Below, piece by piece: positions 1 through 64,000 of a DNA stretch of 64,000 nt. A model generated the notes under the pieces. That model was not told the DNA's origin, searched no databases, and saw nothing but the letters and a program-made list of their open reading frames with translations. A program made the position numbers and the translations under genes. The stretch comes from Fundidesulfovibrio soli. GTDB taxonomy: Bacteria > Desulfobacterota > Desulfovibrionia > Desulfovibrionales > Desulfovibrionaceae. The first letter of the stretch is position 1, and the number at the start of each line of letters is the position of its first letter. Where the stretch lies: assembly GCF_022808695.1 (NCBI RefSeq), contig NZ_JAKZKW010000001.1, positions 558,001 through 622,000 of the forward strand, written 5' to 3'.

Positions 1-899
1 CGATCATGGGCGAGAAGGCCATCAAGGAGTACTACGACGCCAAGGACTGGCCCCTGCACGTGGTCAAGACCGGCGACACGCTCTCCATCGGCAAGCGCAC
101 CCTGCACTTCATGGAAACCAGGATGCTGCACTGGCCCGACTCCATGATGACCTACATCCCCCACGACAAGCTGCTCATCTCGCAGGACGCCTTCGGCCAG
201 AACTACGCCACCTCCGAGCGATTCGCGGACGAGGTGGACCAGGCCGAACTGGCCAGGCAGCTCTCGCGCTATTACGCCAACATCGTGCTGCCCTACTCCT
301 CCGTGACCCTCAAGATCCTTGAGGAAGTGGGCAAGCAGGGCTGGGACGTCCAGATGATCGCCCCGGACCACGGCCTGCTCTGGCGCGGCGAGGGAGTGGG
401 CCAGGTCATCGAGGCCTACCGCAACTTCGCCCTGCAGAAGCCCGCCAACAAGGCCGTGGTGTTCTTCGACACCATGTGGCGCTCCACCGAGATGATGGCG
501 CACGCCGTGGCCCAGGGCCTCTCCGACGCGGGCACCCCGGTGACGGTCATGTCCCTGAAGGCCAACCACCACTCCGACGTGATGACCGAGGTGTTCGAAT
601 CCGGCGCGGTGCTGGTGGGCTCGGCCACGCACAACAACGGCGTGCTGCCGCCCGTCTCCGCCATGCTCACCTACATGAAGGGCCTGCGCCCCCAGAACAA
701 GGTGGCCGCGGCCTTCGGCTCCTACGGCTGGAGCGGCGAATCCCTCAAGCTGCTCACCGAGCAACTCACGGCCATGCACTTCGACGTGATCGAGGGCGTG
801 CGCGCCAAGAACAGGCCCACCCACGAGCAGCTCAAGGCCTGCGTGGAGCTGGGACGCAAGGTGGCCGAGGCCCTGCAGGCCAAGATCGCCGCGTTCTAG
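1..899 (+). CDS. flavodiiron protein (rubredoxin:oxygen/NO oxidoreductase type), 5' end missing
   Basis: The reading frame is open through the left edge, so this is the C-terminal ~298 residues of a ~400-residue protein. The end of the metallo-beta-lactamase-like diiron domain is visible: DAFGQNY supplies an Asp ligand and APDHGLLW a His ligand by comparison with the family. A flavodoxin domain follows, beginning at KAVVFFDTMW, with the FMN-binding GSATHNNG and GSYGWSG loops. Flavodiiron proteins reduce O2 to water, or NO to N2O, in the cytoplasm of anaerobes with electrons from rubredoxin; which substrate applies cannot be told here. The internal ATG at position 6 is not the real start. A strong terminator follows at 936-972. 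Confidence 0.92.
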   Translation, partial: IMGEKAIKEYYDAKDWPLHVVKTGDTLSIGKRTLHFMETRMLHWPDSMMTYIPHDKLLISQDAFGQNYATSERFADEVDQAELARQLSRYYANIVLPYSSVTLKILEEVGKQGWDVQMIAPDHGLLWRGEGVGQVIEAYRNFALQKPANKAVVFFDTMWRSTEMMAHAVAQGLSDAGTPVTVMSLKANHHSDVMTEVFESGAVLVGSATHNNGVLPPVSAMLTYMKGLRPQNKVAAAFGSYGWSGESLKLLTEQLTAMHFDVIEGVRAKNRPTHEQLKACVELGRKVAEALQAKIAAF

Positions 900-935
900 G
901 GTCCCGCCGGCGCGCGACTTCACACGACTCAGCGC

Positions 936-972
936 AGCCCCCTCTGGATCTTCCGGAGGGGGCTCTTTTTTT
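936..972 (+). terminator. rho-independent terminator after flavodiiron gene
   Basis: AGCCCCCTC pairs with GAGGGGGCT (936-944 with 956-964), followed by a run of T at 966-972. Confidence 0.9.
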
Positions 973-1215
973 GGGGGTGTATGCGGTTGCGCGCCCGGAT
1001 CGCCAGAAGGATGTCGCGAAGAACTCCGGCGCCTGCCTGTACCACGTGGAGGCCCGGAAGCCGGGCTGGCCTTTGGAAGGTGTGCGGCGGCACGAGATGC
1101 CAGTCTTCCTCGTCCGCCCGCGTTGACCATCCCCCCTGTTTGATGTAGTTGCTGGGCGCCGCCCGATTCTGCTCATTCCGCCCGGCGGTTCCATAGCACA
1201 ACACGTCGACACACC
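973..1215. other. gene-free interval between flavodiiron and acyltransferase genes
   Basis: No convincing gene lies between 900 and 1215. Open frames here on either strand are uninterrupted GC-rich frame with no recognisable protein signature. A weak promoter-like pair, TTGACC at 1123-1128 and TGTAGT at 1145-1150 (16-nt spacer), could serve the downstream acyltransferase. Confidence 0.4.
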
Positions 1216-2259
1216 ATGACATATACCCATATTCAAGCCCTGCGAGCCATCCTGTGCATCATGGTGGCCTTCGTGCACGTCAAGATCTACCTCTTGAAAC
1301 AGGGCGACCCCTCGTACTTCATACACGTTCCCGACCTGATCGGCGGCGTGCCCTGCGCATTCTTCGCCATCTCCGGGTACTTCATGGCCTTCCTGGTGGA
1401 CAGGAACTCCAAGCACTTCCTGGCGCAGCGCCTGGTGCGCGTGTACCCCATGTATTTCATGGTCATCGTCATGGCTTTCGTGATGCGCGCCTTCACCAAC
1501 CACCAGCTCAACCTGGACGACCTGCCCTACGTCATGTCCCTGCTGCCCTTCGGCATGGGCAAGAGCTACAAGCTGGGCATCGAGTGGACCCTGGTCTACG
1601 AGATATGGTATTATCTCATCTGCGCGCTGTTCGCCCGCCCCAAGTGGACGAAGTATTTCCCGGGGTTCCTGCTGGCCTGGCTGTTCGCCTGCATCATCGT
1701 CCACATCTTCGCCTTCAAGCCGCCGCAGCCCGTGCCCAACATGCTCAACATCTGGTTCTCCATCTGGAACCCGTCCTTTATATTGGGCGCGCTGACGTTC
1801 TATTACATCCAGCGGTACAATGAGCCTTTCACCCAACAGATGATGCTCCTGGTGATGACGGCCGTGTCGCTGGCCTGCCTGGAGCTCTGGGCTGTGCGTT
1901 TCTCAGTACTCTACATCCTGGGCGTACTCTCCTGCTTCTTGCTCTACGGGCTCATCAAGCTGGAGAGCCGCGTCAGCTCGCCGCCAATGCTGGCCCAATA
2001 CGGGGATTATTCATACACGCTCTACCTGATACACACCAACGTCATCATCCTGGTGTTCGACCGCTGGAAGTACTTCACGGATACGCCCCCCGGGCTCATC
2101 GCCGGGCTCATGGCCCTGGTTCTCTGCATCGGCGGGGCCTGGTACCTGGGGCAGGTGGATGTCACGGTGCATGCCCGGCTGCGCGTCTGGCTGAACAAGT
2201 ACCTCAGCCGCAAGGCCGCGCTGTCGGCCCCGCGCCCGCAGACGCAGTCCGGGTCCTGA
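1216..2259 (+). CDS. acyltransferase 3 family membrane protein
   Basis: A 347-residue polytopic membrane protein of the acyltransferase-3 family (OafA/NodX-like). The N-terminal segment has the typical THIQALRAI start and the conserved His of FVHVK at residue 21, followed by about ten hydrophobic segments. Such proteins O-acylate surface sugars or other extracytoplasmic substrates; the substrate here is unknown. The Shine-Dalgarno sequence before the ATG at 1216 is weak. The gene is alone between two terminators. The C-terminal tail is short, basic and serine-rich. Confidence 0.85.
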   Translation: MTYTHIQALRAILCIMVAFVHVKIYLLKQGDPSYFIHVPDLIGGVPCAFFAISGYFMAFLVDRNSKHFLAQRLVRVYPMYFMVIVMAFVMRAFTNHQLNLDDLPYVMSLLPFGMGKSYKLGIEWTLVYEIWYYLICALFARPKWTKYFPGFLLAWLFACIIVHIFAFKPPQPVPNMLNIWFSIWNPSFILGALTFYYIQRYNEPFTQQMMLLVMTAVSLACLELWAVRFSVLYILGVLSCFLLYGLIKLESRVSSPPMLAQYGDYSYTLYLIHTNVIILVFDRWKYFTDTPPGLIAGLMALVLCIGGAWYLGQVDVTVHARLRVWLNKYLSRKAALSAPRPQTQSGS

Positions 2260-2284
2260 CCGGCAAACCCCAGGTGGAATAATC

Positions 2285-2323
2285 AAAGGACCCCCGCGTT
2301 AGCGCAGCGCGGGGGTCCTTTTT
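2285..2323 (+). terminator. rho-independent terminator after acyltransferase
   Basis: AAAGGACCCCCGCG (2285-2298) pairs with CGCGGGGGTCCTTT, ending at 2321, with a T run continuing to 2322-2325. Confidence 0.9.
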
Positions 2324-2477
2324 GTTGGTGCGGCCGTACGCGAGGCTTCGTGGCGTAGGGTCGCTATCCCCGCGGGTCCTTGCGGCGCAGCCGCTTGGCG
2401 GGCACCGGGGCGTGGAGCGGATAGACGGGGTTGGCCGAACCAATTTGGATATCAGGCGATTTATTTATTATGCTCTG

Positions 2478-2506
2478 TTGACACCAGGGCCCGGCCTCGA
2501 TATAGG
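2478..2506 (+). promoter_or_regulatory. sigma-70 promoter of the Rrf2-cydAB operon
   Basis: A perfect -35 TTGACA at 2478-2483 is separated by 17 nt from a -10 TATAGG at 2501-2506. Transcription should start near 2512-2514, about 30 nt before the regulator's ATG. The local sequence is AT-rich in a GC-rich genome. Confidence 0.7.
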
Positions 2507-2531
2507 ACAAATCAGCTCTTAATTATCCTGT
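2502..2531. promoter_or_regulatory. candidate Rrf2 operator overlapping the -10 element
   Basis: ATAGGACAA (2502-2510) and TTATCCTGT (2523-2531) form an imperfect inverted repeat spanning the -10 element and the start site. The location fits autorepression by the Rrf2 protein encoded directly downstream. This is inferred from position and symmetry only. Confidence 0.45.
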
Positions 2532-2542
2532 TTCGAGGCAGC

Positions 2543-3025
2543 ATGAAACTCACCCGCGCCGCAGAATACGCCATCCGTTGCGTCCTGTACCTCTCCAAGC
2601 AGCCGTTTGGACTGGTGGTCAGCCGCCGCGAGATCGCCGAGGCCATGAGCATCCCCCAGGCCTTCCTGGGCAAGATCGCCCAGAGCCTGGCCAAGGCGGG
2701 CGTCGTGGTGGTGCGCCAGGGCGCGCTTGGGGGAATGGAATTGGCGCTTCCCCCGCAGGAGATTTCTTTGCTAATGGTGGTGGAGGCCGTAGACGGCGAA
2801 ATACTGGTGAACGAGTGCCTTTCGCGCCCGCAGGACTGCGAGCGCAGCTCATGTTGCGCGGTGCACCGCGTGTGGCACAAGGCCAGGACCCAGTTCCGCC
2901 AGACGCTGGGAGCGGCGAACTTCGAAAGCCTCGCCAGAACGGACAGCAACTTGGACCCCGCAGCGCAGTGCGATGCGGCATGCTCCGGCGGAAGATCCGC
3001 CACAACTTCAAAAGGCCAGGCATAG
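2543..3025 (+). CDS. Rrf2 family transcriptional regulator, probable Fe-S sensor
   Basis: A 160-residue protein with the N-terminal winged helix typical of Rrf2 regulators (MKLTRAAEYAIR start, then the recognition region SRREIAEAMSIPQAFLGKI). A cysteine cluster lies at about residues 94-108 (NECLSRPQDC, then SSCC), where IscR and RsrR bind a Fe-S cluster. Further cysteines near the C terminus (QCDAAC) are unusual. It lies 12 nt upstream of cydA in the same transcript, so it is probably the redox, O2 or NO sensor that controls cytochrome bd. The start is supported by a promoter 30 nt upstream and by the family N terminus. Confidence 0.88.
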   Translation: MKLTRAAEYAIRCVLYLSKQPFGLVVSRREIAEAMSIPQAFLGKIAQSLAKAGVVVVRQGALGGMELALPPQEISLLMVVEAVDGEILVNECLSRPQDCERSSCCAVHRVWHKARTQFRQTLGAANFESLARTDSNLDPAAQCDAACSGGRSATTSKGQA

Positions 3026-3037
3026 GAGAGAAGGCGC

Positions 3038-4339
3038 ATGGACACCTTGATGCTTTCCCGTTTGCAGTTCGCCGCGGCCACCTTCTTTCACTTCATCTTC
3101 GTCCCCCTGACCCTGGGCCTCTCCATTCTCGTTGCCTACATGGAGACCCGTTACGTCAGCACCGGCGACGAGATGTATAAGAAGATGGCAAAATACTGGG
3201 GCAAACTTTTTCTCATCAATTTTGCAATCGGCATCGTCACCGGCATAACACTGGAATTCCAATTCGGCACCAACTGGTCGCGCTACTCGGCCTACGTGGG
3301 CGATATTTTCGGCCCGCTGCTGGCCATCGAGGCCTCAGTGGCCTTCTTCCTCGAATCCACCATGATCGGCGTGTGGGTCTTCGGGTGGGATAAGCTCTCC
3401 AAGCGGATGCACGCCGCGGCCATCTGCATGGTGGCCTTCGCCGCCAACCTCTCCGCGCTGTGGATCATCATCGCCAACGGCTTCATGCAGAACCCCCTGG
3501 GCTACGTGATGCGCAACGGCCGGGCCGAACTTGACGACTTCGTCGCGCTCATCACCAACCCCTTCGCCTGGAGCCAGTACGTCCATACGCTCTCGGCCGC
3601 CTTCCTGCTCTCCGGCTTCTTCGTGGCCGGCGTCTCCGCCTGGCACCTGCTGCGCAAGAACGAGGTGGAGTTCTTCACCCGCTCCTTCAAGATCGGCGCG
3701 GTCTTCGCCTTCATCTTCTCCGTGGTCGTGGCCGTCCAGGGCCACGTTCACGGCAACGAGGTGGCCCAGGTTCAGCCCGCAAAGCTGGCGGCCATGGAAT
3801 CCCACTGGCACACCCAGAAGAACGCCCCCATGTACCTGCTGGCCCTGCCCGACGAGGCCAACAGCCGCAACTCCGTGGAAGCCATCGGCATCCCCAGCCT
3901 GCTCTCCATCCTGGCCTTCAACGACCCCAACGCCGAAGTCAAAGGCCTGCTCGATTTCAAGCCCGAGGACCGTCCCCCCGTGGCCCTCACCTTCTGGAGC
4001 TTCCGCATCATGGTCGCCCTGGGCACCATCATGCCGCTGCTGGCCCTGTTCGGCCTGCTCAAGTCCAGGAAGCTGCAGGACTACCCCGGCTACCTGCGCC
4101 TGATGCTCTACGCCATCCCCCTGCCCTACATCGCCATCCAGGCGGGCTGGGCCGTGGCGGAGGTCGGCCGCCAGCCCTGGATCGTGCACGGGCTCATGCG
4201 CACCAAGGACGCCGTCTCCCCGGTGGAGCCGCAGCAGGTGGCGTTCTCACTGTTGGCCTTCGTGGTGGTCTACACACTGCTCGGCATCGTCGACATCTAC
4301 CTCTTGGTGAAATACGCCAAGAAGGGCCCGGCCCACTAA
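3038..4339 (+). CDS. cydA: cytochrome bd quinol oxidase subunit I
   Basis: A 433-residue integral membrane subunit that oxidises quinol and reduces O2 to water. Haem-ligand positions are conserved by comparison with E. coli CydA: His18, His183 and Met325. Acidic residues Glu98 and Glu105 of the proton path and the quinol-site Lys249/Glu254 are present. The GRQPW motif is at 377-381. At 433 residues, against ~520 in E. coli, it belongs to the short Q-loop class. It is preceded by an Rrf2 regulator and followed 15 nt later by cydB. In an anaerobe its likely role is O2 scavenging and protection. Confidence 0.96.
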   Translation: MDTLMLSRLQFAAATFFHFIFVPLTLGLSILVAYMETRYVSTGDEMYKKMAKYWGKLFLINFAIGIVTGITLEFQFGTNWSRYSAYVGDIFGPLLAIEASVAFFLESTMIGVWVFGWDKLSKRMHAAAICMVAFAANLSALWIIIANGFMQNPLGYVMRNGRAELDDFVALITNPFAWSQYVHTLSAAFLLSGFFVAGVSAWHLLRKNEVEFFTRSFKIGAVFAFIFSVVVAVQGHVHGNEVAQVQPAKLAAMESHWHTQKNAPMYLLALPDEANSRNSVEAIGIPSLLSILAFNDPNAEVKGLLDFKPEDRPPVALTFWSFRIMVALGTIMPLLALFGLLKSRKLQDYPGYLRLMLYAIPLPYIAIQAGWAVAEVGRQPWIVHGLMRTKDAVSPVEPQQVAFSLLAFVVVYTLLGIVDIYLLVKYAKKGPAH

Positions 4340-4354
4340 ACGGAGGAAACGGAC

Positions 4355-5383
4355 ATGGAACTCGGAACCATATGGTTTCTGCTCTGGGGCGTATTGTGGG
4401 CCGTCTACTTCGTGCTGGACGGGTTCGATCTGGGCGTGGGCATGCTCGCCCCGGCCATCGCCACAACTGACAACGAAAAGCGCATCCTCTACAACTCGGT
4501 CGGCCCCTTCTGGGACGGCAACGAGGTCTGGCTGATAACCGCCGGCGGCGTGACCTTCGCGGCCTTCCCCGGCACCTACGCGGTGATGTTCTCGGCCCTG
4601 TACACGCCGCTGATGCTCCTGCTGTTCGCCCTGATCTTCCGGGGCATCAGCTTCGAGTTCAGGGCCAAGGTCGAGAGCGCAAGCTCCAAGAAGATTTGGG
4701 ACGTGATCCACGCGGTGAGCAGCTTCCTGCCCGCCCTGCTGCTGGGCGTGGCCTTCGCCAACATCTTCAAGGGCATCCCCATCGACCAGAACGGCATCCT
4801 GCAGGGCAACCTGTTCACGCTGCTCAACCCCTACGGCCTGTGCGGCGGCGTGCTGTTCGTCTGCGCCTTCCTGATGCACGGGGCGCTGTTCCTCTCCTGC
4901 AAGACCGAGGGCGTGCTGCACGACAGGGCCCTCAAGGTGGCCGAGAAGCTCTGGCCCGCCCTTCTGATGGTGGCCGTGCTGTTCCTGGTGCTCACCGCCC
5001 TTTACACCAAGCTGTTCGCCAACTACCTGGCCAACCCGCTGCTGTTCGCGGTGGTGCTGCTGCCCGTGGGCGGCCTGTTGATGCAGCGCGTGTACATCGG
5101 CCAGCGCCGCCTGGGCCTGGCCTGGACCGCCTCCGCCGTGACCATCGCCGGCGTGGCCCTGTTCGGCGTGCTGGGCATCTTCCCGGCGCTGCTGCCCTCC
5201 AGCTTGAACCCGGCGTGGTCCATGACCATCCAGAACAGCTCGTCCTCGCCGCTGACGCTCAAGATCATGCTCGTCGTGGCCCTGACCTTCGTGCCCATCG
5301 TCATCGCGTACCAGGCCTGGGTCTACAAGACCTTCTCCCACAAGGTGACCGAGAAGGAGCTGGACTACGACGAAGCCTACTAG
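4355..5383 (+). CDS. cydB: cytochrome bd quinol oxidase subunit II
   Basis: A 342-residue membrane protein with the family N terminus (WFLLWGVLWAVYFVLDGFDLG) and the GPFWDGNEVWL motif near residues 49-60, characteristic of CydB. Several transmembrane segments follow. It forms the heterodimeric oxidase with CydA. A good Shine-Dalgarno (CGGAGGAA) precedes the ATG at 4355. No small CydX-like frame was recognised before the terminator at 5410. Confidence 0.96.
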   Translation: MELGTIWFLLWGVLWAVYFVLDGFDLGVGMLAPAIATTDNEKRILYNSVGPFWDGNEVWLITAGGVTFAAFPGTYAVMFSALYTPLMLLLFALIFRGISFEFRAKVESASSKKIWDVIHAVSSFLPALLLGVAFANIFKGIPIDQNGILQGNLFTLLNPYGLCGGVLFVCAFLMHGALFLSCKTEGVLHDRALKVAEKLWPALLMVAVLFLVLTALYTKLFANYLANPLLFAVVLLPVGGLLMQRVYIGQRRLGLAWTASAVTIAGVALFGVLGIFPALLPSSLNPAWSMTIQNSSSSPLTLKIMLVVALTFVPIVIAYQAWVYKTFSHKVTEKELDYDEAY

Positions 5384-5409
5384 GCCCAGTCGCCTGAACG
5401 AACGATACC

Positions 5410-5446
5410 AAAGCCCCCGTCGCGCAAGCGGCGGGGGCTTTCTTTT
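5410..5446 (+). terminator. rho-independent terminator after cydB
   Basis: AAAGCCCCCG (5410-5419) pairs with CGGGGGCTTT (5432-5441), followed by TCTTTT. Confidence 0.9.
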
Positions 5447-5519
5447 GGCGGCCCGTCCTTCCCATGCGCCCCGCCCGCGTGCTATCCTCGCTACAATCCC
5501 ACTTAGCCGGAGGCCCCAA

Positions 5520-7928
<2,409 letters not shown>

Positions 7929-7980
7929 GACTCAGATAAATCAGCGGGTCCGGTTACTTGTACCCGGGCCCGCGTTTCAT

Positions 7981-8096
7981 TGGGAGTCCAGAGGGGCGAA
8001 GCCCCTTTGGCCGCCGGAGGCTTCCCCTCACGACGGCCGATGGGATTCACAGAATGCCTCCGGCGGCCAAAGGGAGTTCCTCCCTTTGGAATCCCA
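7981..8096. repeat. mosaic inverted-repeat element between ppsA and larA
   Basis: The inner arms TTTGGCCGCCGGAGGC (8006-8021) and GCCTCCGGCGGCCAAA (8056-8071) are a perfect 16-bp inverted repeat. The outer arms 7981-7995 and 8082-8096 (TGGGAGTCCAGAGGG and CCCTTTGGAATCCCA) match at 13 of 15 positions. The unpaired internal pieces include the small local hairpin GGGGCGAAGCCCC. The arrangement looks like a dispersed intergenic repeat rather than a simple terminator. No protein is encoded convincingly. Confidence 0.7.
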
Positions 8097-8151
8097 TACG
8101 GCTTCGCGGTCACATTTCCACACCTTTCGTTCTGCCGGGATGAGACATGCC

Positions 8152-8242
8152 AGCTCCTGCCGGGGCCTGCCCGACGCCGATGCGGATGATGTTCTTCAAA
8201 TACATCGGCCGCTTCGGCGCCGGGCAGGCCCCGGCAGGAGCT
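8152..8242. repeat. long-arm hairpin with conserved apical loop, copy 1
   Basis: A perfect 22-bp inverted repeat (8152-8173 with 8221-8242) continues inward through CGCCGA/TCGGCG and GCGG/CCGC to a terminal stem GATGT/ACATC (8188-8192 with 8202-8206) capped by TCTTCAAAT (8193-8201). The same cap tops a hairpin with unrelated arms at 63588-63672. It lies in the convergent ppsA-larA interval. Confidence 0.85.
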
Positions 8243-8261
8243 TATAGAGCTTCAAAATGAT

Positions 8262-8297
8262 CGAGGGGGGCGGGATGCATACATCCCGCCCCCCTCG
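8262..8297 (-). terminator. terminator hairpin after larA
   Basis: CGAGGGGGGCGGGATG (8262-8277) pairs perfectly with CATCCCGCCCCCCTCG (8282-8297). On the minus strand a TTTT lies a few bases beyond. It is 19 nt after the larA stop. Confidence 0.75.
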
Positions 8298-8315
8298 GTT
8301 ATTCACCTGTAGAAA

Positions 8316-9596
8316 CTATTTGCCCTGCAAGGGCACCACGTAGGGCCCTTCGGGAATCACCACCACGTCCTTGTCGCCGCAGGCGGCCAGCCATTTGGCC
8401 AGGGCCGCCTCCAGGTCGTCCACGACCTCAACGCCGGTCAATGCCTTGTCCTCCTCCTTGAGGCCGCGCGTGTACAGGCAGATGGAGCCCTTGCGCATGG
8501 GCTTAAGCTGCATCTCGGTCTGCCACTCGTCGATGCTGGCGCGCTGCTTGGGCATGATGTCGCTCAAGAAGCCGTCCACCCCAAGGGCCACCAGGCGCTT
8601 CTGGGCGTCCACGTATTCGGGCGAGCCCATGCCCTGGGTGCAGGCGCTGGCGATGAACAGCTTGCCGCCCTGCTCCAGGGCGTCCATGGCCCCCACCATG
8701 CCTTTCACGGTCTGGTAGTAGGTGGAGTCCAGCGGATACCCGGCCGCCGAGGTGATGACCGTCTTCCAGGTGCGGTCCAGCTTGATCTCGGAGTAGGGCC
8801 GCGTGAAGGCCACGGTGTCCAGGTGGCTCTCCTCCAGGGGGCCGAAATTGAGGTAGGAGACGCGCCTGTGCTCGTCCAGCACGGTGTTCACGGCCCAGAC
8901 GTCGCCCAGCATGGCCACGCCGTCCAGCTGGTCGCGGTGCAGGGGGTTGCCTTCCAGCACGCAGTTGGCCGAGGCCCGGCACTCCAGGAAGGTGGCGGTG
9001 TGGAAGCGGGTGATGGTGTCGTGGTGGGCGATGCCGGGCAGGATCACCTTGCGCCCGCCCGAGTAGCCCGCCATGAAGTGCGGCTCCACCAGGCCGGTGA
9101 CGAGCTTGAGGTCGGCCTCCACGAAGCGCTTGTCCACCTTGATCTGGGTGCCCTGGCTGGAGGCGCCCAGCAGCACGTGGTCCTCGTCGTTGCGGGCGAA
9201 GTGGTTCTCCACGCGCACGGTCTGGAGCACCCAGTCGGAGCCGATGAGCTCGCGCAGCTCCTCGCCCTCGTTGGGGCGGTGCAGGCCGGTGGCCACCAGC
9301 ACGGTGATGGCCTTGGGGTCCATGCCCGCGTCCATGAGCCGCTTGATCACAACCGGCAGGATCATGCCGTTGGGAACAGGGCGGGTGATGTCGCAGATGA
9401 GGATGCAGGCCGACTTGCGGCCCTTGGCGGCCTCGGTGAGAGGCGGGCCGGAGGTGGGGTTGTCCAGGGCGCGCTCGAGGGCCTGGGCGGGGTCGGCCAG
9501 CACGGGCATGGCCTGCTTTCGTATCACGGTGACGTTGCAATCCTCCGGCAACGCCAGTTCGTAACCTGTCTTCCCGTAGTTGAGGGTCACTTTCAT
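8316..9596 (-). CDS. larA: nickel-dependent lactate racemase family protein (LarA/DUF2088)
   Basis: A 426-residue protein of the LarA family, which uses a nickel-pincer nucleotide to racemise lactate or related 2-hydroxy acids. Visible family signatures are CDITRPVPN near the N terminus, ATGLHRPN with the conserved His, and PHFMAGYSGGRKVILPG with the lysine that tethers the cofactor in LarA, followed by a His pair. The ATG at 9596 is chosen because the family starts here (MKVTLNYG); an upstream in-frame ATG at 9656 adds unrelated residues. No larB, larC or larE is in this window, so cofactor synthesis would come from elsewhere. Substrate is not determined. Confidence 0.85.
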   Translation of the reverse strand: MKVTLNYGKTGYELALPEDCNVTVIRKQAMPVLADPAQALERALDNPTSGPPLTEAAKGRKSACILICDITRPVPNGMILPVVIKRLMDAGMDPKAITVLVATGLHRPNEGEELRELIGSDWVLQTVRVENHFARNDEDHVLLGASSQGTQIKVDKRFVEADLKLVTGLVEPHFMAGYSGGRKVILPGIAHHDTITRFHTATFLECRASANCVLEGNPLHRDQLDGVAMLGDVWAVNTVLDEHRRVSYLNFGPLEESHLDTVAFTRPYSEIKLDRTWKTVITSAAGYPLDSTYYQTVKGMVGAMDALEQGGKLFIASACTQGMGSPEYVDAQKRLVALGVDGFLSDIMPKQRASIDEWQTEMQLKPMRKGSICLYTRGLKEEDKALTGVEVVDDLEAALAKWLAACGDKDVVVIPEGPYVVPLQGK

Positions 9597-9785
9597 CTGC
9601 TGGAAACCTCGCGATAGGGTTGAACCGGGGAAATGCGCCGCCAGAATACGTCGCAAGCGGTCTCAATGTCACGTAATTCCGAGACGGCCCGTCAGGAATC
9701 CCGGCCAGGTGGTTAACAAGCGGCTCCGCTCCTGTTACGTGTCCCACCGGAGACAACCACCCGTGAACCCACTGAGAAACCGGCC

Positions 9786-10820
9786 ATGAGTACCGCCGTC
9801 GCCGTTTCCGGCGGCATGGACAGCCTGCTGGCCCTGGCGCTTCTGCGCGACCAGGAGCCGGATGTGCTGGCCCTGCACGCCCACTTCCTGCCGCCTGACG
9901 CCGCGCAGCTGGCGCTGGCCGAGGCCCTTGCCCGCCAGTGCGCGGCGCTGGGGGTGGCCTTCGAGGCCGTGGACCTCTCCGGCGAGTTCCGCCGCGAGGT
10001 GATCGAGCCGTTCGTGGCGGCCTATGTCGACGGAAAGACGCCCAACCCCTGCGCGGGCTGCAACCGGGACATGAAGTTCGGCCTGCTGGCGGAACACGCG
10101 GCCCGCCTGGGCGCGCGGCGCATCGCCACGGGGCATTACGCCCGCCTGGGCGAGTCCGGCGAGCTGCTGCGCGGTGCGGACCCCGTGAAGGACCAGAGCT
10201 ATTTCCTCTCCCTGGTGCCCGCGGCATCCCTGGCCAGGGCGTGCTTCCCCCTGGGCGGCTGGCGCAAGGCCGACGTGCCCGCCGAGCTGGCCCGGCGCGG
10301 CCTGGCCCCGCCGCTGCCGCGCGAGAGCCAGGAGGTCTGCTTCATCCCCGGCGACGACTACCGCGCCTTCCTGGAGGCCCAGGGCGCCCGGCTCCCCGGG
10401 CCCGGCCCCATCCTGCTGGAGGACGGCAGGCGCGTGGGCGGACACAAGGGCCTTTGGCGGCACACCATCGGCCAGCGCAAGGGACTGGGCGTGGCCTGGA
10501 GCGAGCCGCTCTACGTGCTTGAGAAGCGGCCGGAGGCGAACGCCCTGATCGTGTGTCCCAAGTCGGCCCTGGACGTGCTGGAATGCTCCACCGAAATGGC
10601 CAACGTGCTGGTGCATCCGCAGGACTGGCCGCAAGAGACTCTTGCCCAGACCTGCTACCGCCAGCGCCCCCGCCCTGTTGGGGCTGAGTTGAAGGACGGG
10701 CGGCTGCGGCTGCGCTTCCACGCCCCCATCCCCAGGCCAGCGCCGGGGCAGACCGCCGCCCTGTACGACGCATCCGGGCGCGTGCTGGCCGCCGGGGTCA
10801 TCACCGGAGCCGGGGCCTGA
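9786..10820 (+). CDS. mnmA: tRNA-specific 2-thiouridylase
   Basis: A 344-residue PP-loop ATPase that thiolates U34 of tRNA-Lys, -Glu and -Gln. The SGGMDS nucleotide loop is at 8-13. The catalytic cysteine pair is Cys92 (in GCNRDMKFG) and Cys185 (in QEVCFIPGD). KDQSYFL and the IGQRKGLG region are also typical. At 344 residues it is slightly shorter than E. coli MnmA (368). The second residue of the loop motif is Met instead of the more common Val (SGGMDS for SGGVDS), a tolerated variant. It is transcribed away from larA. Confidence 0.93.
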   Translation: MSTAVAVSGGMDSLLALALLRDQEPDVLALHAHFLPPDAAQLALAEALARQCAALGVAFEAVDLSGEFRREVIEPFVAAYVDGKTPNPCAGCNRDMKFGLLAEHAARLGARRIATGHYARLGESGELLRGADPVKDQSYFLSLVPAASLARACFPLGGWRKADVPAELARRGLAPPLPRESQEVCFIPGDDYRAFLEAQGARLPGPGPILLEDGRRVGGHKGLWRHTIGQRKGLGVAWSEPLYVLEKRPEANALIVCPKSALDVLECSTEMANVLVHPQDWPQETLAQTCYRQRPRPVGAELKDGRLRLRFHAPIPRPAPGQTAALYDASGRVLAAGVITGAGA

Positions 10821-10985
10821 GCTGGAGCCTGAGCGCAGGCCGGGCGCGGGGCTTGAAGCGCCGCCCCACTTCCTATAACTGCCTGGGGGCATCCACAATC
10901 AAAGGCACCCTCGTGAAATCTTCTTCGATATGAACGCATCCCCCGCGACCCCAAACGTCCTTATGGACATTCCCGGGAGAAGGCC

Positions 10986-11591
10986 GTGAAGCCGCCCAAG
11001 AACGTGCTCATCGACCGCGACGGCACCATCATCGTGGAGAAGCACTACCTGCACGACCCGGCCCAGGTGCAGCTTGTGCCCGGCGCCGGCGAGGCCCTGG
11101 CCCGGCTGACGGCCGCCGGGGCGCGGCTGTTCGTGGTAACCAACCAGTCGGGCATCGGGCGCGGCTATTACGCCCTGGAGAACTTCCAGGCCGTGCAGGA
11201 ACGGCTGGCCGAGCTGCTGGCCCCCTACGGCGTGGCCTTCGAGGCCGTGGCCCACTGCCCGCACGCCCCGCAGGAATCATGCGGCTGCCGCAAGCCCGCC
11301 CAGGGCATGTGGTGCGACCTGCGGGATCGCTTCGGCCTGGACGCCGCCGAAACGGCCATGATCGGGGACAACGCCTCGGACGTGGCTTTCGGGCTGGCCT
11401 GCGGGCTGGCGGACTCCGTGCTGGTGCTCACCGGCCACGGCGGGCGCTTCGCGCAGCAGCTGGAGCTGCCGGAGCTGGCCTCTGGTTGGATGCGCCTCGA
11501 ACCGGGCCTGGAGGGCCGCCCCACCGCCCTGGCCGCGGACCTCCCCGCCGCCGTGGACTGCCTGCTGCATCCCGGGAAGACCGCCCCGTGA
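10986..11591 (+). CDS. gmhB: D-glycero-D-manno-heptose-1,7-bisphosphate 7-phosphatase
   Basis: A 201-residue HAD-superfamily phosphatase of LPS heptose synthesis, cytoplasmic. DRDGTI near residue 10 carries the catalytic Asp pair, VVTNQSGIGRG is motif II, and MIGDNASDV is motif IV. The zinc-binding loop CPHAP followed by SCGCRKP matches GmhB rather than HisB-type phosphatases. Translation starts at a GTG with GGGAGAAGG upstream. Its stop overlaps the GTG start of the next gene, so it is coupled to a flippase, in keeping with a cell-surface polysaccharide role. Confidence 0.9.
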   Translation: MKPPKNVLIDRDGTIIVEKHYLHDPAQVQLVPGAGEALARLTAAGARLFVVTNQSGIGRGYYALENFQAVQERLAELLAPYGVAFEAVAHCPHAPQESCGCRKPAQGMWCDLRDRFGLDAAETAMIGDNASDVAFGLACGLADSVLVLTGHGGRFAQQLELPELASGWMRLEPGLEGRPTALAADLPAAVDCLLHPGKTAP

Positions 11592-12802
11592 GCGCGGCCA
11601 AGCGCTTCGCCTCGGCCCTGGCCGGGCAGTGGGGGGCCACGCTCTACAACGCCGTGCTCTCCACCCTGCTCTCCTTCGCCCTGGGCCGCTTCCTGGGGCC
11701 GGAAGCATTCGGCGGCTACAGCTACATCCTCACCATTGCCTCGCTGTTCGCCATCCTGCAGGACGGCGGCTTCTCCACGCTGATCTTCCGCGAGACCGCC
11801 CACCCGACGCAAGGCCTGGAACACAAGATCCCGCTCATGCGCCAGGCCCTGGGGCATGCCGCCCTGGTCACTCTGGCGGGCGCGCTGCTGGTGCTGGCGC
11901 TGCCCCTGCGCGACAAGCAGGCCATGTACCTGGCCCTGGCGTATTACGCACTGTTCTCCGCCGGGAACTACGTTTCGGCCGAGCTGAAAGGGCACGGACT
12001 GTTCGAGCGCGAGGCCCTCTGGCGCATGTGCGTGCGCACGCTCACCTGCACGGGTGTGGCGCTGGCCCTGTGCCTGCCCTCCCCGGGCCCGACGGCCATC
12101 TTCGCCGGGTGGCTGGCAGGCCAGGCCGCGGCACTTGCATTGCCGCAGGCCGCCCACGCCCGGGTGCTCCCGGCTCTTCGCATCGAGCCCTCCCTCTACC
12201 GCAGCTGCGGCTCGTTCCTGCTCATCAGCGCGGCCACCACCATCTACTTCAAGTCCGACATCATCCTGCTCACCCAGTTGGGCGGCGACCAGGCGGCGGT
12301 GGGCCAGTATGCGGCGGCCTACAGGCTCATTGAGGCGGCAGTCCTGTTCTGCACCCCGCTGACGCACCTGTTCTTCCGCAAGCTGCGGGTGGGCCTGAAC
12401 CAGCCGGCGCAGTTCAGGCGCTCCCTGCGCATCATGCTCGCGGTGATGTGCGCCCTGGCCGTGAGCGGCACGGCCCTGGCCATGTGGCTCGGCCCCTGGA
12501 TCATCCACATGGCCTTCGGGGAGCGCTACGCCCACGCACAGACGCTCTGCCTGTGGCTGCTGCCCTCGCTGCTGTTCATCCTGCCCAACGGCGTACTCAC
12601 CCAGGCCCTGGTGGCCGTGGGCCGCGAGGGCTACTACGCCCGCGTGACCATCGCCACGGCCCTGGCCAACGTGGCGCTCAACGTGGCGCTCATACCCTTC
12701 CTGGGCGCGGAAGGCTCCGCGCTGGCCACCGTGTGCACGGAGGCAGTGCTCACCGCCGGGCTTGCCGCTGGGCTCTGGCTGGGCTACCTCAAGCGGACAT
12801 GA
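11588..12802 (+). CDS. polysaccharide flippase (Wzx/MATE-like) family membrane protein
   Basis: A 404-residue polytopic membrane protein starting at GTG 11588, overlapping the gmhB stop by 4 nt (GTGA). The pattern of about 12 hydrophobic segments, an N-terminal region with ALGRFLGPEAFGGYSY, and a late segment with ALVAVGREGYYARVT matches lipid-linked oligosaccharide flippases that export surface-polysaccharide units. An open frame extends upstream inside gmhB, but the GTG is preferred because of the overlap and family N terminus. No glycosyltransferases lie nearby, so the substrate is unknown. Confidence 0.82.
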   Translation: MSAAKRFASALAGQWGATLYNAVLSTLLSFALGRFLGPEAFGGYSYILTIASLFAILQDGGFSTLIFRETAHPTQGLEHKIPLMRQALGHAALVTLAGALLVLALPLRDKQAMYLALAYYALFSAGNYVSAELKGHGLFEREALWRMCVRTLTCTGVALALCLPSPGPTAIFAGWLAGQAAALALPQAAHARVLPALRIEPSLYRSCGSFLLISAATTIYFKSDIILLTQLGGDQAAVGQYAAAYRLIEAAVLFCTPLTHLFFRKLRVGLNQPAQFRRSLRIMLAVMCALAVSGTALAMWLGPWIIHMAFGERYAHAQTLCLWLLPSLLFILPNGVLTQALVAVGREGYYARVTIATALANVALNVALIPFLGAEGSALATVCTEAVLTAGLAAGLWLGYLKRT

Positions 12803-13767
12803 AAACTTCCCCTTTTCAAAGCGAAGACCACTTCCTGGAGGCCATCTCGGACCGGTTCCCCAACGCCCACCCGCACATGACCGTGGGGCGCGGCGACGAC
12901 TGCGCCGTGCTCGACTGCCCCAAGACCATGGTCATGACCTGCGACATGTTCGTGGAGAACGTCCATTTCCGCCGGGCCAATTTCTCCCCGCAGGACGCCG
13001 GGCACAAGGCCCTGGCCGTGAACCTCTCGGACATCGCGGCCATGGGCGCCAAGCCCGTGGGTTTCTGTCTGGGCCTGGCCGGACCGCCGGACACGCCCTC
13101 CGCCTGCTGGGAGGGCGTGCTGGACGGCATGGCCGCCCTGGCGAACAGTACTGGCATCCCGCTGGTGGGGGGCGACCTCAACGCCTGCTCCTCCATGGTC
13201 ATATCGATCACGGTGTGGGGCGAGCCGGGGGAATCCGGCAGGCTGTTCCAGCGCAGGATGTGCCACCCGGGGGACGTGCTCTTCGTGGTCGGCGAACTGG
13301 GCCTGGCCGCCGTGGGCCTTTCCAGGCTGGAGTCGGAGGGCCCCGCCTGCGCGGGGAGCTGGCCCGATGCCGTGGCCGCGCACCTGCGCCCGGAGGCCAA
13401 GCTGGCCCAAGGGCTGGAGCTTGCGGGCTTCAGGGGGGTGCGCGGGCTCATGGACGTCTCCGACGGCCTGGCGCGGGACCTGCCGCGCTTCCTGCCCGAC
13501 GGCCTGGCTGCGGAGCTGTCCATCCCGGAGGATATGATCCACGCCGAAGTGATCCGCCACGCCCGCGATACCGGGCGCGACCCGGCGGAGCTTGCCGTCA
13601 TCGGCGGGGAGGACTACGCCCTGCTCGGAGCCTGCCACCGCAGCATGTTCCTGGAGCTCTACGGGCGCATGCCCGGCATGTGGCCCATCGGCCACGCCGT
13701 GGAGGGCCAGGGGATCACCATCAACGGGAAGCCCCTGCTGAACAAGGGGTTCGACCACTTCGGCTGA
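12799..13767 (+). CDS. thiL: thiamine-monophosphate kinase
   Basis: A 322-residue ATP-dependent kinase that makes thiamine diphosphate from the monophosphate. Family motifs are GRGDDCAVL, the metal-binding DMFVENVHF, the NLSDIAAMGAKP segment, GGDLNACSS and DVSDGLARDLP near residue 216. The ATG at 12799 overlaps the flippase stop (ATGA), indicating translational coupling. An in-frame extension upstream is the shadow of the flippase gene. It ends just before a bidirectional terminator at 13782. Confidence 0.93.
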   Translation: MKTSPFQSEDHFLEAISDRFPNAHPHMTVGRGDDCAVLDCPKTMVMTCDMFVENVHFRRANFSPQDAGHKALAVNLSDIAAMGAKPVGFCLGLAGPPDTPSACWEGVLDGMAALANSTGIPLVGGDLNACSSMVISITVWGEPGESGRLFQRRMCHPGDVLFVVGELGLAAVGLSRLESEGPACAGSWPDAVAAHLRPEAKLAQGLELAGFRGVRGLMDVSDGLARDLPRFLPDGLAAELSIPEDMIHAEVIRHARDTGRDPAELAVIGGEDYALLGACHRSMFLELYGRMPGMWPIGHAVEGQGITINGKPLLNKGFDHFG

Positions 13768-13781
13768 CCTTCCGCAAAACG

Positions 13782-13806
13782 AAGAGGGGGCCTTGGCCCC
13801 CTCTTT
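13782..13806. terminator. bidirectional terminator between thiL and the Sec cytochrome gene
   Basis: AAGAGGGGG pairs with CCCCCTCTT around a CCTTGG loop. T residues follow on the plus strand, and CTTCGTTTT on the minus strand. Both converging genes end within 25 nt. Confidence 0.8.
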
Positions 13807-13828
13807 CTCCATCCGCGCCCGAGCGACG

Positions 13829-16309
13829 CTATTTCTTAAAGTGTTTCTTGAACCATTCGCTGTGGTGCTCGGCTGCCCAGGCCCGGCTGACCTTGCCGTC
13901 CACCAGCGCCCGCCAGGTGCCCGGGTTGGCCACCGTGCCCAGGTAGGCATGGGCCAGGGCCACGGCCACGAAGAGCACGCCGCCCACGCCGTGGATGGTG
14001 GCCAGCACCAGGGCCGTTGAGGCCGAGAGGCTCTGCTTCCAGATCAGCGGGACGCCCGTGGCCGCCATGACGAGCGTCAGGGCCAGGCTCAGCCAGAAGA
14101 AGACCTTCTGCCCGGCGTTGAGACGACCTGCCGGGGCGTGCCCGTCGTCGCCCTTGCGGCCCAGGTAGCCGCCGCGCAGTGCGAACCAGGTGCGGTCGTA
14201 GCTGGTGAACACCGCATCGCGCGCCCAGAGCGCCGCCGCGTACAACCCCGCGCCCGTGAACACCAGGCCCGCGGCCCAGTGCCAGACGATGGCCGCCTTG
14301 TAGGAGCCGAACAGTGCCTTGGCCAAGGTGGCGTTGCTGGTGAAGAACACGTAGCCCGTGGCCGCCAGCGCCATGAAGGCCAGCATGCGCAGCAGGTGTG
14401 TCCAGCGCTCGGCCAGGCCGAAGCGCTCGATCTCGCCGGGCTCGCAGCGGGCGTCCAGGCCCTTGGGCCCTTGCCCGGTGTAGTGCAGGGTCAGCAGGAA
14501 GCCCACCAGCAGGATGATCCAGCTCCCGTAGGGCACCACGGCAGCCTGGTAGAAGGCGTTCAGCCTGAAGGCGGCGTGGCTCACCCCCAGGATGCGCGCG
14601 TTGTCGGTGTACACGGGCTTGCCGTCCGGTCCGAACATGTCCGCGACCTGGCGGCCCAGGAACATGTTGGCCTTCTCGGAGTGGCAGTCCGCGCAGCCGT
14701 TCGCGCCCAGGGCCAGCTTGGCCGGAGCCACGTTGTGGTTGATGTTGAAGCCCTCCATGTGGGCCACCCAGGTCTCGTCCTTGCGAGTGACGACCTTGCC
14801 GTCGGGGCCCAGCTCATGAATCTCGCCCCCCTTGTGGTAGGCGGGGGCCACGGCCTTGAAGCGCTTGTTGCCCTTGAGCGCCTCGTTAAGGGCCGTGAGC
14901 ATCATGCCGATCTGCTCGGGGGTGTGCAGTTCCGGCTTGGCCGGGTTCTTGGCCTGCAGCTTGGGGGCGACCAGATCATAGGCCTTCTTGATCTCGCGCA
15001 TGAACAGTGGCGTGTACGTGCCGTCCGCGTCGCGGTTGGTCCAGGTGACCACCAGCAGCGGATTCACGGGCGATATCTGGCCCCGCTTGAGCAGCTGGTA
15101 GCGCGGCTCCCACTTGAATTCGGCGCCCATGCCCTTGGCCCCGATCTTGGGGTAGTTGACCATGCCGCCGCTGGTGACGTCGAAGCCTTCACCGCCGGCC
15201 CGGTTGATGGCCGGGATGTGGCAGGTCTCGCAGGCCAGCATTTCCAGGTGGCTGGGGCGGATGAAGGCGTGCTCGGGCCTGGGCGCGCCCATGTAGCCTG
15301 TGGTGTGGCAGTCCGCGCACTTCTTGATGGTGTTGTCCAGGTCGTCCCGCACGGTGGAGACGTTCTCCTGCCCCTTGGCGAAGTTGTGGTTCTTGTCCGA
15401 GGGGTGGCAGCTCACGCAGGACATGCCCCGCATGTTGTGCACGTCGTGGTTCACGCGGTCGTTCCAGGAGAAGCCGCGCTTCTTCATGTCCGACATGCCG
15501 TGGCAGAACACGCAGTTTTCGCTGGGGGGCTCGGCCGGGAAGTCCAGGGCGATCTTGCCGTCCTGATTGAAGAAACGCAGGTTGTAGCTCACCGTGGGCT
15601 GCTTGCCCTCGTCCACGAAGCCCTCCACCTGACCGATGCCGGAGGCGGCCGTGGCGGCCCAGCGGAAGTTGAGCTTCTTGAGCTGCTTGTTGCGCTCCTT
15701 GGAATTGTAGTTCGGCAGGTGGCAGATGAAGCAGTCGGCCTCCACCACGCCGGTCTTGTCCCACTGGCTCTTGAAGTAGTCGCCGTCCAGGCTGGAGGCC
15801 AGCTTGGGGTCCTCCTTGAGGCGCGCGTCGTAGCGCTTGCCGTCGCGGTCGAACTCCAGGCCGCCGCCGCCCGGGTGGCAGCCGCCGCAGCCGGGAACGC
15901 CCATGTTCTTGGCGTCCTTCTCGCCGGCAGCCGCGAACATGAAGGGGGTCATGTCGATCTGGTCGGGGTTGTCGTTGCTCTTTTTCGCCAACTGGCGAAA
16001 GGACGGGGGTCAGAACTTGCCCATCATGCCCGGGGAGAGCACCCAGGGCTTATCCTTGCTGAAATCGTCGCGGATGACGTCCCACCCTTGCTGGAAGTGG
16101 TAGCCCTTGGTGATGGCCGCGTAGTCGTGGCAGCCCTCCGCGCCGCAGGTCTGGCGGGTGGAGATGGGCTTGTCCGCGTTCTGGCCGGTTACAGGGTTGA
16201 TGACCGATCCGTCCTCGGCACGGAGCATGAACGGCGGGCAGCTCCCGGCCCAGGCGGACGACGCCGCCAGCGCCAGGAGCAGCCCAGCGAGCAGCCGCAA
16301 CGGTTTCAT
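13829..16309 (-). CDS. octahaem cytochrome c / b-type membrane fusion with in-frame TGA (predicted selenoprotein)
   Basis: One continuous 826-residue frame interrupted only by TGA at codon 100 (16012-16010), read here as selenocysteine. A signal peptide (residues 1-21, ending AWA) is followed by haem 1 with a CX4CH motif (Cys55, Cys60, His61), then GMMGKF-U-PPSFRQ. Seven CXXCH haems follow at about residues 141, 193, 266, 298, 331, 360 and 539, so eight in all. The C-terminal ~230 residues hold about five membrane helices with histidines (HYTG, WTHLL, WHWAA, IHGVGG, AHAYLG), like cytochrome b561/formate dehydrogenase gamma. GGAGGTGA precedes the ATG. The part after the TGA has no signal peptide or Shine-Dalgarno. 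Role: periplasmic electron transfer or reductase coupled to quinones; substrate unknown. Confidence 0.85.
15983..16000 (-). promoter_or_regulatory. candidate bacterial SECIS hairpin
   Basis: On the minus strand, 9 nt after the in-frame TGA, TTTCGCC-AGTT-GGCGAAA forms a perfect 7-bp stem with a 4-nt loop containing GT. In E. coli fdhF the SelB-binding apical loop also begins about 20 nt from the U of UGA and contains a critical GU. Position and loop agree. The bulged U seen in fdhF is not obvious here. Confidence 0.7.
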
Positions 16310-16313
16310 GTTC

Positions 16314-16739
16314 TCACCTCCGGTTTATGGGTGCACGCGCATCGGCGCGTCTTCTGGCGAGCATAAGCAGCGCGGCCAGCCCGATGGCCATGGCCGCGGC
16401 AAGGTGCGTCCAGTCCACGAGCATGACCGTCAGCGGGGAGAAATCCACATCCGGCAGGTTCTTGAGCACCCGGACGGCCCCCGTGAGCACCAGGACGCCA
16501 AGAAGCCAGAGCCGCGCCCGGCCCAGGGCGGCGGGACCGCCCGTCATGAGCCGCCGGGCCAGCCAGAACAGAAGCAGCGCGGCCGCTGCATAGTGCAAGC
16601 GATGGGTGAAGAAATAGTCGGCGGTCCAGCCGAAGCCGGGGATGGAGGCGATGCCGTAGCGCTTGAACACGGGCATCTGGGCCACGCCGGAGACGGCCAG
16701 CACGGCCATCGCGATCCTGTAGATCCAGGCGCTATTCAT
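16314..16739 (-). CDS. small four-helix membrane protein of the redox operon
   Basis: A 141-residue integral membrane protein with four predicted helices. Histidines sit in two helices (THRLHYAAA and DWTHLAAAM), as in b-haem or quinone-site proteins such as the membrane subunits of periplasmic oxidoreductases, but I do not recognise a named family. The start ATG at 16739 overlaps the upstream ferredoxin gene by 8 nt and has AGGGAGG upstream. The multihaem gene follows after 4 nt. It probably anchors the ferredoxin and the octahaem subunit or exchanges electrons with the quinone pool. Confidence 0.8.
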
Positions 16740-17727
16740 GGGAGCCTCCCTTGGCTTCCCTGGAAGCCAGAATCCTCTTCGTGCCTTTGAGCAGGGCCGA
16801 GGCCGCGCCCGCCAGCGGGGCCAGCAGAACGGCCCAGGCCAGCGTGTTGGAGTCGGCCATGGAATCCGCCACGGAGGCCAGGTGCGGCTTTCCCGGCCCC
16901 TTGGCCACGGCGGCTTCGAGCTTCTCGAAGGGCACGGGCGAATAGTAGATCGTGTTGGTGCCGCCGTTCTCCTCCAGGCCGTAGATGTACCCGCCCCGCT
17001 CCCTGGCCATGCGCCTGGCCGCGGCCGCCAGTTCGTTCCTGGGGCCCACGCTCTGCACGGACTGGGGGCAGGCCTCCACGCAGGCCGGAAGCTGGCCCGT
17101 GGCCACGCGGTCCTGGCAGCGGTCGCACTTGAACATCACGCCGTTGCCCGCCATGGTGGGCAGGATGTGCAGATAGAGACCCACGCCGGACTGGCGCTGC
17201 GGGATCTGCCAGGGGCAGACGTCGCGGCACTTGGCACCGCCCAGGCAGACCTCCGCGTCGATGGACACGGTGCCGCTCTCCCGCTTGGAGGCGGCCCCCC
17301 AGGGGCAGAGGTTGGCGCAGGGCGGGTTCTGGCAGTGCATGCAGCGCCTGGGGATGTGGACCTCCTTGCCGTCCACCCTGGCGCTCTGGATGAAGAGCCA
17401 GTTGTAGGGGGTCAGGCGGGTGTCGTCCCCGCGCTTGTCGGAGAAGTCCTCGTTCCTGGTACCTGGCGGCAGCAGCGTCGGCAGCGGCTTGACCGGGTCG
17501 GGGTATCTGCTGGCGTTGACCTCGCGGCAGGTTTGCACGCAGGCCCCGCAGCCTATGCATTTGCTCAGGTCCAGAAGGGTTGCGGTCTCGCCGCCGGACG
17601 CGGGCAGGGCAGCCGCGCGGGCGCGGTCCGGCAGCAGCGCCGCCGTGCCGCCAAGGCCGAGGGTTTTCAGCAGTGTTCTGCGCGTGATGCGGCTGTTAGG
17701 AGCGATGTGTTTGAACATGCCCTGCAT
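16732..17727 (-). CDS. Tat-exported four-cluster ferredoxin-like subunit
   Basis: About 331 residues, similar to FdhB/HybA/DmsB-type electron-transfer subunits. A twin-arginine signal ([14 protein letters not shown]) is followed by cysteine groups for four [4Fe-4S] clusters: [35 protein letters not shown] and CDRC followed by CVEAC. A hydrophobic segment near the C terminus ([16 protein letters not shown]) could anchor it. Starts at 17727 or 17718 are both possible and neither has a clear Shine-Dalgarno; a TTG at 17745 is less likely. It is the first gene of the operon with the four-helix protein and the Sec cytochrome. Confidence 0.88.
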
Positions 17728-17728
17728 G

Positions 17729-17744
17729 AGCACGGAACATGCCA
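17729..17744 (-). promoter_or_regulatory. possible sigma-54 promoter for the redox operon
   Basis: On the minus strand, TGGCATG-TTCC-GTGCT matches the -24/-12 consensus with correct GG-N10-GC spacing. It would start transcription at about 17718, almost on the ATG of the ferredoxin gene, which is awkward. A weaker GG-N10-GC site (17797-17784) would leave a normal leader. The sigma-54 activator next door makes a sigma-54 promoter here likely, but which site is used is unresolved. Confidence 0.4.
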
Positions 17745-17774
17745 ACAGCAGACAGCTGATTTAACAGATTTTAT

Positions 17775-17804
17775 TTTACAATTGCCTGCATGTGACCGTA
17801 TAGT
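17775..17804 (+). promoter_or_regulatory. sigma-70 promoter of the sigma-54 activator gene
   Basis: TTTACA at 17775-17780 and TATAGT at 17799-17804 have an 18-nt spacer. A direct repeat TGCATA-N6-TGCATA (17804-17821) begins at the end of the -10 element and could be an operator or an enhancer-type site shared with the divergent operon. Confidence 0.55.
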
Positions 17805-17835
17805 GCATATACAGATGCATACACAGGTGGTCAGC

Positions 17836-19236
17836 ATGGATATCGGAAAGCACTGGCGGGAGATCTGCCACGCCATCCAGGAAGGCGTTTTCATCGTGGA
17901 CCCGCAGGGCCGCATCGTCATGGTCAACGAGGCCATGACCAGGCTCACCGGCTACGAGACAGGCGAGCTTGTGGGCAGGCCGTGCGCCCTGTTCGGCTGC
18001 GACTCGTGCGCCAAGGAGCGCGCCCGGGTGCGCGGGGCCTGGTGTCCGCTCTTCGCCGGGAAGGAGACGCAGGCCAAGCGCTGCCACATCCGCCGCAAGG
18101 ACGGCTCCACGCTGCCGGTGTTCAAGAACCAGTCCCTCATCCGCGACCAGGACGGGGCCGTGCTGGGCGCTGTGGAGAGCGTGCTGGACCTGACCGAACT
18201 GGACCGCCTGGACCGCAGGGTGGAGACCCTGGCCCGCCTGCTGGACCAGCCCGGCAGTTTCCACGGCATGGTGGGAAACTCGGTCCCCATGCGCAGGCTC
18301 TACGACATTCTGGAGAAGGCCGCCCGCTCCGACGCCCCGGTGCTCCTGCTGGGCGAGTCGGGCACTGGCAAGGAGCTGGCCGCCCGCGCCATCCACGAGC
18401 TGGGTGGCCGCAAGGACGCGCCCTTCGTGCAGCTCAACTGCGCCGCGCTCAACGAGAGCCTCCTGGAGAGCGAGCTGTTCGGCCACGCCAAGGGCGCGTT
18501 CACCGGGGCGCACAGGCAGCGCCGGGGCCGCTTCGAGGCGGCCCACGGGGGCGACATCTTCCTCGATGAGATCGGAGACGCGCCTCTCTCCATCCAGATG
18601 AAGCTGCTGCGCGTGCTGGAGACCAAGAGCATCGAGCGCGTGGGCGAGAACAGCCCAGTGCCCGTGGACGTGCGCCTCATCGCCGCCACCCACCAGGATT
18701 TGCCCTCCCTCATCGCCCAGGGCCGCTTCCGGCAGGATTTCTATTTCCGCATCAACGTCATCCCCATCGAGCTGCCTCCCCTGCGCCAGCGCATGGAGGA
18801 CCTGCCCCTGCTGGCCCGGCATTTCCTGGAGGCCATCGGCGCGCGCGGCGGACAGGAGATCACCGGGCTTGCCCCCGAAGCCATGGAACTGCTCATGGCC
18901 CACGGTTGGCCCGGCAACGTGCGCGAGCTGCGCAGCGCCCTGGAGTACGCGGCCGTGCTTGCCCAGTCCGGACGCATCGAGGCCCGGCATCTGCCCCCCG
19001 CCCTGCGGCGGGCCGCGTCAGTACAGGAGCCGTCCTCCTCCCCCCGTCCGATTCCGCACGCGAACGTCGCCCCGGATGCGGCTGGAGAGGCGCAAAAGAA
19101 CGCGCTGATCGAGGCATTGCGCCTATCCGGCGGCAACAAGAGCCAGGCCGCGAGGCTGCTGGGCGTGACGCGGCTCACCGTGCTCAACAGGATGCGCAAG
19201 CACGGCGTTACCTGCGGACACACGGTAGAGGGCTGA
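17836..19236 (+). CDS. PAS-domain sigma-54-dependent transcriptional activator
   Basis: 466 residues. A PAS domain (1-120) contains an unusual cysteine set, Cys50, 55, 58, 70 and 83, which suggests a redox, metal or haem sensor. The AAA+ domain has Walker A GESGTGKE (173-180), the sigma-54 contact loop GAFTGA (220-225) and Walker B IFLDEIGD. The C terminus is a Fis-type helix-turn-helix ([20 protein letters not shown]). No receiver domain is present, so sensing is within the protein. The ATG at 17836 is preceded by AGGTGG. Divergent from the ferredoxin/Sec-cytochrome operon, which it probably activates. Confidence 0.92.
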
Positions 19237-19309
19237 AGAAGCCAACCACTCCTTGACCGCCCTCCATCCGAGGGATATCTCATGGAAAAATCCAGCCAGG
19301 AGAAAAGCC

Positions 19310-19594
19310 ATGCCGGAGCGCGAAAAATTCCGCGCCCAGATGGAGGAGAAGCTCAACCATCTGAAGGAACGCATCGAATCCACCAAGGCCAAGGCCGAGA
19401 CCAAAGGCCAGGACTTCATCAAGAACTACGAGCAGGATCTGGCCAAGCTTGAATCCAAGTACGACCTGGCCCGATACAAGCTCTCACTGCTGCGCTCGGG
19501 CAGCGCCTCGGCCTGGGGCGAACTGCGCGAGGGCTTCGAGAATGCCTACCACGATTTGAAGGACGCCCTGAGCAAGGCCAAAGAAAAGCTCTAG
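19310..19594 (+). CDS. small coiled-coil protein of unknown function
   Basis: A 94-residue, very charged, almost entirely helical protein (MEEKLNHLKERIESTKAKA onward) without signal peptide or cysteine. The sequence suggests a coiled coil of the kind found in cyanobacterial and proteobacterial stress proteins, but I cannot assign a family. AGGAGA precedes the ATG at 19310; the in-frame ATG at 19253 lacks such a site. It follows the sigma-54 activator by 73 nt and could be cotranscribed. Confidence 0.75.
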   Translation: MPEREKFRAQMEEKLNHLKERIESTKAKAETKGQDFIKNYEQDLAKLESKYDLARYKLSLLRSGSASAWGELREGFENAYHDLKDALSKAKEKL

Positions 19595-19715
19595 GGCGCT
19601 CTCCCCCTGCCGGTCGGCAGGGGCTGCGAAGGGCGGATCGAGCAAAACCGATGCTGGTGGCGGCTGGTTTCCGAATTGGCCGCCCGCCGTGTCATCTGCT
19701 TGGCCATTGAATTGA

Positions 19716-19749
19716 AAAACCGCGATGCGCCGGGGCGCATCGCGGTTTT
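19716..19749. terminator. bidirectional terminator
   Basis: AAAACCGCGATGCGCC (19716-19731) and GGCGCATCGCGGTTTT (19734-19749) form a perfect 16-bp stem with A/T tracts at the base, between converging genes ending at 19594 (+) and 19781 (-). A smaller GC hairpin without a T run lies at 19604-19623. Confidence 0.85.
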
Positions 19750-19780
19750 GCTTGTGTTGAGCCGGTTATCGGGCCGGGCG

Positions 19781-20278
19781 CTACTTCTTCTTGCCCTTGT
19801 TGATTTCTCCCATCTCCAGCAGAAGGCCGTCCACACCCAGGGTGAGCGCCAGGCCCTTGGTCTTGGTGCGCAGCTTGAGCACCACGCCGTTGGAGTTCTC
19901 CAGCCAGAGCACACCCTTGCCGTCCCCGGCGGCGTACCCCGCGCGAGCCTGGAAGTATGCTCCAGGGAAGTCCTCAAGTTTACTAAGGTTATACACCTCG
20001 CCTTCTGCCGTCACCTTGGAGACGCCAAGGCCGCCGACACCCAGGCTGCCGATTTTGAAGACGTGCTTGCGCCCCTTGAAGGTGAGCACGCCGTTGCCGC
20101 CCGAGGCGCTCAGGATGAACCCGCCCTGGCCGAATTCCATGGTCAGCTTCCCGTCACTGATTGGCGTGCCGCTGGGGCCGGACTTCCCGGCGTCCTGCTG
20201 GGCCAGAGCGGGCTGTGAACCGAGGGTGAGAAGCAGGGCGAAAACGCCCAGGAACAGGGATAACGTCCGTGACGGCAT
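19781..20278 (-). CDS. exported protein of unknown function
   Basis: 165 residues with a cleavable signal peptide (hydrophobic core LFLGVFALLLTLGS, cleavage near ALAQ). The mature part is glycine-rich and beta-like, with repeated short hydrophobic strands (FILSASGGNGVLTF, IGSLGVGGLGVSKV, GVVLKL) and a lysine tail. It resembles periplasmic envelope proteins of the EipA or YSC84 kind only in a general way, so no function is given. AAGGAG 6 nt upstream fixes the ATG at 20278. Confidence 0.75.
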   Translation of the reverse strand: MPSRTLSLFLGVFALLLTLGSQPALAQQDAGKSGPSGTPISDGKLTMEFGQGGFILSASGGNGVLTFKGRKHVFKIGSLGVGGLGVSKVTAEGEVYNLSKLEDFPGAYFQARAGYAAGDGKGVLWLENSNGVVLKLRTKTKGLALTLGVDGLLLEMGEINKGKKK

Positions 20279-20354
20279 ATGCGGCTCCTTGGAAGGTGTT
20301 GGATTCATGGCCACCTTCTGACAGCAACGGAGCTTTAGCGCAATCCCGCAGGCC

Positions 20355-21488
20355 TCAATCGGGAAACAGGAACCGCCCGATGATCAGGTTGCTCACCAGC
20401 ATCCCGGGGCGCGTCAGGCGCAGGCTGCCGTCGCGGATGCGGATCAGGCCCTTCTGGTTCAACGCCCCGAGCAGCTTGCCCTCGGACGCGGCCAAGTCCC
20501 GGCCGGTGAGGCGCTTGTAGTCGCTCAGGCGCATGCCCCTGGAAGTCCTCAGGGCCAGCATGAGCATCTCCCGCCCCCGCACCTCGGGCGTAAGCGTCTC
20601 TGCGCCGGAGCCCCAGGCGCTCTTCGCGGCCGCCTGCAGATAGGCGGCCACGGTGCGCGGGTTCTCCCAGCGCCTGCCCCCGATGGTGGACACCGCCGAA
20701 GGGCCGAGGCCCAGGTAGGCCCGCCCTTCCCAGTAACCCTGGTTATGGCGGGAGAAAAAGCCCATGCGCCCGAAATTGCTGATCTCGTAGTGCATGTAGC
20801 CCATCTCTTCCAGGTAGTCCCCGCCGTTCACGTACATCTTCGAGGCCTCGTCCTCGCCGGGTTGCGCCAGCCTCCCTGCCTCGGCCTCCGCCGCCAGGAG
20901 GGTGCCCGGCTCCAGGGTGAGGCCGTAGGCCGAAATGTGCTCCGGGGCCAGGCGGGCCGCGGCCTTGAGCGTGTCCAGCCAGCCCTTGAGGCGCTGCCCG
21001 GGCAGGCCCCACATGAGGTCCAGCGAAAGGTTGGGCACCCCGGCCGCGCGAAGCCTCTCAACAGCCGCATGCACATGCATGGCCGTATGAGGGCGGCCCA
21101 GCGCCGCGAGTACGTCGTCCTGCAGGGACTGCACGCCCAGCGAGACCCGGTTCACCCCTGCCGAACGCCACAGCCCGATGAGGTCTTTCTCCACGCAGGA
21201 TTCGGGGTTGGCCTCAATGGTGAACTCGGCGCCGGGTGCAATGTTGAAGTGACGCTTGAGGGTTTGCGCCAGGCGCTCGAAGGCCCAGGCAGGCAGGAGG
21301 CTGGGCGTGCCGCCGCCAAGGTAGACCGTTTCGACGGTTGGGTTGCCCAGGAGCTTCCCGTAGTGGGCCGCCTCCTTGGCCAGGGCCTTGCCCCAGGCCT
21401 CCAGGGCGTCCATGTCCATGACCTCGGAGGCGAAGGCGCAATAGCGGCATTTGGAGACGCAGAAGGGTACGTGGACGTAAAGCAGCAT
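20355..21488 (-). CDS. hemW: HemW-like radical SAM protein (haem chaperone family)
   Basis: 377 residues of the HemN/HemW radical SAM family. The cluster motif CVSKCRYCAF is at residues 10-19, GGGTPS near 59, and HNQGYWEGRAYLGLGPSA carries the HemW signature. HemW binds haem and assists its insertion; true coproporphyrinogen oxidases have a longer N terminus with extra residues that are missing here. A C-terminal wHTH-like region follows. It is last in the rng-queH-GGDEF-hemW operon, 46 nt after the GGDEF gene. Confidence 0.88.
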   Translation of the reverse strand: MLLYVHVPFCVSKCRYCAFASEVMDMDALEAWGKALAKEAAHYGKLLGNPTVETVYLGGGTPSLLPAWAFERLAQTLKRHFNIAPGAEFTIEANPESCVEKDLIGLWRSAGVNRVSLGVQSLQDDVLAALGRPHTAMHVHAAVERLRAAGVPNLSLDLMWGLPGQRLKGWLDTLKAAARLAPEHISAYGLTLEPGTLLAAEAEAGRLAQPGEDEASKMYVNGGDYLEEMGYMHYEISNFGRMGFFSRHNQGYWEGRAYLGLGPSAVSTIGGRRWENPRTVAAYLQAAAKSAWGSGAETLTPEVRGREMLMLALRTSRGMRLSDYKRLTGRDLAASEGKLLGALNQKGLIRIRDGSLRLTRPGMLVSNLIIGRFLFPD

Positions 21489-21534
21489 GGACTCTCCCCA
21501 GGGGGGCGGCGGGAAGGCTGTGCGGCCCGAAGCT

Positions 21535-22284
21535 TCAGACCTGATTCACGGCGTCGCGGCAGGGGTTGCTGGGGCTGCGCAGGGAGGCGTCCGCATTCTG
21601 GACCACATCGATCAGGGTGTCCTCAGGGCGGACCGTGGCGACCCCGCAGGTCACCCCCACCTGCACGACGGTGTCCCCATGCTTGAACTCCAGGGAGGCC
21701 AGATGCGCGCCCATGCGGTCGGACACGATGCGGGCGGCGCCCTCGTCGGTGTTGGGCAGCAGGAGCAGGAACTCCTCCCCGCTCCAACGCGACACCACGT
21801 CGTAGGGCCGCACGGTCAGGGCGGACTCCCGGGCCAGCTTTTTAAGCAGCTGTTCGGCCGCTTCCTGGCCGTGCTGCGCCCTGATCTCGCCCAGGCGGTC
21901 CATTCCCACCAGGATCACGGAGAACGGCACGCCGTTGCGCTGGAAGCGGGAGAACTCCTCCATCATGCGCTCTTCGATGTGGCGCCTGTTGAAGAGCCCC
22001 GTGAGGGCGTCGGTGCGGGTGCCCAGGTCGAACTGGCGGTGCAGCTGGCCCAGGCTGGCCTTGGCGTCGTGCAGGTCGGTCATGGCCTGCTGCAGGTCGC
22101 GCGAGCGCTCCAGCAGGGCGTGCTCCAGCTCCACGCTGGTTTCCAGCAGGCGTTTTTCGGCCCGCATGCGCCTGTTCCTGTCCAGCAAGAGCCAGACGAG
22201 CAGCGCGGCCTGGAGGACCAGGAGCCCAAGGCCCACGACGACATTGAACGTTGAGAAACACCAGACGGATGCTTCGTTGACCAT
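21535..22284 (-). CDS. membrane-anchored GGDEF protein (diguanylate cyclase)
   Basis: 249 residues: one N-terminal transmembrane helix (about 10-32), a short coiled-coil linker, and a GGDEF domain. The active-site motif reads SGEEF (in RWSGEEFLLLLP), an accepted variant of GGEEF, and an RPYD product-inhibition site lies five residues upstream, so c-di-GMP synthesis is plausible. The end of the domain is short. The ATG at 22284 has AAGGAAGG upstream; a 69-residue in-frame extension is the shadow of queH. Confidence 0.85.
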   Translation of the reverse strand: MVNEASVWCFSTFNVVVGLGLLVLQAALLVWLLLDRNRRMRAEKRLLETSVELEHALLERSRDLQQAMTDLHDAKASLGQLHRQFDLGTRTDALTGLFNRRHIEERMMEEFSRFQRNGVPFSVILVGMDRLGEIRAQHGQEAAEQLLKKLARESALTVRPYDVVSRWSGEEFLLLLPNTDEGAARIVSDRMGAHLASLEFKHGDTVVQVGVTCGVATVRPEDTLIDVVQNADASLRSPSNPCRDAVNQV

Positions 22285-22324
22285 GGCCAGCCTTCCTTGG
22301 GGCCGAGCGGCCTGCCCGCCGCGT

Positions 22325-22906
22325 TCAGCTCGGGGTGACGCAGCGTCCGCCCCGTGCGGCCGGGGCGGGCTTGCCAAGTTTCTTCCTGTACCGGTCGAAT
22401 TCGGAATGGACGCACCCGCAATAGGGCTGGCGGTAGAGCCCCCACTCGCGGGAGAGACGAACGCCCTCGTCCCAGCCGTCGCGGTAGTCATCGTAATGGA
22501 AGGCGACTCCGTGGGCGGCGGCGGCCTCCTCGCCTGCGGCGCGGATGGCGGCGTGGTCCTGGTATTTGCTGTAGAGCAGCGTGCTGGTGAACGCCCCGCA
22601 GCCCAGGGCCTTGGCCTCCCGCGCGGCCCGGTCCAGCCGGAGCGCGTAGCACCCGGGGCAGCGTGCGGCCTCCCGGAAGGCGCTCATGCGCAGGAACAGC
22701 GCCGGGTCGTATTCGGCGTCGGCGCAGTCCAGCGGAGCCTCCAGGCGGGCGCAGACGGCCTCCAGGGCCTCCTTGCGGCGCAGATACTCCATGAGGGGGT
22801 GGATGTTCGGGTTGTAGTAGAACACCCGGACCGCCTCCCCCCTGCCCATGAGCGTCTGGAGCACGGTGATTGCGCAGGGGCCGCAGCAGGCGTGCACCAG
22901 GATCAC
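22325..22906 (-). CDS. queH: epoxyqueuosine reductase QueH
   Basis: 193 residues of the QueH (DUF208) family, the non-cobalamin enzyme that reduces epoxyqueuosine to queuosine in tRNA. Cysteines for the Fe-S cluster and metal are present: HACCGPC near the N terminus, RCPGC in the middle and YCGC near the C terminus, with the family segment TSTLLYSKYQ. It begins 4 nt after rng ends. Confidence 0.92.
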   Translation of the reverse strand: MILVHACCGPCAITVLQTLMGRGEAVRVFYYNPNIHPLMEYLRRKEALEAVCARLEAPLDCADAEYDPALFLRMSAFREAARCPGCYALRLDRAAREAKALGCGAFTSTLLYSKYQDHAAIRAAGEEAAAAHGVAFHYDDYRDGWDEGVRLSREWGLYRQPYCGCVHSEFDRYRKKLGKPAPAARGGRCVTPS

Positions 22907-22910
22907 GGCG

Positions 22911-24368
22911 CTACTCCGGCAGAATCTGGATGGCCTTGCCGTAGTGCTCTTCCATGGCCCGCAGCCGCTGGCGCTTGTGGTTGAGCAGGTAGAAGGCCAG
23001 CTCGGGCGTCGCCCGGTAGATCACCGCATCGGCCCCGCCGCCCTTGCGCAGCAGCCTGTAGAGCTCGCGCAGGGTTTGCAGGGCCTGCCACTCCAGGTTG
23101 CGCCGGGTGCCGGAGCCGTGGCAGCAGGGGCAAAGCTCCGTGCTCACTGACATGGCGGAGGAGCCCATGCGCTGGCGCACGATCTCCATGAGGCCGAAGC
23201 GCGAGATCTTGCCCACGTCGTGCCGGGCGCGGTCGTTCTTCATGGCCGCCTTCATCACCTTCTCGACCTCGGCCACGTGCTTGCGGTCCTTGAGCTCGAT
23301 GAAGTCGATGACCACCTGCCCGCCGATGTCGCGCAGGCGCAGTTGGTTGGCCACCTCCACGGCGGCCTCCAGGTTGGTCTTGAGGGCCATTTCCTTGAAA
23401 TTGGTCTCGCCGCCGATCTTGCCGGAGTTGACGTCCACGGCGGTCAGGGCCTCGGTGTGGTCGATCACCAGGCGTCCGCCGGAGGGCAGGGTCACGTCGC
23501 GGCCGTGCAGCTGGTCGATCTGCTTGCGCAGGCTGAACCTCTCCCACATGCTGTGGTCGGTGTCGGGGTGCAGCCTGACCAGGCCCTGCCTGCGCGGGAA
23601 GACCAGCGCGGCCATCTCGGTGACGCGCTCGGCGGTCTCCTTGTCGTCCACCCAGACCTCGGCCACGTCGTCGGTGAGGTAGTCGCGAACGGCGCGGGCG
23701 GAGAGGTCGGGCTCCTGGTAGATCATGTTCGGCGTGGAGACGGAGGTGCCCCTGGCGCGGACTTCCTTCCAGAGCCGCTTGAGGTAGCTGATGTCGCGCT
23801 CAAGCGCCGCCTTGGACTGGCCGATGGAGGCCGTGCGCACGATGACGCCGATGCCCTCGTCCAGCTTGACCCCCGCGGCGATCTCCTTGAGGCGCTTGCG
23901 CTCCTCTTCTTCCTCCACCTTGCGGGAGATGCCCTTCTGCTCACGCCCGGGGGTGAGCACGAAGTAGCGGCCCGGCAGCGACAGGTAGGAGGTGACGAAG
24001 GCGCCCTTGTTGCCCGTGGGCTCCTTGACCACCTGCACCAGCACCTCCTGCCCCTTCTTGAGCACCTTCTGGATGGGAGGATACTTGCCCCGGCGCTCGC
24101 CGTTGGGCTCCTCGAGGTAGTATTCGGGGTGGACCTCGTCGATCTGGAGGAATCCGTTGCGTTCGGCCCCGTAGTTGATGAAGGCCGCCTGCAGGGAGGG
24201 ATCGACGTTGTGGATCTTGCCTTTGTAGATGTTGCCGCGCGTCTTGGCCTGGTGCGTCATCTCCACGTAGTATTCCTGGAGAGCGCCGTCCTCGGAGACA
24301 GCCACCTCCACTTCCTCGCCGGGAAGCACGGAGATGAACATCTTGCGCTTGCGCTTCTTTGTCGCCAT
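22911..24368 (-). CDS. rng: ribonuclease E/G family protein
   Basis: 485 residues, the size of RNase G. An S1 RNA-binding domain (KGKIHNVDPSLQAAFINYGAERNGFLQ) is followed by the 5'-sensor and RNase H-like domains. The catalytic acidic sites DVNSGK and DFIELKD are present, as is the zinc-link CPCC near residue 425. It processes rRNA and mRNA. AGGAGA lies 8 nt before the ATG at 24368, and the N terminus is lysine/arginine-rich (KKRKRK). First gene of a four-gene operon. Confidence 0.92.
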   Translation of the reverse strand: MATKKRKRKMFISVLPGEEVEVAVSEDGALQEYYVEMTHQAKTRGNIYKGKIHNVDPSLQAAFINYGAERNGFLQIDEVHPEYYLEEPNGERRGKYPPIQKVLKKGQEVLVQVVKEPTGNKGAFVTSYLSLPGRYFVLTPGREQKGISRKVEEEEERKRLKEIAAGVKLDEGIGVIVRTASIGQSKAALERDISYLKRLWKEVRARGTSVSTPNMIYQEPDLSARAVRDYLTDDVAEVWVDDKETAERVTEMAALVFPRRQGLVRLHPDTDHSMWERFSLRKQIDQLHGRDVTLPSGGRLVIDHTEALTAVDVNSGKIGGETNFKEMALKTNLEAAVEVANQLRLRDIGGQVVIDFIELKDRKHVAEVEKVMKAAMKNDRARHDVGKISRFGLMEIVRQRMGSSAMSVSTELCPCCHGSGTRRNLEWQALQTLRELYRLLRKGGGADAVIYRATPELAFYLLNHKRQRLRAMEEHYGKAIQILPE

Positions 24369-24458
24369 GCGAAATTCTCCTACCGCGAGGCCATCTGCGC
24401 CGGATATGTGGCGCGAGGGGTACAAAGCGGCCCTGTGGCGTGGGCCCGGCCATGCGGA

Positions 24459-25436
24459 TCAGTTTCTGCCACAAAAATAAAAAATGTCGCCCTGGAGCTC
24501 GGTAGCCTTCACGAGGCCCCTGCGCAACAACTCGTCCAGCAAATTCCTCAAGGGTTCTTCCGGCAGGCCAAGGGCCGATGCGAGACCGGAAACGGTCTGC
24601 GGCCGCCTGGCAAGGGAATCGAGCACCCTCATGTTCATGGTCTGTAGCCCGTCTACCGTGCTGTTGTCCAGTCCGGGAGCAAAATGTCTGGCTTTTTCCG
24701 GCACTTCCGCAGGGCATGCCGTCAGGGGGCAAAGACGCTGGCGAAAGCGCTCCAGCGTGGCCGGCGGGGCGGGCAATGCCTGGGGGTAGGCGCCGGGGCG
24801 GGTCATGGTGGTCACGTCCACCCTATCCGGGGCCAGTTCGGCGCAGAAGGCGGCCAGACGCTCCAGGTTCTCCTCGGAATCGTTGACGCCCGCCAGCACC
24901 AGCACCTCCAGGTACATCCTGCCGGTGAACTCCTTGCGCAGCTGCAGCAGCCCGCGCCGGATGTCCACCATGGAGACGCCCTCGGCGGGCCTGTTCACCG
25001 CGTTGAACTCCACCGGCACCAGCGCGTCCATGGAGGGCAGCAGGATGTCCGCCTGGCACAACTCAGCGCGCACCTGGGGGTCGGCGACCAGGCTGGAGTT
25101 GGTCAGCACGGCCACGGGCACGCCCGGAACCAGTTCGCGCACGCCCTCGATGATGCGCCCCATGTCGGAGTTGAGCGTGGGCTCGCCCATGCCCCCCAGG
25201 GTGACGACCTCGAACTCGGGGTGGTCGTGGAAGAGCCAATAGGCCAGCTCGCCCAGCAGCTTGTCCGCGGGGACGTACGGCTTGCGCTTGGTGGTCAGCG
25301 CCCGGGTGGCGCCCACCTCGCAGTAGAGGCAGTCGAAGGAGCAGATCTTGGCCGAGAGCAGGTCCAGCCCGAGGGATGCGCCCAGGCGGCCGGAACGCAC
25401 CGGTCCGAAGATGAGTCCCGGGTGTTCAACAGGCAT
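24459..25436 (-). CDS. radical SAM protein with C-terminal winged helix
   Basis: 325 residues. The radical SAM cluster motif is CSFDCLYCEVG at about residues 33-43, followed by GGMGEPTLN, typical of a subfamily (MoaA/PqqE-like core) related to wybutosine-type or pyruvate-formate-lyase-type activases. The last ~60 residues (RPQTVSGLASALGLPEEPLRNLL) look like a winged helix. Function is unknown. The ATG at 25436 is preferred because the family begins GLIFGPVRSGRLG; an extension to 25496 overlaps the divergent gene's promoter region. Confidence 0.82.
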   Translation of the reverse strand: MPVEHPGLIFGPVRSGRLGASLGLDLLSAKICSFDCLYCEVGATRALTTKRKPYVPADKLLGELAYWLFHDHPEFEVVTLGGMGEPTLNSDMGRIIEGVRELVPGVPVAVLTNSSLVADPQVRAELCQADILLPSMDALVPVEFNAVNRPAEGVSMVDIRRGLLQLRKEFTGRMYLEVLVLAGVNDSEENLERLAAFCAELAPDRVDVTTMTRPGAYPQALPAPPATLERFRQRLCPLTACPAEVPEKARHFAPGLDNSTVDGLQTMNMRVLDSLARRPQTVSGLASALGLPEEPLRNLLDELLRRGLVKATELQGDIFYFCGRN

Positions 25437-25522
25437 GGCGAAACCCCGGCTTGACAGGTGGAGCCTGGAGGGACACAGTGTCGTGCTCGACGACACCGAA
25501 GAAAAAAAGGATGCATTCCGGC

Positions 25523-26344
25523 ATGATTGAAACCGGAGAATTGGTACTGCTCATAAGCCCCGAGGGCAAGCGCTATCTTCGCACGCTGGTCCCCGACACG
25601 ACCTTCCACACCCAGGACGGCCTGCTGCACATGTCCGAGGCGGCCCTGGCCGGGTTCGGCGCGGTGGTGCGCACCCACAAGGGCAAGCCCTACCGCGTGA
25701 TGCGCCCCACCCTCTACGACTGCATCAAGGGCGTGCGCCGCGCCACCACCATCATGTACCCCAAGGAAATCGGGTACATCCTGCTCAAGCTGGGCGTGGG
25801 CCCGGGCAGGCGCGTCATCGAGGCCGGCAGCGGCTCCGGCGGTCTGAGCACCGCCCTGGCCTGGATGGTGGGCGACAACGGCCGCCTCTACACCTGCGAG
25901 AAGCGTCCCGAGTTCTACGAGCTGGCCAAGGAGAACCTGGAGCGCGTGGGCCTGGTCCACCGCGCCTCGCGCTTCAACATCGACATCGCCGACGGCTTCC
26001 CCGAGGAGGCCCGGGGCGCGGACGCCCTCTTCCTGGACGTGCGCACCCCCTGGGACTACCTGGAGCAGGCCGCCGACATCATCTGCCCCGGCGCGCCCGT
26101 GGGCTTCCTGCTGCCCACCGTGAACCAGATCAGCGACTTGCTGCGCGCCCTGGAGAACTCCCCCTTCGAGGACATTGAGGTGCTGGAGATCATGCTGCGG
26201 CGCTACAAGCCCGTGGCCGACAGGCTGCGCCCCGAGGACCGCATGGTGGCGCACACCGGATTCCTTGTTTTCGCCAGGCACAGGGGGCTGGACGTTCAGG
26301 AGGAGCTGCCGCATGTCGAGGACGTTGCAGAAGTACCTCAATGA
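25523..26344 (+). CDS. trmI: tRNA (adenine-N1)-methyltransferase, TrmI type
   Basis: 273 residues, methylating A58 in the T-loop of tRNA. The N-terminal small domain (GELVLLISPEGKRYLRTL) precedes a Rossmann methyltransferase with the SAM motif VIEAGSGSGGLSTALA, the EKRPEFYELAKENL acidic loop and ALFLDVRTPWDYL. Start 25523 or 25511 are both possible (AAAAGGA upstream). The 3' end overlaps the ferritin-like gene by 32 nt. Confidence 0.9.
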   Translation: MIETGELVLLISPEGKRYLRTLVPDTTFHTQDGLLHMSEAALAGFGAVVRTHKGKPYRVMRPTLYDCIKGVRRATTIMYPKEIGYILLKLGVGPGRRVIEAGSGSGGLSTALAWMVGDNGRLYTCEKRPEFYELAKENLERVGLVHRASRFNIDIADGFPEEARGADALFLDVRTPWDYLEQAADIICPGAPVGFLLPTVNQISDLLRALENSPFEDIEVLEIMLRRYKPVADRLRPEDRMVAHTGFLVFARHRGLDVQEELPHVEDVAEVPQ

Positions 26345-26732
26345 ACTGCTGCAGACGGAGATAGCCTCCTTCCTGGAGTATTCGCTGCGCTCCGCCTCCT
26401 GCGGGGACCCGTGCATGGAGCGGGAGCTGGCCGCCTTCGCCCTTGAGGAGGCTGAGCATATCCGCCAGCTCATGTCGCTCATCATGCGCAACGGCGGCGA
26501 AGTCACCACGAGTGCGCCCCAGGGCTTTCCGGCCGACTCCCTGGACGATTTCCTCGAGCGCAGCCTGGCCCGCGAGGACGACGCCATCCGGCGTTTCACC
26601 GCGCTGCTGCCCCTTCTGCCGACCGAGGGCGACCGGATGACCCTGCAGTCCTCCATTGACCAGGAGGCTCAGCACCGTGAGCACATCGAACGGCTGCGCG
26701 TGTCCTGCAGGTTCGATTCGGCGCGCTCCTGA
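26313..26732 (+). CDS. ferritin-like diiron protein
   Basis: 139 residues forming a four-helix bundle. The diiron ligands follow the E...ExxH...E...ExxH pattern: TEIASFLEYS, EEAEHIRQL, REDDAIRRF and QEAQHREHIE. It belongs to the rubrerythrin/bacterioferritin superfamily without a rubredoxin domain. A strong AGGAGGAG lies inside trmI 8 nt before the ATG, so expression is coupled to trmI. Likely role: iron or peroxide handling. Exact subfamily not assigned. Confidence 0.8.
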   Translation: MSRTLQKYLNELLQTEIASFLEYSLRSASCGDPCMERELAAFALEEAEHIRQLMSLIMRNGGEVTTSAPQGFPADSLDDFLERSLAREDDAIRRFTALLPLLPTEGDRMTLQSSIDQEAQHREHIERLRVSCRFDSARS

Positions 26733-26950
26733 ACGCCCCGGCACATGAACACATTGTAATCAAGAGTCACGGATTTCCGTAGGCTCTTACATCACGGCGT
26801 GTTAGCTACTCCGGCTGAACGCAGTTGCAGGCCGGGATGCTCATTTCCAGATGGCGGCTCTTTGCAGCCCCGGCCCAATCTGCTACCGCCGCGCAGGGCG
26901 ACGCAGTGCCGGAGAGGCCCGCGCCGCCTGAATGGAGCGATCGATACAGA

Positions 26951-27712
26951 ATGGATGTGATCGAACAGATAGCCAGGTTGTGGCCCCGCAACGGCAAGGC
27001 CGTCGCCTTGACCGGAGCGGGGATTTCCGTGGCCAGCGGCATCCCGGACTTCCGCAGCCCGGGCGGCCTTTGGTCCCGCTACGACCCCATGCGCGTGGCC
27101 ACCGCCGATGCCCTTGACGACAACCCCGCCGCCGTCTGGGATTTCCTGATGGACGCCGTGCGCGTGATGGACGCGGCCAGCCCCAACCCGGCGCACCTTG
27201 CGCTGGCCCGGCTGGAGCGGGAGGGCCTGCTGGAGGCCGTCGTGACCCAGAACATCGACGGACTGCACCAGCGCGCGGGCTCCTTAAGCGTGGTGGAGTT
27301 CCACGGGAGCATGGCCAGCTACCACTGCAACACCTGCAAGGAGCCTTTTCCCGCCGCGCAGGCCTCCGGCATCACCCCGGCCACCGCTCCCTGGCGCTGC
27401 GACTGCGGCGGCGTCGTCCGGCCGGACATCGTCTTCTTCGGGGAGGCCATCCCACTTGACGCCTTGAACAAAAGCGGTCAATTGGCCTCCGGTGCGGAGC
27501 TGCTGCTCATCGCCGGGACGTCGTGCGAGGTGGCTCCGGCCAATGCATTGCCCGCGGTGTGCAACCGCACCGGCGGGAAAGTCGTTGAGATAAATGTCCA
27601 GTCCAGCCGCATGGCGCACCTGTGCGACGCCGTCGCCAGCGGCAAGGCTGAAGAACTTTTGCCCAGGCTGGCCGACATGCTGCTGGGCACGCGAAACCAT
27701 ACCGCAAGGTGA
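26951..27712 (+). CDS. NAD-dependent protein deacylase (sirtuin)
   Basis: 253 residues of the Sir2 family. NAD-binding TGAGISVASGIPDFRSPGG, catalytic TQNIDGLHQRAG and the FHGS motif are intact. A zinc site is formed by CNTC and CDCG. FFGEAIP and GTSCEVAPA complete the fold. It removes acyl groups from lysines in the cytoplasm. The ATG at 26951 is preferred; a longer frame from 26825 has low-complexity residues not expected in the family. It ends 4 nt before tolQ and may be cotranscribed with the Tol genes. Confidence 0.92.
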   Translation: MDVIEQIARLWPRNGKAVALTGAGISVASGIPDFRSPGGLWSRYDPMRVATADALDDNPAAVWDFLMDAVRVMDAASPNPAHLALARLEREGLLEAVVTQNIDGLHQRAGSLSVVEFHGSMASYHCNTCKEPFPAAQASGITPATAPWRCDCGGVVRPDIVFFGEAIPLDALNKSGQLASGAELLLIAGTSCEVAPANALPAVCNRTGGKVVEINVQSSRMAHLCDAVASGKAEELLPRLADMLLGTRNHTAR

Positions 27713-27716
27713 TACT

Positions 27717-28457
<741 letters not shown>

Positions 28458-28458
28458 C

Positions 28459-28908
28459 ATGGGCATGTCCACAGGGGGCGGCGGGGAAGGCTTCCTCGCC
28501 GAGATCAACGTCACGCCCTTCGTGGACGTGATGCTGGTGCTGCTCATCATCTTCATGGTCACAGCGCCCATGATGACCCAGGGCCTCGAGGTGGACCTGC
28601 CCCAGACCAAGGCCGTCACCACCCTGCCCAAGGACTCCGAGAACATCGTGCTGACCATCAAGAAGGACGGCTCGCTGCACCTCGACGAGTACACGGTCAC
28701 CCTGGACGAGCTGCCCGGCCATGTGAAGCGCCTTGTCACCGACCAGAAGAAGCTCATGTTCCTGCGCGCCGACAAGGAGGTTCCCTACGGTCTGGTGGTG
28801 CAGGTGATGGGCGTGCTCAAGGGCGCGGGAGTGGACAAGCTTGGCATGGTGGCGGAACCCGAAGCCCCGGCCAAGGACGACAAAAACCAGGCCCGCCCGA
28901 AAAAATGA
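28459..28908 (+). CDS. tolR: TolR (ExbD/TolR family)
   Basis: 149 residues: a single N-terminal helix with the channel Asp in INVTPFVDVMLVLLIIFMV, then a periplasmic domain. It starts 1 nt after tolQ, and gene order tolQ-tolR-tolA-tolB-pal identifies it as TolR rather than ExbD. The C terminus is lysine-rich. Confidence 0.93.
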   Translation: MGMSTGGGGEGFLAEINVTPFVDVMLVLLIIFMVTAPMMTQGLEVDLPQTKAVTTLPKDSENIVLTIKKDGSLHLDEYTVTLDELPGHVKRLVTDQKKLMFLRADKEVPYGLVVQVMGVLKGAGVDKLGMVAEPEAPAKDDKNQARPKK

Positions 28909-28945
28909 CGCCCTCACGCCATAGTGGCGGCGCGCTCTGATAATC

Positions 28946-30082
28946 ATGCGCTATCTCAGCTGGCTTTTTTCCGTATTCCTCCACCTCACGGTGGTGTTGG
29001 GGAGCATCCTGCTCACCAACCTGGAGATGCGCACCATCCGCCTGGACGTTCCCGTCTACGAGGTGGAGCTGCTCGACCTCCGCACGCCCGGCCCCGCCCT
29101 GAAGCCCGACGCCGCTCCCGGCTGGGAAGGCCAGGGACAGCCCGGTCAACCCAACACTCCAGAACCTCCCGGCCCCAAGGCCGACGTGCCCCCCGGCCCG
29201 CAGGAGGCCAAGCCCGTTCCCGAGCCGCCCAAGCCCGACCAGGCCGAGGTGAAGGCCCATGAGGAAGCCGCCAAGAAGGCGGCCGAGGACGCCGCCAAAA
29301 AGGCCGCGGCGGAAGAGGCCGCGAAAAAAGCCGCCGCCGAGAAGGCAGCGGCTGAAAAGGCGGCCGCCGAGAAGGCCGAGGCCGCGCGTATCGCGGCTGA
29401 AAACGCCAAGCGGGAGAAAGAGGCCGCCGAGAAGGCCGCCAAGGAGAAGGCTGCCAAGGAAGCCGCTGACAAGGCCGCCAAGGAGAAGGCCGCCAAGGAA
29501 GCCGCCGACAAGGCCGCCAAGGAAAAGGCCGACAAGGAAGCCGCCGAGAAAGCCGCCAAGGACAAGGCTGCCAAGGAGGCCGCCGACAAGGCCGCCAAGG
29601 AGAAAGCCGCCAAGGAGGCTGCCGACAAGGCCGCCAAGGAACGTCAGGACGTGCTCAACCAGGCCCTCAAGGACGCCAAGTCCAAGACCGGAGGGACCGG
29701 CGCCTCCAACGCCAATACCGTGGCCTCGGAACTGGCCAAGCTGCGCCAGCAGGCCGGACAGGGCGGCGGTGGCGGAGGCGGCGGTGGTGGCGGCGGTGGC
29801 GCGGGCGCCACGCTGCAGGTCTATGCCGCCATCGTGGAGAAGCTCGTCAAACAGAACTGGCGCTTCCCGCAGTTCGCCAACCTGAAGCTCGTCTGTCAGG
29901 TGGAATTGCAGATCGCCAGGGATGGACGAATCCAGAATATGAGAATAGTTCAGTCATCGGGTCGCGCGGATTTCGACAACTCGGCGCTGCGGGCCGTGCA
30001 GGAGACGGAAAACCTGCCCGCTCCGCCCTCGCCGACGTTGAATCTGCTCACGCTCAATTTCAACTCCCAGGAACAGCGTTAA
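28946..30082 (+). CDS. tolA: TolA-like energy transducer
   Basis: 378 residues: N-terminal transmembrane helix (about 5-24), a proline-rich stretch (~46-100), a long Ala/Lys/Glu helix with five 13-residue repeats (163-227), a 13-glycine hinge (273-285), and a C-terminal TonB-type domain (from about 290) that would contact TolB/Pal. It spans the periplasm between the TolQR motor and the outer membrane. The repeats are also repeated at DNA level (29432-29626). The TonB/TolA C-terminal domain is small but complete. Confidence 0.9.
29432..29626 (+). repeat. five 39-bp tandem repeats inside tolA
   Basis: Five successive units encode [13 protein letters not shown] or one- to two-residue variants (residues 163-227), followed by a partial sixth. 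Unit size is 39 bp, so copy-number change would keep the frame and alter helix length. Confidence 0.85.
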
Positions 30083-30085
30083 GTC

Positions 30086-31408
30086 ATGACAGCTCCACGC
30101 AGCATCATCAAACTGCTGGCCACGGCATGTGCGGCGCTCTGCCTCTGCTCTGCCGCCTTCGCTCAGGACAATCTCTCCGTGGAGATCCACGGCCCCGGGC
30201 AGGCCCGCATGAACGTGGTTCAGGCGCAGCCCTTCGGGGACCCGAACCTCCCCAGCGACGCCCAGTACCTCAACGAACTCATCCGCAAGAACCTCTCGTT
30301 CATGCCCTTCCTCAAGGTCATGAGCGACACCGACATCCTCGGCGGGGCGCGCCTCTCCGGGCCCAAGGCCGACCAGATCGATTTCAAGCCCTTCTCCCTG
30401 GCCAAGGTGGACCTCATGATCACCTCGGTCTGGAAGCCGGGCAAGGGCATGGGCGACGTGGAACTGCGCGCCTTCGAGGTGTTCTCCCAGAAGCTCCTGC
30501 TGGGCAAGGTCTACTCCGGCGTCACCCGCGACCAGCTGCCCGAGGTGGCCGACCGTTTCTGCATGGAGCTCATGGCCCTGCTCACCGGCCAGGGCACCAT
30601 CTTCAAGGCCAAGCTGGCCTTCGTGCGCCCCTCCGGCAAAGGCAAGGACATCTGGATGGTCGGGGCCATGGGCCGCGACCTGGCCCAGGTGACCCGCTAC
30701 GGCGACCTGGGCATGGCCATCTCCCCGGCCTGGTCTTGGGACGGCTCGCGCATCTGCTTCACGCTGATCGGCTCCACCTCGCACTACCTGGGCGTCTGGG
30801 GCGGCGGAAAGGCCAACGTCTACACGCTGCCCAGCTCCACGGTCATCAGCCCGCATTTCACCCCCGGCGGGGGCATCGCCGTGGCCCTGAACATCCGCGG
30901 CAACACCGACATCTTCAGCCTGGACGGTTCCTACAAGAACACGGCGGGCACCCTGGTGGCCGACTCCTCCATCGACGTCTCCCCCACCTTCGACCAGTCC
31001 GGCAACCTGATGGCCTTCGTCTCCGACCGGCTGGGCAACCCCAACGTCTTCATCAAGGACCTGGGATCGGGCTCCGTTCGCCGCGCCTCCAAGAGCGGGT
31101 ACAACACCAACCCCTCCATGAGCCCGGACGGCAAGTTCGTCACCTACTCCAAACAGGGCGGCGGCGGCCATCGCATCTACGTGTATGAGCTGGCCACCGA
31201 TTCGGAAAAGCAGGTGAGCTTCGGCCCCGGCTCTGACGAGAACCCCAGCTTCGCGCCGGACAGCTACTTCATCGCTTTCTCCTCCAGCAGGGCGGGCGGA
31301 CGCAAACTGTACCTGACCACCCGCAACGGAGACGGCGCAGTGCAGATTCCCACCGGCGAAGGCGAAGCTTTGATGCCCGCTTTCAGCCCTGTCGTCGGCA
31401 AGGAATGA
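30086..31408 (+). CDS. tolB: TolB periplasmic beta-propeller protein
   Basis: 440 residues with a signal peptide (hydrophobic core up to AFAQ at ~27). An N-terminal alpha/beta domain is followed by a six-bladed propeller with repeated WSWDGSRI, TPGGGIAV, FDQSGNLMAFVSDR, SPDGKFV and APDSYFIAFSS motifs. It binds Pal and TolA at the outer membrane. It starts 3 nt after tolA. Confidence 0.95.
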   Translation: MTAPRSIIKLLATACAALCLCSAAFAQDNLSVEIHGPGQARMNVVQAQPFGDPNLPSDAQYLNELIRKNLSFMPFLKVMSDTDILGGARLSGPKADQIDFKPFSLAKVDLMITSVWKPGKGMGDVELRAFEVFSQKLLLGKVYSGVTRDQLPEVADRFCMELMALLTGQGTIFKAKLAFVRPSGKGKDIWMVGAMGRDLAQVTRYGDLGMAISPAWSWDGSRICFTLIGSTSHYLGVWGGGKANVYTLPSSTVISPHFTPGGGIAVALNIRGNTDIFSLDGSYKNTAGTLVADSSIDVSPTFDQSGNLMAFVSDRLGNPNVFIKDLGSGSVRRASKSGYNTNPSMSPDGKFVTYSKQGGGGHRIYVYELATDSEKQVSFGPGSDENPSFAPDSYFIAFSSSRAGGRKLYLTTRNGDGAVQIPTGEGEALMPAFSPVVGKE

Positions 31409-31585
31409 TACAGGCGAGGATTTCCATTGTGAAAGGCTGCGGCGTAACCTTGGTTTCGCCCCCCGGCGGACTTGCCTTTTTCATCTAAGAGAGTATGAGT
31501 TTCGCCCGTTGGCGGAACAATTTTCCGTACAACGTAACGCGGTAATGGGTGGCCGCGTCATCTACCGCAAGAGGAGGATCAACTC

Positions 31586-32092
31586 ATGAAGAACAGACTG
31601 TTATTGGCTATTTTGGCTCTTATGTGCGTCTCTCTGCTGAGCTTTGGCTGCGCCAGCAAGAAGGTCGCCGGCCCCGACAAGGATTCCTGGGAAGAGCAGG
31701 AGCGCGAGCGCCTGGCCAAGGAGCGCGAACTGCGCGAGAAGCTGGCCAGGGTCGCTGGCGAGCTTGGCTCCATGATCTACTTTGATCTGGACCGCTACGA
31801 CCTCAAGCCCGAATCCCGCCAGATCCTGACCCGCAAGGCCGAGATCCTGAAGCAGTACCCCGAGATCAAGCTGGTCGTCGAAGGCCACTGCGACGAGCGT
31901 GGCACCGCCGAGTACAACCTCGCCCTGGGCGAGCGCCGCGCCCGCGCCGCGGCCGACTACCTGGCCAACCTGGGTGTCGCCGCCTCCCGTCTCTCCATCG
32001 TGAGCTACGGCAAGGAGCGCCCCCTCGACCCCGGTCACAACGAGGCTGCCTGGTCCAAGAACCGTCGTGACGAGTTCAAGCCCAGCTACTAG
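31586..32092 (+). CDS. pal: Pal peptidoglycan-associated lipoprotein
   Basis: 168 residues: lipoprotein signal with lipobox LSFGC (Cys22), a charged helical linker, and an OmpA-like peptidoglycan-binding domain (FDLDRYDLKPESR, VEGHCDERGTAEYN, LGERRARAAADYL). It anchors the outer membrane to the wall with TolAB. A strong AGAGGAGGA lies 9 nt before the ATG. A 177-nt gap after tolB holds a weak promoter pair (TTGCCT at 31472, TATGAG at 31494), so pal may have extra transcription. A terminator follows. Confidence 0.95.
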   Translation: MKNRLLLAILALMCVSLLSFGCASKKVAGPDKDSWEEQERERLAKERELREKLARVAGELGSMIYFDLDRYDLKPESRQILTRKAEILKQYPEIKLVVEGHCDERGTAEYNLALGERRARAAADYLANLGVAASRLSIVSYGKERPLDPGHNEAAWSKNRRDEFKPSY

Positions 32093-32113
32093 ACCGCACG
32101 AGCATCCGCTGAC

Positions 32114-32146
32114 AAAAAGGCCGCAGGAAACCCTGCGGCCTTTTTT
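32114..32146 (+). terminator. rho-independent terminator after pal
   Basis: AAAAAGGCCGCAGG pairs with CCTGCGGCCTTTTTT around GAAAC; the T run extends to 32146. Confidence 0.92.
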
Positions 32147-32262
32147 CTTTGACCACGTGCGCCTCGCTGCCACCGCGTCAGAAACGCGGCAGACATGCAA
32201 CGCGTGCCGATACCGCAGGCACCGACAATTCCCGGGCCCGGCCCGGCCAGGAGAATGAATTG

Positions 32263-33231
32263 ATGATCTCAGACCACATAGCCAGCGCCCTGGAGCCCGA
32301 TGCCCTGGCGCACCTGAAGGCCCGCTTCGCCGCGCAGCTGCCCCCGGTCTACGCCGTGCCCGTCGAGGCGGCCCGGAAGGGTATGGAGGCCGCCCAGGCC
32401 CTGCCCCCGGGAGCGGCCCCCGCAGCGGAAGTGCGTGAAATCGAGGCCGCCTGCGGCCACTCCGGCGAGCTGCGCCTGCGTCTGCTCAAGCCCGTGGGTG
32501 CGCCGGAAACGCTGCCGGTGCTCGTCTACTTCCACGGCGGAGGTTGGGTGCTGGGCAGCCCCGACAGCCACGACAGGCTCGCCCGCGACCTGATGGGGGC
32601 GAGCGGCGCGGCGGTGCTGATGGTGCGCTACTCGCGCTCCCCCGAAGCCCGCTACCCCGTGGCCATGGAGGAAGGCTTCGCCGCCTTGTGCTGGCTTGCG
32701 GAGAACGCCCCGGTCCTGGGGCTCGACCCCGCCCGCGTGGCAGTGGGCGGCGACAGCGCCGGGGCCAACCTGGCCACCGCCGTATGCATGCTTTGCAAGG
32801 AACGCGGCGGCCCGGCCATCGCCCACCAGACGCTGCTCTACCCCGTCACCGACGCCACCTGCTCCCAGCCCAGCTACGAGCACTTCGCCACCGGGCTCAA
32901 CCTGACCCGGCAGGACATGCTCTGGTACTGGGACCAGTACGCCCCGGAACCCGGCCAGCGGGCGCAGCCCACGGCCTCAGTGCTCCAGGCCCCGCCCGAG
33001 GCGCTTGCGGGCCTGCCCCCGGCCCTGGTGATCACCGCCGAGTTCGACGTTCTGCGTGACGAAGGGGAGCTCTACGCCCGCCGCCTGGCCAACGCGGGCG
33101 TGCCCGTGTGCGCGGTGCGCATGCTGGGCACCGTCCACGGATTCGCGGCCAACAACGCCCTGGCCCGCTCCCAGGCCACCGTGGCGGCGCTGGCCCTGGC
33201 CGGGGACGCCATTCGCAGGGCCTTGGCTTAG
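32263..33231 (+). CDS. alpha/beta hydrolase, hormone-sensitive-lipase-like esterase
   Basis: 322 residues. The oxyanion-hole motif HGGGW, nucleophile elbow GDSAG, acid residue in EFDVLRDEG and His in TVHGF form the complete catalytic set of the bacterial HSL (family IV) esterases, which cleave short acyl esters. No signal peptide, so cytoplasmic. CAGGAGAA precedes the ATG at 32263; an upstream in-frame start at 32149 lies in the pal terminator region. Monocistronic; substrate unknown. Confidence 0.88.
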   Translation: MISDHIASALEPDALAHLKARFAAQLPPVYAVPVEAARKGMEAAQALPPGAAPAAEVREIEAACGHSGELRLRLLKPVGAPETLPVLVYFHGGGWVLGSPDSHDRLARDLMGASGAAVLMVRYSRSPEARYPVAMEEGFAALCWLAENAPVLGLDPARVAVGGDSAGANLATAVCMLCKERGGPAIAHQTLLYPVTDATCSQPSYEHFATGLNLTRQDMLWYWDQYAPEPGQRAQPTASVLQAPPEALAGLPPALVITAEFDVLRDEGELYARRLANAGVPVCAVRMLGTVHGFAANNALARSQATVAALALAGDAIRRALA

Positions 33232-33270
33232 CCCGCGGCATCCTGACCCGACACGTTGGGCCAGAACGAA

Positions 33271-33305
33271 AACGGGCCGTGGAGCATGCTGCTCCACGGC
33301 CCGTT
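33271..33305. terminator. bidirectional hairpin terminator
   Basis: AACGGGCCGTGGAGCA and TGCTCCACGGCCCGTT form a perfect 16-bp stem with a 3-nt loop between converging genes (esterase ends 33231, DUF47 gene ends 33336). Confidence 0.8.
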
Positions 33306-33335
33306 CCATATTCCCGGCCTGCCCCTTTCCGGGCT

Positions 33336-34007
33336 TTATCGCGCGATCATGGCCCGCAGCACGTCCGCAGAACCCTCGGCATTATGGCTCATGGCGTGCA
33401 TGTGCTCAGCGAACTTGAGGAACTGGTAGACGTCGCGGAAGTCGCAGTCCGCATCGTATGCCTCGCGAATGAGCTTGCGCCAGGCCTTGGAGGCCTTGTG
33501 GTGCTGCAGGCGGATGTTGTGGAAGGTCTCCTTGACGGCCGAGCGGTCGTCAACCTTGCCGTACACCAGGTCGATGGTGGCCTCTATGGCGGGCTTGAGC
33601 AGCTCCACCGAATGACAGGACTCCTTGGTGGCGGCCTTGGCCGAGAGCAGCAGCTCGCAGGGCAGGCACATGGGGCGCATGCCCAGCCAGTTCAGGGCGT
33701 GCTGGGCCTCGTCCAGGATGTTGTCCTGGCTGCGGGTGTAGTTGAGGAACAGCGTCTTATCCACCTCCAGGAACATGGCCCTGGGCAGGTGGTTCCTGAT
33801 CCGGCGCTTGATCTTGTCCGCCTGCCCCTCCAGGGTGTCGATCTGGGAGGAAAGGGTCTGGAAGGCCAGGCTGAAGCCTGTCTTAGAATATTCGCTCATG
33901 GCGGCCAGCACCACCACCACGCCCTTGGACACGGGCTCGTAGTGTTCGTAGAGCCCTTCCAGGCTCTTGCGGCCGGTGATCTTCACCAGCAGGCGGGAGA
34001 GTAACAT
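33336..34007 (-). CDS. DUF47 / PhoU-like protein
   Basis: 223 residues, all helical, similar to the TIGR00153/DUF47 PhoU-like family (SLAFQTLSSQIDTLEGQADKIKRRIRNHL early, DDRSAVKETFHNIRLQHHKASKAWR late). Members often sit beside phosphate transporters and bind metals. No transporter is adjacent here. AGGAG lies before the ATG at 34007. It is transcribed divergently from a histidine kinase. Confidence 0.85.
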   Translation of the reverse strand: MLLSRLLVKITGRKSLEGLYEHYEPVSKGVVVVLAAMSEYSKTGFSLAFQTLSSQIDTLEGQADKIKRRIRNHLPRAMFLEVDKTLFLNYTRSQDNILDEAQHALNWLGMRPMCLPCELLLSAKAATKESCHSVELLKPAIEATIDLVYGKVDDRSAVKETFHNIRLQHHKASKAWRKLIREAYDADCDFRDVYQFLKFAEHMHAMSHNAEGSADVLRAMIAR

Positions 34008-34184
34008 GTCGGCTCCTGTTTCCACGCGCCGGATGCGCGAGGTGGACCACGCGGTCCGCTTTGTCACACGCTTGTGAAACCTGTAACAGCAACTTGCCAA
34101 ACGTTACAAGAGGATATAGGAGCCATTCATACCCCACCAGAGGGTGATGCGCGCCTCAAGCCCGCCCCGCCCCACGTGAGCCCC

Positions 34185-35699
34185 ATGCGAGAAGCACTCG
34201 ACGCTCTTTACGGAAGCCTGCCTTTGGCAGTCGTGCTGGCCGACGACGACTACCGGGTTTTCTACGCCAATCCCGCCTTCTTCACACTGACGGAATGCAC
34301 CCAGGACGACCTGCGGCTCATGGAATTCCGCGACGTGCTGAGCATGTACTGCCTCGGCCTGTGCGGAGACATCTCCGAACTGCTGGAGTCCTCAGGCGGC
34401 TGGCGCGACATCGAGAAGCCCGTGGCCATGAGCGACGGAGGCCTGGCCTGGGTCCGCGTCCGCACGGACCTGACCCCGCTGCCGTCCGGCGGCGTGGCCC
34501 ACCGCCTGATGGTGGACAATATCACCCGCTACAAGGTGGCCATCGAAGGCCTGGTCAACCGCAAGAACCTCTATCAGTCCATCGTGGAGACCAGGCCGGA
34601 CCTTATCTGCTGCTTCCTGCCCGACTGGAGCCTCACCTACGCCAACACAGCCGCGAGCCGCTACTTCGACATGGACCGCGAGTCCATCCTGGGCCAGCAT
34701 TTCCTGCTGCTGCTCCCTTCGGAGGTGCGCGAACTCTTCGGCCAGGCCGTGGACACCATCACCGCTGACAACCCCATCGCCGAACTGGAGCTGCGGGTGG
34801 ACGGCGACGAGGAAGGCCGTCCGCTCTGGCAGCGCTGGATCATCCAGGGCTTCTTCTACAGGACCGGCCACATCAAGGACTTCCAGGCAACCGGCCTGGA
34901 CATCACGGACCAGAAAGTCACCGAGTCGCAGTTCATGCACGCGGACAGGCTGGTCTCCCTGGGCACGCTCGTCTCCGAGGTGGCGCACGAGATCAGCAAC
35001 CCCAACAACTTCATCATGCTCAACGCCCCCCTGGTGCTGGACCTCTGGAACGCGGTGAGCCCCCGGCTGCGCGAGCTGGCCGACAAGGAGCCCGGCGCGG
35101 CCCTGGGCGGCATCCCCGTGGAGGACGTGACCGCCCACGTGCCCCAGCTGCTCGGCGGCATCATCGAGGGTTCGCGACGCATCCGCGACTTCGTGCGCGA
35201 GCTCAAGAACTTCGCCCGCCAGGATATTGAGAGCGGCTTCGAGATGCTCTCCGTCAACGACGTGGTCCAGACCGCCGTGCTGCTCATGAGCAAGACCATC
35301 GGCATGCACACCAGCCGCTTCTCGGTGCGCTACGGCGCGGGCCTGCCCCCGGTGCGCGGCCGCAGGCACCGCCTGGAGCAGATCGTGGTGAACCTGGTGC
35401 AGAACGCCTGCCATGCCCTGCGCTCCCCGGAGCAGGGCATCGAGATCGCGACCACCCACGACGAGGAGTCCGGCAGCGTGCGCATCAGCGTGATCGACCA
35501 GGGCGTGGGCATCCCCCCGCAGGACATCCCCCGCGTCACCGACCCCTACTACTCCACCAAGCGCGAGCAGGGCGGCACGGGCCTGGGCCTCTCCATCAGC
35601 CTCTCCATCGCCCGCGAGCACGGCGGCAGGCTGATCATCGAATCCGAACCCGGCGAGGGGACCACCGCCACCATTGCCCTCCCCGCCGCCATGCAGTAA
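34185..35699 (+). CDS. PAS-domain sensor histidine kinase
   Basis: About 504 residues: two PAS domains (~1-115 and ~125-250), then a histidine kinase core with H-box VSEVAHEISNPNN, N-box NLVQNACHAL, G1 DQGVGIP and G2 GGTGLGLS. No transmembrane segment, so a cytoplasmic sensor. The start is uncertain: a GTG at 34074 or an ATT codon near 34125 would lengthen it, and no site has a clean Shine-Dalgarno. The partner regulator begins 10 nt after the stop. Confidence 0.88.
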   Translation: MREALDALYGSLPLAVVLADDDYRVFYANPAFFTLTECTQDDLRLMEFRDVLSMYCLGLCGDISELLESSGGWRDIEKPVAMSDGGLAWVRVRTDLTPLPSGGVAHRLMVDNITRYKVAIEGLVNRKNLYQSIVETRPDLICCFLPDWSLTYANTAASRYFDMDRESILGQHFLLLLPSEVRELFGQAVDTITADNPIAELELRVDGDEEGRPLWQRWIIQGFFYRTGHIKDFQATGLDITDQKVTESQFMHADRLVSLGTLVSEVAHEISNPNNFIMLNAPLVLDLWNAVSPRLRELADKEPGAALGGIPVEDVTAHVPQLLGGIIEGSRRIRDFVRELKNFARQDIESGFEMLSVNDVVQTAVLLMSKTIGMHTSRFSVRYGAGLPPVRGRRHRLEQIVVNLVQNACHALRSPEQGIEIATTHDEESGSVRISVIDQGVGIPPQDIPRVTDPYYSTKREQGGTGLGLSISLSIAREHGGRLIIESEPGEGTTATIALPAAMQ

Positions 35700-35709
35700 T
35701 CGCCAGGCC

Positions 35710-37119
35710 ATGAGCGCCGCCCCCATCCCCAGGCACCCCATCCTGCTCGTGGACGACGAGGAGCAGGCCCTGCAGAGCTACGACCTCAACCTGCGCTACT
35801 CCGGGCTGACCAATACCATCCGCTGCTCGGACCCGCGCGAGGTCAAGAACATCCTGCGCGGCCAGACCGTCTCGCTCATCATGCTGGACCTGTGCATGCC
35901 GCACCTCAAGGGCGAGGAGCTGCTGGCCTTCATCAAGGACGAATTCCCCGAGATCCCGGTGATCATCGTCACGGGCTACAACGAGGTGGAGACCGCCGTG
36001 CGCTGCATGCGCGCCGGGTCCGTGGACTACCTGGTCAAGCCGGTGGACCGCGCGCACCTGCTCTCGGCCGTGCGGCACGCCCTGGAGCAGCGCCAGGATG
36101 CCGCCCCGCCGGTCCGCCTGGAGGCCGCGCCCGGGCAGGAAAAACCCTCCCCCACGGCGCGCATCGTCACGGAGAACCCACGCATGAAGGCCGTGGTGGC
36201 CTATGTCGAGGCCGTGGCCCCCTCCAGCGAGCCCGTGCTCATCGCGGGTGAGACGGGCGTCGGCAAGGAGCTGGTGGCCCGCGCCATACACGACGCCAGC
36301 GGCCTCTCCGGCAAGTTCGTGGGCGTCAACGTGGCGGGCCTGGACGACGCCATGTTCTCGGACACCCTGTTCGGCCACAAGAAAGGGGCCTTCACCGGGG
36401 CCTCCATCGGCCGCAGGGGGCTCATAGAGGAAGCCGCCGGGGGCAGCCTGTTCCTGGACGAGATCGGCGACCTGGGCAAGGCCTCGCAGCTCAAGCTGCT
36501 GCGCCTGATCCAGGAGCGCGAGTACTACCAACTGGGCTCCGACACCACCAAGCCCCTGGAGGCCCGGCTGATCGTGGCCTCCAACCAGCCGCTCGAAGCG
36601 CTCATCGAGCGCGACCTGTTCCGCAGCGACCTCTTCTTCCGGCTGCGCACGCACTACGTGGCCATCCCACCGCTGCGCGAGCGCATGGACGACTTGCCGC
36701 TGCTGGCCAGGCACTTCCTGGTCAAGGCGGCGGAGCGGCTGGGCAAGCCCGTGCCCGCCACGCCGCCGGAGTTCCTGCCGCTGCTGGCCGGGCACGGCTT
36801 CCCGGGCAACATCCGGGAGTTGGAGGCCATGATCTTCAACGCCGTGGCTCTGTGCGAGGGGGACAGCCTGCCCATGGAGCCGCTGCGGGCATGGATAGGC
36901 TCCGTGCGCAAGGGCGCGGGGCCGGAGCTGTTCCCGCCGGTGCTGGAGGAAGGCGGGCCGCAGCCCGTGCCCACCCTGAAACAAGCCGAGGAGCGAATCA
37001 TCAAGGAGGCGCTGGAGCGCGCCGGGGGCAACCAGAGCGAGGCCGCGAAGATGCTTGGGATTACGCGGCAGGCGTTGAATAGGAGGTTGCTTACGAAGAA
37101 GAGGAAGGGGGAGGGATAA
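35710..37119 (+). CDS. NtrC-family sigma-54-dependent response regulator
   Basis: 469 residues. Receiver domain with acidic pair Asp15/16, phospho-acceptor Asp60 and Lys in VKPVDR; AAA+ domain with Walker A GETGVGKE, GAFTGA loop and Walker B LFLDEIGD; Fis-type HTH (NQSEAAKMLGITRQALNRRL). Cognate of the kinase just upstream. Targets are unknown; no sigma-54 promoter was seen within the pair. The ATG at 35710 is preferred over an upstream in-frame start inside the kinase gene. Confidence 0.93.
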   Translation: MSAAPIPRHPILLVDDEEQALQSYDLNLRYSGLTNTIRCSDPREVKNILRGQTVSLIMLDLCMPHLKGEELLAFIKDEFPEIPVIIVTGYNEVETAVRCMRAGSVDYLVKPVDRAHLLSAVRHALEQRQDAAPPVRLEAAPGQEKPSPTARIVTENPRMKAVVAYVEAVAPSSEPVLIAGETGVGKELVARAIHDASGLSGKFVGVNVAGLDDAMFSDTLFGHKKGAFTGASIGRRGLIEEAAGGSLFLDEIGDLGKASQLKLLRLIQEREYYQLGSDTTKPLEARLIVASNQPLEALIERDLFRSDLFFRLRTHYVAIPPLRERMDDLPLLARHFLVKAAERLGKPVPATPPEFLPLLAGHGFPGNIRELEAMIFNAVALCEGDSLPMEPLRAWIGSVRKGAGPELFPPVLEEGGPQPVPTLKQAEERIIKEALERAGGNQSEAAKMLGITRQALNRRLLTKKRKGEG

Positions 37120-37159
37120 GGACGATTTGGTGTGGAAACCTCCGACCCCAACGTTTTAT

Positions 37160-37188
37160 TCCGCTAATTAGACATGCTCCATAGCGGA
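37160..37188. repeat. inverted repeat at the edge of the AT-rich island
   Basis: TCCGCTA (37160-37166) and TAGCGGA (37182-37188) are a perfect 7-bp inverted repeat, 8 nt past the stop of the minus-strand gene. On the minus strand it is followed by AATAAAA, so it may act as a weak terminator. Confidence 0.4.
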
Positions 37189-37195
37189 CGTGGGC

Positions 37196-37774
37196 TCATC
37201 CGTTCTTGAAATAATACTGCTTGATAAGCTCTTCATCAAATATTGCATGCAAATTGCCCCTGAGCCCAACCGGGATTTTGGTTTCATCAGGTTCAAGCAT
37301 ATACCATATCGTCCTATCCTCAAACCAATACCTTACAAAATCCCTATTGATCTCACGCAGCACAACGACATCCTGCATAAGGCAGATTTTGTGTACAACA
37401 GTATACAATGCATAAGATAAATGCACCAACAAGTTTGATATTTCAAACGGCCAAAATAATTCCGAACCTGACTCTTCAATATCATATAGCCCACGGATAG
37501 TTCCATGCATTTTGTCAAAATCAACATATTCTCTGTGTGAAGTATCAATACGCTCTGGCCACCTCATCAACACAAAATCATACAAATCATCAAACAGAAG
37601 GCTTTCAGAAGCTTTGGCTAGCGCAGCAGATTCTAAATCTGAAAGATTCCACATGTTACACCCCGGCGTACCGCAAGACATTCCGTGCAAAATATTCTGA
37701 TTGTATACACACACATCACACTCATGCCAGTTAAACACACCTAAAGTTGTTAGTCGAGAGCTACCCCATGTCAT
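37196..37774 (-). CDS. hypothetical protein in AT-rich island
   Basis: 192 residues with codon use and base composition far more AT-rich than neighbouring genes. Cysteines near the N terminus (HECDVCVYN, SCGTPGC) could bind a metal. The rest is mixed with many aromatic residues (WPFEISNLLVHLSYALYTV, VRYWFEDRTIWYMLEP). No known domain is recognised. ATG 37774 is preferred over a TTG at 37777. Probably acquired by horizontal transfer. Confidence 0.6.
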   Translation of the reverse strand: MTWGSSRLTTLGVFNWHECDVCVYNQNILHGMSCGTPGCNMWNLSDLESAALAKASESLLFDDLYDFVLMRWPERIDTSHREYVDFDKMHGTIRGLYDIEESGSELFWPFEISNLLVHLSYALYTVVHKICLMQDVVVLREINRDFVRYWFEDRTIWYMLEPDETKIPVGLRGNLHAIFDEELIKQYYFKNG

Positions 37775-37937
37775 CAAGCCATACTGGCACTCCCGCTATT
37801 ACAAAGTACTACCCGGCCGCATACTTGGCATCGCTGCTAGGCATTATTCCATTCCCGCCTTCTTGATTCAACGACTGGCTGAAGACCACCAAGTTGAATG
37901 TTGAGGATTAAAAACAACGGGTCTGGACAATTCATGA

Positions 37938-38717
37938 CTAGCGCAGACGAATATTTTCAACTTCACCCTTGCAATCCACGGCGTCTTTTATTTCATGATA
38001 ATACAACACAACCGGGACATTAATTTTTCCTTTATTTGCAAATTTCTTAACCTTACCATAGACTTTGTCCATATATCGTTTATATTGATAGCCATTAAAT
38101 AAGCAAAATACCCCGGATGTCGTCTCCAGCGAGAGGAGATAGGTATCACGTTCGACTCTTGTAAGATTCGTGTTTATTATTGAAGGCTTGTCCGCATAAA
38201 TTACCATCATTGTTTTTTTGAACTTCGGAAAGTATTGTTCACCATTGAATGAAACACCAATTACTGTTTTTTTGTATATCCGCAACACAACTCTGCGACC
38301 TGAATATTGCTCCAGCTTGTCAGCGAGGACAGAACGTTGCTTATCTTCTATATCAACTGCTGAAGCAGAATGTGGCAGATAAAAAACTCCACCACTTGTA
38401 ATTATATACCCCTCTTCTGTTGCTGCGACAACTTCTTTAATTACAACTGAAACTTTACTCACACCCGCGCATAACGCAACGCCACAGCACAGCAGCATGG
38501 CAATAAGCGCAAATAAACAAATGAATACGATACGGTTGATCCGCCTTGAGAGTCTATTCAGTGAATTCTCTGTTTGAATAATCAACACATTGAATTGTAT
38601 AGTCAATTCAGTGACACGGGGCCACCCCCATCTCCTGAAGTAAAAGTATACATCAACAGAATAAACTCTGACGCAAACCAGGCTACCAGTAACCAGACAA
38701 GCTATGCACTTTTGCAA
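37938..38717 (-). CDS. hypothetical membrane-anchored protein in AT-rich island
   Basis: Up to 259 residues with AT-rich composition like its neighbour. A strong hydrophobic segment (IVFICLFALIAMLLCCGVALCAG, about residues 63-85) precedes a mostly beta extracytoplasmic part (VIKEVVAATEEGYIITSGG, VVLRIYKKTVIGV). The first codon of the frame is TTG and no ribosome site is evident, so the true start is probably further in, near residues 38-60. It ends in a charged tail. Family not recognised. Confidence 0.5.
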   Translation of the reverse strand: MQKCIACLVTGSLVCVRVYSVDVYFYFRRWGWPRVTELTIQFNVLIIQTENSLNRLSRRINRIVFICLFALIAMLLCCGVALCAGVSKVSVVIKEVVAATEEGYIITSGGVFYLPHSASAVDIEDKQRSVLADKLEQYSGRRVVLRIYKKTVIGVSFNGEQYFPKFKKTMMVIYADKPSIINTNLTRVERDTYLLSLETTSGVFCLFNGYQYKRYMDKVYGKVKKFANKGKINVPVVLYYHEIKDAVDCKGEVENIRLR

Positions 38718-38723
38718 AAGCTA

Positions 38724-40031
38724 TTACAGCCTGTCCAGAACCATCTCCCCCGTCCGTAAACTGAGCCGCAGCCGCCAGTCCCGCGCTGTCTCCAGCCGCG
38801 CCCGCAGTTCCCGCAAGAATTCCTGATGCCCGGGCCGTCCGCCCAGGACGGCGAAGCGCGACAGCCCCTTCGCCAGCCAGCGCAGCCCCTCTATCCGTTC
38901 CCTCCGGTCGATGACGGGAGCCTCCCAGGCCGGGCCGCGCCCGCAATCCTCCCCATGCGCCAGCTCCACCGCCCGCACACCCGCCCTGTGCCCGAACACC
39001 TGCGTGGCCAGCACCATGCCCCCGCCGATGCGGTTTGCCCCGTGCATCCCCGTGGCGCACTCCCCGCAGGCCAGCAGGCCCGGCACGCTGGTCTGCGCCC
39101 ATTCGTCTATCACTGCCCCGCCGTTGCTGGCGTGGGCCATGGGCGCGACGCGCCCCTCTTCCAGCGGCACCGTGCCGTCCGGCTCCATCATCGCGGCCAG
39201 GGCCAAATCCACGGCCGAATCCTCCAGCCTGTAGCCGAACGGGCAATGCCCCCGCCGGGGCGCGGCCAGCGCCGGGTCCGCACCGCTCCAGTCCCCGGGC
39301 TGGAAGAAGCGCTTCCCCGGCACCGTGCCCCACATGAATTGCAGGTATCCGCAATTGGCCATGTCAGCCCCTGCGCTCGCCAGCAACCCGTGGCCATACC
39401 CGGGCACGCCCGGCCCTGCCATGGTGTGCCGGAACAGCCTCGCAGGCCCGCCCAGGGCCACGACCACGGCCCCCGCCCGCACCGGGATGGCCGCCCCGCC
39501 GCCCAGGGGCAGCAGCAACGCGCCGGGATCCGTCCCGCCCCGAATCGCAATAGGCTGGAAACCAGGGACGAACAGGCAGCCCAGGGCCTCCAGCCGCGAA
39601 CGGAAGCAGCCCCAGGCGCGCTCCAGGCCCTTGAACACATACGCACGTCTGGAATCGGGGGAGAAGCAGGAGGAACGGGGGACCAGCCCGCCGCGTTCGT
39701 CGCGCTCGAAGGGCAGGCCCAGCTCGATCAGGTCGGCCAGCCGCGCCTCGCCCTCCTCCGCCTGGATGGCGAGCAGTCGCGGATCGAGAAAGGCCTGGCC
39801 CCGGTTCAGGGACTGTACCTCGCGCACGTACTGTTCGCGCTCGGAGTCGTTCAAGCAGACGTGGACGCCCAGGGCGTCGTTTCGGTTGGCGAAGGAGGAG
39901 CCGGAAGGGATTGAGGCGAGGGAGACGACCGCCACCCGCAGGCCGGGGGCGGCCTTCAGGCAGCTCAGCGCGGCGCGCAGCCCGGCCAGGCCGCCGCCGA
40001 GGATCAGCACGTCCACCCGTGCGGGCGGCAC
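38724..40031 (-). CDS. FAD-dependent oxidoreductase, fumarate reductase/L-aspartate oxidase-like
   Basis: 435 residues. The N-terminal FAD fold is VLILGGGLAGLRAAL, with SGSSFANRNDALGV near residue 45. The late motif GECATGMHGANRIGGGMVLATQVFG is the flavoprotein signature of NadB, FrdA and SdhA. It is shorter than those enzymes and has no helical C-terminal domain, so the reaction is unknown. It starts at GTG with GGGAG upstream, 6 nt after the TPR gene ends, so it is the last gene of the carA operon. Confidence 0.82.
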   Translation of the reverse strand: MPPARVDVLILGGGLAGLRAALSCLKAAPGLRVAVVSLASIPSGSSFANRNDALGVHVCLNDSEREQYVREVQSLNRGQAFLDPRLLAIQAEEGEARLADLIELGLPFERDERGGLVPRSSCFSPDSRRAYVFKGLERAWGCFRSRLEALGCLFVPGFQPIAIRGGTDPGALLLPLGGGAAIPVRAGAVVVALGGPARLFRHTMAGPGVPGYGHGLLASAGADMANCGYLQFMWGTVPGKRFFQPGDWSGADPALAAPRRGHCPFGYRLEDSAVDLALAAMMEPDGTVPLEEGRVAPMAHASNGGAVIDEWAQTSVPGLLACGECATGMHGANRIGGGMVLATQVFGHRAGVRAVELAHGEDCGRGPAWEAPVIDRRERIEGLRWLAKGLSRFAVLGGRPGHQEFLRELRARLETARDWRLRLSLRTGEMVLDRL

Positions 40032-40037
40032 GGGCCC

Positions 40038-40847
40038 CTAGGCTCCCTTGCCCTGCTTGTTCAAGGCGAAGGAGAGCATCTTCTGGGCCTGCACGAACTC
40101 CGGGTCGAGCTTGAGCGCCAGCTTGGCGGCCTTCTCGGTCTTGTCCCAGCGTTCCCAGTCGATATAAAGGCGGCCCAGGTTGAAATAGAGGTTGGGGTCG
40201 TCCTTGGCGTAGTTCACGGCGCGCATGAAGTACTTCTCGCCCAGCTCGAACTGGCCGAGCTTGCGCAGCACGATGCCGATACGGTTGTAGAGCCTGAGCT
40301 GGTCGGGGCTTAAGCTGAGCGCTTCGTCCAGGAAGCCGAAGGCGTCCTGGAACATCTCGGCCTGGATGTATATCTCCGCGATTTCGGCGCGCAGCTCGGC
40401 GTCGTTGGGGAACTCCCGGCACAGGGAGGCGAAGGTCTTGCGGGCCTGGTCGAACTCCTTGGCCTCAAGCTGCTGCAGGCCCAGGGCGATGCCTTCGGCC
40501 CGGCGCTTGGAGCGGCCCTCCATCTGGTCCTTGGCTTCCTCAACCGTGTTGGCCTGCAGCGCGCGCAGCAGCTCCCGCAGGACTTCAAGGAGGCCCTTCT
40601 CGTCCCCGGCCACGTAGGGGATGATCAACGGATACAGCTTGCGCAGCGTCCGGTTGTTGTTGAGCTGGTACACGGCCTGTTCGATGAGCTTGCCGAACTC
40701 GTCGCGTTCGGCCTTCATCAAGGGGGCCTTGAGGATGGCGGATACAGCCTCGTACAGTGCGTTCACCGCTGGGAGCGGCTTCAACTGCTTGAGGTACGAG
40801 TTGACCTCGCTGATCTGTTTCCTGGCCTTGGTGAGTTCGGCGGACAT
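40038..40847 (-). CDS. TPR-repeat protein (first of two paralogues)
   Basis: 269 residues: a helical N-terminal half then about four tetratricopeptide repeats (DAELRAEIAEIYIQAEMFQDA, LRLYNRIGIVLRKLGQFELGEKYF, NLYFNLGRLYIDWERWDKTEKAA). Cytoplasmic. The C-terminal half aligns with the protein at 43607-44434. TPR proteins mediate protein contacts; no partner is known. Lies between carA and the flavoprotein gene. Confidence 0.82.
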   Translation of the reverse strand: MSAELTKARKQISEVNSYLKQLKPLPAVNALYEAVSAILKAPLMKAERDEFGKLIEQAVYQLNNNRTLRKLYPLIIPYVAGDEKGLLEVLRELLRALQANTVEEAKDQMEGRSKRRAEGIALGLQQLEAKEFDQARKTFASLCREFPNDAELRAEIAEIYIQAEMFQDAFGFLDEALSLSPDQLRLYNRIGIVLRKLGQFELGEKYFMRAVNYAKDDPNLYFNLGRLYIDWERWDKTEKAAKLALKLDPEFVQAQKMLSFALNKQGKGA

Positions 40848-40868
40848 GTCCCACCTTCCTGGCGGTGT

Positions 40869-41999
40869 TTAGCGTCCCAGCTCCCTGCGCAACATCTCCC
40901 TGTAACGGACGAAGAAGGACCGGCTGTCGTGAGGCCCGGGCCCGGCTTCGGGGTGGTACTGGATGGCGATGATGGGCTTCTTGGTGTGCGCGAAACCTTC
41001 CAGCGTGTTGTCGTTCAGGTTCACGTGGGTCATCTCCACGTTGTCCAGGCTGGCCAGGTCCACGCAGAAGCCGTGGTTCTGTGAAGATATCTCGATGTGC
41101 CCGGTGGCGATTTCCTTCACGGGGTGGTTCAGGCCGTGGTGGCCGAACTTGAGCTTGTAGGTCCTGCCGCCGAGGGCCAGGCCAAGCAGCTGGTGGCCCA
41201 GGCAGATGCCCGCCGTGGGGTAGTCGTTCACCAGCAGGCTGGTGGCGTGCACCATGTCGGTCAGGGCGGCCGGGTCGCCGGGGCCGCTGGAGAGGAAAAT
41301 GGATTCGGGGTTCAGCTTGCGCACCTGTTCGGCGGTGAAGAAGGCGGGCACCACCAGCAGGTCGAGCCCCTGGGCAACCAGCAGGCGCAGGATGTTCCAC
41401 TTGATGCCGCAGTCGAAAGCCACCACGCGCGGGCCGGAGCCGGGCCAGTCGTAGCTTCCGTCGGGCTTGAGGGTCACGGTGCGGGGCCTGCCGTTCTCCC
41501 AGACGTAGGGTTCCTTGGGAGTCACCGCGTCGGCGAGGTTCAGGCCTTCCATGGAGGGCAGTTCGCGGGTCTGGCGGACCAGATCCTGCGGATCGGTGCA
41601 CTCGGTGGAGATGATGCCGCGCTGTGCGCCGTGCAGGCGCAGGTGGCGGGTCAGGGCGCGGGTGTCGATGCCCTCGATGCCCATGACGCCGTGTCGCTCC
41701 AGGTAGGCGGGCAGGCTCTCCTTGGCGCGCCAGTTGGAGGGGACCTTGCAGCACTCCTTGACGATGAACGATGCAACCCGGACGCGGTCGGACTCCACGT
41801 CCTCCAGGTTGACGCCGTAGTTGCCTATATGGGGGTAGGTCATGCACACCATCTGGCCGGTGTAGGAGGGGTCGGTGAGGACCTCCTGGTAGCCGGTCAT
41901 TCCGGTGTTGAAGATGACTTCGCCGCCTGCGCGGCCCGAACCGGTGAAAGAGGCGCCTTCAAACCAGGTGCCGTCCTCAAGGGCAAGAAAAGCTCTCAT
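40869..41999 (-). CDS. carA: carbamoyl-phosphate synthase small subunit
   Basis: 376 residues, the glutamine amidotransferase subunit supplying ammonia for carbamoyl phosphate (arginine and pyrimidine synthesis). The N-terminal domain ([20 protein letters not shown]) and the class I amidotransferase triad region with the Cys in [15 protein letters not shown] and [10 protein letters not shown] are present. carB is not in the window. It follows ddl by 98 nt on the same strand. Confidence 0.96.
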
Positions 42000-42097
42000 T
42001 GATGCTCCAGAATCCGCATGAGCGGCGTGAATTGGCGGGGCCTTCGGCCGGACAGGTGCTGTATAATGCCGGGGGCCTGTTCGTCCAGTGCGTTGTT

Positions 42098-43003
42098 CTA
42101 TTCCCTACCGGAAAGGCCCAGTTCGATCAGCCGCGCGACCAGGGCCGCATAGTCCAGCCCCACGACTCCGGCGGCCCTGGGCAGCAGGCTGGTGGCGGTC
42201 ATGCCCGGCAGGGTGTTGACCTCCAGGAGCACCGGGGTCTGCCCCGAGAGGATGAAGTCCGACCGGCTATAGCCTCTCAGGCCAAGGGCCTTGTGCGCGG
42301 CCAGGGAAGCGCGCTCCACCGCAGCGAGGACCTCGCCGGGAAGGGGCGCGGGGCAGATCTCCTCCGCTGCGTCCTGCACGTATTTGCTCTCGTAGTCGAA
42401 GAACACCCCGGCCTTGGGCTTGATGAGGATGGGGGGCAGAGCCTCTTCGCCAAGCACCGCGCAGGTGACCTCCAGCCCGTCCAGGGCCGGCTCCACCAGG
42501 ACCTCCCGGTCCTTGTCGAAGGCGGCGGTCAGCGCGGCGGGCAGGTCGGCTTCCTGGCGCACCAGGCTCATGCCCAGGCTGGAGCCGCCGTTGTTGGGCT
42601 TGAAGAACGCCGGCAGGCCGAAGCGGGGCCGCCAGGCCTCGCCGGGGTGGGCGACAAGCAGCTCCCAGTCGGCCGTCTCGAGGCCGCTGGCGCGGAAGAC
42701 CTGCTTGGCGGCGGCCTTGTTCAAGGCCAGGAAGGAGGCAGCCGGGCCGCTGCCCTGGTAGGGGCATCCCGCGGCGTCCAGGATGGCCTGGACAAGGCCG
42801 TCCTCGCCGGGGGAGCCGTGCAGGTTCAGGAAGGCGAAGTCGTGCCGCCGGGCCTCGGCGGTGAGGGAATCGAAGCTGTGCAGCGGGTCGAAAAAGGTGA
42901 CCGCGTGCCCGAGGGCGCGGAGCGCGGAGTCGATGTTGCGCGCCCCGCTCAGGGAGACGTCGCGCTCACTCGACCAGCCGCCCGCTATCAAAAGTATCTT
43001 CAT
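42098..43003 (-). CDS. ddl: D-alanine--D-alanine ligase
   Basis: 301 residues, ATP-grasp enzyme of peptidoglycan precursor synthesis. Motifs [14 protein letters not shown] at the N terminus, [20 protein letters not shown], and the metal-binding [15 protein letters not shown] near the C terminus. Its start overlaps the HD gene by 38 nt. Confidence 0.94.
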
Positions 43004-43607
43004 GGAGGTCCACCCCGAGTAGGTTTCCGAACGCCTCTTCTATCATCGCGGACTGCTGCCGCGATTCGGCCAGCCTGTCGCGGACGTATTGCGTGCTGCC
43101 GTAGCGGGAGTAGAGGTCCTCGAAGCGTTCGTCAAGCTTGACCACCGTGTCGTGGCGGACACGCTTGTCTCCGTAGATGATGGCCAGGGGCAGGAAGAAG
43201 GCCCGCACGTCGACATGCCAGGGCCAGTGCACGTGATGCACGATACCCATGGCCAGCAGGGGGTTGCCCGTGGCCTGCTGCATCCATGCTCCGCCCAGCT
43301 GGCTGTGGTTGCCCCCGTGGCGGATGGTGTAGGTCTTGGCGATGTCGTGCAGCAGGGCCGAGGCGCGCACCGTCTGCACGTCAACGTCGAGGCCGGCCTG
43401 CCTGCCCAGCAGGGCCAGCCGGGTGGCCACCCGGGCCACGCCGAGGCTGTGCTGGCGGATATGGGGCAGCATGCAGTAGCGGTCCCAGAAGTCGTAGCAC
43501 TGCATGTCCGTGGGTGCCGGAGGCAATTGGGCGGGGCTGGGCAGGCTGGGCGGCTCCAGCCCTCCGTATACCTGCCAGGGCGCGAGGGGCTGGGCGGAGG
43601 CGGCCAT
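42966..43607 (-). CDS. HD-domain hydrolase family protein
   Basis: 213 residues with an HD domain: [15 protein letters not shown], then [11 protein letters not shown], then [10 protein letters not shown]. These hold the His and HD residues of metal phosphohydrolases related to nucleotide or cyclic-nucleotide hydrolases. The ATG at 43607 overlaps the TPR gene stop by 1 nt (TGATG), and its 3' end overlaps ddl. An in-frame extension to 43718 is the shadow of the TPR gene. Substrate unknown. Confidence 0.82.
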
Positions 43608-44434
43608 CACATCAGATCCCTGCAGTGGCGCGTGGCGAACTCGAGCGCCTTGCGCGCCGGGCCGAGCGTCGGGTCGATATCCAGCACCCGGCGCAATGTT
43701 TCCTGGGCGTTGGTCCATTTACCAGCGTCGATATACACCCGGGAGAGGTTGAACAAGTAGTTCACGTTGTCCTGATCCCTCTCCAGCGCCGCGAGGTAGG
43801 CGCGCTCGGCGTTGTCGAACTGGCGGATCTTGCGGAAAGCCACGCCCATCATGGCCAGGCTACCGTGGTCCTGGGGGTCGAGGGCCACGGCCTTCTCGAA
43901 ATAGGTGATGCACTCGATGTGGTTGATGTCGAAGAGCATCTTGCCGATCTGGGCCTGCAGTGCGGCATCGTCGGCGAACTCGGCGCTCAGCCGGCCCAGG
44001 TGCTGCACGGCTCCGTCGAAATATTTCTGGGCGATGAGCTGGCGGCCCTTCTCCATGCGGTCCGAGCGGGACTGAAGCCGGGCCGTCTCGGCCTGCTGCA
44101 GCCGATCACGGTGAAGAGAGCGAATCTGCTCGGGCAGCTGGCGCATGCGCGAGAGGAGTTGAAGCTCGTTTCTGGGCACGTACTCCAGCGGTTCCGAGCA
44201 CATCTGCTTCACCAGCGGATCGAGGCTTATCAGGTGCACCGCCTTGGTGAGCAGTTCCTGGTATTCCTTCTTTTCCTGACGGATCAGGACGCCACTGTGC
44301 TTTATGTAGGCGTAAAGGCCATAGACAGCCGCCTTTATGGCGTCTTCCACCGAACCATCCTTGAGGATGGAGACAATATTCAACAAATGTTTACGCGCCT
44401 GGACAATGACGTCCTGCGGTTCAAGCTCGCTCAT
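43607..44434 (-). CDS. TPR-repeat protein (second paralogue)
   Basis: 275 residues: helical N-terminal half, then TPR units (YFDGAVQHLGRLSAEFADDA, ECITYFEKAVALDP, NVNYLFNLSRVYIDAGKWTNAQETL). Its C-terminal half resembles the protein at 40038-40847. First gene of the HD-ddl-carA-TPR-flavoprotein cluster. The ATG at 44434 is chosen because the residues before it look non-native and the paralogue also begins MS; a start at 44491 is possible. Confidence 0.82.
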   Translation of the reverse strand: MSELEPQDVIVQARKHLLNIVSILKDGSVEDAIKAAVYGLYAYIKHSGVLIRQEKKEYQELLTKAVHLISLDPLVKQMCSEPLEYVPRNELQLLSRMRQLPEQIRSLHRDRLQQAETARLQSRSDRMEKGRQLIAQKYFDGAVQHLGRLSAEFADDAALQAQIGKMLFDINHIECITYFEKAVALDPQDHGSLAMMGVAFRKIRQFDNAERAYLAALERDQDNVNYLFNLSRVYIDAGKWTNAQETLRRVLDIDPTLGPARKALEFATRHCRDLM

Positions 44435-44519
44435 ACGACACCACTCGATGTTCACATCGCCCGGAATTCCCGATTCAATCTTTTTTACCACGTCACACGA
44501 GGTATTAGCAAGCGCTATC

Positions 44520-44540
44520 TACTGCCAGTGAACGGCAGTA
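44520..44540. promoter_or_regulatory. inverted repeat in the TPR-hypC divergent region
   Basis: TACTGCC and GGCAGTA form a perfect 7-bp inverted repeat with a 7-nt spacer, 86 nt upstream of the TPR gene start on the minus strand. It could be an operator. The rest of the 344-nt region holds the hyp promoter and a Shine-Dalgarno-like AAGGAGG at 44660 with no start codon in register. Confidence 0.35.
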
Positions 44541-44687
44541 AACCAATATACTGCAGGCGGCCAACAATCCGTCCAGGCAGGTGCAGACCACCGGCTCCAG
44601 GGTCCATCCGGTACATTTATACGACAGCCGGGAATGAATTCTAGATGTCCGATCCATGTAAGGAGGTTCATCTTTCACCACCCGGCC

Positions 44688-44716
44688 TTGACTTGACCGC
44701 ATTGAGCCACCATATA
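44688..44716 (+). promoter_or_regulatory. candidate sigma-70 promoter of hypCDE
   Basis: TTGACT (44688-44693) and CATATA (44711-44716) with a 17-nt spacer, about 60 nt before the hypC ATG. Confidence 0.5.
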
Positions 44717-44778
44717 CCCGTGCATCCAGTTGCGGCGCGTCCATTTCACAACGCCGCATCCTTATTGGGAGGTTCCCC

Positions 44779-45006
44779 ATGTGCCTGGCCGTTCCCATGG
44801 AAGTGAAGCATATCGAGGGCGAGGTCGCCGATGTTGAAATCGGCGGGGTCCGCAAGCAGATCCGCCTCGACCTCATCGAAGACAAGCCCGCCGTGGGCGA
44901 ATTCGTGATCATCCACGCCGGATTCGCGATCAGGATTCTCAACCGCGAAGAAGCGTTGGAGACGCTGAAGATATTCCAGGAGGGATGGAACCTTGACCTC
45001 ATCTGA
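44779..45006 (+). CDS. hypC: hydrogenase maturation factor HypC
   Basis: 75 residues with the essential N-terminal Cys2 (MCLAVPMEV), the family fold and length. HypC carries the Fe(CN)2CO intermediate with HypD. GGGAGG precedes the ATG. Its end overlaps the hypD start by 14 nt. Confidence 0.95.
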   Translation: MCLAVPMEVKHIEGEVADVEIGGVRKQIRLDLIEDKPAVGEFVIIHAGFAIRILNREEALETLKIFQEGWNLDLI

Positions 45007-46099
45007 TCCCCTCCGCGACCCGGCGCGTTGCAAGGAGCTTCTGGTTCAGATCGAAGAATCCGTCAAAGGCTCCAGCCTGCGCTTCATGGAAGTCTGCGGC
45101 ACCCATACCGTGGCCCTGTTCCGCAGCGGCGTGCATTCGCTGCTGCCGAAGTCCGTGGTGCACCTCACCGGCCCGGGCTGCCCCGTGTGCGTGACGCACG
45201 AATCCGAGGTGGCCGCCTATCTTGAACTCGCAGGCCGCAGCGGCGTCATCATCGCCACCTTCGGCGACCTGATGCGCGTGCCCGGCCCCGGCGGCGCCAG
45301 CCTGAAGAAGGCCCACGCCGAGGGAGCGCGCGTCGAGGTGGTCTATTCGCCCTTCGACGCCCTGGCCATCGCCCGCGACAACCCGGGCGACAAGGTCGTC
45401 TTCCTTGGCATCGGCTTCGAGACCACCACCCCCACCGTGGCCGCCACCGTGAGGATCGCCCGCCAGGAGGGGCTCAGCAACTTCCTGGTCATGCCCTTCC
45501 ACAAGCTGGTGCCCCCGGCCCTGGACGCCCTGCTCTCCGACCCGGACATGGCCGTGGAAGGCTTCATGCTGCCCGGCCACGTCTCCGCCATCATCGGCAT
45601 GGAGCCCTACAGGCCCCTGGCCGAGCGTTACCACGTCCCCGCCGTGGTGGCCGGCTTCGAGCCGGTGGACCTGCTGCAGGCCATCCTGCTCATGACGGAG
45701 ATGAAGCGCCAGGGCAAACCCAAGGTCATCAACAACTATAAGCGCGTGGTGGCCGACGAGGGCAACCCCAAGGCCCGGGCCATCGTCGCCGAGGTCTACA
45801 AGCCCGTGGACGCCCTCTGGCGCGGCATCGGCACCATCCCCGGCAGCGGCCTGGGCTTCACGGACGCCTACCGCGCATTCGACGCCTTCGAGGTGCTCGG
45901 CGTGGAGCTCAAGGCCTCCAAACCGCTGCCCGGCTGCCGCTGCGGCGAGGTGCTCAAGGGCATCATGCGCCCCGACGAGTGCCCGCTGTTCGGCAAGGCC
46001 TGCACCCCGGCCCAGCCCGTGGGCCCATGCATGGTCTCCACCGAGGGCAGCTGCGCCGCGTACTTCAAATACCAACTCGACCTCAACACCGACCGGTAG
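44993..46099 (+). CDS. hypD: hydrogenase maturation protein HypD
   Basis: 368 residues. The family motifs CGTHTVALFRSGV, GPGCPVCVT and PGCRCGEVLKG, with the cysteines of the [4Fe-4S] cluster and redox pair, are intact. It starts at TTG 44993 with CAGGAGGGA 8 nt upstream, inside hypC, so it is translationally coupled. Builds the NiFe hydrogenase iron ligand with HypC and HypE. Confidence 0.94.
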   Translation: MTSSDPLRDPARCKELLVQIEESVKGSSLRFMEVCGTHTVALFRSGVHSLLPKSVVHLTGPGCPVCVTHESEVAAYLELAGRSGVIIATFGDLMRVPGPGGASLKKAHAEGARVEVVYSPFDALAIARDNPGDKVVFLGIGFETTTPTVAATVRIARQEGLSNFLVMPFHKLVPPALDALLSDPDMAVEGFMLPGHVSAIIGMEPYRPLAERYHVPAVVAGFEPVDLLQAILLMTEMKRQGKPKVINNYKRVVADEGNPKARAIVAEVYKPVDALWRGIGTIPGSGLGFTDAYRAFDAFEVLGVELKASKPLPGCRCGEVLKGIMRPDECPLFGKACTPAQPVGPCMVSTEGSCAAYFKYQLDLNTDR

Positions 46100-46105
46100 G
46101 GTTCC

Positions 46106-47110
46106 ATGAGCGACAAGATTCTTCTGGACCAAGGCAGCGGAGGCCTTGCCTCCCACCGGTTGGTGGCCGACGTGTTCTTCAAGCACCTGGGCAACCCCAT
46201 CCTCAACCGCATGGACGACGCGGCCCTGATCAACGTCTCCGGGCCGCTGGCCGTCAGCACCGACTCCTTCACCGTGGACCCCATCTTCTTTCCCGGGGGC
46301 GACATCGGCTCCCTGGCCGTGCACGGCACAGTCAACGACGTGGCCATGCTCGGGGCGAAGCCGCTCTACCTGACCTGCGGCTTCATCATCGAGGAAGGTT
46401 TCGCCATGGCCGACCTGGAGCGCATCGTGGCCTCCATGGGCCTGGCCGCGAAGAAGGCCAAGGTGCGCATCGTGGCTGGCGACACCAAGGTGGTGCCGCG
46501 GGGCACGGCTGACAAGATCTTCATCAACACCACCGGCATCGGCCAGGTGGTGGCGAACCCCGCGCCCAGCGGGCACAGGGCCAGGCCCGGCGACGCTGTG
46601 ATCATCTCCGGCACCCTGGGCGACCACGGCCTCACCGTGCTCTCCCACCGGCAGGGCCTCTCCTTCGAGGCTCCCGTGCAAAGCGACTGCGCCTCGCTCA
46701 ATCATCTGACGCTCAAGCTCATTGAGGCCCTGCCCAAGGTCCATGTGCTGCGCGACCCCACCCGCGGCGGCCTTGCGACCTCGCTCAACGAGATCGCCCA
46801 GCAGTCCTCAGTGGGCATCGTGCTCGACGAACCCGCCATCCCCGTGAGCGACGTGGTGCGCGCCGGCTGCGAAATCCTCGGGCTGGACCCGCTCTACCTC
46901 GCCAACGAGGGCAAGCTGATCTGCGTGCTGCCCGAGAAGTACGCCCAGCAGGCGCTGACGATCATGCGCCGCGACCCGCTTGGCCGTCAGGCCAGGGTGA
47001 TCGGCTCCGTGGTGGCCGACAGGCCGGGCAAGGTGGTGCTGCGCACCGGCATGGGCGGGCACAGGATGCTCGGCATGCTCGAAGGCGAACAGCTCCCCCG
47101 CATCTGCTGA
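46106..47110 (+). CDS. hypE: hydrogenase maturation protein HypE
   Basis: 334 residues. The N-terminal LDQGSGG and the catalytic C-terminal cysteine (PRIC) that becomes thiocarbamoylated and then thiocyanate are both present, with PurM-like motifs TDSFTVDP, VHGTVNDVAMLG and DPTRGGLATSLNE. Begins 6 nt after hypD. hypA, hypB and hypF are not in the window. A terminator follows. Confidence 0.95.
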   Translation: MSDKILLDQGSGGLASHRLVADVFFKHLGNPILNRMDDAALINVSGPLAVSTDSFTVDPIFFPGGDIGSLAVHGTVNDVAMLGAKPLYLTCGFIIEEGFAMADLERIVASMGLAAKKAKVRIVAGDTKVVPRGTADKIFINTTGIGQVVANPAPSGHRARPGDAVIISGTLGDHGLTVLSHRQGLSFEAPVQSDCASLNHLTLKLIEALPKVHVLRDPTRGGLATSLNEIAQQSSVGIVLDEPAIPVSDVVRAGCEILGLDPLYLANEGKLICVLPEKYAQQALTIMRRDPLGRQARVIGSVVADRPGKVVLRTGMGGHRMLGMLEGEQLPRIC

Positions 47111-47134
47111 CGCCACATCCGACATCGCCCTTCA

Positions 47135-47168
47135 GGCCTGGAGGCTCGCCGCCTCCAGGCCTTTTTTT
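47135..47168 (+). terminator. rho-independent terminator after hypE
   Basis: GGCCTGGAGGC (47135-47145) pairs with GCCTCCAGGCC (47151-47161), followed by seven T. Confidence 0.92.
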
Positions 47169-47236
47169 CCGGCGGTTTTCCGACGCTGCCGGCACCCCTC
47201 CGCGCCAACACCTCGAAATGACACGTACTGAAATCA

Positions 47237-47252
47237 TGGCATGGATACTGCT
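47237..47252 (+). promoter_or_regulatory. sigma-54 promoter upstream of the YbjQ-like gene
   Basis: TGGCATG-GATA-CTGCT keeps the GG-N10-GC spacing and differs from consensus at two positions. Transcription would start near 47263, 58 nt before the ATG. Confidence 0.65.
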
Positions 47253-47320
47253 TGGTTTCATGGACGAAACGCACCGGCCCAAGCCGGAACGACATACTCT
47301 CTAAGCCGCAAGGAGGAGCC

Positions 47321-47698
47321 ATGCTCTCGATCTTCACCGGTTCGGACCGCAAAGCCAAGGACCCCAACGAGGAACTCAAGCAGGGCAAACGCCTCCAGCA
47401 CGCCAAGGAGATGTTCTACTCCGGCAAGTTCCTGATGGTCACCACGCCGAGCATCAAGGGCCGCCGCGCCAAGGGCGTGCTGGGCCTGGTGCACGGGCGC
47501 GGCTACGACGCCGAATGCGCCATGCTCTCCCTGGCCGCATCCGCCATGGAGATCGGCGCCGAGGCCATCGTGGGCTACCAGGAGGCCGTGGCCTTCCATC
47601 CCGACGGCTCCAAGTTCTTCAGCTGCTACGGCACGGCCATCACCCTGGACAAGACCTCCCAGGCCAGGGCCACCATCCGCAGGGCCATCACGCACTAG
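47321..47698 (+). CDS. YbjQ-like (DUF74) domain protein
   Basis: 125 residues. The core (FLMVTTPSIKGRRAKGVLGLVHG, then SAMEIGAEAIVGYQEAVAF) resembles the YbjQ/DUF74 small pentameric fold proposed to bind metals, but identification is by pattern only. A charged N-terminal extension precedes it. AAGGAGGA before the ATG at 47321 fixes the start. Single-gene unit with its own sigma-54 promoter and a hairpin downstream. Confidence 0.65.
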   Translation: MLSIFTGSDRKAKDPNEELKQGKRLQHAKEMFYSGKFLMVTTPSIKGRRAKGVLGLVHGRGYDAECAMLSLAASAMEIGAEAIVGYQEAVAFHPDGSKFFSCYGTAITLDKTSQARATIRRAITH

Positions 47699-47730
47699 CC
47701 CCGATCCGGCACGCAGGAAGCACTCCGCCC

Positions 47731-47764
47731 GCCCGCCCGCCCCTGACAGCAGGGGCGGGCGGGC
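47731..47764. terminator. very GC-rich hairpin after the YbjQ-like gene
   Basis: GCCCGCCCGCCCCT (47731-47744) and AGGGGCGGGCGGGC (47751-47764) form a perfect 14-bp stem with loop GACAGC. There is no T run, so it may be a terminator or an RNA-stability hairpin. Confidence 0.6.
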
Positions 47765-47907
47765 ATATCGCGGGATTTACCGTCGGAATAATTCCTACCA
47801 TTGCACTCCGAGATAAAAATGAATTGGCCTGAGCCGCGTTTTCGCGTATCCGGGACCTGACTTATGCCGTGGAGTCACTACGCCCCAACGTTTGCAAGCG
47901 ACATACA

Positions 47908-48288
47908 ATGCGCATCGAAGAAGCCGAACTTCTGGTAGTTGACGACGAAGCCCCAGTGCGGCTCAGTCTTGCCGCATACCTCGAGGACGAAGGCTTCCTG
48001 GTCCGCACCGCCGACTCAGCCGAACAGGCGATCGATGTCGCGCGCTCTAATCCGCCGCATCTGGCCGTTGTGGACCTGCGCCTGCCCGGAATGGACGGCG
48101 CGGCCCTGATTCTCGAGTTGGCCCGGGATCATCCGGGCATGAAGTTCCTCATCCACACCGGCTCCACCAAGTTCAGCCTCTCCGAGGACCTCAAGTCCGC
48201 CGGGCTCGATGACAGTCATGTCTTTTTCAAGCCCGTGCTGGACATGGGGGAGATGGTGCGGAAAATTACGACACTCCTCCAGGAATGA
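47908..48288 (+). CDS. single-domain response regulator receiver
   Basis: 126 residues, receiver only: acidic pair in VVDDEAPVR, phospho-Asp in LAVVDLRLPGMDG, and Lys in FFKPVLDMG. It has no output domain. It ends 5 nt before the REC-PAS-GGDEF-EAL gene, suggesting a shared phosphorelay. ATG 47908 is the family-consistent start; a longer frame begins at 47869. Confidence 0.85.
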   Translation: MRIEEAELLVVDDEAPVRLSLAAYLEDEGFLVRTADSAEQAIDVARSNPPHLAVVDLRLPGMDGAALILELARDHPGMKFLIHTGSTKFSLSEDLKSAGLDDSHVFFKPVLDMGEMVRKITTLLQE

Positions 48289-48292
48289 CCCC

Positions 48293-50500
48293 ATGACATA
48301 CGAGCCCTTGGCCACGCTGCTGACCATCGATGACGAGGACGTTATCAGGCGCTCCTTCCAGGCCTACCTCGAAGACAGCGGTTTCAAGGTGCTCCAGGCT
48401 TCCAACGGCCGTGCCGGGTTGGAAGTCTTCCGCGCCGAACACCCAGACATCATCCTCGTAGACCTTCGAATGCCCGAGATGGACGGCCTCGAAGTGCTGG
48501 CCACCGTGGTGCGCGAAGCCCCGGACGTGCCGATCATCGTGGTCTCCGGCACCGGCATGATCCAGGACGCCATCGAAGCCCTGCGCCTGGGCGCCTGGGA
48601 CTACGTGCTCAAGCCCGTGGAGGACCTGGGCATCCTGGAGCACTGCGTGCGCCGCGCCCTGGAGCGCGCCAAGCTCCTCAAGGAGAACAAGGCCCACCGC
48701 GAGAACCTGGAAAAACAGGTGCGCCGCAGGACGGTAGAACTCCACGACCGCACGCTCCAGCTGGAAGAGACCAACAAACGCCTCCAGACCGAGATCAACG
48801 AGCGCAACGCCGCCGAGGCCAAATACCGCTCTATCTTCGAGAACGCCATCGAGGGCATCTTCCAGGTGAACCACCAGGGCAAGCTGGTGAGCGCCAACCC
48901 GGCCATGGCCCGTATCCTGGGCTATTCATCCCTGGAGGAAATGACAGCATCCGTGGAGGACCTCGCCGCCCGCATTTGCAGCGACCCCGGCAAGCGCGAG
49001 ATATTTCAGCGCATCCTGAGCGACCACGGCAGCATACAGGCCTTCGAGGTGCAGACCGTGCGCCAGGACGGCAGCCCCCTCTGGGCCTCCATCAACGCCC
49101 ACCTCGTGCACGGGCCCACCGGCGAGAGCGTGCGCTACGAAGGCACCCTGGAGGACATCAGCGAGCACAAGCGCTTCGAGGAGCAGTTGCTGCACCAGTC
49201 CCTGCATGACGCGCTCACGGGCCTGCCCAACCGCGCCCTGTTCATGGACCGGCTCTCCCAGGCCATCACGCGCTGCGCCCGGCAAAACAGCTTTTTCGCC
49301 CTGCTCTACCTGGACGTGGACAGGTTCAAGGTCATCAACGACAGCCTCGGCCACGCCCTGGGCGACCAGTTCCTGATCAAACTGTCCGAGCGCCTGAAGA
49401 CCGTCACCCGCGAGGCCGACACCCTGGCCCGCATGGGTGGAGACGAATTCGCCGTCATCTCCGAGCAGGTTCGCAGCCTCTCCGGCGCCACGCTGGTGGC
49501 CGAGCGCATCCTGGAGGAGTTGAGCGTTCCCTTCACCATCGACGGGCAGGAGATTTACAGCACTGTCTCAATCGGCATCATTTGCTGCACCGGCTACTGC
49601 GGCACCGCCGAGGAGGTGCTGCGCGACGCGGACCTGACCATGTACCGCGCCAAGAGCATGGGCAAATCGCGCTACGAGGTGTTCGACAACGCCCTGCACG
49701 AGCAGACCATCCGCCTGCTCACCATGGAAAACGAGTTCCGCAGGGCATTGGCCAAAAGCGAATTCGAGCTGCACTACCAGCCCATCGTGGACGTGAACAC
49801 CGGGGTCACGGTGAGCCTGGAGGCCCTGCTGCGCTGGAATCACCCCGAGCGGGGATTCATCCCCCCTCTGGAGTTCATCCCCCTGGCCGAGGAGAACGGG
49901 CTCATCGTCCCGCTGGGCTGGTGGGTTCTGGAAGAGGCATGCCGCATGCTGGCCCTGATCCAGAAGCGGTTTCCGCTGCCCACCCCCCTCTCCATGACCG
50001 TCAACATCTCGGCCAAGCAGTTCTCCCAGACCGACCTCGGTCAGAAGCTGGCGGGCCTGCTCCAGACGGCGGAGATCGCCCCGGGCAGCCTGGAGCTGGA
50101 GATCACCGAGAGCGTCATCATGGACCGCGGCGAGGCCGCCATCGAACGCCTGGAGGAACTCAAGGCCCTGGGCCTTCGCCTCTTCGTGGACGACTTCGGC
50201 ACGGGCTATTCCTCGCTTTCCTACCTGCACCGCTTCCCCATCGACATGCTCAAGATCGACCGCTCCTTCATCCGCGAAATCGACGCCACCGGCGGCCACG
50301 CGGAGATCGTGCGGGCCATCGTGGGCCTGGGGCGCAACCTTGGCCTGGGCCTCATCGCGGAAGGCGTGGAGACCGAGGCCCAGCTCGCCGTCATCAGGAC
50401 GCTGGGCTGCCAGATGGCCCAAGGATTCCTGTTCTCCAGGCCGCAACCGGCCGAGGGCATCATGAATTACCTCGAGAAGGACTTCACGCGGAGGCGTTAG
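48293..50500 (+). CDS. REC-PAS-GGDEF-EAL c-di-GMP signalling protein
   Basis: 735 residues: receiver (1-120, phospho-Asp in ILVDLRMPEMDG), coiled-coil linker, PAS with PAC (~180-300), GGDEF (~310-480) with the intact MGGDEF motif, and EAL (~490-735) with SLEALLRW, EITES and DDFGTGYSS motifs. Both catalytic domains appear intact, so it may make or degrade c-di-GMP depending on receiver state. AGGA precedes the ATG at 48293. Confidence 0.92.
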   Translation: MTYEPLATLLTIDDEDVIRRSFQAYLEDSGFKVLQASNGRAGLEVFRAEHPDIILVDLRMPEMDGLEVLATVVREAPDVPIIVVSGTGMIQDAIEALRLGAWDYVLKPVEDLGILEHCVRRALERAKLLKENKAHRENLEKQVRRRTVELHDRTLQLEETNKRLQTEINERNAAEAKYRSIFENAIEGIFQVNHQGKLVSANPAMARILGYSSLEEMTASVEDLAARICSDPGKREIFQRILSDHGSIQAFEVQTVRQDGSPLWASINAHLVHGPTGESVRYEGTLEDISEHKRFEEQLLHQSLHDALTGLPNRALFMDRLSQAITRCARQNSFFALLYLDVDRFKVINDSLGHALGDQFLIKLSERLKTVTREADTLARMGGDEFAVISEQVRSLSGATLVAERILEELSVPFTIDGQEIYSTVSIGIICCTGYCGTAEEVLRDADLTMYRAKSMGKSRYEVFDNALHEQTIRLLTMENEFRRALAKSEFELHYQPIVDVNTGVTVSLEALLRWNHPERGFIPPLEFIPLAEENGLIVPLGWWVLEEACRMLALIQKRFPLPTPLSMTVNISAKQFSQTDLGQKLAGLLQTAEIAPGSLELEITESVIMDRGEAAIERLEELKALGLRLFVDDFGTGYSSLSYLHRFPIDMLKIDRSFIREIDATGGHAEIVRAIVGLGRNLGLGLIAEGVETEAQLAVIRTLGCQMAQGFLFSRPQPAEGIMNYLEKDFTRRR

Positions 50501-50579
50501 CCGCCCTCCCCGGTTCAGGGACTTGCGGCGCCTGCTTTCGCAGAGAAGACCGCCCAATGCCCGCCAGACACAACGACTA

Positions 50580-50613
50580 AGCCCCCGCGCATCGCCGATG
50601 CGCGGGGGCTTTC
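50580..50613 (+). terminator. rho-independent terminator
   Basis: AGCCCCCGCGCATC and GATGCGCGGGGGCT form a 14-bp stem with a 3-nt loop, followed by TTTCT. Confidence 0.85.
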
Positions 50614-50713
50614 TAGTTTCATCGGGTCCAGGGGCCAGTGCCTGGCGAGCTCCGTGCGGAGAGCGTCCGCCTAGGGCAAAGGGCCGGGAGGGATTGCCTC
50701 CCAGGCCGGGCCA

Positions 50714-51010
50714 TCAATAGGTTTCGGCCGGGGGAGGCGGGCTTTTCTTCTTCTTTTTGCTGGTCGTGGTGGTGCCAGCCTTCTTGTCCTGCTCGTGGCC
50801 GTAGAGGCCGCCGGCCACCGCACCGAGCGCGCCGCCCACCGCGGCCCCGACGCCCACATAGCCACCCGCGATGGCGGCGATGCCCGCGCCCGCGCCCGCG
50901 CCGATGACGCCGCCGCTCAGCGCGCCCTGCTGGGTTTTATTCATGTTGGTGCAACCGGCACCAAACAACAACGTAAGGACAAGGACACCTGTGGTAAGAG
51001 TTCTGCTCAT
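50714..51010 (-). CDS. glycine-zipper lipoprotein
   Basis: 98 residues. A lipoprotein signal with lipobox LFGAGC is followed by a glycine-zipper membrane segment (VIGAGAGAGIAAIAGGYVG and repeats) and a basic, proline-rich tail. Similar to small osmotically inducible or YMGG-type outer-membrane lipoproteins. It starts 11 nt after the neighbouring exported protein gene ends. Confidence 0.8.
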   Translation of the reverse strand: MSRTLTTGVLVLTLLFGAGCTNMNKTQQGALSGGVIGAGAGAGIAAIAGGYVGVGAAVGGALGAVAGGLYGHEQDKKAGTTTTSKKKKKSPPPPAETY

Positions 51011-51021
51011 GGTTTCACCCG

Positions 51022-51408
51022 CTATTTTGCTGGAGTCTCAGGGATGGCCACTTCGTACCACAGAACCTCGACCACAGGCTTGGACTTGAGCTCGGGCTTC
51101 TTGGCGAAAGCCTTGTCCATGGCCGCGACGATCTCCTTGAGGGTGTAGCGCGACAGGCCGCGCACCCAACTGGGGATGAGGCTCTTCTGTACCGGGGGAA
51201 GATTGTCGCCCTGGACTTCCTTTTCAAGCTCCACCATGGTCGTGAGCCCGGCGATGAAGGCCAGGCGCTCGCCGTCGGTGGCGTTGATCCAGTGCTCGCC
51301 CGTTATGATCGGGAAGCCGGATTTATCCTGGGCCAGGGCCGCGCCGCAAGCGAACAATGCGGCGACGGCGACCAATGCCGTCAAGAGGATCGTCCTGCAA
51401 ATCGCCAC
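51022..51408 (-). CDS. exported protein of unknown function
   Basis: 128 residues with a signal peptide (ILLTALVAVAALFACGAALA, cleavage before QDK). The mature part is helical (GERLAFIAGLTTMVELEKEV, YTLKEIVAAMDKAFAKKPELK). AGGAGG lies before the ATG. Probably cotranscribed with the downstream glycine-zipper lipoprotein, suggesting an envelope role. Confidence 0.78.
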   Translation of the reverse strand: MAICRTILLTALVAVAALFACGAALAQDKSGFPIITGEHWINATDGERLAFIAGLTTMVELEKEVQGDNLPPVQKSLIPSWVRGLSRYTLKEIVAAMDKAFAKKPELKSKPVVEVLWYEVAIPETPAK

Positions 51409-51423
51409 ACCGTACCTCCTTGG

Positions 51424-52509
51424 TTATTGATTCTTTGTGGATTCGGTTAGCAACGTCACGTTGGATTTGGTGAAGAATCCGTCGAACCCGTCGTAGCGCT
51501 GGATGTATTCGTTCACCAGCAGGGTGTGCGGGCTCATCTTGCTGAAGATCTGTTTGAGCCCCTCCTCGCGGGAGCCCACAAGTTCGGAGAGGAAGCCCAA
51601 TCCGTCGGCGCTCAATGCCTCCACGGTGCTCTCGATGTTGGCCGTGTTGAAGGCCATGTGGTGGCTGCGCGGCCCGAAGTTGTGGATGAACAACTCCGTG
51701 GGGCCGGAGGTCTCCACGGTCTTGAAAGGCTCGATGCCGGAGGTGAACACCTGGGCGTAGTCGTCCGGGGTGAGCCGGGCCACGTTGGTGATGGAGTTGA
51801 GCGCCTCCACATAGACCGAGAACGCGAAATTGTAGCCTGTGAGCTGCATGAACTCCAGGATGGCGGCATCACGCTCCTCGGCGCGCACGCGGGTGGCCAC
51901 GTGGTCCAGTTCGCCGATGTTGGCAAGGTAGGGCCTGGCCGGTTTGGTGACAGGCAGCGCCAGGGGGCTGCAGCCGTCCGTCAGATAGTCGGACTCCCTG
52001 GTCTTCCACTCCACCAGGCCCACGGCATTGCCCGTGAAGCGCGACGGCATGGTCTGGGCGTAGCGGTAACGGGAATTGTCGAACACGCGGTCCTGCAGGA
52101 AGAACACCCCTCGCTCGCGCTGAATCCGCGCATATTCGCGCACGTCCCTGCACTTGAAGACGAAGGTCTCCAGGCGGGTGTTGGGCATGGCGGCCGTCTT
52201 GGCACCCCGGTTGGCCTCGAGGAAGGGGTTTTCGCCTCCGGTGCGAGTCTGCACTATGAGGTCGGCGGAACCTTCCAGGGTGAGCACGGCCACATCGCGG
52301 TCGCCGTCGCTGAAGGCGTATTTGAGCTGGTGCCCCGTGGTGGAGAGCAACTGCAGGATGGCGGGCTGGAAGTGGTCCTGCTCGGTGGAGATGACCACGG
52401 CCTCCAGGCCCCCCACCAGACCCTCCAGGCCCAGCTTGCGGCGCTCCTGGATGATGGCCTCGGCGGTGGCCAGCAGGACGTTGTCGTCGTTCTTCAGGAA
52501 TGCTGACAT
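51424..52509 (-). CDS. VOC-fold dioxygenase-like protein (4-hydroxyphenylpyruvate dioxygenase-like)
   Basis: 361 residues with two vicinal-oxygen-chelate modules. The Fe-ligand pattern of HPPD can be followed: His in ELDHVATRV, His in SHHMAFNT and Glu near the C terminus in NVTLLTE, just after GFDGFFTKS. It may use another 2-oxo acid, and no tyrosine genes are nearby. The ATG at 52509 is preferred to a longer frame with a low-complexity N terminus. Confidence 0.7.
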   Translation of the reverse strand: MSAFLKNDDNVLLATAEAIIQERRKLGLEGLVGGLEAVVISTEQDHFQPAILQLLSTTGHQLKYAFSDGDRDVAVLTLEGSADLIVQTRTGGENPFLEANRGAKTAAMPNTRLETFVFKCRDVREYARIQRERGVFFLQDRVFDNSRYRYAQTMPSRFTGNAVGLVEWKTRESDYLTDGCSPLALPVTKPARPYLANIGELDHVATRVRAEERDAAILEFMQLTGYNFAFSVYVEALNSITNVARLTPDDYAQVFTSGIEPFKTVETSGPTELFIHNFGPRSHHMAFNTANIESTVEALSADGLGFLSELVGSREEGLKQIFSKMSPHTLLVNEYIQRYDGFDGFFTKSNVTLLTESTKNQ

Positions 52510-52595
52510 GGAACCCCCGGGATGTTGAGTCATGGGGGCATCATAGCCCATTCGGGCGGGTTGTCCAGCCGGGAGTGATCCTTCGGGCGGCTGGC

Positions 52596-54953
52596 TCACA
52601 TCATATCCACCGGATCCAGATCCAGTTGCAGCCGTAGCTTCCCGTTGCCGGTCATGGCCCGAAGGGCCTGGGCGTAGCTCTGGCGGATCGACGGCCAGTC
52701 CTGGGCCTTGAGCAGACAGTTGAAGCGCCTGCGGTCGCGCAGCACGGCGATGGGCGCGGGCGACGGCCCGAGCACGCGCACCCCCTGCACTCCGCGCAGC
52801 GCCCGCGAAAGCTCCGTGATGGCCTCAGGGCCCTGCTCGTAGTCCCGGGGGTAGCTGGCCCGCACCAGGCCCAGCTTGACGAAGGGCGGATAGCCGTACT
52901 TGCGGCGCTTCTCGATCTGCTGGGCGAAGAAGCCCTCGTAGTCGGCGTTACGCACCAGCTCCCAGAAGGGGTCGCCGGGGGTGCGCGTCTGGATGAGCAC
53001 CCTGCCCGCCTTGCCGCCGCGCCCTGCCCGCCCGGCCACCTGGACGAGCATCTGGAAGCTGCGCTCCTCGGCGCGGTAATCGGGCATGTTGCGGCCCATG
53101 TCCCCGTCGGCGACCACCACCAGGGTCACCTCCGGGAAGTCGTGCCCCTTGGAGAGCATCTGCGTGCCCACCAGCACCTGCGAGCGCCCCTGCCCGAAAT
53201 CATCCAGGATGGCCTCCGCCCTGCCCGCGCGCCGGGCCACATCGCGGTCCAGCCGGGCCACCGCGGCTCCAGCGGGCAAAACGGCCTGGAGCTGCTCGGC
53301 AAGCATCTCCGTTCCCTCGCCCATGGGCAGGAAGTTGCACCCGCCGCACGCGGAGCACGGGCGCGGGAAGCCTTGGCTCAGGCCGCAATAGTGGCAGACC
53401 AGGCGCTCACGGCCCTTGTGGTAGGTCAGGGAGACCTCGCAGCTGGGGCAGCGCTGCACCTGCTCGCAGTCAAGGCAGAAGATCAGCGGGGCGTAGCCGC
53501 GCCTGTTGAGCAGGATCATGGCCTGCTCGCCCTTCTCCACCGTCTCGGCCAGGGCCGCGAGCGCCTGCGGGGCCAGCAGGCCGGCGCCCTCCCGGCCCAG
53601 GCAGGCGTCCAGGTGCACGGCCTTGTCCCTGGCGGACATGTCCACCAACTCCACGTCGGGCAGACGCCCTGGCCCGGCGCGACCGGCCATGACCACCTTG
53701 GGCGTCACGCCGTCCAGCGCGGACTGGTAGGTCTTCACGTCCGGCGTGGCCGAGCCCAGAAGCAGCAAGGCCCCGGCCTGGCGGGCCCGGAAGAAGGCGA
53801 CCTCCTTGGCCTGGTAGGGCATGCGCTCGTCCTGCTTGAAGGAGGCGTCGTGCTCCTCGTCGAGGACGATCAGGCCCAGGTCCGACACGGGAAGGAACAG
53901 CGCGGAGCGCGTGCCCACGTACAGATGGGGGGACCGGGCCTGGGCCGCCTCGCGAAAGACGCGCTCACGGCGCACTGGAGTCTGGTAGCCGTGGGAGAAC
54001 ACCGGTTCGAACCCGAACCAGGCCCGCGCCCGGGCGCGCAGGGCCGAAGCCAGGGCCACCTCCGGCGCGAGCAGCATCACGGACCTGCCCCGGCGCAGCG
54101 TCTCCAGGGCCAGCTCGAAATAAAGGCGCGTCTTGCCGCTGCCCGTGACCCCGTGCACCAGCCGCACCCCTCCCGGCCCGGGTGGCACCAGGGGAGCGAG
54201 CTCCTCAAGGGCGGCGGCCTGCTCGGCGGTCAGCGGGGGGCGGTCTTCGGGTTCGCAGGGTTCGCAGGGTTCGTCGGGCTCCTCCGGCGGCGGGCCGAGC
54301 ACGACGCAGCCCTTGCCCTCAAGGGCCTTGAGCGCGGTCCCCACACCAGGCCCGAGCGAGTCGCGAAGCTGCGAGGGGGTGGCTTGCCCCCTGGCGAAAA
54401 GCATCTCCAGCACGGCCAACTGCACGGAGGCTGCCGGGCGCACCGGCCAGGGCGGGTCCACCAGCAGGCGGTAGGCCGGTTCCGGTTCGGCGGCGGAGAC
54501 CGAGAGCACCGCCTCGCCCCCGCGCCAGGCCACGGCCAGCTCCGCCAGGGGCGCTGCGGAGTCCAGAACCTTGGAGAGCGGAACCTTCTGCCTGCGCCCG
54601 CCCTGGCGCACGGTCAGGCTGGCCCTGGCGGAGCGCAGCCCTGCCGGGAGCAGCGTTGCCAGCACCTGGCCGGGATGGGCCATCTGGCGCGCGGCCAGGT
54701 TCTCCACCAGATTCACGTATTCGGGGCCGAGCAGGGGCGAAAGCTCCAGGGGCCAGACGAAATCGCGCAGCACAACGCCCTCGGGCAGGGGCTCGCCCGG
54801 GCCGAGCACCACCCCGGCGCGCAGGGAGCGGCCCATGGGCACGGCCACGCGCAGGCCGGGCGGGAGGTCCCAGCCAACGAAATGCGGGGGGACGCCGTAG
54901 GTCAGCGAGGCGAACGGCGGTGAGAGCAGCGCTACGCGCACAAGGGTGGACAT
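52596..54953 (-). CDS. priA: primosomal replication restart helicase PriA
   Basis: 785 residues. The N-terminal DNA-binding domain (ASLTYGVPPHF) precedes a superfamily-2 helicase with Walker A GVTGSGKT, DEEH box (LDEEHDASFK), two zinc clusters of cysteines (FCLDCEQVQRCPSC, CHYCGL, CSACGG) and helicase motif VAGRAGRGGK. Restarts stalled forks. An unusual proline/glutamate run (PPEEPDEPCEPCEPE) sits at about 222-236. It follows a terminator that separates it from galU. Confidence 0.95.
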   Translation of the reverse strand: MSTLVRVALLSPPFASLTYGVPPHFVGWDLPPGLRVAVPMGRSLRAGVVLGPGEPLPEGVVLRDFVWPLELSPLLGPEYVNLVENLAARQMAHPGQVLATLLPAGLRSARASLTVRQGGRRQKVPLSKVLDSAAPLAELAVAWRGGEAVLSVSAAEPEPAYRLLVDPPWPVRPAASVQLAVLEMLFARGQATPSQLRDSLGPGVGTALKALEGKGCVVLGPPPEEPDEPCEPCEPEDRPPLTAEQAAALEELAPLVPPGPGGVRLVHGVTGSGKTRLYFELALETLRRGRSVMLLAPEVALASALRARARAWFGFEPVFSHGYQTPVRRERVFREAAQARSPHLYVGTRSALFLPVSDLGLIVLDEEHDASFKQDERMPYQAKEVAFFRARQAGALLLLGSATPDVKTYQSALDGVTPKVVMAGRAGPGRLPDVELVDMSARDKAVHLDACLGREGAGLLAPQALAALAETVEKGEQAMILLNRRGYAPLIFCLDCEQVQRCPSCEVSLTYHKGRERLVCHYCGLSQGFPRPCSACGGCNFLPMGEGTEMLAEQLQAVLPAGAAVARLDRDVARRAGRAEAILDDFGQGRSQVLVGTQMLSKGHDFPEVTLVVVADGDMGRNMPDYRAEERSFQMLVQVAGRAGRGGKAGRVLIQTRTPGDPFWELVRNADYEGFFAQQIEKRRKYGYPPFVKLGLVRASYPRDYEQGPEAITELSRALRGVQGVRVLGPSPAPIAVLRDRRRFNCLLKAQDWPSIRQSYAQALRAMTGNGKLRLQLDLDPVDMM

Positions 54954-54966
54954 GCTGGGGGAAAAG

Positions 54967-54990
54967 CCGGGCCGCCCGCTGGCGGCCCGG
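54967..54990 (-). terminator. terminator hairpin after galU
   Basis: CCGGGCCGCC and GGCGGCCCGG form a 10-bp stem with a 4-nt loop. On the minus strand CTTTTCCCC follows. Confidence 0.75.
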
Positions 54991-55002
54991 CCGGGGATGC
55001 TG

Positions 55003-55869
55003 TTAAACGGGCATGAAGTCCCGCAGCTTGGAGATGAGCGGGTAGCGCAGCTCCTCGTCCTGCAGGGCGAAGTAGATGTTGGCGGCCAGGTAGTCCACCC
55101 AGTCGCCCGCGTCGAAGCGCTGGCCGCGAAGCTTCACCGCCAGCAGGCGGCCCTTCTTGGCCTGGCCGCGCAGGGCATCGGTGAGCTGGTATTCGCCGTC
55201 CTTGTTGGGGGTCAGGGCTTCCAGGTGCTCGAAGATCTCTGGGAAGAGCACGTAGCGGCCCACCATGGCCAGCTTGGAGGGGGCCTCGCTGGGCTTGGGC
55301 TTCTCCACCAGGTCGCGCACACGGTACAGGCCCGAGGAGAACTCGTCGGCCTCGATGATGCCGTAGCTGGAGACCTTGTCCGCCGGGACCTCCATCACGC
55401 CCACCACGGACATGTGCTCGGACTGGGCCACGGCCATGAGCTGCTTGATGCCCGGCTCCATGCTGAACATCAGGTCGTCGCCCACCATGACCGCGAAGGG
55501 CTCGTTCTTGACCACTTCCTTGGCGCAGAGCACCGCGTGGCCAAGGCCCAGCTGCTTCTTCTGGCGTACGGTGATGATGTTGGCCATCTCGGCGGTCTGG
55601 CGCACGGTCTCCAGCAGGTCGAGCTTGCCGGAGCGCTCCAGGATGTTCTCCAGGGCCAGGTTGTAGTCGAAGTGGTCCTCGATGATGGTCTTGTTGCGGT
55701 TGGTGATGAACACCACGTCCGTCAGCCCGGCCGCCTGGGCCTCTTCCACCACGTACTGCACCACCGGCTTCTTGAAGATGGGCAGCATCTCCTTGGGAAC
55801 GTTCTTGGTGGCCGGCAGGGAGCGCGTGCCCCAGCCCGCCACGGGAACGACGACTTTCTTGATCTCCAT
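55003..55869 (-). CDS. galU: UTP--glucose-1-phosphate uridylyltransferase
   Basis: 288 residues of the nucleotidyltransferase family. The signature VPVAGWGTRSLPATKNVPKEMLPI matches GalU, with KPVVQYVVEEA and GDDLMF following. It makes UDP-glucose for polysaccharides. ATG 55869 has GGAGG 9 nt upstream; a TTG at 55878 is an alternative. Distal member of the glmM-side cluster. Confidence 0.93.
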   Translation of the reverse strand: MEIKKVVVPVAGWGTRSLPATKNVPKEMLPIFKKPVVQYVVEEAQAAGLTDVVFITNRNKTIIEDHFDYNLALENILERSGKLDLLETVRQTAEMANIITVRQKKQLGLGHAVLCAKEVVKNEPFAVMVGDDLMFSMEPGIKQLMAVAQSEHMSVVGVMEVPADKVSSYGIIEADEFSSGLYRVRDLVEKPKPSEAPSKLAMVGRYVLFPEIFEHLEALTPNKDGEYQLTDALRGQAKKGRLLAVKLRGQRFDAGDWVDYLAANIYFALQDEELRYPLISKLRDFMPV

Positions 55870-55954
55870 CGGACTCAACCTCCAGGCTCGCGCCTTTATT
55901 CCTCTAAGGATTTTCTATGGGAATCGCCCAGAAAGTCCAGTGAAAACGGCCTGC

Positions 55955-57310
55955 TCAGCGCAGGTGCTCCTTGAGGGTGCCCGCCAGGCAGTCCGCCAGG
56001 GAGCGCACCATCGCGTCGTCCGAACCTTCCACCATGACCCTGGCCACAGACTCCGTGCCTGAATAGCGCAGCAGCACCCGGCCCTTGCCCGCCAGGGCGG
56101 CCTCGCACTCGGCCACGGCCTTGGTTACGGCAGGGACGTGGTCGAAGGGGATCTTGCGCTCCACGTGCACGTTGATGAGCACCTGAGGATAGGGCCTGAG
56201 CAGGTTGGCCAGCTCGGAGAGGGGCTTGCCCCGCTCCAGCATGATGCGGATCAGCTGTAGGGCGGCCAGGGTGCCGTCGCCGGTGGTGGCGTGGCGCCTG
56301 AAGATGATGTGGCCGGACTGCTCGCCGCCCAGGGTCGCGCCCTCGCGCTGCATGGCCTCGAACACGTAGCGGTCGCCCACGGGGGTGCGCAGCAGCCTGC
56401 CGCCGCGCTCGTTCATGAACACCTCCAGGGCCATGTTGCTCATCACCGTGGCCACCAGCAGGTTGCCGGGCAGTTCCCGGCGCTCCATCATATCCAGGGC
56501 GCAGATGGCCATGATCTGGTCGCCGTCGAGCACGTTGCCCTTCTCGTCCACCACGATCACGCGGTCAGCGTCGCCGTCCAGGGCGATGCCGATGTCGGCC
56601 CCGGTCTCCCGCACCATCTTGGCCGCCACGGACGGATAGAGCGACCCGACCTGGCGGTTGATGTTCTTGCCGTCGGGCTCCACGCCCGCGCGGATCACCT
56701 TGGCCCCAAGCTCCTCCAGGATCAGGGGCGAAACGCGGTAAGCGGCGCCGTTGGCGCAGTCGATGACCACCTTCAGCCCGTCGAAGGTCAGCTCCGAGGG
56801 GATCGTGGACTTGAGATAGACGTTGTAGCGCCCGGGGCTGTCCTCGATCTTGAAGGCCCTGCCCACGTCCTCCGGGGCGGGGAACTCCCAGCAGGCGTCG
56901 TCGCAGCCGATCACGCGCTCGGCGATGCGGTCCTCGGCCTCGTCGGGCAGCTTGCAGCCCCGGCGGTCGAAGAACTTTATGCCGTTGTCCATGAACGGAT
57001 TGTGTGAGGCGGAGATGACCACGCCCACGTCCGCCCGCATGGAGCGCGTCAGGAAGGCGATGGCCGGCGTGGGCAGCGGCCCCACCAGGAACACGTCCAT
57101 GCCCGAGGCGCAGAAGCCCGAGGCCAGCGCGTATTCGAATATATAACCGGAGAGCCGCGTATCCTTTCCGATGACGACCTTGTGCCTGCACTTGCCGTTG
57201 CGGAAGTGCACGCCGGCCGCCAGGCCCAGGCGCAGGGCCACTTCTGGGGTCATGGGATGGATGTTCACCTGGCCGCGCAGGCCGTCGGTTCCGAAGAGGC
57301 GCTTGTTCAT
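55955..57310 (-). CDS. glmM: phosphoglucosamine mutase
   Basis: 451 residues, converting glucosamine-6-P to glucosamine-1-P for peptidoglycan and [12 protein letters not shown] at the N terminus, the phosphoserine loop [15 protein letters not shown] (~residue 97), metal-binding DGDADRV and the sugar-binding GGEQSGH are present. AGGAG before the ATG at 57310. Lies in the conserved cdaA-cdaR-glmM order. Confidence 0.95.
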
Positions 57311-57321
57311 CGATACTCCTG

Positions 57322-58215
57322 TCATTTGACGAACACGGAAACGCGTTCCGGTTTCGCCTGTATCAGCTCGCAGCCCTGGGGCAGCGTCACTTTGTAGGCA
57401 TATTCGTGGCGTCCCGGCGGCGTTGCCGGCGGCACCTCCACATAGGCGTCCACAAGGCCGCGCCAGCCGCCCTCCCTAAGCAGGGGAACGGGCACGCGCA
57501 GGCGCAGGGTCACATTCTCGGGCGCAACGCGGATGGAGGCCGCCCCCTGGAAGGCCAGGCGCACGGGCGCCTCGGCAACGGCCTCCCGCATGTTCTGGCG
57601 GAACTGCACCTTGGCCTTCACAGATCTGGGCGAGGCCTCGACCTGGTCGGGCAGCACCAGCCGGACGAAAGCCTCGAAGGCGCCGGAGGGCGCATCGGGC
57701 AGGGCCATGGGCTCCACCAGCACCTCGTCCACGTCCTGCAAAACGGATTCAGGTCCTGAGAGCGTCACCTTCGGCGGGTCGAGCTGGCTGACGATGGTGT
57801 AGTCCCGGGCGGAGGCGTCCTTGAAGGCCCCGAGCACCGGCACGGTCCGCGTGACGCGGCGCTCCACGAAGAATTCCAGGTTTGCGGGCCGGACCTCAAC
57901 CACCTCGAACAAACGGGAGAGGGCCACGGCGTCCGGGCCGACCACCACGGTGTTGCGCCCGGGTACGAGCTTCGAGGCGTCCAGGGTGTAGACCAGCTCA
58001 GCCGGGTCCACGCTGCGCACCAGCCCCTTGGGGCCGCGCACCAGCACGTCCAGGTGGTCGCGGGGAGCGCCCAGCAGCACCAGGCCGTCGGCCAGCCCGG
58101 ACATCTCGATGCGCACGCGCACCCAGGAGTCCACCCGCTCCCTTCCGGTCACGAGGTACCACGAAAGCACCGCGAGCAAAAGGGCGAGGATTCTTGAGTA
58201 CCACAGGGAGGTCAT
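57322..58215 (-). CDS. cdaR: YbbR-domain protein (CdaR-like)
   Basis: 297 residues: one N-terminal membrane helix ([18 protein letters not shown]) then several YbbR repeats of beta strands outside the membrane. In the cdaA-cdaR-glmM arrangement this protein modulates the diadenylate cyclase. The start at 58215 overlaps the cdaA stop (ATGA). Gene symbol is given by context. Confidence 0.85.
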
Positions 58216-58976
58216 CGGCGGTCCGCCCATTGGGTCAGCAGGAGTTCCTCCAGGACTGCGGGGTCCAGCACGTCCGAGAGGGTGCCCGCCTGGGCCGCGC
58301 GGATCTCGCCGCGCTCCTCCGAGACCACCAGGGCCAGGGCGTCGGTCTCCTCGGTGACGCCCACCGCCGCGCGGTGGCGCGTGCCGAAAGCCGTGGAGAG
58401 TGCGCTGTGCGAGGCCAGGGGCAGGATGCAGCCCACGGCTGCGACCTTGGCCCCGCGCACGATCACCGCCCCGTCGTGCAGCGGGCTTTCGTGGTGGAAC
58501 ACGGCCTGGAGCACCTCAGGGCGGATGTCCGTGGCCAGGGCGATGCCCCTGTCCATGATGTCGCCCAGGGGCACGCCGCGCTCCAGCACCACCAGCGCGC
58601 CGATCTTGCGCTCGGCCAGGTCGAGCAGGCTGGCCAGCAGTTGGTTGGCCGCCTCGCGCCCCCGGGAAGTCTGTTTGCGGCCCCCGAACCAGCGCAGGCC
58701 CACCTGGGCCAAGGCCTTGCGGATGTCCGCCTGGAAGAGGATGACCATCACCAGGAAGAACGAATTCAGGAAGTTGGTCAGCAGCCAGTGCAGGGTGTAG
58801 AGCCCGAACTCTCCCGAGAGGTAGTTGGCCACCAGCACCACGATGACCCCGTGGATCACGGACACGGCCCGCGTGCCGCGCACCAGCAGGATCATGCGGT
58901 AGAACAGCAGCCCCACCAGGGCCACGTCCAGGGCCTCGCGCCAGCCCACGTGGATGTTGCCGAGCCACTGGGTCAT
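58212..58976 (-). CDS. cdaA: diadenylate cyclase CdaA
   Basis: 254 residues: three N-terminal membrane helices (~15-80) and a DAC (DisA_N) domain with the catalytic DGA (LHDGAVIV) and RHR (GTRHRAAVG) motifs. Makes c-di-AMP from two ATP. Its start overlaps the folP stop by 4 nt. Operon folP-cdaA-cdaR-glmM. Confidence 0.95.
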   Translation of the reverse strand: MTQWLGNIHVGWREALDVALVGLLFYRMILLVRGTRAVSVIHGVIVVLVANYLSGEFGLYTLHWLLTNFLNSFFLVMVILFQADIRKALAQVGLRWFGGRKQTSRGREAANQLLASLLDLAERKIGALVVLERGVPLGDIMDRGIALATDIRPEVLQAVFHHESPLHDGAVIVRGAKVAAVGCILPLASHSALSTAFGTRHRAAVGVTEETDALALVVSEERGEIRAAQAGTLSDVLDPAVLEELLLTQWADRR

Positions 58977-59836
58977 GGGCGCATGGCCTCCGCCAGGGTC
59001 AGGGCCTGCACCGCCTGGGCCGCCTGGTGCACCCGATGGATGCGCGCCCCGGCGAGCTGGGCCAGGGCCGAGGCCACCTGGGTGGCGGGGCCGCGCTCGT
59101 GCACTTCGAGCCCCAGGAGCTTGCCCAGAAACGATTTGTTGGAGAGCCCCATGAGCAGGGGCCTGCCCAGGTCCAGAAAGGTTCCCAGGCCGCGCAGCAG
59201 GGTCAGGTTGTGCTCCAGGGTCTTGCCGAAGCCGATGCCCGGGTCCAGCACGATCCTGTTTTCGGGGAGCCCGGCGCCGGTGAGCATCCTGATGCCGCGT
59301 TCGAAGAAGGTCCGCACCTCGGAGAGCACGTCGGAATAGCGCGGGTCCACCTGCATGGTTCCGGGCTTGCCCAGGGAGTGCATGAGCACGTAGCCGGGCT
59401 TGTGGCTTGCCACCACGTCCAGGAGGGCGGGCTCGAAGGCGCAGGCGGACACGTCGTTGACGATGGCCGCCCCGGCCTCCAGGGCCTGCCGGGCCACCTC
59501 GGCCTTGTAGGTGTCCACCGAGACCACCGCGTCGGGGTGGCGTTCCAGGATGCCCCGGATCACGGGGACGACCCGTCGCAACTCCTCGTCCTGGCCCACC
59601 TGCTCGGCGAAGGGACGCGTGGATTCGCCGCCCACGTCCACGATGGCCGCGCCCTCGGCCAGGAGCCGGGAGGCGTGCCCGCAGGCGTCGGAGGCCTCGA
59701 AGTTGCGGCCGCCGTCGGAGAACGAGTCAGGGGTGACGTTGACGATGCCCATGACGAGAAAAGGGGCAGGCTTCAAGACCCGCCCCCGTGTCACCGTCCA
59801 CGCGGCAATGCCGGGCGAAACGTCTGCGTGGTTCAC
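58973..59836 (-). CDS. folP: dihydropteroate synthase
   Basis: 287 residues, folate pathway. The family motifs PFLVMGIVNVTPDSFSDGG, GGESTRPFAEQV, VDTYKAEVA and AAIVNDVSA are present. Starts at GTG 59836. It lies 82 nt after ftsH and 4-nt overlaps cdaA, so all are likely one transcript. Confidence 0.94.
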   Translation of the reverse strand: MNHADVSPGIAAWTVTRGRVLKPAPFLVMGIVNVTPDSFSDGGRNFEASDACGHASRLLAEGAAIVDVGGESTRPFAEQVGQDEELRRVVPVIRGILERHPDAVVSVDTYKAEVARQALEAGAAIVNDVSACAFEPALLDVVASHKPGYVLMHSLGKPGTMQVDPRYSDVLSEVRTFFERGIRMLTGAGLPENRIVLDPGIGFGKTLEHNLTLLRGLGTFLDLGRPLLMGLSNKSFLGKLLGLEVHERGPATQVASALAQLAGARIHRVHQAAQAVQALTLAEAMRP

Positions 59837-59918
59837 CGGTGGGCCGCTCCGCTCAGAGGGTTGGCGGCCCCGGGGGCATGAGCGCCCGGGGCCTTGCGGA
59901 TATTACTCGGGGAAGGAA

Positions 59919-61871
<1,953 letters not shown>

Positions 61872-61946
61872 TTGGATTCCTCCGTGGAGGGTTTCCTCCA
61901 GCGGGATAGATAACACAGCCCGCATGGGCTGTCCATGTGCTGCCTG

Positions 61947-61975
61947 TTGATGTTGCCGAACGGAAGGTGTACAAG
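61947..61975 (+). promoter_or_regulatory. promoter of selC
   Basis: TTGATG (61947-61952) and TACAAG (61970-61975) with a 17-nt spacer. The start would be about 61982, 5 nt before mature tRNA-Sec. Confidence 0.6.
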
Positions 61976-61986
61976 CCCCTCTCTTC

Positions 61987-62079
61987 GGAAGCGTATCGTC
62001 ACCGGTGTGGCGCCTGGACTTCAAATCCAGTGGACGGCTCATCCCCGTCGGTAGGTTCGACCCCTATACGCTTCCGCCA
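61987..62079 (+). tRNA. selC: selenocysteine tRNA (anticodon TCA)
   Basis: 93 nt including the encoded GCCA. The 5' GGAAGCGTA and the 3' TACGCTTCC form the long acceptor arm typical of tRNA-Sec; the anticodon arm CTGGA-CTTCAAA-TCCAG places TCA at 62021-62023; the T arm has GGTTCGACCCC; and a long variable arm precedes it. It closely resembles E. coli selC. Reads UGA as selenocysteine. Confidence 0.97.
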
Positions 62080-62091
62080 GCGCCGAATTGT

Positions 62092-62120
62092 AAAGGACGC
62101 CGCATCGCGGCGTCCTTTTT
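62092..62120. terminator. terminator after selC, convergent with argH
   Basis: AAAGGACGCCGC and GCGGCGTCCTTT form a 12-bp stem with a 3-nt loop and a T run on the plus strand; A residues give T on the minus strand too. Confidence 0.9.
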
Positions 62121-62140
62121 CATTCCCTGTTGCAACCGCC

Positions 62141-63535
62141 CTACCCCGCCGTTTCGGCCAGCCAGGCTCGCATGGCGGCGATCTGGTCCTCAACGCGCGC
62201 GGGCGAGGTGCCGCCGTGGGTGTTGCGGCGGTTCATGGCCGCCTCGTAGGTCAGTATCTCGGCCACATCCGGGCCGATGGCGGCGCTCAGGCCTTGCAGA
62301 TCGGCCAGGGTGAGGTCTTCCAGGCCGCAGCCCTTGCGCTCGGCCAGGGCCACGGCCGAGCCAGCCACGTGGTGCGCCTCGCGGAAGGGCACGCCCTTGG
62401 CCGCCAGGTAGTCCGCCAGCTCCGTGGCGTTCAGGAAGCCCAGCTTCAGGGCCTGGCGCATGCGCTCCGGCCGGAAGCCCATGACCTTCATCATCTCCGC
62501 CATGATGGCCAGGGAGTCGCTCACGGTGCGGTCGGCGTCGAAGAAGGGCTCCTTGTCCTCCTGCATGTCCCGGTTGTAGGCCAGGGGCAGGCCCTTCATC
62601 AGCGTCATCAGGTTGAAGAGCGCGCCGTAGACCCTGCCCGTCTTGCCGCGCATGAGCTCGGCCACGTCCGGGTTCTTCTTCTGGGGCATGATGGAGGAGC
62701 CGGTGGCGTAGGCGTCCGGCAGGGCCACGTAGCCGAAATTGGGGTTGGACCAGATGATGAGCTCCTCGCAGAGGCGCGAGAGGTGCATCATGGCCGTGGA
62801 GCCCGTGAAGAGGGCCTCAAGGGCGAAATCCCGGTCCGACACGGCGTCCAGGCTGTTGTTGAAGGTGCCGTTCAGGCCCAGCTCCCCGGCCACGGCCGCG
62901 GGGTCCAGCGGGAAGGTGGTGCCCGCCAGGGCCGCCGCACCCAGGGGCGACACGGCGGAGCGCTTCAGGGCGTCGCGGCAGCGCTCGAAGTCGCGCTTGA
63001 ACATCCAGGCGTAGGCCATCAGGTGGTGCCCCAGGCTCACGGGCTGGGCGGGCTGCATGTGGGTGTAGCCCGGCAGGATGGTCCGCGTGTGCTCGGCGGC
63101 GCGGTCCGCCAGCACGCCGATCAGCGCGGCCAGCAGCTCGGACCAGACCTCCAGCCGGGCGCTGACGAAGAGCCGGAAGTCCAGGCAGACCTGGTCGTTG
63201 CGGCTGCGCCCGGTGTGCAGCTTGCGGCCCGCGTCGCCGATCATCTCGGTGAGCCGGGCCTCGATGTTCATGTGCACGTCCTCAAGCTCGTCCTTCCAGA
63301 CGAACGCGCCGGACTCGATGTCCTTGAGGATGGCGTCCAGGCCTTCAACGATCTGCGCGGCCTCGGCGGCGCTGATGACGCCCTGCTTGGCCAGCATGCG
63401 GGCGTGAGCCTTGGAGCCAGCCACGTCCTGGGCGTAGAGGGCCTTGTCGTAGCGGACGGAGCCTGTGTAGCGCTCAACTATCTTGGAGGTGGGTTCGGCG
63501 AAGCGGCCGCCCCAGGGCTTGGACGATGCGGACAT
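62141..63535 (-). CDS. argH: argininosuccinate lyase
   Basis: 464 residues of the fumarase/aspartase superfamily. The catalytic signature [12 protein letters not shown] is intact, and the N terminus [11 protein letters not shown] is typical. Last step of arginine synthesis. It follows argG on the same strand, but a 282-nt gap with a large hairpin separates them. Confidence 0.96.
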
Positions 63536-63587
63536 GGAGTGCCTCCGGTGGCTGGATGGCGTGCGGTCTGCTCAGGCCGCCGTCACA

Positions 63588-63672
63588 TCCGGCCCTGCCT
63601 GCCAGCGCCCCCGGCACAACGATATTCTTCAAATATACCGGGGTGCCGGGGGCGCTGGCAGGCAGGGCCGGA
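63588..63672. repeat. long-arm hairpin with conserved apical loop, copy 2
   Basis: A perfect 30-bp inverted repeat (63588-63617 with 63643-63672) surrounds a terminal stem GATAT/ATACC (63621-63625 with 63635-63639) and the loop TCTTCAAAT (63626-63634). Arms differ from copy 1 (8152-8242); the loop is identical. It lies between argG and argH, 53 nt upstream of the argH start codon. Confidence 0.88.
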
Positions 63673-63765
63673 CATGCCGGCTCACCGTTTTCGCGGCGCG
63701 CAGCCGGTAAAAACTGCTTCGAGCGAAGACCGCCCGGGCCGTCTCCACTCATATCGAATGCAAAC

Positions 63766-63805
63766 GGTCCGCCGCCTGCCGGGATAGCCCGGCGGACGGC
63801 GGACC
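63766..63805 (-). terminator. terminator hairpin after argG
   Basis: 63766-63783 (GGTCCGCCGCCTGCCGGG) pairs with 63788-63805 (CCCGGCGGACGGCGGACC), with two non-Watson-Crick positions, 12 nt after the argG stop. Confidence 0.7.
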
Positions 63806-63817
63806 ATCAATAACGAA

Positions 63818-64000
63818 CTACATCTTCTTGTAGCCGCGCAGGCGCAGCCCCTGCAGCCGGATGAAGCCGGTGGCGTCGGACTGGTCGTACACGGAGTCTT
63901 CCTCGAAGGTCACCAGCTCCATGTTGTAGAGGCTGTTGGGCGACACGCGGCTCACCGGGGTGGCCTGGCCCTTGTACAGCTTCACGCGCACCTGGCCGGT
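63818..64000 (-). CDS. argG: argininosuccinate synthase, C-terminal end
   Basis: The last 60 residues of a gene running off the right edge, ending YKKM and stop at 63818. [17 protein letters not shown] and [12 protein letters not shown] match the C terminus of ArgG. It makes argininosuccinate for argH, which lies 282 nt downstream in the same direction. Confidence 0.9.

Follow-up and report, generated by a model that had tools for sequence, protein, structure and literature searches.

The active site of OTR, the octahaem cytochrome of Shewanella oneidensis (1sp3), was reportedly described by Mowat et al. in 2004; its haem is said to be ligated by Lys153, with Cys64 and Asp150 lining the pocket. 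The active-site haem of OTR is stated to have a lysine ligand despite its CXXCH motif (PMC12285233), and members of the corresponding family, TIGR04315, that contain selenocysteine (Sec) are listed as GenBank-annotated (PMC13188914). A Geobacter cytochrome with five haems was first proposed in PMC1914089 and later named ExtKL (PMC5877670). For the ohc operons of six Desulfovibrionales genomes, a regulator/promoter arrangement like the one reported below for Fundidesulfovibrio is described (PMC4641369), and in TsdA, a thiosulfate dehydrogenase/tetrathionate reductase, the haem-site Cys forms a covalent sulfur adduct, a cysteine-thiosulfonate (PMC5146829). The selenoenzymes covered in the excerpt of PMC13188914 are dominated by thiol-redox, molybdenum/tungsten and nickel enzymes.

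Here we describe a gene of Fundidesulfovibrio soli, located at 13829-16309 on the minus strand of the window (the whole 64,000-nt stretch of DNA that was analysed), which is predicted to encode a selenoprotein of 826 aa that joins an octahaem cytochrome c to a b-type cytochrome and has Sec at codon 100. The only stop within codons 1-826 of the minus-strand frame 16309-13829 is the TGA at 16012-16010, so that the single frame through codons 1-99 and 101-826 described in an earlier note on this DNA was seen again. Standard reading yields two ORFs, an upstream one of 99 aa with haem 1 and, as judged by eye, a signal peptide, and a downstream one of 720 aa with seven CXXCH motifs and, by eye, no signal peptide; the latter begins at TTG 15991. 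Of the eight haem motifs of the 826-aa protein, the first is CX4CH and the other seven are CXXCH, and thus the earlier placing of haem 1 upstream and of seven CXXCH motifs downstream holds, but haem 1 itself is not of the CXXCH type. In the Fundidesulfovibrio rows, the expanded motif reads CGAEGCH or CGAQGCH; a CX4CH recurs in four further rows, and most relatives have a plain CXXCH. The two ORFs given by the standard code could be read as two separate genes, one for a haem protein of 99 aa that stops at the TGA, the other for a cytochrome starting at TTG 15991. We consider this very improbable; to the eye, the downstream ORF has no signal peptide, yet its haems require export, and the relatives described below argue in the same direction.

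The residue at codon 100 (16010-16012, minus strand) was compared in two sets of relatives. In the first, 23 rows cover the site (a count that takes in the window's own gene and one repeat), with TGA exactly there in 20, a gap-shifted TGA in one (L007) and TGT in two, the latter being both gene copies of L019. The second set of 29 loci (L025-L053, two of which repeat earlier loci) has TGA in 18, Cys in four and neither in seven; eight of the 18 TGA codons fall in the same BLAST column, while the other ten, those of group B with the motif PGQYGGRWU or RYU at the site, are gap-shifted. The four Cys loci (L037-L040) have TGT within the motif PGNYGGNWC. When 37 rows were aligned with MAFFT, whose output shows U as C, groups A, B and C all had their TGA or Cys in one column, nine group B rows included. 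Cys homologues at position 100, which the earlier note had named as the decisive check, were therefore found in two branches, and these Cys relatives run as a single ORF through the site, which argues against two genes. So does the fact that all 39 in-frame stops read (36 distinct sequences) were TGA, never TAA or TAG.

Among the rows with TGA are Desulfoluna limicola, Ammonifex thiophilus (Bacillota) and a metagenome-assembled genome (MAG) of Eisenbacteria, and separate genomes of at least three phyla, going by their record titles, carry the same TGA. The closest named relative is Fundidesulfovibrio agrisoli (L009), with 95% identity. A sample of the order gave a relative at E<=1e-30 in 7 of 297 genomes, five of them of the same genus, our own included, while a sixth Fundidesulfovibrio genome in this sample had no relative at that threshold; for the phylum, 50 out of 395 sampled genomes had a relative at E<=1e-40. 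A lone in-frame stop is the usual sign of a sequencing error or a pseudogene, but the recurrence of an identical TGA in separate genomes of three or more phyla makes such an explanation still more improbable than that of two genes, and dN/dS is well below 1 on either side of the codon (0 to 0.39 before the TGA, with the first 22 aligned codons excluded, and 0.12 to 0.41 after it, in five comparisons). These ratios indicate that both flanks of the TGA are under purifying selection.

A tree of 44 rows (31 Sec, six Cys and seven with neither; L007, L008, L009, L016, L023, L024, L025, L029 and L032 were left out) requires three state changes, and it places Cys at two separate positions and the seven rows lacking both residues in one side branch, although it joins two long branches, that of group B and that of the group without Cys or Sec, and supports the Sec side of group B at only 82/71. 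These seven octahaem relatives (L045 and L047-L052) seemingly lack the b domain, as judged by length. The earlier note had counted homologues without Cys or Sec against a selenoprotein; such homologues do exist, but they belong to this one side branch, and the other branches carry Sec or Cys.

A putative bacterial SECIS hairpin, TTTCGCC-AGTT-GGCGAAA, lies directly behind the TGA at 15983-16000 (minus strand). It starts 9 nt after the TGA and places the loop 16 nt past it, and it is the perfect 7-bp stem with an AGTT loop that the earlier note had pointed out. In a count of 34 Sec genes, which ignores kinship and leaves out L008, L009, L024, L025, L029 and L032, the loop was AGTT in all 34 and at least four consecutive pairs adjoined it in 33, with all seven pairs present in 24 of 29 Arg-type genes. 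The spacing between the UGA and the start of the loop is 16 nt in 23 genes; in 11 others it is 22 nt. Where PQL replaces RQL (five genes), a stem is retained in four by pairing one step over (CCGC...GCGG) but not in L007, and in Ammonifex one pair of the stem is altered on both sides (from T-A to C-G). Of the 38 Sec frames that can be read at the Leu codon of the hairpin, counting repeats but not L024, which ends before this codon, 37 use TTG; in the rest of the sequence of 32 of these genes, TTG makes up 10.6% of the Leu codons, kinship again being ignored. The exception is once more L007, with TTA for TTG in addition to its poor stem. The set of 32 genes, all with TTG at the hairpin codon, leaves out L007, L008, L009, L023, L024, L025, L029 and L032 as cut, split or repeated.

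Among the Cys genes, the hairpin is kept in only one of six; this L019 copy retains the loop and five pairs, and so looks like a recent change from Sec to Cys, while in the remaining five the loop, the stem or both are gone. In codon-preserving shuffles, the fold energy of our own gene's hairpin did not stand out, given its codon usage (z -0.85); the mean z was -1.60 in 32 Sec rows (12 individually below 0.05), -0.45 in six Cys rows (one below 0.05) and -0.46 in seven others (one below 0.05). A search of Rfam around the TGA gave no match. Taken together, the conservation pattern indicates a SECIS-like hairpin directly behind the UGA that is under selection, and the fact that it is carried by synonymous sites is a further point against reading the locus as two genes.

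The genome has the machinery for Sec insertion. A single selC gene for tRNA-Sec is located at 61987-62079 on the plus strand, with two tRNA programs in agreement; the earlier note had cited selC in the same window, which is correct, but the gene lies 46 kb from the cytochrome gene and thus provides support at the level of the genome and is not an operon partner. Genes for selA, selB and selD were found above cut-off, selA and selB on one contig, and selD itself has an in-frame TGA. The reading as two genes and that as an error or pseudogene were both rejected in view of the single-frame Cys relatives, the all-TGA pattern and the dN/dS values. On comparative sequence evidence, the octahaem c/b cytochrome is almost certainly a selenoprotein.

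The protein consists of two domains. Residues 626-826 (13832-14434, minus strand) form a cytochrome b561/FdnI-like membrane domain, which matches Pfam PF01292 above cut-off (E 6e-15) and TIGR01583 at 105.9 bits, slightly under the cut-off of 115.85; in the AlphaFold model, it aligns with FdnI (1kqf_C) with a Z of 20.6 and an rmsd of 2.7 over 200 residues. Residues 24-590 (14540-16240, minus strand) form the octahaem domain, for which models together with structure and profile alignments point to the OTR fold. The mean pLDDT was 82.5 for the whole protein and 86.5 for residues 24-590, and the ten-residue block around Sec100 had 75 in the whole model and 64 in the haem-domain model. Comparison of the haem domain with OTR 1sp3 by VIA-align gave a Z of 11.7 and an rmsd of 4.2 over 329 of 436 residues, the runner-up having a Z of 3.8, and the whole model gave a Z of 11.3 and an rmsd of 4.5 over 337 residues. 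OTR was not listed by Foldseek for either model at E<=0.001, so that the structural match comes from VIA-align alone, and sequence searches of the PDB picked up 1kqf, through the b domain, and weak matches to NrfA-like haem proteins but not OTR.

Profile comparison gave a similar picture. Alignment by hhalign of the 37-row family alignment with a 25-row alignment of the OTR family had a probability of 99.3% and an E of 2e-20, with haems 2-7 in order. The first row of the OTR-family alignment (L087) aligns with 1sp3 at E 4e-153, and by counting its Cys90, Asp176 and Lys179 are Cys64, Asp150 and Lys153 of 1sp3; through these two alignments, Asp274 and Lys277 of our protein match Asp150 and Lys153 of OTR. 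Lys277 is kept in 36 and Asp274 in 34 of the 37 rows. As modelled, the exported octahaem domain has the OTR fold and is anchored by an FdnI-like b-type domain.

Given this fold, Sec100 is probably the counterpart of OTR Cys64. Both residues sit between haems 1 and 2, and at each position some of the relatives have Cys and some have Sec, the OTR family having TGA at the motif N(N/S)F(C/U) in 13 of the best 25 loci read. The distance from the haem-1 His to Sec/Cys is 39 or 41 residues in the 37 rows versus 34-41 in 34 OTR-like proteins (a set without L116-L117 and without L109, whose site lacks Cys), and that from the H-[aromatic] pair is 29 or 31 versus 22-29. The distance from Sec/Cys to haem 2 speaks against the match, with 31-41 residues here and 8-23 in the OTR-like proteins, and the models are of modest confidence around Sec100. 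The hhalign alignment leaves the Sec100 region unaligned, and when coverage was forced it set other residues against Cys64, at no confidence.

The gene appears to be the last of a three-gene operon. Upstream of it, on the same strand, are a gene for a 141-aa membrane protein, hydrophobic as judged by eye (16314-16739), and one for an HmcB/HybA-like 4Fe-4S protein recognised by Pfam/NCBIfam (16732-17718), whose twin-arginine signal and start were chosen by eye; the longest ORF of the latter starts at 17745. The 141-aa protein has no Pfam or NCBIfam match, but its gene adjoins the cytochrome gene in the five Fundidesulfovibrio genomes found with it, our own included. Ahead of the operon lies a sigma-54-like promoter motif, TGGCAY-N6-TGC (17730-17744, minus strand). 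This motif occurs at chance level within the window and gains weight only because of its place, since it stands at the same position before the iron-sulfur gene in all five Fundidesulfovibrio intergenic regions compared, of which two belong to closely related genomes. A divergent gene at 17836-19236 (plus strand; from the ORF list) encodes, by its translation, a sigma-54 enhancer-binding protein, and this regulator is kept in Fundidesulfovibrio relatives. Among the three genes of the operon, no catalytic subunit of formate dehydrogenase was seen.

In relatives, we inspected thirty hand-picked proteins encoded within about 5 kb of the gene. DsrE adjoins group A genes in L015 and L072, the Ammonifex neighbour is an FAD/4Fe-4S/FlpD protein (HdrA-like by our reading), L074 has ArsR, ArsP and thioredoxin domains, an LMWPc protein (ArsC-like by our reading) is near the gene in L075 and L077, and a chromate transporter and a TauE exporter are neighbours in L075 and L073, respectively. 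These neighbours loosely fit a role with thiol, sulfur or metalloid oxyanions; among the thirty, no partner was common to all groups and several fit no such theme. Because the neighbours differ between groups, any substrate is a guess.

The earlier note had suggested that Sec100 might be a distal ligand or a catalytic residue, and the OTR fold sharpens this suggestion. On balance, we favour by a small measure a reading in which UGA100 is read as Sec and the product is a menaquinol-linked periplasmic reductase of the OTR fold, with Sec100 at a haem 2 ligated by Lys277. On the comparative evidence, UGA100 is decoded as Sec with the aid of the AGTT hairpin and of SelA, SelB, SelC and SelD, giving one protein of 826 residues. 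Menaquinol would be oxidised at the b domain and its electrons would pass from haem to haem as far as haem 2, which would have Lys277, the equivalent of OTR Lys153, as its axial ligand. The selenolate of Sec100 would sit in the open pocket of this haem, where OTR has Cys64, and would attack or bind the substrate, so that a transient Se-S adduct would form and be reduced by electrons from the haems. The likeliest substrate would be an oxyanion of the sulfur type that contains an S-S or similar bond. In Fundidesulfovibrio, a second route for electrons, controlled by sigma-54, may be provided by the Tat-exported 4Fe-4S protein together with the small membrane protein. More tentatively, Sec100 may be a reversible axial ligand or a pocket nucleophile of the Lys-ligated haem 2, which would make the protein a quinol-driven haem-selenium reductase.

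It is also conceivable, though in our judgement unlikely, that the protein is a genuine selenoprotein whose Sec100 serves as an axial ligand, or as a redox selenol remote from the active site, in an electron-transfer cytochrome. Such a protein would connect menaquinol with other carriers and would not itself act on a substrate. Fusions of c- and b-type cytochromes that serve electron transfer are known in the CbcL type, and the combination of a c/b fusion with a quinone-type domain fits such a role. Only six His outside CXXCH are invariant in the 37-row alignment (H71, H291, H308, H347, H354 and H525), and with eight haems this means that two haems need other axial ligands, one of which could be Sec100 on the electron-transfer reading; the failure of hhalign to set Sec100 against Cys64 also favours it. 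Against it stand the OTR fold with Lys277 and Asp274 kept and the existence of relatives that, judged by length, lack the b part. Exchange between Sec and Cys is, moreover, usual at catalytic positions. The reductase remains the reading that we prefer.

With respect to novelty, no NCBIfam family (June 2026) scored above its cut-off for the 826-aa protein, and the excerpted 119-family selenoprotein table of 2026 (PMC13188914), in which ExtKL is listed, has no entry that fits a c/b fusion, the selenoproteins of the OTR family being nearest. An octahaem c/b selenoprotein was likewise not found in the excerpts of PMC13188914, PMC5877670, PMC9012536, PMC2628731 and PMC3971608, while the excerpt of PMC9312934 lists a "cytochrome c family protein". 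These results agree with the earlier statement that this is not an established selenoprotein family, and as neither NCBIfam nor the 119-family table offers a fit, the protein apparently represents a new selenoprotein family within a wider OTR-like octahaem group. Since the standard code splits these genes at the TGA, ordinary annotation would miss the enzyme. Selenium in the active pocket of a multihaem reductase would bring selenoenzymes into a new chemical setting, and a haem-selenium reductase would involve no thioredoxin fold, molybdopterin or nickel. If so, the same device would occur in two distant octahaem branches, the c/b family and the OTR family, with selenium/sulfur exchange in each. 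Because versions with Sec, with Cys and with neither occur among the relatives, what selenium adds is directly testable.

Compared with known systems, the protein resembles OTR (1sp3) and TIGR04315 in its eight haems, its fold, the equivalents of Lys153 and Asp150 and the Cys-or-Sec position between haems 1 and 2, but it differs in having a fused b-type domain, a longer spacer to haem 2 and the sequence PGMMGKFU-PPSFRQLAKK in place of the N(N/S)F(C/U) of the OTR family. Membership of TIGR04315 was rejected, as the cut-off is 375 bits and the 826-aa protein reaches 40.8; of eight relatives, seven score 31 to 54.4 bits and one has no match. The same genome also has a separate Cys-type OTR-like octahaem gene (L065). 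With Geobacter ExtKL (NF040886), it shares the character of an exported multihaem c-type selenoprotein of a related lineage (PMC5877670, excerpt), although ExtKL has five CXXCH motifs in its N-terminal part (PMC1914089, excerpt); no match to NF040886 was listed at E<=10, where HMMER filters drop most matches above about 0.1, and membership was likewise rejected. The Desulfovibrio Ohc complex (ohcBAC), as described in the excerpt of PMC4641369, also combines octahaem c, iron-sulfur and b-type parts with a divergent sigma-54 regulator. This likeness is one of layout and regulator type as described, and we did not file the present protein under Ohc, from whose description it is set apart by having the c and b parts in one chain with Sec. 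The b domain is like FdnI (1kqf_C), whereas the catalytic part is a multihaem domain, unlike that of formate dehydrogenase. TsdA is a di-haem protein for which we claim no homology with the octahaem c/b protein; the likeness is chemical, and as such TsdA provides the chemical model for the mechanism proposed here.

Among the relatives of the main gene, which encodes an 826-aa octahaem c/b cytochrome with TGA codon 100 read as Sec100, the position aligned with Sec100 is found in more than one state. The relative at L019:5872-8415 has Cys (TGT) at this site, yet its putative SECIS retains the loop AGTT and a stem of five pairs; this copy probably represents a recent loss of Sec. Neither Cys nor Sec is present at the site in L045 and L047-L052, which form one branch of shorter octahaem relatives with frames of 604-650 aa. 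Haem 1 is bound by an expanded CX4CH motif (CGAEGCH, window 16147-16127, minus strand) in the window gene and its genus, and by CXXCH in most relatives. In the vicinity of L073, L074, L075, and L077, which belong to alignment groups B and C, genes for ArsP, ArsR, thioredoxin, LMWPc, a chromate transporter, or TauE were observed.

The F. soli genome contains a second octahaem gene (L065:4221-5912, minus strand), resembling octahaem tetrathionate reductase (OTR) and of the Cys type (NDYC), which scores under the cut-off of the OTR family model TIGR04315. Further multihaem and b-type-looking cytochrome ORFs lie close by. Elsewhere in this genome (L104), selD has a TGA within its reading frame and probably encodes a selenoprotein itself.

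In OTR, the residue proposed to correspond to Sec100 is Cys64. Thirteen of the 25 best OTR-family (TIGR04315) loci read in the window's phylum have TGA at this position (L081, L084, L085, L089, L091, L094, L095, and L097-L102), indicating at the sequence level that Sec is common in this family too. The distant OTR-like protein L109 has STFA, without Cys, at the Cys64 position, suggesting that the site can be lost in the OTR family as well.
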